A stretch of 64,000 nt of DNA. Source: Membranipora membranacea (Eukaryota > Bryozoa > Gymnolaemata > Cheilostomatida > Membraniporidae). The stretch's first letter is position 1; every line of letters starts with the position of its first letter. The notes below the pieces were generated by a model. It worked only from the letters and a program-made list of their open reading frames with translations. It ran no database searches and was not told the origin of the DNA. The translations under genes and the position numbers were made by a program. The stretch lies in NCBI GenBank assembly GCA_914767715.1, contig OU612065.1:17422001-17486000 (forward strand). The letters run 5' to 3'. Positions 1 to 64,000 of the stretch are shown here, piece after piece.

Positions 1-14
1 TCTAGGAATACTCG
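1..14 (+). CDS. Possible end of an upstream Axin exon
   Basis: The first 14 bases are followed at once by a good donor site (gtaaga at 15-20). Read in the frame needed by the next exon (991), the bases encode R-N-T plus the first two bases of an arginine codon, and the next exon begins with the single base that completes it. This phase match is the only support. The remaining Axin exons (RGS and beta-catenin-binding regions) would lie outside the window to the left. Confidence 0.3.
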
Positions 15-990
15 GTAAGAAATCAACAACAGGTTCTCTTTTGAATTCTGTCAAACTTATACCTAAAAAATTCATGTCATCTTTACATTTATTATGTGAA
101 TCAGCAAACCAGCAAAAATAAAAAAATGCGTAGTTTAAAGGGAAATGACAAGGCAGTTTAACTCAATTTCAATAGAAAAAGACCATCAGGTATTCAAAAT
201 TGCCAACCGGAACAATGGCTTGTGGCATAAGCCTGTGGGGTATTTGCATATTCATTGTTTGTTTCCCTAAAGTAACTCGCCTCTTGCCAAGTTGTAGTAT
301 TTTAATCCCCTTGAATTAATTTCAACATAACGTTACAAAGATATATCCATCACTAAGACCCCAGCCAGAATGATAATGAGATTACAGAAAACAATACCTT
401 TTCTGATTTGCCTTTTAATACTCAGACCAACCACATCTTGTACTGAAGGTGTTCAGAACAGGATGTCCAGTCTCTTCAGAGTGGGTCGATTTGAGCAGAT
501 TACAGCAGTATTCTCACTATTTAATGACAATGATTCAAGATGCAGCGGGACCTGTAGAGGATTTTTGTGTTTATAAATGTGTGTGTGTAATCGCCTGTGA
601 TAAATCTTAGATAGCCACACAGCTGTTGAGAGCAGAGAAATATCACAGAATTATTCTCTCATCACTGCTGACTATTTAATTATCCTAAACCTCATAAGGA
701 AAACAAACTGATCAAATAATACCACAGCTCTTTCACAACTTTTGTTGAGAGCACATCGTCAAGAGATGCTCAGCTGGTTGGGGTGTTGGCATGGCAGCCA
801 ATCTTCTCTGACCTTTTATCTGTGAGATCGACACTCTGGCATGTCTCCTTTGATCTTTTCTGGGGTGAGACTCATCTTTTAGTTGTTACAACATCCTCGT
901 CCATGCCTTATGACCTGACGTTGAGGGGATGGTGTTCGATTATCACTAAATCTCATAATTTGATGTGTTTGATGTTGTTTTATGTTTTAG
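15..990 (+). other. Probable Axin intron, no gene seen
   Basis: AT-rich sequence between the possible exon end at 14 and the acceptor at 989-990. The open frames at 370-576 and 783-1136 show no recognisable domain; the second overlaps the real exon at 991-1068 in a different frame. Confidence 0.5.
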
Positions 991-3900
991 AAGTCATGGT
1001 AAGGGAATGTCATCATCCGGAGAAGGAAAGAGAACCTCTCAAGATGACAAGCACTCTACCAAATCAAAGTAAGTACATAGTACATGTCAGTACCTTAAAA
1101 AACGATGCATCCAGTGAACAGCAACAGGCACACTAATCAGTAGAATGGTATCAGTGTATCAGTATCAGTGTGTGGAGAAGAATGTCCACATAGTCCTGTA
1201 TCCACTATACCGATATAAATCGAGCATGTATGTGTGCACCAAGATAAACAACAGTAGGGGGTACTGTAGGGGGGTGGAAGGGCTAGCAAAGTCTCAGTGC
1301 ACTACAGCCACTCAATAAATATAATGACGCTAATAACAAAGTTTGAAAAAACCTCAAGTTTTGCCCAACCTAATCATTTCCTCCTTACACCTTTCACTAG
1401 CAAGCAACTGGTTAACCTTGGTGAGTAATCTTTCAGAGGTTCAAAAGAACTTAATTACAATATCCTCTTTGGTCACTCTTTATTGTTATTTATAAATATT
1501 TACATCAAAGAGAAAATGAGTGTTTGGATGTAAAAAAAATGTATCAGTCTTTGCAATTGTGATTCAACGCCACAAGCTTATACGGCACAAAACCACTCAC
1601 ATCAAAGCTAGAAAAAAATCACCCATAGTGATATAAACAATGGAACTGTCAAGTATTTCTGGCATGGTAATAAACATTTATCTTGAAATTGTAATTTTTC
1701 TTACATTCCCATTATCAGCTGAATAACACACCAGCCATGATAGCAAAGGGATGAGATCGGTATCGCTGATTATAATGCAATCTGAGGCCAACAGCAAGAA
1801 ATCTAAAATTAGTTGTTGTAAAATATTATGCTGACAGTATTATCATTAACACTATACCTGTGATCGATGATAAGCTGAATGTAGACTGTTTGATATTAAC
1901 ACACATTAGCGCAAATCAAAAGTCTAGTGTTACCAATTTAGTGTGATTTGTTTGATGAACAAATGTTGGCCAACGTCCACTTCGATATGAATCAAAGAAG
2001 GCCAGCGGATGTCAGCGTTGGTTTTAGGCTGCATCAAGGGGCTGTGGCGATGCGCAAAGCTTTTGATAATTGCGCTGCTTTATTGAATAAGATGGCTGGA
2101 TAAAAAGAAGCGTTGCCTTTGATGATTAATAATAAATAGGGCTGCAGAAACTAGCTCAAATGCTGTATTATGTTGAAATTAAAGGCTTTACAAGCATGTG
2201 ATAAACAGTGCGATGTAAATTACAGGGTTATGATACTTGCATTGTTTGCTTTTGGGAGACTACAAAGCACTTGTAATATTATTTACTGCTCACAGTGTCC
2301 TGTATTGTAATCAAGTTTTATGGCTTTTACAAGCTGTGCTCCCTGGATTGATTTGCTCAAAGTATTTGATCCTCTGTAATGATTTGGTGGAGTTTTACTT
2401 CTTCATCAGTTCTGGCTTCCCTGGCTAAGCCTGGGAGAGAAGACTCATCCTGGGAATATTTCGACCAGAACATTGACAATCTGTTACAGTCATGGGCTTG
2501 ATAATGTACTTGAACTCAATGTGAAGACCACATAATGCTACTTTTATCATCAATCATTGTCTTTAGGGCTTGTCTCTGATCAACTCACTTTGAGCAATAA
2601 AAATATTGTGCAATCCTATTAGTGCCACGCTAGACTAGCTACAAACATACAAAACCATTTATCTTTACACCAACATCAAAGAGTTGGTTGGTTTGATAGC
2701 AATCATCGCTATTCAGACAGATAAAATACCCTGAAAAAACCCTCCGCAAATACACTGAATTGACTCATCGCCTCATCAACTCATAAAGCACACCTAGCAT
2801 CTAAGCACCCCATCATATATTAGATCCTAGCACATCAAAGTAAAGACACCAAGTGTAACCAGCTTTAATAGGTGTGGAAATATCCTCAGCAATGTGACCT
2901 AAAATTATACACAAAGCACTCAGGTGAAGCATGCACCATCATATCAGACGTTGGGATTTCATTTAGTTTGACCTCAGGTTGCTGTTCATTGGAAAGTGAA
3001 ACTTTGAGTTACAAGCAGTTATCTGTAGTTGTTTGATGTTTTCTCCTTTGATCTACCAGCATGGTGGTGGCTCAAGGAAATACTAGAATTTGGCAAGCGG
3101 CTGCTAAATCCTTATCGCTTTCATGCGCAACATGCAGAATCTCATGTACGCGAGCTCCTTTGTGACTAATTGTTTATACACATCCACTTTTTTGCTGTAA
3201 TCTGATTCAGTTACTGTCGACAAAACCTTCTGTGATTTTGTTTTTTCACTCATTGAGAAAATTAACAGTTTGGCCATAGCTTTCCTGCCGGATGTACTCA
3301 CTTGATGGTAATCCTATCTTATATTCTAAATTAATTTTTTTGCAGATCTACCTCATCGGGAAAGAAGGACAGCAAATCTCTCTCTAGATCAGTCGGTGAT
3401 AATTCTGGCATGCAGACACTGACACAGCGTAAGGGAGTACCTGTCCCACCTGCTGCCTCAATGATGCCTCATCTCAGGGTAGCTTACTTCCTGCCTGACG
3501 AGCCTATCCCTTACAGTATGTCAGTCGCTGGCGCGGAGATTACTCTCAGCAAATTCAAGGAAATCGTCGCCAAGAAAGGAAACTACAGGTATGTGCTAGC
3601 CTCATGCATATTTGTCTTAGATCTCTTTTTTTTTCACAGCCAAGATATGTGGCTTCGCTGAAAAGCCACAAAATGTGTAAATTTATCCTACACACAATAT
3701 ATATATATATATATATATTTATAATATATCATTTGATGTGACTGTCTAGGGGTTTGGTTTTTTAGACCAGGGCATTTATTTTCTGTCATGCTTAGATAAC
3801 ACCAGTCCTCTTTGATGACCGATGACTGTTTTGATGGTGATAGATTGTAATTGAGGCGGTCTACCAATATCTGATGATTTTCAACTGATTAGAAATTCAG

Positions 3901-4346
3901 TTTTTTTAAATGTGAATTCAGCAAGCAAAGATCACACTGCTTGGATTTTAATTTATCAATTCGATGAGACAAGTAGTTAATTATTTAGTAATATATTGCC
4001 ATCATCCTGGCAGTGCTTTGCATAGTTTTGGTCTGAAATGTAATCAACAATACTACGGGCTTAAAAAACTGAGCAGTGTTATTTTTCTGATCACAACAAA
4101 CTCATACACATTGTTTTGTGATGTGATACTTTTAAAGCTTTGGCAAGGTCACATTCAAGATGTTATAAACCAGCCGAGTATCATCTCATGTTTTTATTTT
4201 CTTATTGCAGGTATTTCTTTAAAAAAGCAACTGACGATGAGTTTGGTAGAGATGTGCCATATGTGCTGGAGGAGATAACAAACGACTTACAGGTACTACC
4301 TAAGTGGGATACCAAGGTGGTGGCGTATGTCAAAAAGGCCGATTAA
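991..4346 (+). CDS. AXIN: Axin, C-terminal exons with DIX domain (partial gene)
   Basis: Axin is the scaffold of the beta-catenin destruction complex in Wnt signalling; its C-terminal DIX domain polymerises and binds Dishevelled. Three exons are visible: 991-1068, 3346-3588 and 4211-4346 (stop TAA), with matching phases and clean GT-AG junctions. They give the last 151 residues. A serine/lysine-rich linker (SSGKKDSKSLSRS) is followed by the DIX domain: V-A-Y-F-L-P-D-E-P-I-P-Y, then the F-K-E-I-V-A-K-K-G-N-Y-R-Y-F-F-K-K core, then V-L-E-E-I and the closing strand W-D-T-K-V-V-A-Y-V-K-K. The domain reaches the normal Axin C terminus (K-A-D, where vertebrates have K-V-D). Dishevelled also has a DIX domain but at its N terminus, so the C-terminal position supports Axin. 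Upstream exons are outside the window. Confidence 0.93.
3695..3718. repeat. (AT)n microsatellite in Axin intron
   Basis: About eleven AT dinucleotide units follow a short CA run, directly downstream of the first DIX exon. Ordinary intronic microsatellite. Confidence 0.9.
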
Positions 4347-4808
4347 ACTAAATAATGATTTGGGCGTTTTCGTATCTTGGGCTCATATGGCGCAATTTTC
4401 GTTCCCTCATACCTTTTAGTCGGTTCCTTAAACTTTATTGTTTGTTTATTGTTTGGGGGACTGACTAAATACTTGCATGATGTTGATCAAGAGGAGTAAC
4501 AGTCCTCTGACTTTCGCTTTGCTGTCTGTTGGCCGTTAGAAAGGTACAACCTTGATCTGCTCAGTTGCTATTTGAACGCAATTTTCCAATCATATTTTTT
4601 GTTTCACACTCGATTCTTGGGTATACCCGATTTTTTTTCCTACCATGACTGATTTTTCCCTGCGGAAGTTTCTGCATTTTTCTTTTTCTGTACAGGTATT
4701 CCATTTTTGTACATTATATTAGTGCTGATTGAGTTTTTTATTCTTGTAATCATTACAAGGGAGAGCCTTGATCGTAAGCGGTCGAGGTCGATTTTAGAAG
4801 CTTTTTAA

Positions 4809-4814
4809 AATAAA
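4809..4814 (+). terminator. Candidate poly(A) signal for Axin
   Basis: AATAAA lies about 460 bases after the Axin stop codon, in an AT-rich stretch. It is the first canonical signal downstream of the gene on this strand. Confidence 0.5.
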
Positions 4815-4968
4815 ATTTGTAAACTTTACAATCTGCGGAATGAATACCAATTATGAACATATATCGTTATGGCTTCACAATATCGGGAAGTTCCACCGAT
4901 ATATTCAAATCAATGGTGAGTTCGAAATACAGAGAGGAAGACCGAGAGATACAATATAAAGAGAGAAT

Positions 4969-5028
4969 GAACAAAATAAAGAAATGAACAGAATAAAGAA
5001 ATGAACAACATAAAGAAATAAACAAAAT
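4969..5028. repeat. 17-bp tandem repeat, about 3.5 copies
   Basis: Units at 4969-4985, 4986-5002 and 5003-5019 read GAACAAAATAAAGAAAT with one or two changes each, followed by a partial fourth copy. Purine-rich on the plus strand. Confidence 0.85.
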
Positions 5029-5484
5029 GTCTTTGGGAAGACAAGCAACAATCTGTTAACAAAACCAAGTCCTGGAGGAATAGCATTCATATTACTGAAA
5101 TAGATCAAAAGTTATCCGAGATACCAATGTTATCAGGGAGTTCACCATTGGTCCCAAACTCCCGATTTCATTGGCTATACTAGAGGGATCGTCCTCCCTT
5201 TGCATAGTCCTACAGGGTTAGCTTTAGACATGACGTGTATGGCTCAGTGCCCCACCATACATGCGACATACCTCTTGAAGGCATTTATATAATCTTCTAA
5301 AATTCAAGGCAACCTGTTTCCTTTTATCTCTAAGAACGGTTCTTAGAGACAGAGCATTTTATGCCGATGTTATTTGATCAGATGCTGGCTCTCCTCAGAC
5401 ACATCATAGTCTGAATAGTGTCATATGTCTGCGCCCAGTAAATTCATATCAACGATGGTGTACAGCTGAACTGCAACAGTGACA

Positions 5485-8400
5485 CTACACTGTACACTTG
5501 ATACTACACATGGTGGTCTGGCAACTTAAAAATTGTGAAGGGTTTTTCAGTTTTGGTTTCTCAACCACTTCTTGGCTGTCAAAGCGGACCTTCCCCCTTT
5601 CTTCGCCACTGTTAGAGTCTCCTTGAGCTCCACTGTTAGTGTTGCCTTGAGCTCCACTGTAAACTTGAGGTAATTGGGACATGCTGCCTCGACAAGGTTT
5701 GGGAGTATTGTAACGGTCATCATAACCCTCCAAATCAAAATGGCGTCTCTTACTTCGTAATCCGTTCAGGATGTAGTTGTCTGGGATTCCCGTGAACACA
5801 TTCCTCTATTTTAAATAAAGAAAGCAAAATGAGTTTCTCACCCCTGTATGCTATTTCCAATCTTGCTCATAGATTTAAAAAATTATTTGAAAATGGTGTC
5901 GTTGCGCAAGGCATAGATATTGCATTGTACAAACAAATACTGTGTTCTGGCAGGTAAGCCATCTAATGTGGACAGGCAACTCATCGATGATGCATTCTTT
6001 GAAAAATTTGTCCAGGAGACTGGAACATACATATATGACAGTGAGATGAATAATGTGACAATATCAAGTCTGAGGCCACAAGACACTTGCCCCCGTCCGA
6101 CCCACCCCACCCCCTGACAATATCTTGCTTTGTCAATAGAATGGAGCCCTATATCAGATTTTAACATTTAGAATTGTTGCCTGGTCTGGTCGGCCCTGGC
6201 TTCCTCTGCAGATGATCATAATATCATTCTCCTACCGTAGTGAACTTTATGCAATTGAAGTTGTGTAACAAAAGGAAGTTCAGCGATTATTTGTGGGTAT
6301 GTGATCGGTCTGTCCTGTGGACGCTTCCACCAACCTTCCACAAATGTTATCACATCAAAAAGTTATATCCTTGGTTACCGTTTTTATCAGCGTTGCTCAA
6401 TTCTATTTTAGTTTCATAATTGTTTTGATCTGTCTTTCCTTGTTTAAGATGAAATTTTGACAAGATACGGTTCAAATTGTATCACTGTTCCTCAAAAACA
6501 TCATTTACTTAGCCAGAAAAAGTAACCTTTTTCTCATATTTCTTGAAGCTGTCAAACTCACAAATTCTCACCAACATCCTTAATCCTGTTAGAATATGAC
6601 ATTCTGGCCTGAGCATTGATAATATTTGAACATATTAATAAAAAATCTATTCAAATATGAATTTATCAAATAAATATAAATCATTCAACACGCATAGCAT
6701 TTGGTTGCAATAAAATGGGCCGTAGATGTGGAATTTGTTCCCAGACGTCTAATCCACGTAATATGGTCAGCCTGATAAGCTTATCTATAACATCAATGAC
6801 TTGGAATTGGTCACAAACCATGTAATTTAAATATATTGAGGTGAAACCCACTTCACTTTGCATATTAAGTCAGTTACGCTTTCTTTTTAGAACCCATAAG
6901 AAAAAGTAACCTCAAAGGTAAAGGCCAAAAAATTATGGACATTGGACCAAAATTTATTCCACCTTTGGCCACCTTTCATTGAGAACTTGGATCAAACTCT
7001 GTGGCAATTAACAGAGAATGTCATAATAATTTGATCTCAGCTGATCTTGTCTCACCAAGCATGATTGATGATTGACATGTTTCAGGAGAGAAAGCCGACC
7101 AGGTTCAGTTTTTGGCATAGATTTATCTGCAGAATTATAAATGTTACCCTTTAGCCAGGCTAGCCCGCAGCAGGCAAAGCTTGTCAATGTAGACCGAACT
7201 TTCCTATAAAAGAAGCAATGCAACCCAGCACTACCAGCTTGGATCAGGTTTATTCTTGTTCACCTAATTTTTAACGAAACCTTTTACTCCTTGAAAAAAG
7301 AATGGGTTAAATATTGTAAATCATTACTCTTACTATCATTAATTTTATTATATCTATTATTTTGATTTACTCATCATTCAGAAGATTATTGAGTCTATGT
7401 TTATATATCTTTCCTATTGTCAGCTAGCACCAAAAGTAGGAAAAGTTTTTGTTTGTAGGTTTGATCAACTTGTTAGCTTCTTTCAAGTTACTGACCTCGG
7501 ATCTGGTCTCGCGCTCAGTCTTCAGTCTATCTGACGGCCAGTAAGAGTGTCTGTCCAATACTTCTATGTAAGCCTTCTGCTGTGGTTTGCTAAAAGTTCA
7601 AAATTATATTGGGTAAATAAGCTGTAGGTTAACAAGCTCAGGAATTCAGCCTTATGTTAAAACAAGGTTCTAAACAACTCAGGGTTTTGATCGAGTATTA
7701 AAGTGACCATTGTTCAAGGAGCCGATAACTCTTATATTAGCTTGTGTGATATTGATATAAACAGAGAGTTTGAGACTGATGTAAACAAGGATTTCAAGAG
7801 ATCCTTGATGTAAATGACCTTAGTTCACAAACCACATTGATGCTATATTTACTCTGGCAAGAAGTTAATTCAACCAAGTCCTAAGTGCTGATTGGCACAT
7901 GAGTTCTTGGAATGAGCTGAAATAATTGTAGTTCCCACATAAAAACACTGATAAATCATATCTGCAATGTGTATATAGCTTCCATCCATGTATAAAACAT
8001 TAAAATAACTCATATAAAAAAATCAAGTGTGAAATGATGATAATAAAAATCACCTTTTCCCACCCACTACTAATTGCTTGACATTAAGATAAAACAAGGG
8101 CTTTGGACTGACCATTAATTTGACCGAACTTTGTATGACCTAGTAGAAACTTGTAAGGCAGAGTAAAAAGATGTCACCATATAATTTATTACAGTGTGGG
8201 TTTAGGGCACCTTTCTCGCCGATTTCCCATCTACATTTATCAATCTTGCTGTGAGAGATTGTAAATATTGAACAGAACTGAAAGCGTTGGAATGAGTGAG
8301 TCTAACACTTTTCCTGCCTATAATCCAACCCATTTTTGTGCAACAGTATACCCACTTACTTACATTTTTTTCCTATTCTGCTCTTTGTGGGTGTTGATAA

Positions 8401-9092
8401 GAAAGCAATGATAATGTAAAGGTCATCTGCCTTGGAGTCGAACAAAGTTTAAATCACAACTAAAAAATTCATATTATGATCGAAATCATCTGCTCACAAT
8501 TAACATTACATATCAAAACTGAGCAACATAGTCTTATTTCCCCTTTCCTTTCCACTTACTGTTTAATGGGAACATTGGCTATTAGCTGACGCTTCATGTA
8601 GGCTGGATTCCCTTCAATCAGCAGTCGCTGACGAAGATTGAGTTTGGTTTTCACTTCTTCAACAGTCAGCGGATTGGCATAGAGTGTGGAGACTTTGGTT
8701 TCGACAGTTTTTCCACAACCCCTAAGTCTACCTTTCTTGTCATAGCATGACGATAAGTCGTGGCCTCGCATGGCTGCAGCTGTCTTCACCCTTGCTGCAC
8801 AACACGTCTGTCCCAAACTCTGGCTATGATAGCTTTGAGAAGGTTGATGTCGTGCTTTACTTGGTGTTCTTTGCGGCGCAGCAAATGATTTAGAGACATA
8901 CTTGTTAGGAATAAGTGCGCGGCGTCCATTTCCGTCAAAGACTTTAGTCATGTTCTTCCTTTTCAACTCCTCCTTGATTTCGTATTTCTCTATGCAGAAA
9001 TTGCAATAGGGATACCCTGTTGTAGGAACGGCATCAGGACCATAACTTGTTTTCCTCAGGTAGACTCCAACGCGATTAGAGTTTGGCACCAT
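5485..9092 (-). CDS. Unrecognised three-exon protein, 315 residues, tandem-repeat tail
   Basis: I do not recognise this protein. Exons on the minus strand: 9092-8560 (ATG in strong context, A at -3 and G at +4), 7589-7496, and 5805-5485 (stop TAG). All junctions are GT-AG and phases match (ends with two bases, then one; then phase 0), giving 315 residues. The N-terminal part has V-G-V-Y-L-R-K-T-S-Y-G-P-D and a C-N-F-C pair near residue 30, the only CxxC seen; the middle is basic and cysteine-containing. The short exon encodes K-A-Y-I-E-V-L-D-R-H-S-Y-W-P-S-D-R. The last exon has three 8-residue repeats (N-S-G-A-Q-G-x-x; the third diverges to N-S-G-E-E-R-G-K). No signal peptide or membrane segment is evident. 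A small cytoskeletal or ciliary protein is possible, but that is a guess. An alternative longer N terminus could come from a splice acceptor near 9146. Confidence 0.72.
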
Positions 9093-10111
9093 TTTTTTAA
9101 TATATACCTTTGCAGTTACATTAACAGGTAACCATTTACTGGGCAATGGTAATGAGAGCAGCTCTTAATGGTGAAAGTCGTTAGAATGCTAAATATCAGC
9201 TGTCACTCTACGAGAGACAATTATTCATTGTAGAGACTAACATAACTCAAGGACAATTAAACTTAACAGTTTAATTATCGATAAAAAAGATCGATGTTAA
9301 AATCTTAATTGTGGCAGTTGCTGCTCCCTGGCGCTAGCAAACCTGTTTTCACCCGGTGACAATTATACAATATGAACATATAAATTATTGAGGGCATTAA
9401 ATTGGTGTCACCATTTCACCTGTAATAGGTGTCATTGTCTGGCCATCATCAATCTGTCTGCCATTTCTCTGTTTGAGGACTAAGCCCGGAGCATGCGGTT
9501 TGAGCAAACATATTCTTCACAAGGAGAGGTAACTCCTAAATAACAAAGTACCACCCTGCCTGCCCTGGCTAACATGATTTGAGAATAATCATATTATTGA
9601 TATAAAGCAAAATCAGAGACTATAGATATCTATAGTATCTGGCAAAATTACTCCCATAATCTGTTTATCTTCTGACTGTATTTCAAGAATGCAAACTGTT
9701 AAATATATAAACTGAATCTAGTAATTTGCTATCTCTTTTACTCATTCTGCTCGATACAAAGTAGTGCTTCACTTCACAACTTAGGCAGGGAGTGAAAAGT
9801 CCCCTTGATAATTCGGGAGACAAAAAATTATTTATATCAATGAGTCCGAAGTTATATGATTCTGAATTCTTGTAGTTAATAAGAATAAGATTATGCTATC
9901 TTGCTATAAAACTAATTCTATCAAATTTTATCATAAAACTTCCCACAGCAGACAGTCGAGAAATAAAAGCATCAATGTTGAGGCAGTGCAATGTATCGTA
10001 GAAAGGAGTAATAAGTTCAAAATATAAAATATAAATCACCAAGTATGTAGTTCACAAAGTAAAACTTATATAAATGTAAAAATATATACGATGTTCAGCG
10101 ACTGTTACATT
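9093..10111. other. Intergenic region between two minus-strand genes
   Basis: It should contain the promoter and 5' UTR of the 315-residue protein gene and the 3' UTR of the PDZ gene. AT-rich; no exon, RNA gene or repeat was recognised. Confidence 0.5.
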
Positions 10112-13100
10112 CTAGAAATCACAGTAAGCCACGTTTTCAGTTTGTTGTACTGGCGGAGCTGCCTTGTCTTGGCTAGAGCCTCTACTCACTATTTTGATAT
10201 TGTTTCTCCTTGCTCTGCTGCCATCAGATGTAGCTGGAGATTCTAGAAATTCATGTACAATAATTAATTTTCTTGAAATGTACTCACCAACTACTTTCGG
10301 TTTCAGAATGCCTGAATACCTGACATATTTATCATAGTCACCTTCAACATGATAGCATGTCTTTATGGCATTATTATGAGAAAGCTTTAGGGAGAAAGAG
10401 GAGGGAGGGGAAGAAAACGGCCATAGTGGGGATCGCTTCTCATATGCAGTATCTATCTGCTGGAATCTGAGCTATTATTAACCAGCACTGTATGTGAAGG
10501 CAAAGCATTAAATTAAACAGCTACCCATGTTGAGAAATCCTTACCAATTACATATCACTGCCTAAAAGAAACACGAATGAAGATGCATTTACGTCATGCT
10601 CACATTAGAAACTTTCACTCAAGCAGCCTTTAGTCGATTGAAAGATCAATATAAGGTATCATTTCCTGATCCATGTGGTTAGTGGTAGACACCTGTGTAC
10701 ATAAGGTGTATTTGACACGAATACTGTATCCATAGACATATGCTAGTTTTAGAGGCTGTGAATGTTATCAATATTTCTATATCTCATATAAAATTGCTGA
10801 GATTGTTGCTCACAAAAAGTTGTATATGGGATAGGCTTGTTCCGATCATAGCTAAAATTGGACATGCAAGACACAATTCAAACATTCAGCATTAAGAGGT
10901 TATCAGATATGTTAGAGTAATCCAGTTAGGATGTGAGAATCATGCTAACCTTGAGCGGTTGGGGAGTACAACTTATCAGCAAAGTCCTCACCAGAGCTTG
11001 CTGTACCTGTGCTGCTTACTGATTTCATCAGTTTACGAAATGACTTAGAGGGGAGATTACTGCCACTGTACAGTGGTGCATACACATTCGCATTCTCATC
11101 TATATAATAATTGAGTTGAACACATAACATGCTAGAGAAGCTTTCATTCACATGTGTCGCACGGGTTAATGGAATGGCAAACAATCTAAGTGATTTGAGT
11201 TTGTTTTCAAGCGCAAAGATGAGAACCAAATGTAATAATTGGTAAAAAAAAGTTTACTAGCGTTCACACCATCTCAAACACATGCAAGTTTATTTTAGCA
11301 AAGGTAGTGAAACATGTAATGACAGAAAGACGTCATGATTCACAAAAACAAGGGATGTGGGTACAACTAACCTTCTCTGATTTTATCTGGGTGGTTTGTT
11401 GAATCAAAGCTTTGCTGTATAACTCGCCTGCCAGCAGGTGAATGCATTACTCCATCATGACTTCCAGAATCTATACAATTTTAACATAAAAATCAAACAA
11501 ATATTTTGTACTGGCAGCATGATGTGTGCGATAAAACTTCATCCTTAACTCTCTGCTGGTAGGGAGTTTGGGGCATAACTCCCTGCTGCTGGCATGCTTT
11601 GAAAAAATTCCAATTGTTTTAGGAGTTATTCTCTCATTTTTTTGTGAGAGCACAACTCTAGTCAAATATACAAAATATATATATTAATACGTTCACATAA
11701 TGGACATATTATTATTCTTGATAAATGTGTTCGTAGCGTGTTAGTCATACAGTGACTGTAGCTTATCAATAAAATTACTTCTATAGATTAATCTGAGGTT
11801 ATGATTTATGAAATATCTCCTCAGCGAACAGTGGAGCGACTGCAGGGAACCCTTCCAACAACTCCTAAAAGTCAAGGATATTGGGTACCAAAACCAGTGT
11901 TAACGGCGAACAAAGTTTTTCTAAATAAGTGATATCTAAAGTTTGTCCCAATTTGGGAGCTAATACGAATTACAATAATAAATTCAAGTCCTATGGTGCT
12001 GATACAATTTTTCTTCTACCATTTAGAGTGGATAAAACCTCCAAACCTAAATCAAACAAATTATCAGGTTTTTTTGAAGGATATCTAGACTTACAGTTAG
12101 AAGCTGTCTCACTGTTATCCTCACTGTCAGTCCCAGTAAGCCACTGAAGCACCTTGAAGGACAGTCCCTGTTTGCTACCAGAGGCACTCTGTATTCTGCC
12201 TGTGGTCTGTCCTTGCATTCTCGCGTTCTGCTCCTCAGCAAGTGCCTGCATCACAGCTGAGTTCTGCAGATCTGGCCCTGGCCTATCATTCCACCTTCAA
12301 ATGTTAGTAAATTATGAGCATCCTTTCATACAAGGAAATTTTGTTTAAAAAAACACTCGAAATATAAGTAGGATCACTCACAACACAAAAATTCAGTGAA
12401 ACTCAGAATAGAGACTAAATTCTATCGGTTAAAATCACAATTCCTAAATCCATCCTTGTACTTCTGATGTCATTGGTCCAGGGTTCAATTACGGAAAAAA
12501 AAACAATGCTTATTGGGGAGAGAAAGTTTTGCTACCGAAATCTTGATGTGTCTGCGTAAATTCCTGGCTCTGGGTTTTCACATGGGGTATTTTGTTCCCT
12601 TGAAGTATAAATATATTTTATTAGAATCTAGACTGTTGTCAGGTACTGTTTGCTCCAAAAGAGAGCAACACGCATGATTATGGTATTGATGAACCTCCAA
12701 TAATTGTCCAGATATGAAAACCTAGTCATGGTACGGCAACTTTTATTCTCAGCTATATGTGGATTGCACCTTAAAGTTATTCGTCAAGAGCGGTTAATGA
12801 ATTCAGCTTGGGCAAACATCAGTACACACAGTCAGGAGTAAGCTTATGTATGATCCATATAGTGATGAACGAATATTTTTAGGTTCACATCAGTTCATAA
12901 GCTTACTCCCAAGACTTTTAAAAGCCAATCTACTAGTATGATCCTACTATCAGGGATAAGGACAAAGCATTAGAAATGAAAGATAGCAACCAAATTTGGT
13001 CAAAAGGCGATAGCAGGTAAGTCTACATTATAACTCTAGTTATACCTGCTAGAGGGTTGTTGTAATTGGTTGCCTCTATAAAATATAATGACATATACAG

Positions 13101-16100
13101 GTGATGGTAAAAGCAAATCAATCGGTCTGCAGTAGGGTTGTTCTGCCATGTATTGGTTAGCAAAAAAAGCAGAGCTTTTCAACTCAGGTTTAGTTACTGG
13201 GGACTATACTCATTAGACTTATTTCAGATACAGTAACGCAACATGTATGTGGTGCCAAATTGAACAGGTGACAGTGAGACTAGAATGACACATTGAGCAC
13301 ACTGCTTTATTTACCTGAGAGCTGCCATTGTGCCATCAGGTTGGAGTATATAAGCTGCCACATCCTCATGAGGAACCTTCTCAGGTCCATAACCAATCAT
13401 CTCAGTTGTCAGAGCTCTGGGGGAGGGCTGACTGAGGACTTCTCTCTGATTCTAAAATAGGATTTGGCCCAGTTTTGAAATATAAGATTTATGCATATTG
13501 ACGTCTGAGACATAAAAGGATGAAATATTAAATTTTATGGATTTTATCTGAGTCAGCAGTAAGGTTTACAACTAGGATCAGCTAACAGTTTACAGTACCT
13601 GCACCATCTCTCTGTAGGCTGGAGTGAAGAGACTTTGAGGGTCATAGCTGCTAGGTGATTGAGCTAAGTTCCCATCACTGCCATTCTGTACAGAGTTATA
13701 GCTTGTCTGCCTGCTGGGTCCTCGGGGTTTGGGTTTGGTAGCAGGTGGGGCATGTTCCCTTTGCCTGAAAAAATGGTCAGCATATAATTTTAATACGATA
13801 TGTTAGAGAACAAGGAATCTGTTGGCTAAGGCAATAACCGACCCAGAAACAAGGTGTCCAAGGAATTATTTGAATGATGCTTAATTTATAGAGAGTCATC
13901 TGTTTTTGTATGTTGAGAGCATAACCCAAACTATGACAATGTAGTTGTCAGGCTTTGTGGTCAATATATTTCCGATTACTCTCAATCAAAGTTTCTTTAT
14001 CATCAAACGATAATTTAAAATGGTGACGTTTGTGGCTAATCGATATTGATAATTTGAAGTTGTCTGTTCCTTCTTTAGAGAAAAGTACATTACGTTATAC
14101 TATTATTTATAGTTGCAGCATTTTACCGATGAGTGTTGTAACCTAGATAAACACCTACACGAGTGCGATTGCCTCATACAAACAAATGCTGGGTAATTAT
14201 TTTATGAAATTCATCACATAGTCAATTGCAGACTAACTATTTCAACTGCCAGCAACATGAAAAGAAAGTTGAATATAGTTTCTTGCTTCAAGCTGCTAGC
14301 GGCTATTCATGATTATTTGATCCAGCAATAATATGAATTGCAAAAGCGCTAAATAATTTTTTTTAAATGAGGGAGAGTAAATGAAGCTTGGGCAAAACAA
14401 AACTAGGTTCTAACATGCTGTTCAAATTAAACTGTCTACAAGCCACATTCTTGACCAATCGCCCAATGATGTTCAGCACTACTACAGTGATCATTAATGT
14501 TATAACAGAATTAAAATTTCTGTCACCATTTCATTTCTTAGGCTCACCCACACTAATTGGAATAAAAATTTACCTCTTAGATGCAGAGCTCCTACATATA
14601 CGGAAATATTATGATGATGATAATGATTATTATGCAAAGTAATTAATTTTGGTATAATATGGCAACTCAATTATGACCCATCCTCGGTTTCTTCTCAGAT
14701 AAGACAGTGATAAATGCAGATATCAAACTTTTGCAAGAGAATGTAAGCTGTATTACCCAAATTTGCATTAAACCTCTTGAAGCCGCATACTTGGTTTTAA
14801 TAGTTGGTAAGTCACTATGCAAAATTAAAACTCAGATCCAGGAACAAGTGTTAATGGATCGGAAAATTAGAAGTATTTAAAACGTTCTGCCTTACTTTTG
14901 CTGAAGTTCAGTTAGTCCACCACTGGGTAGATATGAGAAGGGCTTGTCCTCTGGTCTCTTATTAGATGCGAACTGAGTCAGCAGCTGATCTGGGACCTGC
15001 TCCTGCTGAAAAACAGAAATAGAAATTAAGAACAAATTATACAGTTATCTCCCCTGTTGGTATCTGTAACTGAATTACTGTAATTGGCTATGAATATCTT
15101 CACCAAGGCTTACCCAGAGGCTAGTTAGGTAGTGAGCAAAAAATCAAGACAGGTAAATATACACACATATCGAATGTTTAACCCCATGGTCAGTCATGAT
15201 GCTTTCATTTCAGCCTTTAAAAACAAGCAAAGCGATCCATCAACAAGCTTAAAATGGTAGATAAACAAGATTTATACGTAATCCCTGTGCTTTCGCAGCC
15301 AAAGGCAACCTAAAAACTTCAAACATCTCGCTGCGCAATGTCTGGGCAGGAGGTAGATGTAACTTATCTAACAGCTTATTAATCACCTGAGGGCTTGTGC
15401 CATTCATGTTGAACTGCTGTTGATTTGTTGACGGAACCGGGTGGCCGTTTGTATGATAAACCGCAGGTTGATGTTGTGGAACACCTTGTTGGAAACCTGT
15501 AGACAATGTCTCCCCTTGTCTGACAGTAATATGAGTGCCGTTTAGCTGTTCGCTAAGCACTTGATCAGTTGTTGGTATGGTGAAACTGCCAAACTGCTCA
15601 ACAACTGGAGAATTATGCGAAGGGATCTGGGACAAAGTAGATGGTGGTGCAACCCTAGAGGTCACAGGAGTTGGGCTATATAGAGGAGGCGTTGTTGTAG
15701 AGGTTGGGCTGTAGATGTTAGATTGGAACTGAGGCTGGATGTCACTAGATTGCCGTTGATACTGAGCAGCAGGTGCTTGATAAGCTGTTGGTGTGGGATT
15801 GTAGTTCACAGGCCTGTACTGTTTGATTGGTTCAGTAGTCTGCCTTTGCTGATAGCTATTAGGAGATGTTGGTGTCGTCGGTGATTGAGGCTTCGGTGCG
15901 TATGGCGAGTAGCCCACTGTACTTGGACTGTATCTAGAAGCAGTAGGGTTGATGCTGACTGGTTGCTGAGCTGCTATAGTCGGACTGTGAACAGTAAAGC
16001 CCCCGTTAACTGATTGGGTTCTGGCGAAATTAGCCGGCTGCGATGCTGGCTGCGCTTCCACAGTATGATTTAATCCAAGGTGCTGCAGAGTGTTTGCTAT

Positions 16101-18150
16101 GCTTGCTGATGAAATACCATTGAGATTATTCCTACGAAAATTGAGAAAAAAACATCTGAGGTTGTAGAAAGCACTTCACAGCATCATCAATTGTTAAGTT
16201 TTTAGACTGAATTTGTTATGTTGGACTTGCCAGAAAACTGGCATCCCTTTCGAATTTAGTAACATTACATTCTCACCTGGCAATGGTGAGTCTGAGTTGA
16301 TTACCGCTCTGTCTAACTGTATTCAATGTCTGTTGATGAGTTAGTCCCTCTGTTTTAATTCCACTGATCTCTATAATTGTATCCCCTGGTACAAGTGATG
16401 CGGTGGCAGCTAGTGAGCCTGGTTCAACCTAAGAGTACAATACAATCAACACAGTAAAATTTTGAACGGCAAAACACTGTTGCAACACAAAACCAATTCC
16501 AGTTTAAAGCAGCATCTGAGGTTCAGGGGTTTTAAGTGGTGTTATAGTTGCGTCTGCTGTGAACCAAATCCTGGAGAAGAGAGAGCACCTATAACATGTT
16601 CACACCTTTTGTGTCCACTGCAGAATCAAAATGTTAGATGACCAGATGTGCAAGGCATAATGCCAAGCGTTTTTAATGGTAGAAGAACACCAGATTGAGA
16701 GCAATAAGTCTAAGGCCTCTCATTTGGAGTGATCATTGAATTAAATATCAAGATCCTTGCTGCCAAGCACTGACACAACAAGAAGGTTCAACATTTGACA
16801 GGTGCGTTCAGGGAGAAATTTGTTTGCTACTTCTTGCAATATGATTCAGCATTTTGATCACAAAACCAATCTTATCTAAAATTAGCTGTATGAATTCACA
16901 TGTTGAGAAAAGTAATACTGAACAACTGAAGTTATGCACTTAATAAACACAACCAGTGCAGCAGTTTATAATAGGATTTTAAGGCGCTTTCCGGCAATAA
17001 ACCACCGATGATGCTTAATTGACAGAAACTATTTCCCTTCGCTGTATCATCAAAATGAACCGATGGCATCATGTATCAGTCTGTGTAGCGTCAGACACAA
17101 TATTCCAGCTGACTACCCATTGAATATTCAAAGGTGGGCAGTCAGCTATTTAGCTACCAGTGTGTGCGACTTCACTGAAAAATCCTACACCCATATCTCA
17201 TATCAATCACAACTGTTTTAATGACAAATTGATTTGCCAGTCATTGGTCACGATATACATTCACTGTTTACACGTTTCTTTCTTTCATCAGAGGTAAGAT
17301 TTGAAACTGCCAATTCTATGAATAATAACCCACGAAAATGAGTCATAGAAAAGCATGTAAAAAGTCAGACAATGTTTAAAGTAGCTGGATGCAGCATGTT
17401 TAGGGTAAGAGCAAGGTCTAAGGTTTAAAATTATCCTCAATTGGTTCTCTAAGAAACTCAAACAGACTCAAATGAAACTAACTTACATCTAAACTGCAGA
17501 ATGATGCTGCACTCTGTCTTGATACTCAGCACAACCACAGGTGAACGATCAAACGAAAGTGAACAAACTTGTCAAAGATTTTCAGCAGTGCGTTGCCCCG
17601 AGTTTTGACTCAAGCGTTCAACGTAAAGGTCTAACTCCCAAATTAAACCTTCACTACCAGATAATGAATTAAGTTTATGTTAGCATCGCTGCTAATCATA
17701 GTTAATGAGCACAACTAATGTTTTCACTAGTCTAGCATAAGGACTGGATAATAATTCAACCCACACCTCTGCTATTAAATCAGCACTGATATGCACTTGT
17801 AGGGCAAAGCAACAATCGACCATTAGCATTTACTGCAAGTACTGGAATAACCCACCGAATTAAATTCACATCTCGGCGTCTGATATACTCCTCATTACGT
17901 TCGATCAGATAACTATTCGATTAGAGTACAAGGAAAATAAAATTGTTGCTGTCAAGAGCAAGTTCATACCCCTGATGGTCACGCTGTCAAAATTGATAAA
18001 GTTACCACATCCCAGCGTGGATGCTATCAACGCTGTCTGTATTTAACTTACCCGTAACACAGAGAGTCGCTGACGAAAGTCGGATCCTCCGTGTAACCGA
18101 AATCCCCACGGCATACTTGCATTAGGTCTTGTCATACAAATTACCTCCAT
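10112..18150 (-). CDS. PDZ-domain scaffold protein, PDLIM/ZASP-like or synaptopodin-2-like, no LIM domain
   Basis: Ten minus-strand exons with matching phases: 18150-18052, 16428-16277, 16131-15387, 15005-14896, 13764-13599, 13451-13315, 12294-12095, 11470-11372, 11099-10950, 10242-10112 (stop TAG); about 662 residues. An N-terminal PDZ domain (residues 1 to about 83) has the P-W-G-F-R-L-H-G-G carboxylate loop of PDZ-LIM/ZASP proteins, then G-S-L-A-A and L-V-P-G-D-T-I-I-E-I. Residues about 85-330 are Pro/Ser/Thr/Gln-rich with Y-S-P-T repeats, probably disordered. Later exons carry K-P-F-S-Y-L-P-S-G-G-L, Y-G-P-E-K-V-P-H-E-D and S-F-K-V-L-Q-W-L-T-G-T, the last resembling the conserved mid-region of PDLIM proteins. 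No ZM motif or LIM domain was found. The exon 3 donor (CAG|GTGATT at 15387) was chosen by phase; reading through gives a stop at 15249. An acceptor at 18166-18167 just upstream of the ATG suggests a spliced 5' UTR. By family, it likely links actin structures to partners. Confidence 0.8.
12835..12909. repeat. Short inverted repeat in PDZ-gene intron
   Basis: GGAGTAAGCTTATG at 12835-12848 is matched by its exact reverse complement at 12896-12909. Could form a 14-bp stem with a 47-base loop. No target duplication is seen, so its origin is unclear. Confidence 0.7.
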
Positions 18151-20099
18151 GATTGTCTTACTTGGCTGAAATGCTTAATCTGTATAAATATCCTCAGTCA
18201 GTTGGTGTGTTATTGGAGCAGGGTTTATTGCCAAACTGAAAAATCAACAACATGATGAGTTTTAATATCAGTCCAAGTATCATTAAATCTCAGTGTGCCT
18301 ACTGAGTAGGTCTAGACTGTAGAGCTGGCACAGTCAAGTTTGGCAGCGCTAACTGGACAATATGATTTTGCCTTACCATGAAATAATTTTTACGGAACAA
18401 ACCTCTTTTGCTGCTGACCCTCCAATGATGCATATAGATAGATGCAGGATGATGGGAATATAAAAGAATGTCTTTGAGAATTGATAATCTTGGCAGGTAT
18501 TGTAAGTAGCGGGCCAGCCCTAAGTTCAGGGATCACAGGCTGCCTAAAAGTTCATCATTTTTTATCAAAAGATACTCAGCCCACATGAAATGGGCTGACA
18601 TCATCCGTCAAAGTACTTCGTAGCACACTGATTTGTAATTAATTAGTCATTCAATGAATTCTTTAATGAATCTAAATATTTTGAAGATCAGTTACAATGT
18701 TCCACCCATTTGCGTTTGACAAAATCATGACACACATCATCATAATCACCACTGAGACTATGGATTCATATAACTCGGCAGAAACTGAGTAATGTATATG
18801 TGAACAGGTAGTCTAAGTGCTCAGACAGCTGCAAGTAAACGGCATCACATCATAAAACATTCCTGAATGAGAGGATCAAAGTCTCTGAAAACGGTCTACC
18901 CACAATGCAGTTTTATGGAATTCCCAATGAAACCAGGTGCATCATGAGATTGACCTGCCCAACCGGGTATATGTGGTTGAAGATCTTTTCTGTTGTCTTC
19001 AACTGCTTTTCTATGTGAAAAGCAGGGAGTGCGAATCTATCGTAGTATCGTAGTAATCAGATAAGTGGAAATTATATAAAACTTTTCAAAGTCCAGAGAG
19101 AAAGCAGCCCAAAGTTTTTCTACATTAAAAATACGGTTAAAACATACTACAAAATGCAAGTCATCCCATAATAAAAATTTACCTGGCGACAGTGAGAGTG
19201 GCGATCTAATGCTTTACGCAAAATGCAACGGAAATCAAATGGCAATTCTTCACCTAAGCACTATAATGTTATAAGAATGTACACAAGCTAGGCAAATAGT
19301 GTGGGGTATCAGAATACACATAATCTCAATCAATCAGGTGGAAACAATGCAAAGTTTGACTAAGACGTTTGATCGCCATTAAAGTTCATCGCCCTAGACG
19401 CCCATGTAAATCTTTAATGTCATTAAATCATCAATACACTGCCACCGTTAGTAAGGGTAGGGTGTCAGTACAGTCTCAGACAGCCCATCGATTTTATGAT
19501 TAGTTCTATTAGCGCTTTCACTAGCAACAAGTGGATATCGAATCACTGTTCAAACTTCTATGGTTAGATTACAAGGTAGGGATTAATCCTGGGTTATATC
19601 CAGCCAATTGAGTAATATGTCAACAAGATTTTCCTACCTGTTTACAATGAGTAATGATCAAGATATTTTTTTACTAGTTGCGGAATGCTTATATGACAGC
19701 GCAAAATTATATAACAAAGGAAATTGAAACTTTGACTAGCTTCCACGTCAGCCATGATGGGCAAAACTTTTGTAATTTGGACTGCGCGAAAAAGATTTTT
19801 CCAAATGAGGGATAATAATTAGTGATCAAACAATCTCCTCTTATACCCCTCCACACCCATGCTGACACTGCTCAAGTTTTTTGCAGATGATGATAATGGT
19901 AATCCAACAACTCAGAGAGCACCTCTTCACTGACAAGTATTACCATAAAGAGGTTTTTGTTCAAACAAGCAGGATGGTAATCAACTGCCTTATCACTAAG
20001 AGTTTAGTTCCTCATAATCGTAAGTGTGCTGTGATCACCCTTTGAAGGCTTACCTGTTATAGGATGAGTCAATTTAAATAATGCATACCAAAGAGGAGC

Positions 20100-20305
20100 A
20101 AATAATATTAGCTAGAATTTAGTTTAACTAGTTGGGTGACTGAATGTTAGCTGGCACCTAATAGGGAGTTTATAAATGAAGTATTAATGATTTTCGTAAA
20201 TGTTAGCTAGCCATGAGTTTTGCTATTTCAAGCCTGTGCAAAAAGGTGAAATTTTCCTTCTACAAATATTTTACTTATCTAGGGTACACAATAAAAAAAT
20301 ACCTG
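20100..20305. repeat. Diverged dispersed repeat, copy 1
   Basis: Shares with 22230-22475 the order: repeated TTAGCTAG-like words, GAGTTTATAAAT / GAGAGTTGATAG, then GCTATTTCAAG or GCAATTTCAAG, a purine block, TTTTCCT, and CTAGGGTA near the end. Similarity was judged by eye and needs alignment. Confidence 0.35.
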
Positions 20306-22229
20306 TCTGTACTCACCCTATGTATGCACCCGGGATCTGTTATCTTCTCTTTGTAGTTGCGAATAGAATGTAGGACTACTCATGAAACACATCAGCTACT
20401 GGTCTGTACGGAACAAAGACATGGTATGACCTAACTCCTTGGTATGACATGCAATGATATTTTACACAATAATAATCACTGACTTTTATTTAATAAACGG
20501 ATGATATATGCAATAACACACAGCTGACTGGTATTTTGATATAGGATGTTTCATATTGACCACTATTCCTTTGTGTATCGCATATGTCGTTGATCCTGTT
20601 TAGATAACTACTTTGAGGAAGAGATATAATAAACAAATTTAGAGCCGCTTATAAAGATAGGGTATGATATTGTAATTGTGAATTAATACTTGAATAAATG
20701 AATAAAGTTACAAATCAGCAGTAATTGTTTAGGCTTCCTCCGGTCAGACAACTTATTTCATGTCTGGCACTGACAAATGAAATCATAATGAGTGACGAGA
20801 GTAAGTGAAATAGGTATCATGATATCTAATCAGTTTGTATGACAAAAGTGGTGGATGATGAGAAGCAGTTGTCCGTCCTTACAATTAATTACCATTATTA
20901 CCATAGTCTAAGCCCCTCAGACTCTTTCCACCGTCTTACGCCCCCGACCTACTCAACCTCGTTGGAACGCTACAATTCCCAGGAAACTTCGCTGTCCTAT
21001 GTCTTTAATTCTTCTCAAAAGCATATAACACGTTATAACACACTGCTATTAAAATCTAGCCATTGATGCATTATATAGCTCAAACATCAGATGTCTCTCA
21101 CCCTTCACTGTGATGTCCCTCAGCAGACTTGATGGTTCACCTCTGATGCTGTTACCAAGCTCCGCACCCCTAGACATTTAATGTAAAAAGATAACTGCGC
21201 TCCAGGATGTGAGACAGTTTTATCGTCTGATGATCACTTGGTAATCTGAGTTTGCACCTCCAAACACAACAGAATAGGACCCTGTACAATCAGATATATA
21301 GCAATAATCATAAGCATGACGTAATTGCCCATTCTTTAGCTTGGCTAGTGACATTGATACTTCTCTTATGCAGGAGGACACAATATTAGACATAGACTTG
21401 TATATCAAGTTACATCTAGGCTTAAAAAATGTCCAATGGTCCAATCGACTGCCCATAAAATTGATAGCAAGATCAATAGGGTACAAATTTCAAGAATTTC
21501 AAATATTTCACATAGCAGCCATTAATTTAGATTTCTACATGGGGTAATTAGATATCGTAACATTTTTGCTGCATGTCAACAATCTGCTATCTACTCCATT
21601 GCAAACATTGGTGACATTTAAGTGTTTTCTTATTTCAACAAGGGCTTGCCATAAAAGTCCATTCTTATCAATTTTTCTTAGACCCGACAGCTTGCCAGCC
21701 ACATGTCAGTCCTATGTTTGCCTTCATTAAAAACCTATTAGCCTCATTTCCAATAAAATCAAAGTTGACCAATCGCATTCAAATTTGATGTGACTACAAT
21801 ATGATTATCAGCTCAGCTCATATCTAAAGTGACTCCCTGATACATCAAGCAAGATCACTGACAAGAGTCTGTAAGAAATTGTGTGACTTGGTTGCGTGAC
21901 CATATTTGGACCCGAAACTTGCGACTTCAATATCATTTCCTGGATTCCCATCCGAGATGAAAGTTAGTGTAGGCTAGAGAAGAGTTAGAGGTGTTAACAT
22001 CATTGCTATTACAAGCCAATTATAAAACCTACAGGCTAGGCTAAAACAATAGCATCAGATGTCGAAGGCTATGACAGATTTGGAGAGACTGTGAACTTTG
22101 TTTAACCTTTTTTGTAGGTGATGAATTGTCAAACCTGATTGGTTTAATGGAATGACTTGCCTGACCTGCATTTTGAAAAGCTTATAGCTTATTGATTCAT
22201 GTAATTTTCAAAAGATGTGTCCATCTTCC

Positions 22230-22475
22230 AAAGTAAGTTACCGTAGAGGAGTAAATGTTCACTAGAGTTTAAGTTAGCTAGTTTAAGGGCAAATTTATAT
22301 AAGCTAGCACTCAATTTTGGCTGGTTAAGGGGAGAGTTGATAGATGGTAAATAGGGTGGGTAGATAGGGTATGTAGATATAAGCTACCTTTTAATTCAGC
22401 AATTTCAAGTAAGAGCGAAAGGGCAAACTTTTCCTCCTGTGAATATATCATTCCTCTAGGCCTAGGGTATAATCA
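22230..22475. repeat. Diverged dispersed repeat, copy 2
   Basis: Second copy of the pattern at 20100-20305, same orientation, ending in TAGGCCTAGGGTATA. It includes a GGGTGGGTAGATAGGG stretch that is absent from copy 1. Confidence 0.35.
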
Positions 22476-23781
22476 GATAATTCATATACATCTCTCCTGT
22501 CCTCAGAGCGGTCTCAGTCAATCTGTTTGTTCCCTTCATAAGTCCTTTTAATGACAGGAAGACAGGTTATCATTCTCCCATAATGAGTACTTGCTGTCTC
22601 TACTGGTTTTATGCTATAGAGTTATCATCTCACATGTACAAGACAGATAACTCTAATAGCAAAACACAAAAAGAGACCTGTGACTTGGTTGAAATGTATC
22701 TTGACAAAGAAAGAGCACACATAAAAAACATGTCAATTTAAACATCATTACCTCAATTATAAACAGGTTTTACACGTATATGTAGTTGTGCCCTACCATG
22801 TTTCCCACTTTTACAGATTTTATACAACCAATGAACTCCATCAATTGATTGAAGCCTCAATATTTTATTAGCAGACAGTACAGAGTTGTAGTTTTACAAC
22901 TCTACATAAACTAACAGCATTCACAAGTCAAGAATAGATGCAGCTAACTGCTAAACAGGCCATTATTGTTTCCTATCATAACATGAAAGATATTGCAGAA
23001 GTCAATCTAGCAAAGACTGAGTTTTAAATTGAAGCAACTAGTCAGTAACTGAAGTGGCCTGAAACAAAAATAGTAAAAAAATATTTTGCTAGCAAATTAA
23101 TTTGTTGAGGCCAGTTGGGAAATATATTCGGATGCTTTTTATGTCTGATTGGAGTGATTGAGTGTGTGATAGAGGAAATGATCCGTAAACGCTGCCAGCT
23201 GTTACATATTCTCTAAGCAGTTACACCTATAGACTGAAAACAAGCACATAATGATCCTTATATCATCGACAGCTTTCGCTTCCTATCGATGAGGCTCAAT
23301 GCCAAAGCCTAAGTTCTCACACATCTTAAAGTAAGCTTATTCACAATTCCGTTAGGACAGGAGGCTAAGCCTTAGATCTAGGTTAGCATGCATAATCCTG
23401 CATGAGCTGTATTGAGATCAATGCTTGGGAATATGCATGTAGTCCGCCAATGCACATTTCAAATAGATTTGGCGTTCTTTGCAGTCTATGCACAAACGAA
23501 ATAATACAAGCCGCAGCAGGGTGAACCCCTGCACTATCTTTTTTCTCATGCGTTCATGTGTTCCTACGATGATATTATTATAATACAATTCTACTAATTC
23601 TAATACCCCTCGCGGAGAAAATCGGAGATAATAATAAATAGATTGATGATGAGAACGTAGATGAGAACATAGCATAATATTGATAATTTTGTTCAGCAGG
23701 TTGTTCGATTAGCTGCCTGCAGTGTGAAAGTTCCGTAGCATCCTAGATATTGTTTAGTGCACATTAGTGTGCTCGTTAAAT

Positions 23782-26700
23782 ATGGAGTATACTGTCAAGT
23801 TATATCGTGATTCTTTGGAATCACCGTGGGGATTTCGTTTACAAGGAGGAGCGGATTTAAAATCAACCCTCACCATCCAAAGGGTAAGTGCTGTGACTTG
23901 TGCAGGTGATTAATTAGTTCAACTCATCTAAAAAACTGGGCCTGGCTTTGGCATGATGTATACAATTTAATTAACAGATTTGATTGCAAAACACTCTGAG
24001 ATCTCATTATATATGTTTGATCTTATTGTTTTATCTGTTCAACAACCTGAATCTAATTTATGACTGTAGCAGTGCATAAGTTTGATTGGTTGGTAATGGG
24101 CCATGGTATATATGCATGTCGCTATAATTAATACAAAAGCACTCTTTACATTAGGTTGACACCCAAGCTTGATGGTGCAAATCTTTCCCTAGCATAGCTC
24201 AATCCCATGAGCCAACGGACAGGATTAAACTATGAAAATAAATTCACCAAATGTCATGCAGTTCACATTCTGGAAAATTGAGAGACATGGTACTTTGATC
24301 ATAATTTGTGTTGTGTTGTGTTGAACTAAGAAGGGTACGCTAACGCCGAACATTGGTCTTACGGAAATCAAAGAGATTCTGCAAAAAACACTCTCGTAAA
24401 TATAGGTTGAAATTTTGCATCCGCAGAAACAAGTTTGAAGCAGCAATTTACTTTAATGGTTGTATACTAATTGGGGAACTATTTCACCATCCATGTTAGC
24501 AAAATTTGATAGGTGCCTTGATATCACATAGGATGATGGGACTACAACAACTATACTGTTCATCCAGAAATCTCCGTCAGTAAAATGAGTATGATGGAAG
24601 ACACAACCGCGCCGCAATGTAACCAAGGAGTTGCTGTAACTCTGTGTCAAGTTTTTCTGTTTGGCACACACCGAAAACAACGATGAACAGATGTTTGCAA
24701 AAAACCTGATGAAGGAGCTTTAAAATTGATGCACCTCTAACCAATTTTTCTTTATCTTTCATGAATACACAATTTAGGATTCGATTCCCTGCACAACCTG
24801 TGTTCCCCACAACAGTTTGTTTTGGAATATTTTCAATGCAAAACCTTATGGATGCCTCTTATTGTATCTTACCAAGGATTGGGGGATTATATGTTAACCT
24901 ACCCATCATACCCATCACCGATCTATCGGCAAAGAACCATAACAAGTTGTTGATTTTTCCCTCTAAAAAAGTACCCTGTGATATAAGGAAACGATCTTTG
25001 TGCAACTACTTCTAATGTCAAACCTTTGGGTCAGTAGGAAAAAACATTTGTGTACACCACAAATAAGAAATAAGGAAGACAACTCCATACAACTGAATTT
25101 TATGAGGCACTGGGTAGTCAGGGAGGGTGGGTGGGAGGGTGGTATTTAAATGGGTTTTTTAATAGTTAGATTGATTTCGCCCCAATTTCATGGCCAATTT
25201 CAGACAGAAATGAGATGTACATAGTTTTACACCGAGAAAAAAAGGACTGTATTGTATGTAGGAGTTCTCATTCTCTAAACAGGGATAGTCAGGGTCATAA
25301 ACAACAAAAGCAATAGATCATACCGCTGTGATCACTTGGAAATTTCATCGAGTTATCTCAGATACCATTTATATTTATTTATATGTATGTGTGTTAGTAA
25401 TCGAACAGCGACAAATAAGATCTTAGAGGGAGTAAATAACAGTAATAGTATTTCTATCTTGTGGTCAGGTGCCTTTGGATGCCGTGAGATGATCTGCTGT
25501 TTATTCATCGGGTCATTCCCCTCACACAATTAGGTAGTTGCCTTCCCATTCATCAAATTCAAATTATGCGATTATAGCTACAGGCCATTAAACAGCTGAA
25601 AGGTAGGTGAATTATTAAACATTGCCACAATAAAGCAACGATGTACTTGCCTAATGCCTAATGATAACAAATTATACTGTGGAATTCATCATCAGATGTA
25701 AGTAAAGCAAAGCTTGCTAGCTGACTATTTCGCTGTATTGGCTGTATTAAGGAACAGCTTGGTTGCAAAGCAAGTAGGGCATAGACTTGACCGAACAAAT
25801 AGTTCACAGCGCCAATCAAGGATTTAGCAGTTTTCTCATCTGATAACCATTGACTGGGAATATTTCGACCATTTCCAGTGAGTAAATTATCACTTCAAAC
25901 AGATACGCATATCATAGTTCAACAACATTATTTGTATTCTATATTCTTTGTGGGTTTTATTGTCTTTTGCCACAATCCAATATTCAATATTATTGGTATT
26001 TCTCATGTATTGTCTCAAACACTTTCGTTCACATTCAACTATATAGGAAGGCAAACAATTATTTTATTTGTGAGGATATATTGAGCGGCTCTGCCGTTCG
26101 ATGAGTAACTTCACAAGGCAATGCATACCTGAGATATTTCCAAAAAAGTGTCATCATTTGAGGAATGCTGCCACTTTTAAAAGCAATTCTTATTCCACTT
26201 ACAGCGACCTCAAGGTAATATCACATACATTGTTGTTTCTCGATCTCAGTGACAGATCTAACAATATCTCGTAGGTAAATGTATCACAATTCTAGCCATC
26301 TTATAGTGAAGCGCAACTTGTCGCAGAGTCTCAGGTTGGAGTAGCATCACATCAGATATATAATATAAAATATAAAATCTTTGGCTACCATTGGATTGCT
26401 AATGAATATGCAGATTGGCTGCATCGCTTGGTTATTCGAGTATGTTAGTTTTTTGAGTAATCAGAGATGATTCTTTATTCATGGCACGAGTTCGTAATTA
26501 ACAGGTATTTTCTGGCAGCCCAGCTGAGGGAGAATTACAGAGAGCTGATCATATTCTATCTATAAATAATACAGACGCCTCTACACTATCACATAGTGCT
26601 GCCGAGAAACTTATCAAGTCCGCTGGCGGTGAATTAGAACTTAGAATAAAAAGGTGAGTGCTGTAATTTTTTTTTGCGTTGGTTGGTTGTTTGCTTCACA

Positions 26701-29700
26701 TTTCACCGCATAGCTCCACATTTGTCTACATTACACCTTTTGTTTTAGTTATTTTGGGATAGGAAGATCTGTCATTTGAAAGTCGCATAAATGCTAACTA
26801 TTTACATATTTTTGCAAGGGGCAAGCATTACAACACGTTCCACTGAATGATTAAACTTTAAAACTCTCCTTAAATTTGTTTAGCTATATTGCGAGACCAA
26901 AAAACTTGAGTTACTTGTAACTGAAAGCAAGGCTGTGTCGGCAAAAGTCCTGTTCATTCTAACGAAAGATATTCCTAGAGCACACAAAGGTTTATTTTGA
27001 AACAAAAAAAACAGCGTAACACCTGGTTCAGGAATATTCCGTTTTTTGACACGTATAAACCCAATAAAAGCTTACGAGGATGTTGTTGAAATGTGAGATC
27101 CAAAGCTGGAAAGGTCAATAATTTATTAATAACCTCTCAAAGAACTAATTAATATCGTGGCAGTAAATGAGATTTATGTCTGGTTACATAACAGGGCACT
27201 ATAATCAAGGAAACATTATTGAATGCTGATGTGTGCATTGTACCTTCAGTCAGCAATCCTTCATATCTATGTTATATTTAACAGCTACTGCCATCATCTG
27301 TTGAGTGCATCGTGTTTTTTTATGCATAGTATTAAAAGTGAACAGAAAGCCTCTATTATTGGTGGGTTAACCCTGGTTTGATGGTGTGTAATATACAGTT
27401 ACATCAGGTCAAAACTGTGTGCGAGCTTGGGTTGGAAGCACAAAAAATCAGCTAAAATCAGTTTACAATTTGAGCAGGACTCTCTTTGGCATCCTTTGGG
27501 ATATTCTGTTTTCAGACCTAATTATCAAGGCAGCCCCTAGATTGGCAAACAAAATATTGACTTCCTTCTATGATAGACTCGTTACAGTCCATATTTTACA
27601 TGCTTGCAGCCAATGGTTGAGCTAGACTTTGGCTGTGATATCAATCAAAGCTAGATATTTATAGATTGTGAATCAAGATGTAGATTTGTTATTTTTGTGG
27701 CCCATGACTCACCCAAGCTAATAAAGCAGCATATAGAATGACATGCATGTCATGGCGAATCACATTTACATCTAACACCAGTTTTCCTCAAATGGCTTGA
27801 TAATTACTGCCTATTAGGAAATAGCACTAACAGTTTTTTCCTTGCAATGGCTTTGAAATTAGATAGCTTTTAAAGTTCACTAAGTTTCATCAATTACATT
27901 TAGATGTTTGTGACAAACCCTAAGGGCACTTCTTTGTTTTAGTGGTTCATAGAATCAAAACATACAAACAGAGTTTCGCTTCAGCTCATGTTGACAAAAG
28001 AGTTGCTTATTTTGGTAGCAACTATTTGTTGTTTACATCTGAGAGATTCACAACTGATTTTACATCTATTTTAGAACAGGACCCAACTCTAACCTACCAC
28101 ATACATCTTTCGAGACCCAGCAAAATCAACAGGTATGTTCTCTCGCTTTCTGTGATGTTGTCTTGGGGTTCCAAGCAGTCAAGTTGCAGCAATCATCGTG
28201 TGCCGATATATCTTCAAATCATATGGATACCTAACACTACGATCATGGCGAAATGCACAAACTGCGCCCCTGTGGGCCGGTCGTGTTACTGCTCAGACAG
28301 TGCAATGCAACACTGATTTGTATTAACCCTGCTTGTGTACCACCGTCTGTCCCCTCAGACTCTGATGTACAGAGTAGAGTTTTGAGGAAATTTAGTGTGT
28401 TTTTCTCAAATTATTTTGATGTAAACACTTCAAAATTGTAAGACAAAAAATACTTGGAATTGGGCAATCACTGTGATCTTGCACCACAATTGAGATTAGA
28501 CCAAAAAATATCTGATTACGAGGATTAATTCAAAGTAATTTGTAGGAATTATCAGAATTTAGAGGGTTACGGTGCCAAAAATTATGAGTCACCGTATACG
28601 CAGACTGGAAAAGATAATGAATCTCTGTGGCGAAAATTTCATAAATCTGCATAATAAATCAGTTTAAACCAGTACAAAAAGTGAAATAATTGGGCATTTT
28701 AGCTATTTCCTTTAGCTATTAACAATGTAAATCGTAATGGGTTACTCATGTTTGCTCAGGGAAATTTCTTTGATTTACCATTTAATATGAGAATTTCTTA
28801 TGCGTATTGTGACAACCTCAAGGAGTGGGTTGTGGGTTGGCCGATGGATAAAATGGAAAATTAATAATAGCCCTAATCACTTTGCATCCAGATTAGCTAG
28901 AGTGTTGACATATCTGCATAGCAAGCTCCAGCAGATTTTTTGTTGCCAGTGAAAAATAGTTTTTGTAGCTGCAAGAAGTCTTCAGATTGCAAATACAGTA
29001 TAGCTATTAACCATAGCTATGGCGCTCACAAAGGTTTGTTGAAAGTATAAATGTTATTGAGATGCACTTAGGTTGTTCGTGGAAATTTAAAGGTTAAATT
29101 GATAACAATAAACTTTCTGCGCATCAAAGGAAATACATCACATGCAGAGCTTGGCCAAGAACATTGGTTGCTTACTCAGATTTTCATGCTATGCTCATGG
29201 TATGACTTATACTTAATAGTTTATTGAATATATTATGGTAGGTAGAATGTTTGATGGCAATATTTTGGATGGTTGGGGGTGACATAGCCATTGCGTAAAT
29301 TAGACAAATTTCTTCCTTTCATGTTGAATGCGGCTAATTTGCGAATAAATTGGAATATTATTGGCTAAGAGGTTTATAATCAATTGTATAATGTATAATA
29401 ATTATTACAAGTTTGCAGGTTTTTTCATGTTATATAGTACTCTGCTGCTATGTAAGTGTAGTACAGTGCAATGCGCTGAAGCAAAGTCTTAACTTCTATG
29501 CACCGGCTATACAGTTAAACAGTTATAAGAACCAGTACAAAATTAATTTGGTGTCGCTAGCAGTTATAGTTTGAAGCCGTTCTTGAGCTGGCCAAGAATG
29601 TGTTCGTACAAGAATCCAGGAAACTGCGTCAATTTTTGCCATCTTCCACCCTTTCTAACCAGTCATAAATAGCGTGTATATCTCTAGCTCTTTTATTTAT

Positions 29701-32323
29701 TTCAGAATATGTATAACCAGCCAAGTGGATACACCAAGCAGTACAGCAGTTATAACCCAAATATGTTTAGCACAGGTGCTCCACAAGGTACTGCAATTAG
29801 TCCTCAAGATCAAGTCATGTTAAGTCATATCTCCCACAGCCTGCAGGCTAAACCAATGTACCATCATCCAAACATGGCTGCCGCTGCTGCAATGTCGCAG
29901 CAGCAGTACAACGATATGGGTTCGTAAAGCAGCATGGGGCTGTGTGTTTTGGTGTGGTGGCCTTTGCACTAACAGAACACGTTTAGTTGTTTCCTGTGCA
30001 GCTGTTTGTTTGATAGATGTAGCTTATATCTTACAAATAATGATGATTTATTGGGTCTAGCTTAGTTCTGGTAGCGTGGGAACTTTGTTAAGCTGCTTTC
30101 TTTTCAGCGACAAATGGGATCTTGGGGTCGGTTTGATTTTGAACTTTAATCCAGAAATTTCATTTTAACATCCTAAGACATTAAATGTGTCCTCTGACAT
30201 TAATGTGTTGGTTGTTGGGTTGGGTTCCTAAAAAATCGCAGCTTTTCAATATAATTTGTGCAACCCTATAATAAGCTTGGGTGGGATGTCTGCCTTCCGG
30301 GAGGCAAGCTTACTGTGATGATACACACATAAGTATGTATGAATGCAAGCAGCATTGCACTCAGATTCAATTGGGGAAGTAGTAAATTTACTTACAAGTT
30401 GCTGCATGATTTCAGAGTAGATGGGCATGAAGATGATATTCGCTGAATTGAGTTGCTGATGTTAATCATAAATGCAATATTTGTTAGTTTTAATGTTTAG
30501 TTGGTTTATTGGCTGCCCTTTTATTTAGATTTTATTTTTTCGATTTGATTGCAGTTCAGTTACCCACTTTTGAAGTTATTTTTAGGACTTGTTACTCATC
30601 TTAGTATCTAACCTATCAAAATTAAAGCTGAAAAAGAGACATATCCTCTCAAACCACAGACAAAAATTTGACGTCATTTCCATTACATTTGGCTCATATT
30701 TCATAACTTCATGGTACGGAGTTATCATAAACTTGATGCAGCAAAATACGAGCCATTTTGTAAAACTGCCTTGTGACCTCACAAAGAACACATTGCATAA
30801 CCTTCTTTCATGTTAACAGGTTATTATGCTGAGCCTAACAATCAGCAGCATTATGGTTGGGTACCATCTACTGGCCCAAACAGCGCAGCAGGTAAAAAGT
30901 TCTATCAGCCACATAACTTCAACAAACCAACCCCTGGACCTCTCTCTTATCAACCTAGCAAAAATCCTTACAGGTGAGGACAAAAAAGAGCAAACCGGAT
31001 ATGTATCCATATCTTTGGCTTGTCTAAGTTAATATGTAGTTTACAATATTGACCTGTGATCACTGATCAGAGCCATTTGATATTGGCTGACTAAGCATAC
31101 TTGTCATCAAGCTGCAATGTAGTATTGAGAGTTATATCCCCATTTGACACAAGCTGATAACTCTTGAAAAGTATCAAACTTCCTCATTCAAGCTTGGGGC
31201 TGAATATTGATCTAACTTTTCAGTCTGTTGGGTAACTAATAACAGGCTAGAACATCATGATAATAATCAAATCTATCATTGTGTTATAGTGCCACTGCCT
31301 CCGCAGCCCATTTGCAGTATAACTCTCCACTAGGACTTTACTCTAAAAAGAATGCACAGAATGCTTTGAGTACAGCTGTACCTGGAGACTCAGCCGCTGG
31401 ACAGACAATCAAGTAAGTTCAGTTAGGAGAATTATCTATGCAAAAATACCTCGCTGACTATTAATATTATGGCTCTAAGCATAAGATCGCTAAGACTGAC
31501 CAAGGAATTGTCATTAAGCTGTGACCTCGACTTAAAAAAATATACAACTTGTCCTGTCTTGAATGTGTGTCAAAATAATGTCTTAGTCTTTGTGTACGCT
31601 GTTTGTATTATATTATAAATTCATATCGCATGATCTATCAACACAGGGCTCAGATAAATGCCAAAGCAGCGGCTCGGGCTAACCGTGGATACGCCCCGTC
31701 AGATATTAATAAATCTGTAAAACCTAGGTAATGGTTGCCCTATGGTGTGGCTAGTTTTCAGTTAGACATAGCACAGCCAGCCCTTGATAGCGTTTGGGAT
31801 GACGATCGCGGCCGTAGTCAGTCGTTAACAACCTGCCTACAGCTGCGATCGCCATCCTGAACGCCATTAAGGGCTGGCTGTGAGACATAGTTATAGCTTT
31901 TGAATGGTTGATGTTGATGTATCGATAATGGCAATGAATTATTTGTTATCTACCCTTTATATATTAGATTGAAACAATCAAGAAGAAATTAAATCTCTTG
32001 CAGAAATTATTTTTTGCATGATCTAGTACCTTAGAAATGTGTGTACTGTGAAAAACTACTTGTTGATATCACTATTATTATTACTATTTATATTGCCATC
32101 CTTTTATAGGCTTAGCTCTTACGAAGGAGGAGAGACAAAGGGAGACGTAGTAGACTCCCCAACTCTGCGATATGTGTTGAGAGAGGATCAAGTTAAAGCT
32201 CAAACTGGTCATGCACCAGGTGCTAGCTTTTACAAACAGGTCCGAGAGTACGGACCAGGAAAGGGACCATTGAAAGCTTACAAGGAAACCATCGATGATG
32301 TCGTTCCGTCATCAGATTTTTAG
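23782..32323 (+). CDS. PDZ and ZM-motif protein, Zasp66-like, no LIM domain
   Basis: Eight phase-matched exons: 23782-23883, 26505-26653, 28075-28132, 29706-29919, 30820-30973, 31290-31412, 31647-31727 and 32110-32323 (stop TAG), giving 364 residues. The ATG has A at -3 and G at +4. The N-terminal PDZ domain (about residues 1-84) carries P-W-G-F-R-L-Q-G-G and H-I-L-S-I-N-N, closest to ZASP/PDLIM. Exon 6 carries a ZM motif, Q-Y-N-S-P-L-G-L-Y-S-K-K-N, the alpha-actinin-rod-binding element of ZASP/ALP proteins. The last exon has S-P-T-L-R-Y-V-L-R-E-D. The protein ends without LIM domains, as in insect Zasp66/67. Known members anchor actin filaments at Z-discs or adhesion sites; that role here is inferred. 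Exon 4 has a weak donor (G|GTTCGT) followed in frame by TAA. The head-to-head neighbour is a second PDZ gene with a similar start exon. Confidence 0.88.
31764..31890. mobile_element. 111-bp hAT-like MITE with 8-bp target duplication
   Basis: AGACATAG occurs at 31764-31771 and again at 31883-31890, directly flanking a 111-bp element (31772-31882). The element ends are 38-base inverted repeats starting CACAGCCAGCCCTT, with about five mismatches, so nearly the whole element can fold into a hairpin. It is much more GC-rich than its surroundings and has no coding capacity. An 8-bp target duplication and short terminal inverted repeats fit a non-autonomous hAT-type transposon. It lies in the last intron of the PDZ/ZM gene. 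Confidence 0.88.
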
Positions 32324-32355
32324 ACCTAGCTCAACAGATTAACTGCCGTTAACAT

Positions 32356-32361
32356 AATAAA
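32356..32361 (+). terminator. Candidate poly(A) signal for PDZ/ZM gene (proximal)
   Basis: AATAAA 33 bases after the stop codon. A second AATAAA is at 32946-32951, which would give a longer 3' UTR. Confidence 0.4.
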
Positions 32362-33079
32362 GCACATGGAGAGCGCTCGATTTCGCAGGTCCCAAAAAGG
32401 GATTTCGGTGATAACTAGACAGAGCAAGGACACCAGTGTAAAGTATAAGTGTATTAACGAGAGTGTCACTAAGCTGCCTTGTGAATATTATTTCTGGAGA
32501 GAGATTTGCTCATTTCGCTATGTATTTTACGGGTGGTGCATCATGTATGAAAACAAATGGAAGGTTATTTTTCTAAACTTTGCCGAATTATTCAATCAAA
32601 CTCTATTGTTATGTACGTATTCTAACCTGTAGATTAGCAGTATAAATATTTGAGCCCAAATATGCTTCTTTCCCTAAAGCTGTCTGTCTTGATTTCAAAA
32701 CATACTCTTCAAACATAGTTTGAGTTTGATAGCACCAGTATGTATAAATGTTCTTTACTCATTGTTCTGCTGTATACCATGCATGCTTGGTGGAGTTTGC
32801 TCATTGTCCCTTCCAATCACTATTCCCTTATACCTAACTCGCAAGCCGCCGTCATCGGAATGTGGATCAGCTTTTATTTATTTTCCTAGATTTTCATGTA
32901 TTCTTGTATCTTGTTTTACTGCTAAAGTATGATATATTTCTGACCAATAAAACACAAAAACAGAATCTTATTGTGATATCATGACATCTGTCGGCGGATA
33001 TGCAGTGTTGCCGTGGGCCGATCTAGGCTGAGATGACGGGCCTTCTTCGTACTATGGAAACGCTCATTTCGTCACTAGC

Positions 33080-33334
33080 CAGGGGGGTCTTTCAATTAGA
33101 AAGAGTGATCCTTTACTAAAACAAGTTATCACATCACTATCACATCGCTCAAAATTATCACTCACTTGGTGTTTCAATTAGAGAAAATCGCTCCCAAATC
33201 GCTCACTCAGAATGAATATAGTTCCATCAAGTGACTGAGCGATCTGAAAGCGAGACCCCTAGCAGGTATCGCTCACTCAGTGAGTGAGCGATAATATTGC
33301 GATTCTGGCTGTTTCTAATTGAAAGACCCCCCTG
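33080..33334. mobile_element. 255-bp MITE with 23-bp terminal inverted repeats
   Basis: The left end reads CAGGGGGGTCTTTCAATTAG plus three A, and the right end is its exact reverse complement. The inside is built from repeated GAGCGAT / ATCGCTC words, including a 12-bp-arm hairpin at 33268-33294 (TATCGCTCACTC, loop AGT). No coding capacity. No target duplication could be seen next to the ends, so the insertion is probably old or the superfamily has very short duplications. CAGGGG termini resemble hAT or related DNA transposons. Confidence 0.8.
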
Positions 33335-34959
33335 AATGACTGAGCGGTTAGATGATAGTACTGGATTCGTCAATTTTTTTCGAAAACAGTTTTTTTTAAT
33401 ACTTGATTGGCATAATTTTCATTCTCAAAGAATGTTTTACAATATTAGTCATGAAAAGAAAAATAAAAAAATATACATTAATAGTAGATTGACAGAAAAA
33501 CTATTATCATGTTATCTGAGAAAAATAATATTTGGAAGAATGAAGTTTGAATAAACTGGCGGCTTGAATTTCAGTTTCAGCTTGATTTCTTACCATGCAT
33601 CAAAATAGACAATATTTTCTGGGTAGAATTGAGAAGCGACAATTCTCAACTTGATCTAGATCGAGCTCAAAATACACACAAAAACATAGTGAATATATAT
33701 TAGCCCCAACCAGTGGGCCGTCGGACGGGGGGGGGGCAAGACTCCATTACAAGATTTTTATGTTTAATAAGGTGGGAGGCTGTGACACCAGGGATTAATC
33801 GTGAGAAGAGACACGTGAAAGAGATGATCCGATGCTGCTAGAAGGTAACGGAAGGTGTCAATAAATTCTTATCAGTGACAAATATTTGCTGAGCTAAATA
33901 AAGTGAAAAATGCTGAGCAATAGCATTATAATATTATCATCCTTCAATTTGAGTTCACCATGCGATGTGTGAGGTAAAAAGGGCACCTGCTCATGGAAAC
34001 CACAATACTATTTTTTATCAACTTTTTTAATCAAGTGGATTCTGACAACTATTATAACACTTTATGTAGCATTGCATTGTCAAGGCACAAAAATATATTC
34101 CACCTCCGGACAAAATCAATATTGATAAGACAATTATATTTTACAGTCACCTTGTTTTGTTTCATGGGTCAAGGTTTACCTACAGGATTGAAACTTGAAT
34201 TTGGATTTAAGAACTTAATCCTTGGAGCTAGGTGAACACCAGGTAAATAATGTTTAGCATTTCACAAGTAAATAACATTGTAAGTAACATAAGAGTTTTA
34301 AATTGTTTGAAGTGTAAATACAGGGATATCAGCCCATAGACTTTACTATCTGTTAAAGGCTTAACTTTGGCTGTGTTGTTATGTATTCGAGGCATGAACC
34401 TAGATCTAGTTACACTTTGTCAATAATTTATGAAGACAGCAATAAAAGGCAGCATATGACTTGCGTGCCGTTGTGCTAAAATTCCTTTTAGACTAAATTC
34501 TGAAGAGAATCATTTGGCTTGGGGGCTCGCGGCCCTTTATATTGCAATAATGTATTACCAACTAAAATCAACATTTGTTTAGGGCGACAAATTTCTACAA
34601 ACCTATGGCCTGAGTCTTGCTTGGAGATCTGGATATCAACTGTGCATTGTACGGCTGTCACTTGAGCTGAGCTGGCAGGCTGCATGGGGAGACAAAGTAA
34701 ATACTACCATCTACACACTACAACAAAATCAAGAGGATAGATTTACCACTCCAAGGCAAACTACAATAAACAGTTATAAAAAACCATCAGTTCAAATTAC
34801 TATCTTTTTGTTTAAACTCTTGTTAAGCCTGAGCTTCGGATAACTGGAGAAAAACATACGCTGAATCAAATATTATAACATGAAGGCCGCAAAGTTTTTC
34901 TGATCTAAGGCACTGAATTGTTTCATTTTTGCTGGTGCTACAAATCTCAACACTGCAAT

Positions 34960-37900
34960 ATGGCAACTGTAAGGTTTAGTATCAAGCCTCATTGGTTGTC
35001 AGAAACTGTTGCCGGAATGGAGTCAGCAGGAGCAGCGGGAGGAGCCGCAGAGAAAGATGATAGTAAAGTGAAAGTGCCCAGGGATATAGAGCACAGACAG
35101 AAATGGAAAAGAGCTCTTGTGGATCTTCTTGAGGTAAGAAAATCAAGAGTAGTAGATTACATTCTAAAAAATGTAAATGGTCTACCAAGATATAATGAAA
35201 TACAAACGGCTTCACAATTTCACATCCTATTCCTGACAGTCTTGAAACGCTTGACAATTACTCCTAACCAATTGCATCGATTTGATTTACTCCTATTTCA
35301 ACATAATTCTAACATGATTTCGACGCAGGTTTCAAAGCAGGAGTTGCTTACTCGGCTTTACATAAAGCCGAAGCTGTGTGTTATCTCATGAGAAAACCTG
35401 CGGGTTTTGTTTGAACAGACTAATATCCGATGATGAGTCAATCCCGCTCTCCATCAATCGCCGGCTATACTACTATTGCTCCAAGTGTTTTAACATTGCT
35501 GCAAATGATCTGTGGCAAACAAAATAGTCCATTCAAGGTCGAAGCTTTACTTTTGGTTTGCTGTTCACTTGCTATGGACAGACAACTACTTAAAGCATGA
35601 TCCAACTGTGAGGCAACGCTATGGTCTACCTTTTCTGATTAGGCTAATTAGCAGGGTCATACATTCTATCGTCTCCAATTGATTAAAAACCAGAGTCAAT
35701 TGCACTTATTTTTATTAAAATTAGGCGTGCATAATAAAATCCATCTATCGACAAGGACACCAACCCTTAAAACCCAAACAACACTGATGAATTATTCAAA
35801 GAGCCAATCGTAACTAGCGGTCTTAAAACATCAAACTTTGATTTCATCAACATGAAGAGCTAGAATAAGAAACACCTGAATTTTACACAGGAACGCTCGT
35901 ATCATCACACCTGGTCTTCTAAGACCAAACTCACAAAATTCTAGCTCGTCGATGTTGAGTTTACCAAGAGCTGCTTGGCAATGTCTCTCTTTTGCTTTCA
36001 GAAGATAAAAGTGAATCGGATGGAAAGGAGACTCAGTTTTGAAAACTTGGAAACGTTTCAGAGGTAAGAGAAGCCAATCATTTGGAATATTTTAGACAGT
36101 CAACCTCAGGCGGAATAGAACATCCTAAATCCCATGTGTGAAATTAGATCAATATATTCAACTTGATTGGGGCCAGTCTAGTGGTATCAGGAGTCTCCAT
36201 TGACTAAATTTAAGTTATAAAGTGCTCAAGATATATTCTGCACAAGTTCTAAAAACTTGAAAAACAAAACATACATAATTGACACCTAGGTTTCAAATAA
36301 GACCTGCAAGTATCAAAGACTGGGTTTGCCATGGAGAATGGCATTCCTGTTTGGGTCATGAGAGCACAACTACTACAACTTGAAAATACTCGAGTAAAAC
36401 TTTCCATCTGGATGGATTTACACAGTTTCAAAACATTGAAAATTATTTTCCACTTGTTAGGATCACACCGATTAATATACATATGTAACACATACATCCA
36501 CACGTATACATTATATCTGATAGGAAAACATAAAGTTGCAAACAAGACTGTAAATGATAAGATAAAGCACAAAATTGTGCAACAGACGGTCGTCATCCCC
36601 AGGTAACGTTCCGTCATTAGTGAATTGAAGTGTGGCATGATCACACCTCCTCATCTGGAACTAAGTAAAAGAGTCAGGCATGTATCTAGGACAAAAAGAA
36701 AGACGATCGCGCCATTTACTAGATACTCCAAAACTCGGTGATGATGGGCAGTCAAGACTTTCCAGACTTTCAAAGATCTTCACAATCACAAACAAGGAGT
36801 TAAGTGATTGTGATGAAATAACAGGAATTACTTGCTGTGCCTGCAAACAAACAGCTGCGGCGCGCGGTCTATCTGACAGGTAAGTAACAATCTACATGGG
36901 GCTCCATATACGTCACAAAAGAAACTCACAGTTGTTTATAGTCGTGGTATCATTCTGTGAAAAATCCTGAATGGGTTTTTCTTGCAGGTCTAAAGACAAT
37001 GTATTGATACTGCACAGCAGCGATTTTGGTTGGATGCCCTTCCTGGCACCACTGTTTTCGTACCTTACCAAATACCAATTGAGCTGTGGTCACTACCTTA
37101 TGCTCAGATATCCATCAATTATTCGTAAATTTGACTATTCATTGCACATTGCCAGGAACTACTGCCTGTCACTGTTTTGAATCGCCTGAAGTCTGAGTAA
37201 GGTTTTCATGTGAGCACAGTTGGAGGGCTGCACATAAGTCAGTCGAGAAGTAGATTGGGCCTCTAAATGTATATATGAAGCCATTACATATTTGAATTAC
37301 ATATTTAGTACAAGTTACGGTTTTATGACACCCAATATCTGGCAGGTTAGTATTTGTAATACCAACTAACTAAAAGTTATCTCACCATGATTATTACATC
37401 GAGTTTATGAGCGGAAAACTCCCAAAATCCGATATTGAATTTTTTAATTGGAAGATCCTCTAACGTTGTCGGTTAATCTAGGATTAACTCAAAGATTGAC
37501 AGTTCAATCAACTTAATATCCGAGTTAAGCTTTACCGCCAGATTGAGTTTATTGGGCCTTGTACGTTCACTAGACTGCTCAATTACACAGAGAATTGATT
37601 GCAGGAAATGGCATTATAAGAACTGGGATGTGCGCAGTCCAATTACATAAAATCAGCTAATGGTCATGCATAACTCCAATTACGTATCTAAGGCAGCAAG
37701 GCAGCGTGATTTGTCTATACATTTCAAAGAATTCAAGTACAAACACTTAATAACTAATAATGACAGCAAATTTGGTCTATTGACATTATTATCCAAGTTG
37801 TGAAATAGTCCATTTATTTTGAGTTATAAAAACACACAGCACATTTAGGAAAAGTCAACAGAATCTAAAGCTAATCCTACATGAATCTTACACCAAACTG

Positions 37901-38155
37901 ATAAAGCAAAGAGCGGAGCTGTCAGAGGTTGTGCAGGGTAACTTAAAAGCGGTCAGAAATCATCAATCTCAGCTCGACATTAATCAGACAAGATGGAGGA
38001 GCTGCGAAACAACGACAGAGACATCACGCAAGGAAACTAAAATCTCTCCAAAGAGGATACCAGCAGCTGATAAAATGATATCTAAGGATTCAGCAGATAC
38101 TCCGTCAGTCGACGACGACATTGTAGATGACACAGATTATGGATTTCAAAGGTAG
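34960..38155 (+). CDS. Unrecognised gene, incompletely resolved, alternative last exons possible
   Basis: I do not recognise this protein. Supported pieces: 34960-35133 (ATG in strong context, or ATG at 35017; Ala/Gly-rich, then H-R-Q-K-W-K-R-A-L-V-D-L-L-E); 36002-36063 after a strong acceptor (V-N-R-M-E-R-R-L-S-F-E-N-L-E); about 36690-36879 (R-R-S-R-H-L-L-D-T-P-K-L-G-D-D); and 37849-38155 (L-I-K-Q-R-A-E-L-S-E, then an acidic tail and stop TAG). The second and third pieces do not match in phase, so at least one small exon is missing from my model. The third piece can instead splice at equal phase to 36988-37180, which ends at TGA. The first two pieces are basic and helical in character; the tail is polar and probably disordered. 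AATAAA at 38288-38293 supports the 3' end. It could conceivably be 5' exons of the WD40 gene, but the stop and poly(A) signal argue against that. Confidence 0.45.
36988..37180 (+). CDS. Candidate alternative 3' terminal exon, weakly TIR-like
   Basis: A very good acceptor (tttttcttgcag) precedes a 64-codon open frame whose first base completes the arginine codon left by the exon ending at 36879. It reads D-N-V-L-I-L-H-S-S-D-F-G-W, then L-A-P-L-F-S-Y-L-T-K, and ends at TGA. The start resembles the first strand and helix of TIR-like domains of the BCAP/BANK1 kind (D-x-L-I-x-Y-S-x-D...W...L...L-F). The rest of such a domain is absent. It may be an alternative terminal exon, an exon relic, or chance. 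Confidence 0.3.
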
Positions 38156-39626
38156 GATTCACGATGAATGCGACAGCCGTGTTCATTCCGTTGTTCAGTT
38201 GAATTTTTTCATTTATTCAATATCAACGGATGATAGTTTAAAAATATTGAACAAAAAGTAAAAGATGCAATAGTAGCGCAAAGAAATAATAAACAAAAGA
38301 CAGAATAAGGTACAATCTCAAATACTAGCCCGTGGCAGCACACCCTTCCTGTCTACAGGAAACAGTTGTTTGAAATTTTAATCCAGTAGGAGTCGAATAA
38401 AAAGATTTTTGTGGAAAATACTCCTTCAGACACCCATTAGCAGATCAATGAACCTTGAACCATGCAAAAAAGCAAGATTAAATTGAAATTCAAATCTTTC
38501 ATATAGTGACAATAATAGTCACGACAGCCCAGACAAGTACCAATAATGTGATGAAAGCCGAAACAATTTAAAATTTATCTGCTTATTTAAACTCTAAAAC
38601 CTTTCAAATCAGAATGTTCCCACAGCTTTAGTGGCCTTAGCTAATATCACTAGAACCAAGGCCAAGGTGAAAATAGTATAGCTTGAGAACAATGTCTCTT
38701 GTTTGTTTATGATTACATCAAAATCCCAAGTAGCTCAAACATTTTATATAGGAAGGCAATATAGAAGCAATTTAGTAGCTCTTGAACTATTGAAACACTG
38801 TTTGGCAGCTAAGTAAATAGAGACCATTAATTTTGACACAGTATGAATGCATTTTAACTGATCTTGGTGCATTTGGATGAGAGATTCTGACTTGCACTAA
38901 ATCCAAATGTGACAAACAAATAATGGCAGCGGCAGCGGACTCTCTACGGTAAGCTGACTTCTGTTAATTTTTCCAAAATTTTCGTGAGAAACTCCTTAGG
39001 TGCATTCACCTTTTGCAAGGATTTTTCACTTTTACCAGATTCTAACCCTGCGTCAACTTCGAAGATATGCGGTTAGCCAAGGGATTGTCTGTCAGAGTGT
39101 AATATTCTAGACAGACGGCCACTAGAGGCCTTGATTATTCTCATGACGCAAATAAAACAATATACATGCATACATCATGCAGTGAAGCTTTCCTGAATGA
39201 GGAAAATGTTGGAATGAAACTCAACCCTCATTTACCTTTTCAAAAGCTTTCCCTTAGAGAATAGGAAAACATAGACCTAATGCAGCAATACAGCAGCGGA
39301 TACCAATTCTGATTAAAACGAGTACAATAAGAATGAAATTAATTGTTTCTGAGCAGTAATGGTTTATGCCAGAGAGCAGCAATTAGGATAAATTATCTAT
39401 ATTATGTCATTGCTTTTCTGTGCGACTTAGCAACTGCTATTCTTAGGTGTGGCTGACCATCGCAACAATAGTAACAAATTGTATTACTTGGAGCGATTCA
39501 CTCTGATGGAAATCAAATCAGCACATATTCAGTCTTCAAAGGAAAGTTTGAAATATATATGATACAAAATTGGATCAGAGTCAATCTGCGATCACATGAA
39601 CTATTTGAGGACATTCCTTTGGCAAT
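38156..39626. other. Intergenic region and probable WD40-gene promoter
   Basis: Between the unrecognised gene and the first WD40-gene ATG. Holds a poly(A) signal at 38288 and a short possible first exon at 38923-38948 (ATG, nine codons begun, donor gtaagc) that cannot be spliced in frame to 39627. It may be a 5' UTR exon with an upstream ORF. Confidence 0.4.
38288..38293 (+). terminator. Candidate poly(A) signal for the unrecognised gene
   Basis: AATAAA about 135 bases after the TAG stop at 38153-38155. Confidence 0.45.
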
Positions 39627-42600
39627 ATGGATGTGCAGAAGGTTCTCAAAATTATCAACGACAGTGAGAATACGGCAGCAGTCATCTACTTGACATCTGC
39701 ATTCAATTCACTGGATAAAGCCTATCAAAAACTCAAATCAGCTAAGTGGAGAAGGTAAGAGGAGGAAAGTATTGCCCCAGAGTAGTGACGGGGTATACCA
39801 ATACTGGACTGGTCGGATCGGAGTGATGGATATTTCTTGAGTGGAGAATGTTCTCTGCAGTCACAGCTATCAGAAGAACGTAGCTCCACTTTGGGTGTGA
39901 ATTATTATCTTGAAAGTAGAAAGAATGAGTCAGAATGACATCCAGCTTCGTTCGTTTATTTGTTGGCATTTTTACTGTGATATTAATTTAATTTTAAAAG
40001 GTGTGTCTGTAATCAATCTGATAACCATTGAATGAGGAAACTATAGTTCGGTTTGTGTTGTCATAGTAGGCATATACCAGTGCAGATAAAAGATAAAAAC
40101 ATGAGTATAAACTTCAATATTAGAAGGTACCTATTGGCCCTACTATAAATTGTTGCGAAATTAATAATCTAATTTCTCGTTACAAGTTTAGTTCTTTATC
40201 GATTGTGTCCTGTTACATGATTATGCCTGGGACAACAAAAGTTAATCCGTCTTATTTTGGCAGAATATTTTGTCGGTCATTTCAGGAACAGTGCAGGAAA
40301 TGTCTGTCACTACATTTTGACACCAGACAGAAATAGGCTATAGACTCAAACGATTTATAAAGCGCAATTTCAATTTCTCATATAACCCTTCACAAGTCTC
40401 TAATATTTGTCTATAAAAATCAATAGCAGACTGTATAAATTGAAATTGAGATAGAAGCAAAAGCATTTCTGACACCATTAAAAGCATTTACAGGAGCAAA
40501 CAGAGCAATTGTCGTTTTTTAATTGAAAGGCAAGCTTGCTGTTATGACTAAATTCATCAACATTACACTTGACGTAGTCTCTTCCATGTTTACCTCAGAG
40601 ACATTTTCAGTAGAGCCCTAAAAGTCATATACCAGAATTGAACCGAGTGAAAATCAAATCAAGTCCCAATACACACCAACACAGGGTGTGGGGTGATACA
40701 CCATTGTTACCCCAGAATTATTATCTGATAGAGCATTGTATTTACTTCATTCTTCTATTTTATTTTAGCTTCAATAAGATACCGGAGCATCTTCGACTAG
40801 AGGAACACATAGAGTTATCTCATCTTCATGAGTTGATGGAATTATTCGATCAACACAGACCTGAAACTCGGATACTAGAGGGAACAAGTAAATATTCGCC
40901 GACCAAGTATGAACACAGAGAGGCGGGTGCACTGAACCCCGAGGAGTTCAAAGAAACTATAGCAGGAGTTCTAGGAACTCGGAAATATGACGATCAGCTA
41001 GATAAGCTTTTTACAAAGGTGAGAAATCAGAGACAACTGCCTCCCATAATATCAGCTATGAAGTGATCATTGGATTTGCGAGAGCTAGAATTGTAATTTT
41101 TATAATGATATCAGGTTTGGCTGAGGTTCCATTGACGTGCTAATTAACCTGCATAAACAAAGCTAGGTCACTTACCTCCAATTCTGTTTGAATACCCAAG
41201 ACATCAACCCTATTATTTCTGACATCATCTTCTATCTGTGGTTTAAAGCTGGACACATCGGCAGACGGATTTGTTGATTGGAATGAGTTTGCCACGTACA
41301 TGCTCCTACACTACAGAGAAAATGACTACCTCAGAACGAAGAAAGAAATACCGTTCACAAATACTGACCCCAGAATAAAGCACATCCTCCAAAACAGGGT
41401 AATTAAGAATTTCTGGTAACCTAACGGATTTGTTAACTTTCAGCCATCTTTTGTTGTTTGGTATGATACTCATTTTTCATGCTACTGGCAGTTTTATATG
41501 ATGGTTTTGTGTACTCTTTATAACCATGTATTTTGCTATGCTAAGTAATGTGTAATGTTACAGTTTATGTGCAATCTTTCTTATCATCGGAACTAAAATT
41601 GACCAATCTTGTCCCCCTCCCTCTGATATGGAATGTGTATTTTACCCATAGACTTAATATTATTATTAAGTCTATGATTTAATCTCTTTGTACCCACGAT
41701 TTATCCTAAAATGACTTACTTCTCTGGCTTTTAGCAAGAGTGTACAGTAAGGATAGTGGCATTAGACAACCCTCTGAGGTACCTGACTATAAATAAGGAT
41801 GGAGCCATCTGTATCTGGTCTTCTAATATGGTACTGGAGAAGGCTACATTCACAGATCCCGAGCTGGAAGATGTCAATGGACAGAAGCGCAGATTCAAGG
41901 TACTACCACCAAACATGTATAAATATTTCATTCCTTGTAGACATATATCTGAGCTGGACCTAGTAGAATGGATGGTTTTTTCTTTGATGAGCTTTGCCTG
42001 TCTTAGGAGATTAATTTTTTGGTGGTTATCCGATGAGGGTTCCGTATAAAAAGATAGGACTGAGTGCTATATTGTGGGGATAAAAGAAAAAAGCAAAGCT
42101 ATTGTCTTTACATGTAGAAAGAGCAGATAATCCCGTAAATCATGAGAATATTCTCCGTCAACAAATGAACATATTTTTATACCGGTTATGAGCATTTGAG
42201 TGGCATCATGACATCCTTATTCTCGCTCTTTGTAGATGTGGGTAACTGACGCCATCTTCATGCACAACTGTCACAAAATAGTGATAGCCAGCACAAGAAG
42301 AGATCTAAGGTTCTATGACATGGCTGGTAACCAGATGATAGAGGACTACCACCTATATGGACTGAATAATGTACCACATAGCCTCACCTACCACTATAAC
42401 GAAAAGGTCAGGTCAGAAGGCTGTACTCACCTAGACTTTTAGAGTGTTATTTTTTACTAAGTCTACGTACTATTTTAGGCACCAGGGCCGCGACTGTCCT
42501 ATCGAATAGCTGGGAGTGTGAATAAAACATTAATCACTGTCAAGTTCAACACTATACATACCTATAGATTTTGAGCCAAACTCACTGATGACTGCAGGTT

Positions 42601-45600
42601 TTGGGCTGCTGCTTCCATACAATGAAATCTGATGTTATTGCCCAGATGGCCATTTTTTAGATCTACAATATGAGTTTTTCTCACCTCAGTATATCTTTTC
42701 AGGATCCTAATGATAAAGCCTTATTATTCTGGGGAGATGAAGCAGGAGATATACATACTCTGGAATTTAAGACTCCTGTAACTCAGCTGTTTGAGAAAGC
42801 CTTCACTAAACAAACTACAAAACAGATGTCCAAAAATCGCATTTACATGCAGGTAGGCTCCAAGCATGAACTACGTTGATGGGTTTATGTAGATTTCTAC
42901 CAAAGTATTAATGTATCAATGTGTTGTCACTATTTAGATTTGTATGCTTCAATACAAGTGCTATATTCTGCAGAAAACTAACACACAATCTAGTGAAAGA
43001 CGTGGTCGATTAATTTCATGGCGTTTAATTTTGTTCTCATAAGGATCTGATCAAACATGAGAGATTTGTCGGGCACTCGGTGATAGAAGGAGTCCACAAA
43101 GGTGAACCTATAAAGAGAATACAATACATTCCTCACAATGATCTCATCATAACAGGAAGTGCCAGTCCGAGAACATCAGTAGTCATCAATGACAGGAAAG
43201 GCAACAGGAAGCCATACGTGTTCAAACTGCTCAAGGTGAGATTAGGCATTGGTTATGTTTTTAAGAGGTCAGATAGGAATTTTAAAACAAGTGCTCTTGC
43301 ATTTTCATAGTCAGAGGATAGACAACTCTGAATGAAAGATGAGTTGTTCTAATAGAGTTACACCAGGGAGGGTGGGAGGAAAATCCCACCCTCCTTGGTT
43401 ACACAATAAATATTATAGCTTTGATCCGAATATAACAATATTATATAATGTTGTAGGGAGTGCACTGCTTTGATCACAGTAAGAAGTTGAACTTGCTGGT
43501 GACTGGTGCTCCAGATCATATGGTTAGATTGTGGAACCCGTATGTATGCAACAAACCCATCACGATACTGGAGGGACATTACTCTGCCGTCATCGATGTC
43601 GTGATATACGAGTACCTGGAACAAGTGTTCAGTTACTCTGCTGATGCTGTAAGACATTATAATTATGTCAATAATTCTGCATCCTTTGTTAATCCTTAAT
43701 TGATTCAAACCTTACAACAGGAAAAGTAAAACCGTGTTGACAAGCTATGAGTTAATAGAGGGGTGAGGTTTTTCAAACTTAATTAATGAATGACAATAAA
43801 TATACTACAAATCTGATCAACACAACTTGATCACTTTTCCGACTATAGGTTGAAGACGCATTAACCAATGATTGTATTATTAGTTTGCTCAGCTTTATTT
43901 ACTCACATTTTTGTATTTAGCCATTCACAAGAGCTAAATTCTACTCTCATTAATACTTTCAGATGTTGAAGGTCTGGGATGTCAAAGACTACACGTGTCT
44001 GCAGACGATTCTACTCAAGTTTCCCACCAGTCTACATGGACACATACCTGACCACGGCCCATACCCGCTACACCTGCAGGCAATCATCGGTTCACCTCAC
44101 AGCTGTCTCCTCGTTGCCTGTAATGATTATATCGCTAGGCTCAAACTTGGATTGTATCAGAAGCCGATAGATGATATTCCGAGAACACACTACGCCCCTC
44201 TATGTGGTGCCATCTACAATCAGTTCTTCCGAGAGGTAAGCGTCGAGACACTCTAATAGAGGATTAATCTTGATGTTATCCTACTATAAAAAATTTTCAT
44301 AAAGAAGATAATTGTTTACTACAACTCTAAGAAAGCTTGCCAAGGATCACTTTGCATGCACATAATAATATATTTTTACTAGTTTCAATAAACAAATTGA
44401 TGCAGGAAAGATTCTACATATTCAATATATTACAGCTAACAACAAAAATAATATGTGCTGATAGCTCACAAATTGACAGATTTGCGACCAATTATTATTG
44501 AGACAACTACATAAGCACATATTATTTTTGTTGTTAGCTGTAATATATTGAATATGTAGAATCTTTCCTGCATCAATTTGTTTATTGAAACTAGTAAAAA
44601 TATATTATTATGTGCGTCACTTCATTCTCCTTCTCAGGTTGTGACAGGTGCCGATGACTCCTGTCTGTCATGTTGGGATTTTGAGACAGGTAATAAGAAC
44701 TTGGTATTCACAAACGCTCACGGTGATGAGGAGATAACCAGTATGGCTTTTGATGGCAACTGGAGAAGGTTGATAACTGGTGCACGAAATGGCACAATCA
44801 AGGTAATGTCTCATGCCTTCCATCATTGTTCCTTCTAGCAATGAATTTTGAGTTTTTTCTTTGTATGACAGAATTTTGAACCAGTTTTATGTAAGTCTTT
44901 GTGCCCTCATAATTATCGCATTTATAATTATGATGAACCCTTTAGAAACCAGATAACGCAAAATCGCTAAATCTTCTGTTTCAATATTTTCATGTTTCAG
45001 GTATGGAATTTCCAGAACGGACACAATCTACACAAACTAGAGCCAACAGACGACAGTGAGGTAACAGGAGTTCTATCACTGATAGATAATGAGTTTATAC
45101 TATCTGTAGGCTGGAGCAGGAAGATGACCAAGTATGACGACTCTGAAGGCGATGTAAGCGTTTGAATAATCATAAATTCCATTAAATCTAAAAAAGTATA
45201 GCGATAAACAGAGTGAGCTTGAAACAGCATGAGTTTTGCAATAAATGTGTTTAGTCCAACTAAATGGGTTTTGAAAGAACAAAGTTAGAAGCTTTCTGAT
45301 GCTGCCACAACTCAAATTATGTTTAGCTCTAATTACCAACACCCTCAACAAAGCATTCCATATGATTTCCTTCTGTGCATATCTCTTCAGAACCTGTACA
45401 TAGAAGCAGATGACTCTTGGAAAGGAGGTACACTACACAAAGATGACATATTAGACCTGGCATATTCAGCACCCAATCTCCTAGCTACAGCAAGCTTTGA
45501 CGCAGAAATTCTAGTCTGGACTCTCGAGACTGAGAAACTTATCCTAAGGCTTGATGCGAACAGGTAACCAACACAGACCAGTACTTAATTCAATTTTGTA

Positions 45601-48154
45601 TAAAATTAAGTTCTTCTTCACTTGCATCTTTAAAATGAATAATTCTCAGTGTCTGTCTATAGCCACTTGGATCTTGAGCTGTAGCTCAGCAAAATCTCTG
45701 TCATACCTTTTATTTGATTTTATAGCAACACTGGAACGAAGCATGCTGGTAATGATAGAAATCAGAAATCAGCACAAAGTAACCGGCCTCAAAGTTCAAA
45801 GAACCCAAGTAGACCTAACTCTAGGCACAGGACACATCGCACACCACCAAAGGGGTGAGTATTAGATTGGTTAGATCTAGATAGTATTCACATAAAAAAT
45901 GTTGACCAAAGCATCAGTACAACAAAGTATGGAGAAGAGTTTTTTAATTTGAACTTATGATCTTACAGGGTACCTGTTCCAGTAGACAAAGTAATCTTCT
46001 TGACGAGTAGAATAGACAAAAAGCTGACAGAATCGGCAACACTGATCTCATCACAAGCTGGACAGGTCAAACTCTGGAGTGTGTTTGGAACCAAAAACTT
46101 TCTAGGTGAGACATTTCTCAGACCATAACTCATGTACGCAATTGCGCAACTACGCAGTTTTTGCGAAGTCATATCAATTACCATTCTTCTACATAAAATG
46201 CAGTTACAGGACAGCTGTCTATAATGTGACCGTATAATATGACTGGAGTGTTGACAACCTTTACAAAAATCAGAGATGATATAAGGTAATCTCCAATTAT
46301 TGTTGCTGATCATTTATAGGTGAATTCAGAGGCACGGATTTCCCCGGAGAGTCGATACTGGCCATGTCATGTGACAGTGAGAGCACAACGTTAGTTACGG
46401 GCGACACCCAAGGATTTATCTACACATGGAATATTGAGGATTATTGTCTCAAGCCTGAAGCGGAGGTAGGTATTAGTAGTATGGTACAAGGAATATTTTA
46501 AATTTATGCGTGCACAAACTGCTGAACCACTCATGAGGAAAATCTTCAATGCCAGGTCAAACTTTCAATATTACACACCAGATATTTAGTTTTGAAAATT
46601 CACAGCGATTACCTAAAAAGTCTTACGATGCTGCCCGCACTAAAACAAGCGTAAAACAGTGGCAGTGTATCTCAGGGTCTCTTTGTCATTTGAAGGTAGA
46701 GAAATCAAGACCACCAATCAGACACCTCTGGAGGGGTCATGACCTGGCAGTAGTCAGTATAGAATATATCGAGCATATGAGTGGAGACTTCATACTGTCA
46801 GCGTCTTCAGATAGAACAGCTAGGCTCTGGACTTCTGACGGCAAGTTCATCGGAACATTCGGGCAGGTAAGTAAAGCTGGTAACATAATTAACTGATCAA
46901 AGCAGGAATCATTTCAATTCATCAGGCCTCAAAAAATGACCTCAAACTAACGATATAATGGATAATAAAAATGATTAAATATATAGTATAGATGATATAA
47001 AATAATGCTTTTAGAAATATGAGTGGGATGTTGCCGAAGCCAGCAGCTGGGTATATCCTCTCACCCCTTTCTCAGAGGAATACATACTACGAGAGTTAGA
47101 GAATAAATCTGACGCAAAGAAAGAACCAGAAAAGGCAAGGAAACCTGAAACACCAGCAGAAAAGGAGGATGATATTCCCCCATCTCCTACAGAGCTTCCC
47201 AGTTTAGACCGACAGGATAGCTTGACAGACGATACAGAAATTGATGTAAGCTGATTTTTCATATGATACCCATTTCAAGCTGCTAAACTTGACCTTAACC
47301 CTTTGGTATGAATCTAAAAATGGTCAATCAAATCACCTAAGTATTCTCTAGACTTTTTTGCAGTTTGAAGCAACAAAGCAGGTAAATCGCTTGCAATCCC
47401 TCAAACTTTGCATCATAGCCGGTTCATTGGATGTTACTGTTTGAATTTTATTAGATTGCACCAGTGCCGAGTTGTAACAAGGCACCTCCGATGCGATCGG
47501 CTACTCATGGAGGCATTGACTCTAGCAAGTGGCTCGACTCTGATCTGCAGATAAAAGAGCGAGCAAGAACATTCCATATCATGGCACAAGAAGCACCAAA
47601 GGTAACTTGCAGGCAATTCTAGACAACAATCAATTTGATGGGAGCATACTCAGTTAACTTGTTACATATATACATATACCTAATCTAACTTCTTAGATCA
47701 CTATGATTGAATGATTTAAATCAGAAGTTTTTAAAGCTAAATCCAGTGACTTGGCTGTGAATCTAATTTTAGTTTTTATTTTCAGACATCTCTTGGCATG
47801 AAGGCTGAGCATGTACTACTTAGATCACGACTTAGTCGTCAGCAGAGAAGAGGTAACTTTGGTAGCGTAGACCGAGACCAGACGAGTAGATTCGGCGTAC
47901 TCTGCTGTCCCTTCCAGGTACTGGCAACACAAGAAATGAACCACAATGTGCTGCCGAAACATCTTCCAGTGACGCAACGCATGATACAAAGAGGTTACAC
48001 CTCTTCAAACCTCGATGAGGCGACACTGAAAAATATGGACTTGTCTATCATCATTGAAGACGACCCAGAAGCAAAGAAGAAGAAACAGAAGGCTAAGCAT
48101 AGACTCCCATCAATAAACAGCAGGAGTAACACGATGGTGTCAACTAAACACTGA
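39627..48154 (+). CDS. EF-hand and WD40-repeat protein of the WDR49/WDR64 type
   Basis: Twenty phase-matched exons: 39627-39754, 40769-41018, 41249-41398, 41735-41899, 42236-42406, 42703-42852, 43044-43235, 43457-43648, 43963-44235, 44638-44802, 45001-45153, 45391-45563, 45726-45854, 45969-46105, 46320-46465, 46696-46866, 47015-47245, 47364-47381, 47455-47601 and 47786-48154 (TGA); 1169 residues. An N-terminal helical region with E-F-K-E-T-I precedes an EF-hand loop, D-T-S-A-D-G-F-V-D-W-N-E (residues 128-139, all ligand positions filled). A long WD40 array follows, with blades such as H-M-V-R-L-W-N-P-Y, L-K-V-W-D-V-K-D, G-T-I-K-V-W-N-F-Q, E-I-L-V-W-T-L-E, Q-V-K-L-W-S-V-F and R-T-A-R-L-W-T-S-D. 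The C terminus is charged and disordered. Human WDR49, WDR64 and EFCAB8 share this design and are expressed in ciliated cells and testis; an axonemal role is inferred. I cannot say which paralogue it matches. Intron 9 holds a large palindrome and exon 18 is an 18-nt microexon. Confidence 0.9.
41647..41676. repeat. Short perfect hairpin in WD40-gene intron 3
   Basis: CATAGACTTAATA (41647-41659) and its exact reverse complement (41664-41676) are separated by TTAT. A related hairpin with the same TTATTATTA-GTCTATG core occurs at 51668-51708. Confidence 0.85.
44358..44615. repeat. Perfect 102-bp-arm palindrome (hairpin) in intron
   Basis: The arm 44358-44459 is matched base for base by the reverse complement of 44514-44615, with a 54-base spacer. 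It lies wholly in the intron between 44235 and 44638, ending only 22 bases before the exon. TCACTT occurs outside both ends (44347-44352 and 44617-44622), a possible 6-bp target duplication if the element has ragged tips. It has no coding capacity. It is either a foldback/MITE insertion or a local inverted duplication; the absence of mismatches suggests it is young or kept identical by gene conversion. Confidence 0.92.
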
Positions 48155-49265
48155 TAAACCATGACTCAGCGTACACATGGATCGGGTCTATCGTAAACCG
48201 GGGAGACAACTTACTTCCCTGATTGTACAATGTAAATCCTTGCAATGCAGGCTGAAAACATAATAATACTTATAATTTTATATTCTGTTTTTATTAACAT
48301 TCCCTTTTCTAGCGATCTCATCTCTTCGAGGCTGCAGGCCGCATGTATGTTTCACGCTGAGGAACCACCTCTTACCACAGTCACACTAACTATAGCAGAC
48401 TACAGGCGATGACCTTGATAACACACTGCCTGGCCATTTTATAAAGGACTTTGTTTACGTTATGTGTTTCTTCAGCTTCCAGAGCTCTTTTGCAAAAATA
48501 ATTGCTCAAACAAATCTAAATTTTTATTTTTGATTATTAATATTATAATTTATTCTTATACCTTTTCTTTGTTTCTACAGAAGAAGATAATGAAAAAATC
48601 AATGTGGTCTAGTAAAATATCACATGAGTAGAGAACGAGTTGTTCGGTTATAACTTGTGTTCATGAATTGTATGTGGAATTTCAGTGGGTATTTCATGGT
48701 TATATATAGTGCCTCCATTATAAATCAAATATTCAGAATGCGGAAAAAAGATGTGTTGGTAATTTCCAAGTTTGCCTTCTTATCTGACACGATTCTGTGC
48801 AGCAGGGAGCCACCATTCTGGGTGCAGGCGTTGGTATGTCTCTACATTTTTTCAAACTGGGAATGATCACACAATTGTAACTTATAAAAAAACAGAAACA
48901 ATCGTACTACATTAGTTTGAGAACTCAAACTGGGGATTTGAGTTGGCGTCCTCAAACTAGGACTACATAATATCAGGGTACATTGTTATAAAATTAGTTA
49001 TTGAGATCATCATGAAGCATATATATAATATTACACATTTGGACAGCTCTACTGGTGTTATGAATTATAACGGGACGGAAAGGTACACAACCCTACAAAG
49101 TTAAGCAATGATACTACAAATATAAAAAGAAAGAAAAGCAGAAATTGAAAGCAAGCTATTGCAGCTACAAAATTGCAAACATGTTTAAAAACTAAACAAC
49201 AACAAATAGAATGAAAGAATGAGTATCATTTTACAAACTCCATCCAGTATTCCTGAGGTGGATAG
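48155..49265. other. Convergent intergenic region between WD40 gene and SPEF1
   Basis: Holds the 3' UTRs of both genes. TTTATT at 48549-48554 would be a minus-strand AATAAA for SPEF1, about 710 bases after its stop; no canonical plus-strand signal was seen for the WD40 gene. No coding exon found. Confidence 0.45.
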
Positions 49266-52200
49266 TTATCGTACTCCAGTGGGCCGGATACCATCAACTT
49301 TAGACTGCAGATCATTGATGCGGATATCCTTCAGATGAAGAAGATGTTCCAGTCTCCGTACTTTGGCTTCAAGGATCTGAAAGAAGCGCAAATCAACAAT
49401 TGAAAAATCGGCATTTACTATTTATAGATATAGTAACATAAATACGATTGTGATGGGATACCAATTAAACCTCCGAGTAGAGTAGGTTTCTGTTAACATG
49501 TAGGCAGGCACTCGGTGCCCCAGTCAATGTGTTGGCTCTGATCTGATTGGCTGTGGGTTGGGATAGCCACTCAGAGCCAGCACATTAGCCAGGGTATCAT
49601 TTATCCGACATTGGATATGAACTCGTAAGCTTGTACCTGAATGGTCTCATCTCTTGACAGGACCTCCTGTACCTTCTCCTCCATCTGTATCCTTGGTACA
49701 TACTCTGCAGGTACAAGAGACGCTGATCCTTTGTTACCAGGTCCATCATTGGCTACCGGAGGTAACTTATGTTGAGAAAGTGGACCAGATCTACAATCAG
49801 ACAAGGAAACTTATTTAGGTATCAATGTTATTTTGAAGAGCCTGATTTTAATTGTTTTTTTAATATATTTTATTGACTGCCGTAATTATTTCAAATTACG
49901 GCTGCACTTCTAACTACAATTAAAAGTTGTGGAATATAATACACATAGATGAACCTTTCTTCTATGACCATCACAGCAAAATAGCAATGAAAAGCTGATA
50001 AATGATAAATATAAATGGCTACAAATCATCATTACAGCCATGTTGAGTTTTTATTACATGAGACGTCTATGACTGTGATTAATTGAACTAACCTTGCAGC
50101 AGGTTGTGTACCTGTCTGCTTCTTAGCGGGCTGATTCTTCCTGGGTGTAGGTTCTATAAAACAAATTTACAGATTACATTTATATCTGAATTTTAGAGCT
50201 AAATATAATTCATTCAAATGTTTTGCTGAGCAGCAGTGAGACTGCTTCTCATTGATGCAATATGACAGTGTGCCTCAGTGTTGGTCTCAATGACCAGGTT
50301 GAATGTATGGATGTTGCTTCAGGTAACTAATATTCAATCAGAGGCAAGCCCTGTGAAGGATAAGGTATTCAACCAAAATTTCTCCACCAAACTACTGTCA
50401 ATGAGTTCTGAGACTGTTGACTGGATTTCTTTAGTGTGATAGATATTTATAACCAACCAACATGGGAATTGCGAGTGAAACAAAACTCAGCTACAAAGTT
50501 AAAGGGTAAGAATTTGAACAAAACCAAGCAACAAGAGCATCAAAGAAACCAGAGTTCACCCTTTCATACTTTCTGTGAGGTTATTACAAAGAGTGAGTGG
50601 GGATCTTGGTTCTCTTGGCACTGTGAATCACAATGTTAGGGAAATGTTAGCAAGAAGCTGAGCAAAATATTAGCAGTTCATTACATAAGCTATTACCATC
50701 ACAAGTGGACACCTGTTACATGGTAAAATTGGATTATGGGTATGAGAATCTGAGACTTGAAGGGGAGGGTTGTGCTCAATATCAACTAATCGTTCCGGGC
50801 AATTCTTCAAATCAATTTTACAAAAACTCAACTGACCCGCAGAAGAGTAAACAAGTTATCTAGTTTTGTTTCTTTAGATACTTTTAGCACCTCATCTAAT
50901 AACTAAGTTTGTTAAAAAATTGGAGAACAGAGCATCAGATGTTCTGGCAATTAAGCTGTTCATTGATAACCATCAGTGAATTTAAACTTTCGAATTGCAG
51001 ACACATGTGGCAATCTATGATGATCATATGAACATATAAAGTTCTCATTCTGTCTGAGATATCCTCCCTCAATATCTGTTTAGGCGGTAAACTCTGGACA
51101 ATGAGCCATTATTCTTTGTAACTTGACCCATCATTTGTAGAAAGATGCACCACTCCAGATGTTAAAAGCAGACAGAAACGCTACGCAGGAGAAGTTAAGG
51201 CTACTGATGCAGCTTGAAAGACACACAAAAATTCACTAGAGCATCTAAATGACACCGTCTGCTGTTTACCTCTGTAGGGGGGATAATTCTCGGCAACAAA
51301 AGTGCCATTTGCTGAGTGAGGATAATAATTTTGCGTAAATCCTGCAACCAAATAGTTAGTCAATGTAAAAACATGGACTATGTACAGTTATTGAGGTAAG
51401 TTATGCTAGATCCTAATAGTAAGGTCTGACTCCTCGCCTGAACATTGTCTCCACCAGCTAGCCCCTCGGAGATCCGCCCGCCTAGACCTGCCCATACCAC
51501 CAACCACTCGAACCGAACTCCGATCGACGTGTCCGCTCATTTTCTATCATAATGCTTAAAAGTCACTCTCGATTCCACTTTTTTGTTTTTATATCCAAAG
51601 ATCAATAATAGATTTTGAATAATTTTTAAAATCTCTGATCAAATATAAAGCAACTATATATAGACACATCCATAGGTCTAGACATTTATTATTATTATGT
51701 CTATGGATACAGGCACAGACACAGGGTAATTAGTACCAAGTACAAAGAATCTTTATTAATTCTCCACAAGTCTAGTTTCTGTTCATGAGCTCTATTTCAA
51801 CAGGCTAAAATTATCAATAGCTCAAACCTTAGGCCTCATGCAACGCTCGAGGACACAATCATAAAATAAACACATACCGTGCTTGTATTGGTCAGCTTCA
51901 GGCTGATCATTCTGCTGCTTGCTGTGTTTTTCCCAGATGATGTTATCAATTTTAGTTCGCAGCATCAGTAATACCCTCTCAATCACAAATGGTTTGCAAT
52001 TCACAACCTGTTTTATAACATCATCTGCCAGCTCAAAGTGCAGCTTCTTAAACACTTTCCTAGAGAAAGCAAGGTGTATCATGTATAATGTCAAATACAT
52101 CAGTTGATATAGCAAGAACAGGCAATTACAATTCTCATGTTTGGAACCTTGTGAGAATTGTTTGAATGAAATTCATAAGATTATTACATAAATGATTGTT

Positions 52201-53128
52201 TCCAGTTCCACCACCAATCACGACTGCCACAGCCAATAGGTCGGACTTCACCACTTATACGTGTAATACTGGCTTAATAAAACCATAGACAAGTCAAGTA
52301 TATACAAATAAGTCTGTCATCATAAAAGGTTTCTAAACTACTCACATGCGCAAAGATAGCATCATACCTGTTTAAAACACTCCAATTCTCAATCTTCAAT
52401 TTAGTGCCAGTAGCGGGAGGGTAGTTATGAAGTTCCACTAATTTGGGAAAGTAATATTCAATGGTCTCAGCCACAAGAACTGTAAGACAACAATCCTGAG
52501 GATAGACATAGTGAAGTGTGATCGGGACAGGATGAGGATTGGAGTAAGTGCAACATTCATGCCCAATGTATATCCCAGTTGATGTGCGGTATGGAGCTAC
52601 CTTATTAAATCATTCACCAGTTATAACGGAAAACAGTAACATGAATGTGGAAAGGAATATACAATGATCATCGTGTGAAGCATGCTGGGAAGGAAGGACA
52701 AATGATTTACATTACCGGTTCAGCAAACGCCAATTTTCAATTTTTCTTGTGGTACTGCTGCTTGCCACAACGTTGTGAATTTCTACCATTTTAGGCAAAA
52801 AATGCCCAACTATTTCTGCCACAAGCACTTCAATAAAACAATAGCTTATTTTACATGAGATCGGAGAAAATTACATACAAATAGATACACACAACCAATG
52901 ACTTCAGAGATTCAACAATATTTATATGGTTAAAGCACATAACTTTTATGCAACCAAGGAGTAAACCCCTGGATGCAACTGACCTCCGTCTGAAAAATCT
53001 CTAGTTAAATTCTTCTTTGGTCTGGACAGAGGGATCTGATCCACCCATGAGTAGAGCTCCTGTAACACTGCGTCATCAATTTCGTCGGCAAAAGAAGTCG
53101 TCGACGCATTTTGAGTTTGGCGGGCCAT
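49266..53128 (-). CDS. SPEF1: SPEF1 (CLAMP), sperm flagellar/ciliary microtubule protein
   Basis: SPEF1 binds microtubules of motile cilia, flagella and apical cell cortex through an N-terminal calponin-homology domain. Exons (minus strand): 53128-52984, then either 52827-52716 or 52479-52368, then 52059-51878, 51341-51270, 50153-50093, 49790-49637, 49376-49266 (TAA); 278 residues, against about 236 in human. Phases match throughout. Exon 1 ends the first CH helix with L-Y-S-W-V-D-Q-I-P-L-S-R-P-K-K-N-L, then R-D-F-S-D-G, the SPEF1 signature. The exon at 51878 completes the CH domain (V-I-K-Q-V-V-N-C-K-P). The C terminus is a short coiled coil, V-R-R-L-E-H-L-L-H-L-K-D-I-R-I-N-D-L, also typical of SPEF1. 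The middle is Pro/Gln/Lys-rich. Oddity: the second exon exists in two diverged copies of equal length and phase. It is divergent with VPS28. Confidence 0.95.
49516..49593. repeat. GC-rich imperfect foldback in SPEF1 intron
   Basis: GTGTTGGCTCTGA at 49529-49541 pairs with TCAGAGCCAGCAC at 49571-49583 (one mismatch), and pairing continues outward and inward with gaps (AATGTG outside, GGCTGT/ATAGCC inside). GC-rich against an AT-rich background, like the MITE at 31772. No clear target duplication, so its class is uncertain. Confidence 0.6.
51668..51708. repeat. Imperfect hairpin related to that at 41647
   Basis: The right arm ATGTCTATGGAT pairs with the left arm ATCCATAG...ACAT if six bases (GTCTAG) are looped out; the spacer is a TTATTATT run. 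It shares the TTATTATTA-GTCTATG half with the hairpin in the WD40 gene. Lies in a SPEF1 intron. Confidence 0.6.
52368..52479 (-). CDS. SPEF1: SPEF1 alternative exon 2b (canonical CH-domain segment)
   Basis: 112 nt with the same phases as exon 2a. Reads V-L-V-A-E-T-I-E-Y-Y-F-P-K-L-V-E-L-H-N-Y, then P-P-A-T-G-T-K-L and K-I-E-N-W-S-V-L-N-R. The Y-F-P-K and H-N-Y residues match what I recall of vertebrate SPEF1, so this looks like the ancestral-type copy. Acceptor tgtcttacag, donor gtatga. Confidence 0.92.
52716..52827 (-). CDS. SPEF1: SPEF1 alternative exon 2a (divergent CH-domain segment)
   Basis: 112 nt, starts with two bases completing a Val codon and ends with two bases of an Arg codon. Reads V-L-V-A-E-I-V-G-H-F-L-P-K-M-V-E-I-H-N, then V-V-A-S-S-S-T-T-R and K-I-E-N-W-R-L-L-N-R. 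It keeps the L-V-A-E, P-K-M-V-E and I-E-N-W...L-N-R anchors but differs from exon 2b in the central part, where family members usually have an aromatic pair and H-N-Y. Acceptor ttattgaag, donor gtaatg. Confidence 0.9.
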
Positions 53129-54093
53129 CGGCCTGACCTAAAACATGTGCATTTTGTTGTTGTGATCATACAATGGTAGCAACTAGCAATATCACAGTGG
53201 GATTGTGTAAGTATACAGAGTATCGACTTTCAAGTCAAGTAGTGAGACTCTGAGACTCTGAACAACAGTAATAAAGGAAGATGTGTCAACAAGCCATGGA
53301 TATAATGACACATTGTATAACAATCTTCAAAAGTTATTTTCCAATAGAAAAATTTGTATTCTATTCATGACTGCAGTTGTTTGAAGCAAGGGGTAACTGT
53401 TACTGCAATTGCTTGAAGGTAGGAAATAGATTACATCAATTTAAATCAAACTAAGTCACACTATACATACATACTGAGAGCTCCCTGCTGACAGTAACAA
53501 GGATAGTCAGTATGATTGAAAGAAAATATATACATATATGTATGCAATTGCAAGTAAGAAGTCTCCTAATTATTCATTGCTGATTTTCCAGGTATTCAAC
53601 CAAGGAGTAAAGTGGTTTAACAGCCCAAATTCAAATTGTGATATTCAATCAATAAAAAAACATTATGGATTAAGAGGTTGTCTGATAAGAGAGTGTGACC
53701 AGAACTGTATGTACAGCCCATTTGTTAAAATCTGGTGAATGGCACAAAAAGTCTAAATTATACTAAAACAGATAATTATCTTCTTGACAACATGAAAACA
53801 TACTGACATCTAATCAATAACTTACAACATGATTCATAAAAACTGTAGCAAAATGTTATAGATATCAATGTAAACAGGATGTCAAGGTTAATATTTTAGC
53901 TCAATTCCTTATTTAGATTATGGATTATATGGGGGACAGATTGGATAGTCCCCACAAAATAGGATTACAATTGTAAGATTGATTTCTTCATACTACATCA
54001 GGAAATTTATTTTTGGTGAATATTTTACAGAAACAGGACAGGTGATAGAAACTTCCTGAGGCTAGTCTTGCTCTACAAACAGAACCTATCATT
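53129..54093. promoter_or_regulatory. Divergent promoter region SPEF1 / VPS28
   Basis: 965 bases separate the two start codons, which point away from each other. Both promoters and 5' UTRs must lie here unless there are untranslated upstream exons. I saw no clear TATA box or motif that I would name; the small open frame at 53538-53738 has no recognisable content. Confidence 0.45.
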
Positions 54094-57000
54094 ATGGCAG
54101 CAGGTAAAACAGTCTTCCTTTCTTACACCTGAGTCTATAAAGAGTAACTTTCTTCTCTTATAATGGTATCTAAGCAAATATAGTAATTCTTCAACAACCA
54201 CCAAATCTGGTCCCAAAACACACAAGTAACATGACTATGACTCATCACAAGCTGAGGGGCTCACTATTATCAGAAAATTAATGAGTATGTGGCTGTGAAC
54301 AGTAAATCCCAAAAACTTATAGCATGTATTACCCCCTCTAGAGTTATTGCTATCTACTAATAAGTAGAGTAACCTTGGAAAGGGAAAGGCAAAAGAGCAC
54401 TATAGTAAGATTGGTAGGGGGTGACCTAGCACTATCATTGGTAATTGTTCAACGCCGCCACAGTGCTCCGGGTATTAAACGATGTTCAATGTGTTTGAGG
54501 TTTTTTCAGAGCTACATGTCATCCATACCTAGAGACATCCTAATTGGTATCAACAGCCTTCACTTGAAGGAATGGTAAAAAATCATATCATCAGATTTTC
54601 ATAATGTAGGCCTGTGACTGTGCTTTCCATGTAAGAGTCCTAAGCATAGGGTCACAAGGAATCAGTAAATGCCAGAACCCAGAGAAGAAATGAAAGATAC
54701 AACTAACTGATGATGTGAGGCCAATGTTACCCAAACAACCATGTCATTGCTTGTTCCTAGTCTACCCGTTCGGTAGAGCTGAGTACCTCAGATTCACTGA
54801 AAGGTAGAAAAGGCTTTACTAACTGTAGTCATTTGACTCCAATTTTGCTCAAGGCTAGTCCATTTGTATATTTCCAATCAGCTGAATGCAAAACCATAAA
54901 AGCTTTCCTCAACACCAAAGCCTATATTTTCCTCTTCGCTAATTTAACTTTGCATAAGTCGAGTGTAGTGTAGGGTTTAATACAAATTTTCTTGTTTTAG
55001 CTGGAGGAAATCGCCCAGAACTATATGAAGAGGTGAAGCTGTATAAAAATATTAGAGAGAGAGAAAAGTATGTATAAAGCATTCACATATATTGTATTGT
55101 AATTCTCTCATTCTTACCAGTATGAACACCACCATCTAATGCAGATATTTGATTAGCAGCAAGTTTATGTGAAAACACATTATCTTACGATGAATGTAAA
55201 ATTCAAAGGCTTTGAGGACTTGAGACTAAGCTATAATTGTCTACTCGTCTGTTTTGTTGCAGATATGATACTATGGCGGATCTTTATGCTGTCATAAACA
55301 CATTACAGTGTCTAGAGAAAGCCTACATTAAGGATGCAGTGAATGCCAAAGAGTAAGTCATCGTCATTGTTGTTGGGCTAAAATTAGAAAGTAGTGTATT
55401 TTTGTTTTCCGTATCAGATGAAACTTTGCTGTTGGAACAGTTGGTTTGTTAGACTAAATTAATCAATCAGCATACAAATTATCACATTGTTCTCTCCTTG
55501 CTTGAAATTGAAGTTTGATTATGTTTGGACCTTCATCCTTTTGTCAAGAGATTTCTATATTTTAAGAGTGATATGTTTATGTGCTTTGCTTTTCAGCTAC
55601 CAGAAAACATGTGCCACACTTCTCACTCAGTATAAGTCAGCATTCAAACAAGTTACCGGAACCTTCAATACTGTTGAGGATTTTATGAAAACCTACCGGG
55701 TAAGAGATACCAGTGTTTCTCCAATGGGATATTTAAAATGAAGGCAAAACTGTTTGAACGAAATCCCTTCAAATCTGAAGGAGTTGCTTCCACTTTGTCA
55801 ACAAGGGGAGACAACTTTGCGATTAGTACCAACCACACTGATACTATGTAGGTAGGGAAGGTGCAGCCAGGGTATACATTATGTACCAGGACTGCTGCCG
55901 CTGATTGTAGAGACTGAGTTATGTAAACCTTTTGTAGTATATGACTCCATTATAAGTTAACTAGTTTGTACCAGTATAATGATAACATAGCATGCGTATG
56001 GCAATGCCACTCTGTTGACAGATGGATTGTTCTGCAGCATTAGAAAGGATAAGGGAAGGGAGACCACTCACAGTAAAAGACGATGCCGGAAACACAACTA
56101 AATGCGTTGCAGATATTGTCTCGGTGAGCTAGTTTATGTTATGGTAAAAAGTGCATATGGGTATATAAATCTCAAAATGACCATGGTAGGCAAATACTTC
56201 ATGTAAATTTCGGCTCTAGAGTGCCAAGTAAGAACTGATATTGAGCTATTTTTGTGATGCAAATCGGTTACTTGGAACATTTTTCAACACCATCCCCATC
56301 TTTAATAAATGTCTATCTTTCAGTTATAACTTGATATGTATCCAGTATTGCTGTTGGCAGGTTAACTGCCTGTTACAGTATCACCCATATAAAATGGTGG
56401 CACAGTTTGTTTTTTTTGAACAAGGATTGCCGTAACGCGTGTCAATCTGTGTTTAGTTATGACGGCTTGTACCATTAAAGCGTGCTTATCATGCAATAAA
56501 AGGCTTCAGACGAGTTCCACCTCCCAAAATCACAGATTATCCCACATTATGAGATCATTATCTGGTCAATGCCTCGTCACAATGATCATGTCTGGAAGTC
56601 AGGAAGTCCTGTTAGATATGCTGTTTTCTATTTCAAACATGTGTCCTAACTGCAACAATGCTCTATTCTTGGTGGAATCCTTTTACGCTGTTTTTAGTAT
56701 GCTGGTTGCTATTTTTGGTCAAGAGATTTCATATGTGAGACAACTTAAGTTATTCTAGCCACTACTACCAAAAATGTATTAGTTAAAGCTCACGCTGAGT
56801 GAGAACTGAGCTAAAATCATGCAAGTACTCGAGTACCAACTGCTACCCAATCATAAAACTAATCGGCTCTACAATTTCAAAGTACCTGAGCCCCAGAGGC
56901 ACCTGGATCGGGCCGAAAAATATCGCTGATCCGTCAAATTATAGTCAAGTTTTTTCTGTAGCGCACGCGCTGATTACGAGCTTTGGTTCTGTGTATCTTA

Positions 57001-59646
57001 AATGTGGCAGTTAGAAGATTATACCTGTACAAGTGCCTTTTACAGCTGATTGACCTAATTGTATGTTTTGATGGCTTGTACTTGTATTGTAGGGATTCAT
57101 AACTACCATGGACGCTCTTAAGCTAGATCAGAAGTCTGTTGATGAGGTGAGATATAGGTCGCACATTATGACACTTTGGCGACTCTCGGGTCTCATGGCA
57201 GACTTGTTGGTGTTACAAATTCACACAAAAAAGTGTTCTTCACTGATAAAACACAAATTACCTGCAATCTTCATAGGTTGAATTGGCTCTAATAGGTGGT
57301 TGTAATACAGAACTCTACCATTTTACATTTATGGTTTGGATTTCAAGGACAAAAATAACATTTATTGATTGCTTACGCAGATCAACAGTTTGTAGTCAAG
57401 TTACTTGATTGAACCATTACTTGAAAACATGTTCAAGACCTTGAACAACCAATTTAATATCCAAATAATATCCGCCAAGACATGGAGTGCCAGAAGCAAT
57501 ATAATGACACCGATGATACAGCACAATTCACAACTTCAGACCGACATAACGCCGCCAAAGAAATAGTTGGTAAAATTGTCGTCTGCGATCGCCTGCTGTC
57601 TCTACTCAGTATCTTTACAAGTATTGTTACAAGCAATTCCTGTAAGATCACAGCAACTGATACCAGTTGGTGCTAACATAATTCCTGACAACCAGGATTA
57701 TTATTGTATTATTGGTAATAGAGCACTCAACAGAATTGTCGTATCTATATTACAATCAACTTTCTCATGCTCAACATTGTAATTAACATGCTGACAAGAG
57801 CCCCATTCCAGTATCTACACTGCAATCGGAAAATTGCATCCCAACTGAGCTGCATTGAGACTGATGGGACATAACTGTCCATGGCCTGCAGAGTTACCAT
57901 TCTGATCGTTATATTGAAGCCATAGATACTAACTGATAGAATTAATGTCTAGTCATGGCTGTTGCTCCAGGGAATAATAAAATATTGGCTGCAATGTGAC
58001 ACAGCAGAAGCTTTGTTTGAAAAATAAGTTGGTGTCAACGCTTATTAAACATGCCTGTCAAACTTCCAACTCCAATATCCACACCGTTCTCGGAATGAAG
58101 TTTTATTTTAATTATCAAACCACAAATATCTTTCAACTTTTTTAAATCTGTGGGTGTTACTGATTACGACTTTTCCATACCTTGTATTGGTTTGGATTTT
58201 ATAATTAAACTCTCAAGTACAAAACCATCAAAGTCAAAAATCTGTACTGATATGTGCATGACGTGTGGTGTAGTGACTAATGGTTATGCGATTGTCCTGG
58301 GCGTCTTGTACTGCTTGTTACAGGTTCTTTCTTTCAGGAAATCAACTGGTTTCCTTGAGCAACTGTGTTTTCCTTTTCAGTGCCTGTTTTTTCTTCATTT
58401 TTACAGGTTCAACCCTACTTAAGAGAATTATATGATACCATGAACAGATTGAGTACGCTTCCACCAGATTTCGAAGGCAAACAGAAAATAAACACATGGT
58501 GAGTGATTAGTGCTTGTTTACAGGGTTACATTGCTCAAGTTCAGAGATGATCTGTCTCCCTGATCTGTCTGAGACAAGAGTGTGAAGAAAAACAGGTCAG
58601 CCCACCTGGCACAACATAACAATTACAATATTATTCATTAACTTTCACCTAGAGAGGCAAGGTACAATTGGTGAACTGATTATGACTGGGTGTTTATGAT
58701 TTGTCTCAAATTAATTGTATTGCATCATAAAGGTGCAAATTGTCAGGTTGAAGTGTAAAAAATTACACCATGAAATTACCAGTGCTTCACAGCTATTTAT
58801 CATCGATGAGTTTATGTACTGTTGTCTGCTGGACTGCTTAATTCAACTCAGTCAAGTTCTGAACACCAGACTGATGGAGTTATCACTAGACTTTCAGACT
58901 ACAGAACTCTCAGATCTTGCATTACCGCAGAGATGAGCAATTCATCAACAGCTGTGGTGTGTCAAAGACAAAAAGAGTGATTTTCTTAAATGAGTGCACT
59001 GGGAGTTAATTCTATTTATAGGATTTGTTTGGTCGACTGCACTATTGAGTGCTATTGATCTTTTTTGTTTCCATGATTCCTTTTTTGTGTCCATAGACAC
59101 TTTAGGATTGGCATAAATGTTGCATTGCAGCAAGTGTCACAGGCCGGGGTATTCATGCCGAACTTAATACAGCTGGTACTGTACTAAACTAATTGTGCAT
59201 AAAAATGTCTTGATGTTAGATGTGAGTGTCATTTGAATTTTTTACTGAAGTCGATGTCAACAAACTGACAGGCCATAAATGAGTATCATATAGTTTGGAT
59301 TAATCGTACCCATGGGAATTCCCTTGGCTACTGAGAGGCTTTGTCTTTATCTGGTACAAGCCTAAGTGTATGGGTACAAGCTGACACCAGTATGTTTTGG
59401 CTTGGGCAAGCTCACCAGCTGATCCATAATTATATAACAGTTAGCTTTCCATCCACTTTACATAGTATAATCATCTGCCTGTCTAGTGCACCACAAATCA
59501 TCCAAATTAATTATTATTTTCACAGGGTTCAAACGCTGAGCAACATGCAAGCTTCGGATGAATTAGATGACTCTCAGATAAGACAACTTCTACACGATTT
59601 GGACTCTTCATATGCCAGCTTTAATAATTTCTTACATAATCAGTGA
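54094..59646 (+). CDS. VPS28: VPS28, ESCRT-I subunit (complete)
   Basis: VPS28 is a core subunit of ESCRT-I, which sorts ubiquitinated cargo into multivesicular bodies with TSG101 and VPS37. Eight phase-matched exons: 54094-54103, 55001-55067, 55263-55352, 55597-55699, 56022-56123, 57093-57146, 58407-58498, 59526-59646 (TGA); 212 residues, against 221 in human. Sequence is near-diagnostic: [20 protein letters not shown], then L-E-K-A-Y-I-K-D (N-terminal core helices), [10 protein letters not shown] at the inter-domain linker, and the C-terminal four-helix domain (L-P-P-D-F-E-G-K and [14 protein letters not shown]). The first exon codes only M-A-A plus one base; the N terminus is shorter than in vertebrates. 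Introns hold several chance open frames. It is divergent from SPEF1 and converges with the CABIT gene. Confidence 0.97.
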
Positions 59647-60485
59647 ATCATTGACTCGAGTTACAGTTACAAGAGCAGTCAACAGGTTAGGCTAGCTGCT
59701 AAAAATGATAATATGACAACGATACTATGTTTACTTTGCTTTAGTCATAGCAATACCTGTCAGCTGGTAATTATATGTTTTATTATTGTTATTATGCGCC
59801 TCGATACATTTTATTTAAAGTAAATTATATATTTTTGAACATAGCGGTGGTACTGTATCGGCGTGACTTGTCAGTGGCATGATTCAAGGACTTCTTTCAA
59901 AAATATTATATGGTGCCATTCGGCATCTTGCTTATGAACATTACCAGCTGTTTTGGAGCTATTTCAGAATGATAACCAGTTTCAGAGATACAAGTATGAT
60001 GGATTGGCTGCTTGTGGTAGATATTTTTTCAATCAGAAGATGATCGTTTTAATGTGCGTTGTCATGATAGCTAAATAATTGAACAAGCCTACGCGGGATT
60101 TTCTGTATTTTTAGAGGGTCCTTGCAATATTAGATCGGATGAGGTTTTATGACAGGCTTCTGTTTGCTACTGCCAATCGTGACAGTTGTGTAGTTGGCAC
60201 ATATATAGCTCAGCAACTTGGTGCAACAGTATGTATCTTCAGTGATTAAATGGCGTCACAATTCTCCCGTAGGCCTCTGTGTAATTTTGTCACTTGTAAT
60301 GTTCTTATGTCATGGTCCCTAAGGTGTCGCCAATGGTACCATGGTATTACCAAATATATCAAATACACAAGTCCCATGAACCTGACCCTCGACAAGGTGT
60401 TTGGGAAGTAAACATGTCCGATGGACTAAGATTTATCATGTGAAAATTAAACAGAATATAGTTTTACTGATGAGTTAATACAATG

Positions 60486-60491
60486 TTTATT
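60486..60491 (-). terminator. Candidate poly(A) signal for CABIT gene
   Basis: Minus-strand AATAAA about 160 bases beyond the CABIT-gene stop codon. Confidence 0.5.
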
Positions 60492-60521
60492 TTCTTCCAT
60501 TAAATGGATAACTGAATACGA

Positions 60522-60527
60522 AATAAA
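60522..60527 (+). terminator. Candidate poly(A) signal for VPS28
   Basis: Plus-strand AATAAA about 880 bases after the VPS28 stop; an ATTAAA variant occurs nearby at about 60447. Either would give a long 3' UTR overlapping the convergent gene's end. Confidence 0.35.
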
Positions 60528-60649
60528 TAGTTATGAGATTTCAGAATATATTAGCTTACAGCAAATTTATACTTGTCAAAGAAATCTGAACATTGAGTAT
60601 CAGCACGAAAACTGAGAATGAGACAAAACAAAAAATGTAAACTGAATAT

Positions 60650-63268
60650 CTATGAGGCCTGCACTGGGAAGTGCGGAAATTTTGCATTATTTTCTACAAA
60701 AGTTATAACTTTGGTGGGCGATGTGGCGATGGAGGACCGTTTGTACACAGGTTTCCTCCCCTGTGGAGATACTGGTACGATGAATCTCTCCTCTATAGTA
60801 GGAGATGTACTTGTGTGATGCATGATGTGGATGGACTTAGGTCGGGGGTTCTCACGCAACTCACGTAGCTCATCCATCGACCTAAATCGGCTCTTTTTGG
60901 TAATGTCAAGGTTTTCGGTGGAGTTCTTGTAATGCCCATCATCTACGTATGGATCCACCTCGGTTTGTAAGGATTCTACTGATCCTTGATACTTCTCCAC
61001 ATAAGACTTGGTGAGCTCGCTTCGGTTTGCCGCTGCAGGAAGATTGTTGTTAGATGCTCTCATTTCAGTTATGGTGGCTTGAGAGCTGGACAGCTTTTTT
61101 GTTCTGACTAGCGTACTGCCCTTTGAAGGAAACTTTCCTGCAGTAAGTGTGGCAAGCAATCCTCTTGGTTTACCATTGGTGGCGAGGACTGGCTGAGAAG
61201 TGCTCCTTACCTCAGTCTCCATCAGAACATGACGTGATTCTATTGTGTTTGTAGCCCAAGACCTCGGTCTGGGTTTAGGTGGTGCACCACCTCTTCGAAC
61301 ATAAGCATACAGATCATCAACTTCAGCGAACAATACATCTTCTTCAGTATCAAGTGTCATTGTGTGTTTATTATTGTTGTAAGCAGCAACCACCCCCAGT
61401 GTTCTGCGTCTTGAGGGCAGAGTTAGAGCTGAGAATGGCTTTGCTTGCTTGTTAGCACTGACCAACACCTGCATGGTGCGGAAATACTTTTCAACTTTAG
61501 TGTGGCACAAGGATGATAAAAGTTTGTAATATTGATGTTGACTGATTTCTGTCATGTTACATGCCTGCATCAGTTGAAGGTTGGTTCTGGTTGAGACTGG
61601 TATAAGCTTTTGATGAGATCTGAGAGGAAGGAAGAGGGCAGTGTTATCTTTCTGAGTCTCCATCAAGCGGAAAACTCCAGGGCGATCATTGTCACTAGCT
61701 ACTCTTGGAATCTGTCCAGAGACTATTCTGACTGTCAAAGGTAATCGAAACTGACCAACCAAACCCTCAATGTTGTGCACACCCGAGATGTTTGTTCTTC
61801 CTGCCATAGGGCTAAATTGTCCAGTGGTTTTGAAGTCGAAATAGATGTCCACACCATTGTTGTCTAGACAATGGAGGATATTTTTCTTCTGCTTCCTCCA
61901 GCCGTGGGTGATACTGAGTTGGCCTATGATGGTCATAACTTCACCTTTCTCAACTATTTTTGTTCGGTCATAATCTGGTTCTCCATTTTCCTCGCTAAGA
62001 TACGCTTTGGTTCTACTTCTGACGAGGAATTTATCTGGTGCTCTTTGTGTGATGTGTTCTATTGTCTTACTTGGTGAGATGGTCTTACCATCCTCCGAGA
62101 GAATCTCGAACCAGCCGTTGTATCCCAGAGGGATGGAGAACCTCTGACTAGAGAAGTATAGCTGACCATCTTTACCAACTAAGTCTACACACTGACAGAT
62201 CACCTTACGGTGGGGTACGATAGAGTGTAACAGTAGGTCTTCCTGTACAAGCTTTTCTGGTAAATGTGAATTGCTTGGTGTTTCTGTGACTCTCACAACA
62301 CAAGGAGTTGTCTCTCCCAGCTCCTTGTATTTCTTAAGCGGTATCGCCTGTAAAAAAAGTAAACATGGGATAATGAATGAAGTTGATCCGGTGTCATTAT
62401 GCATTGATTGCTTAATGATTACCATAAAGTAATCACAGCATCTTATTATCTCGAGTGAAAAGAACCTGGATCCGCAATGAGCCTTTCTGTCTGACATGAA
62501 AAAGAGGAAATCCCTTCCATTTCCACTAAAATAATCAGTGGTCAAAGCACAGCCAAGCCCTTATTGTGCGTTTATTAGTTCAAATGTCACAATCAATCCA
62601 TCTTGATTAATTACCTGTGGCAAAAAAGTCTGCTAGTGCAAGCAACGAATAGACTAAGAAGACCCACATGTCTAATGTTAACATTGGATGATGGTTCCTG
62701 AGGCAACCGGGTAAAAGTTGCTAGGAGTGGTTTTCAAAGATCCACAAGAATCAACTTAGCCCATAAAAAAGAATCAGATAAGCGATGCAGTCTATTTCTT
62801 AGCCGTTGGTAAATAATTATCAGCTGAGATGAGACTGCCATACATTACACTAATTGTGGGATTATATCAGTTAATCTGAGACAGATAAACATTTTACACA
62901 TACACGGCTGTTCGATGCTGCTTCTTAACAAGCTAATGTCCTTTTTATGTGAGATTTACTCCACAAGATTAACCGATTAATGTACCTAAATAGACAACAA
63001 GCTGCCCAATACCGATGACTCAAGTCAACTCAAGTCAAATTATAAGCTGCGGGAAGTGCACTGCTTTGGTCAAGTGGTTAAAATGATTCAATAATCTGAA
63101 GGCTCAAACTTGTGCTTCTTGCCAAGATATTCTGTCTGCTTAGGAAAACATGGGTGTGGTGCGCCAAATCTTATCCTAAGTTTTTTGGACGGGAACTGAA
63201 ACTGTACTATAATCTTGGAAGTGAGAACCTACCTCAGTACCTACTAGATTAAACCTTGTGATAACCAT
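60650..63268 (-). CDS. CABIT-domain protein, GAREM/THEMIS-like signalling adaptor
   Basis: Two exons: 63268-63233 (ATG with A at -3 and G at +4; donor GAG|GTAGGT) and 62347-60650 (stop TAG), both phase 0, giving 577 residues. The first exon (12 codons) rests on start context and donor only. The large exon opens with a CABIT domain over roughly residues 13-280: I-P-L-K-K-Y, L-L-L-H-S-I, R-F-S-I-P-L-G-Y-N-G-W-F-E-I-L, then D-K-F-L-V-R-S-R and V-M-T-I-I-G-Q-L. CABIT proteins (GAREM, THEMIS) are GRB2-linked adaptors in receptor-tyrosine-kinase or antigen-receptor signalling. The C-terminal half is disordered and has a proline/basic SH3-type site (A-P-P-K-P-R-P-R-S) and two YxN sites of the GRB2-SH2 type (Y-N-N, Y-K-N), in keeping with that role. 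Only one CABIT domain is seen, which favours GAREM over the two-domain THEMIS. The frame stays open for 66 codons upstream of the exon-2 acceptor, which I read as intron. Confidence 0.82.
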
Positions 63269-64000
63269 TTTAGTCAAATTGACAGGGACTTCCTCTTCTG
63301 GTTAATGGATAGAGGCTTATTTATGGTTCTGCTTGGTTATTCTGGTTGGCACAGAGTTCCCTACGGATGTTTGCCAATCAATCTTTTTACTGATGTAACC
63401 AATAACAAACTAGTCTTACAAATCACATGATTAAGCATAGCTTTGATATGTCAAGCCTAATGAACATATGGAGATTTTTCTCAATCCCTATATTAGCTTG
63501 AATATGAAGAAATGTGTCAAAAGTGTCAAATATTTTCAGAAAAAAACTGGCTAACCCTGTTTTTACATTCTTTGTTGAACTCCAACCAGTAAATTCATAA
63601 TACACTGTATTTTGGATGTTTCAATTTGCTCTCTTCAACAAGATACTCCAATCCATTTCTGGATAATGTGACAGCAGAGAGAATGGTGACAGGATCACAG
63701 ATTTCCACCAGTTAACAAACTGCTACATCTGCTATCCAACCCAACAAGTGTAAGCAATTGGTCGGTTTGGCAGCTAGAGAGACGATGACACCTTTGTTAT
63801 AAAGCCTACACACTAAAAGAACCAAACATTGATTGTATCCATTTGTATTGTTCTTACCAGTGGCTATCAGAGATGTGTCGGTTATCACAATCTCCAACAC
63901 CATAACCAATATACCAAACGAAGAAAGCGGTCAAACACCATCTACATCAATATGCACAACTGTGTCATGTGAATCTACTTATTATTCTGTATTCTAAATG
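63269..64000. other. Upstream region of CABIT gene
   Basis: AT-rich; should contain the promoter or 5' UTR of the minus-strand CABIT gene. The small open frames at 63423-63605 and 63712-63909 show no domain. Nothing else recognised. Confidence 0.4.

Follow-up and report, generated by a model that had tools for sequence, protein, structure and literature searches.

The gene for sperm flagellar protein 1 (SPEF1) of the bryozoan Membranipora membranacea carries exon 2 twice, in tandem, inside the calponin-homology (CH) domain, and its coding outcome is one copy or the other. On the sequence evidence the two copies, 2a and 2b, are probably a working mutually exclusive pair. SPEF1 pre-mRNA would be spliced either 1-2a-3 or 1-2b-3, giving two proteins whose differences are confined to 38 central residues of the CH domain. 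This domain is described as binding the microtubule seam (PMC11642885), and the central microtubules of motile cilia are reported to depend on SPEF1 (PMC9796845).

The SPEF1 gene of Membranipora membranacea

The analysed stretch of DNA, called the window here, is 64,000 nt long, and its minus strand encodes SPEF1 in full. The exon model was built from homology and splice borders, and every intron in it has GT-AG ends. All exons and introns given below lie on the minus strand. The coding part of exon 1 (52984..53128, 145 nt) encodes the start of the CH domain. It is followed by exon 2a (52716..52827, 112 nt, VLVAEIVGHFLPKMVEIHNVVASSSTTRKIENWRLLNR), the alternative copy, by an intron of 236 nt that separates the copies (52480..52715), and by exon 2b (52368..52479, 112 nt, VLVAETIEYYFPKLVELHNYPPATGTKLKIENWSVLNR), the form found in Bugula and Watersipora. 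Exon 3 (51878..52059, 182 nt) encodes the end of the CH domain. Then come exon 4 (51270..51341, 72 nt) and exon 5 (50570..50620, 51 nt), both possible cassette exons, and exon 6 (50093..50153, 61 nt). Exon 7 (49637..49790, 154 nt), placed by the gene model and by the match to the solved chain 9ijx, encodes linker and the start of the C-terminal coiled coil. Exon 8 (49266..49376, 111 nt) encodes coiled coil and carries the TAA stop. Stop codons occur in frame 1 of the exons; the coding frame is another one. Scans for tRNAs and against Rfam gave no matches.

The Pfam CH_2 domain was found with 114.9 bits when 2b was included and with 110.3 bits when 2a was included, at a cut-off of 27 bits. Residues 224-286 of the protein match chain 9ijx_A (Sperm flagellar protein 1) with an E value of 2e-10. 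A protein search was carried out with the 2b isoform (best 120 of 464 matches), and a further search gave 173 matches, of which again the best 120 were used. Among the matches listed, the closest full-length relatives were SPEF1 proteins, namely P0002 from Bugula neritina (SPEF1), P0003 from Watersipora subatra (SPEF1-like) and P0001, which is near Bugula. With gap columns counted, these three are 66-67% identical to the window protein, and the brachiopod Lingula follows with 47% among the matches listed. Without gap columns the identities are 78.8% for P0001, 75.5% for Bugula, 80.3% for Watersipora and 53.6% for Lingula; Bugula and Watersipora SPEF1 are 78.6% identical to each other on the same count. 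An earlier placement of the window species outside the pair of Bugula and Watersipora had rested on the identities that count gaps, and it was dropped once gap columns were removed. A search with Watersipora SPEF1 in genome contig and viral contig collections returned no DNA relatives. No SPEF1 of the window species itself, with either copy of exon 2, was seen in the protein collection, so the lack of a matching 2a record speaks neither for nor against that copy.

Exons 4 and 5 have lengths that are multiples of three, and their phases are equal. The residues that they encode are absent from P0001-P0003. They look like cassette exons that could be skipped within the linker.

Two copies of exon 2, of which one at a time can give protein

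The first-pass annotation had reported a doubled exon 2, and its coordinates, the lengths of 112 nt, the AG/GT borders and the phases proved exact to the base. It had called the two encoded segments about half identical, which agrees with 20 of 38 residues alike when the two split codons are counted. At the nucleotide level 68 of 114 positions are identical, and there is no difference in length. When exons 1 and 3-8 were joined with either copy alone, an uninterrupted SPEF1 of 295 residues was obtained. Inclusion of 2a and 2b together gave a message that reads ...LNRSCG-stop, just as had been predicted, and with neither copy the frame was lost and a stop followed within exon 3. Thus only one copy at a time can give protein, since both or neither lead to an early stop. 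Exclusivity would therefore be enforced at least by the reading frame: the wrong products stop early and should go to nonsense-mediated decay, which as a general rule destroys early-stop transcripts. A CAG acceptor 16 nt upstream of 2b was also considered; by arithmetic, its use would leave the frame of double inclusion broken.

Each copy of exon 2 was compared with the 64 kb window by tblastn. Either one found the other at E = 2.7e-11, and no third copy was detected in the window. Exons 1, 3, 7 and 8 have no second copy in the window, the best other match having an E value of 0.17 (exons 4-6 were not used as queries). As these exons are single, nothing there points to a duplication of the whole gene in tandem. 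The two copies are tandem duplicated exons by the usual description: they are adjacent, internal, of equal length and phase, and homologous. In PMC3228551 such exons are described as adjacent, homologous, equal in length and phase, and used one at a time, and mutually exclusive tandem exons are a well-known kind of event (PMC3228551, PMC9741552, PMC6071210).

Apparent protein-level constraint on both copies

Both exon 2 copies look to be under protein-level constraint. The differences between 2a and 2b fall on first, second and third codon positions in the numbers 14, 9 and 23, with 38 sites each (Fisher p = 0.0025, third against the first two positions), a bias that also reflects constraint on 2b. 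By the NG86 method dN was 0.32 and dS was not computable, that is, silent sites are saturated.

A family profile was then used as a measure of how well each copy fits the SPEF1 family. It was built from 75 of 124 exon 2 segments, with bryozoans and near-duplicates left out. Copy 2a scored 84.7 and copy 2b 89.1. The 75 family members, scored with each one left out in turn, ranged from 65.1 to 114.4 with a median of 97.1; 12 of them scored below 2a and 15 below 2b. Copies evolving free of constraint were simulated from present-day 2b as a stand-in for the ancestor. At 46, 30 and 23 changes none of 20000 copies each matched the score of 2a, and at 15 changes three of 20000 did so. At 46 differences 25% of the simulated copies were free of stops.

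Single positions were inspected as well. Glu53 and Pro60 are invariant in all 126 distinct segments and are kept in 2a. The pattern by which segments were cut from the proteins requires V or C at position 49, N at 80, W or Y at 81, L or M at 84 and N at 85, and 2a has these conserved sites too. Invariance at these five positions is partly built in, because the cutting pattern requires them; E53 and P60 are exempt from this. At position 68 copy 2a has Val, a residue found in none of the 126 distinct segments, of which 119 have Tyr. Relaxed selection or disruptive change in 2a had been named beforehand as what would speak against a functional pair. As far as one genome tells, the profile simulation and dN do not show 2a as a decaying duplicate.

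Splice sites and intron pairings

The way in which one copy might be chosen was addressed by RNA folding. Folding of the 924-nt region gave a z-score of +1.07, with 17 of 20 shuffled sequences at least as stable. For the best duplexes between three introns, 148, 174 and 56 of 200 shuffles did at least as well. Paired docking sequences, which had been suggested as a thing to look for in the intron between the copies, were thus not found in this one species, either in the fold or as intron duplexes. Assignment to the Dscam-like class with docking and selector RNA was considered and rejected for this one species, as competing intron pairings were lacking. Steric exclusion is not invoked, since it usually needs an intron shorter than the 236 nt found between the copies.

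Among the eight acceptors listed, only that of 2a lacks a pyrimidine before the AG. This acceptor would suit a gene in which 2b is the default and 2a the regulated form. The choice may be made by a protein regulator, or the sites may simply compete.

Some bivalve SPEF1 proteins differ in the same segment

Comparison of family members showed that some bivalve SPEF1 proteins differ by a swap of the same segment as the window exon 2, which is newly recognised here. For this, 199 of 204 proteins were screened for pairs in which different exon 2 segments lie between flanks identical over at least 25 residues on either side; the other five could not be cut by the pattern. The screen gave 19 pairs. 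Nine were set aside as near-identical (33-37 of 38 residues, as in species or strain differences), and one repeated the Ruditapes pair. All nine pairs left belong to bivalves, as shown by their names or by close identity to a named bivalve protein. They come from C. virginica (genes A and B), a C. angulata-like gene A, Ostrea edulis, Saccostrea cucullata, Ruditapes, Mya, Dreissena and Mizuhopecten. Seven of the pairs consist of two database isoforms named from the same species. SPEF1-like records such as C. virginica X5/X25, Ostrea edulis X2/X8 and Ruditapes X46/X43 belong to the gene family of the window gene and have the same segment exchanged between identical flanks.

The two remaining pairs combine a named record with a short contig (P0035/P0013 and P0032/P0034). 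The tag lgn was taken to mark contigs assembled from public reads. P0013 equals P0035 except for exon 2 and one other residue, and P0034 equals P0032 except for exon 2 and for two features of P0032, an extended start and a linker segment. Isoform numbers in bivalves also span proteins that differ throughout (P0117, P0105, P0101), so the bivalve case rests on identical flanks. The pairs are known from proteins alone, and recent gene copies with identical flanks would look alike.

One record bears on the genomic ends of the exon. P0206, a frame on a contig of 3487 bases, ends in the second variant (v2) of the C. virginica segment, and its exon 2 end residues are as in the window. It runs from non-homologous sequence, presumably intron, into v2 and stops at the last residue of v2, and is thus an independent sign of where the exon ends in the genome.

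The bivalve v2 segments are marked by Tyr83. Of the 216 proteins that could be parsed, 28 have it, in 11 distinct segments, and the other 188 all lack it. These 28 are not a population count, as a third search was seeded with a bivalve v2 segment, and 16 of the 232 proteins could not be cut. Twenty-five of the 28 are named, and every one of these is a bivalve, Solemya included. In Tyr83 the bivalve v2 differs from both window copies, and the v2 of clams and zebra mussel further has two extra residues.

The isoforms of Ruditapes (P0015/P0057) and Mya (P0025/P0041/P0076) also vary just before the coiled coil, whereas exon 7 of the window is present as a single copy. In Ruditapes the variable stretch reads ESDMVPRYVVEEKEQEVLSRDETIQ in one form and EGDLVPRILLEEREQEVLAKDEMVK in the other. 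Mya P0041 seems to carry the two kinds together, so exclusion is not strict in this second variable stretch. A further SPEF1-like form of bivalves (P0100, P0117, P0105, P0107, P0108 and others like them) begins with METIT.R, and its exon 2 is preceded by KDF[SA]D[AG]. Some proteins of this form share an isoform-number series with other bivalve SPEF1 forms.

Decay, poison splicing or a working pair

Two other explanations of the window pair have to be weighed against a working one. Copy 2a could be a decaying or unused relic, an old duplicate left open by chance after 2b took over. The other bryozoan proteins found (P0001-P0003) are all of the 2b type, and 2a has the odd residue 68 and a slightly weaker acceptor, which would fit such a relic. 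However, the copies are equal in length and the splice sites are intact. A relic with silent sites as saturated as these should also have lost its frame or its conserved residues: a quarter of the simulated copies escape stops, yet none of 20000 keeps the score. We therefore regard a relic as improbable. Alternatively, 2a could be spliced in mainly together with 2b, so that a stop-containing RNA lowers SPEF1 output and no second protein is made. Double inclusion would indeed give a stop roughly four codons after the start of 2b, ahead of the later junctions. A poison exon, however, needs no conserved protein, whereas 2a is constrained and keeps the CH pattern, and the bivalve swaps give full proteins. 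This second alternative appears still more remote than the first, and a working mutually exclusive pair remains the preferred explanation.

The swap and the tubulin contacts of the CH domain

Nine residues of Tetrahymena SPEF1A have been proposed to touch tubulin (PMC11642885), a paper in which the CH domain of human SPEF1 was also examined for seam binding, bundling and effects on microtubule dynamics. The solved chain 9nw3 was taken as Tetrahymena SPEF1A because the letters and numbers of the nine contacts agree in the alignment, and positions in the window protein equal those of Tetrahymena SPEF1A plus 11. Exon 1 encodes the sites of R25, K28 and R32 (R36, K39 and R43 of the window protein), exon 2 those of H55, S62, Y68 and T72, and exon 3 those of R76 and K80. 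The first-pass annotation had placed the swap in the microtubule-binding surface, and this is borne out in so far as exon 2 holds four of the nine contacts proposed for Tetrahymena SPEF1A.

At the sites of H55, S62, Y68 and T72, copy 2a has H, S, E and L, and copy 2b has H, G, E and V. The swap thus alters two of the four exon 2 contact sites, and the two forms share the contacts that lie in exons 1 and 3. At the S62 site, a contact to beta-tubulin, Ser is kept in 2a and replaced by Gly in 2b. At the T72 site, a contact to alpha-tubulin, 2a has Leu and 2b has Val; this site differs between the variants in nine of ten pairs (the window pair and the nine bivalve pairs). Sites that differ between 2a and 2b mostly vary across the family anyway. 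We infer that the swap would retune the grip of the CH domain on tubulin at the microtubule seam, with binding not lost.

Age and origin of the duplication

The age of the duplication was approached by comparing exon 2 segments. Of the 204 proteins, the 187 with a segment of 38 residues were used. Copy 2a was nearer to a coral exon (27/38) and a limpet exon (25/38) than to 2b (20/38). The closest matches of 2b were Bugula (34/38) and Watersipora (33/38). Mean closeness to the 187 family segments was 21.0/38 for 2a and 21.7/38 for 2b. All three bryozoan proteins P0001-P0003 have the 2b form, and no bryozoan protein of the 2a form was seen among the matches listed (120 of 464 and 120 of 173). 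P0001 represents six sequences, and clustering at 90% could conceal a 2a form.

A tree was calculated from 38 columns, with 55 proteins hand-picked from the 204 and the two window copies. Two inserted residues were deleted from the rows of clam-type v2, and the bootstrap had not settled. The four bryozoan 2b segments formed a clade (100/99), with 2a outside it. The tree put 2a beside a coral (98/77); as descent this is impossible, and it shows that the resolution of the tree is low. In AU tests a clade of 2a and 2b gave p = 0.37 and one of all five bryozoan segments p = 0.368. Grouping of 2a with oyster v1 gave p = 0.452, of oyster v1 with v2 p = 0.366, and of clam v1 with v2 p = 0.379. Taken together, the segments suggest that the duplication predates the split of these bryozoans, in which case Bugula and Watersipora would have lost 2a or have it unannotated.

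A single duplication of exon 2 in an early lophotrochozoan might have been the source of both the bryozoan and the bivalve pairs. Such an origin is compatible with a working pair. It would account for 2a being nearer to the coral (27/38) and limpet (25/38) exons than to 2b (20/38). The first and last residues of the exon are the same in the C. virginica-like frame P0206, and Tyr83 of v2 is common to oysters, clams, a scallop and Solemya. However, Tyr83 is present in neither window copy, and no starred branch of the tree links a window copy to bivalve v1 or v2. The AU tests reject nothing, not even oyster v1 with v2 or clam v1 with v2, and the average closeness to the family is no greater for 2a than for 2b (21.0 and 21.7 of 38). 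The screen also gave no pair with identical flanks and different exon 2 from gastropods or Lingula, where 90% clustering may conceal one. We consider a single origin rather doubtful.

Relation to known exon switches

Like the two copies in SPEF1 here, the mutually exclusive exons of Dscam, muscle myosin, OGDH and ion channels are homologous neighbours inside the gene that agree in length and phase. In contrast to Dscam-like systems, no docking or selector RNA was detected for the window gene. Tandem duplicated exons are reported to be enriched in ion channels (PMC9741552). SPEF1, a ciliary binder of the microtubule seam, is a different kind of protein, and SPEF is not mentioned in PMC9741552. 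Within lophotrochozoans, the alternative oxidase of C. virginica (PMC5589949) likewise has a duplicated exon that is spliced alternatively, in an unrelated gene. Tetrahymena also has two SPEF1 forms per organism, SPEF1A and SPEF1B; these are described as separate genes (PMC11642885), whereas one gene with a swapped exon is found here.

The first-pass annotation knew of no described exon switch in SPEF1. The publications searched agree with this: no description was found in the openly licensed PMC literature, where broader topics were judged by titles and the starts of abstracts among the matches listed. It does not hold for database records, since those of bivalves list SPEF1 isoforms that differ at this very place.

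A wider interpretation can be offered tentatively, at less than even confidence. An old SPEF1 exon switch, shared among lophotrochozoans or evolved repeatedly in them, may exchange the part of the CH domain that reads the alpha/beta-tubulin contacts of the seam. A single gene could then serve different microtubule lattices, tubulin isotypes or cilium types, each with a seam binder matched to it. Such a natural exchange within the tubulin-facing surface would provide paired proteins for testing what the seam contact recognises. Bivalves suit an early and decisive test, as public records already list isoforms with either segment; RNA-seq data are plentiful for oysters and clams.

Elsewhere in the window, a stop-to-stop stretch of 636 codons was noted at 60650-62560 on the minus strand. 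It contains a Pfam CABIT domain (78.8 bits, cut-off 24), as do THEMIS/GAREM-like proteins.
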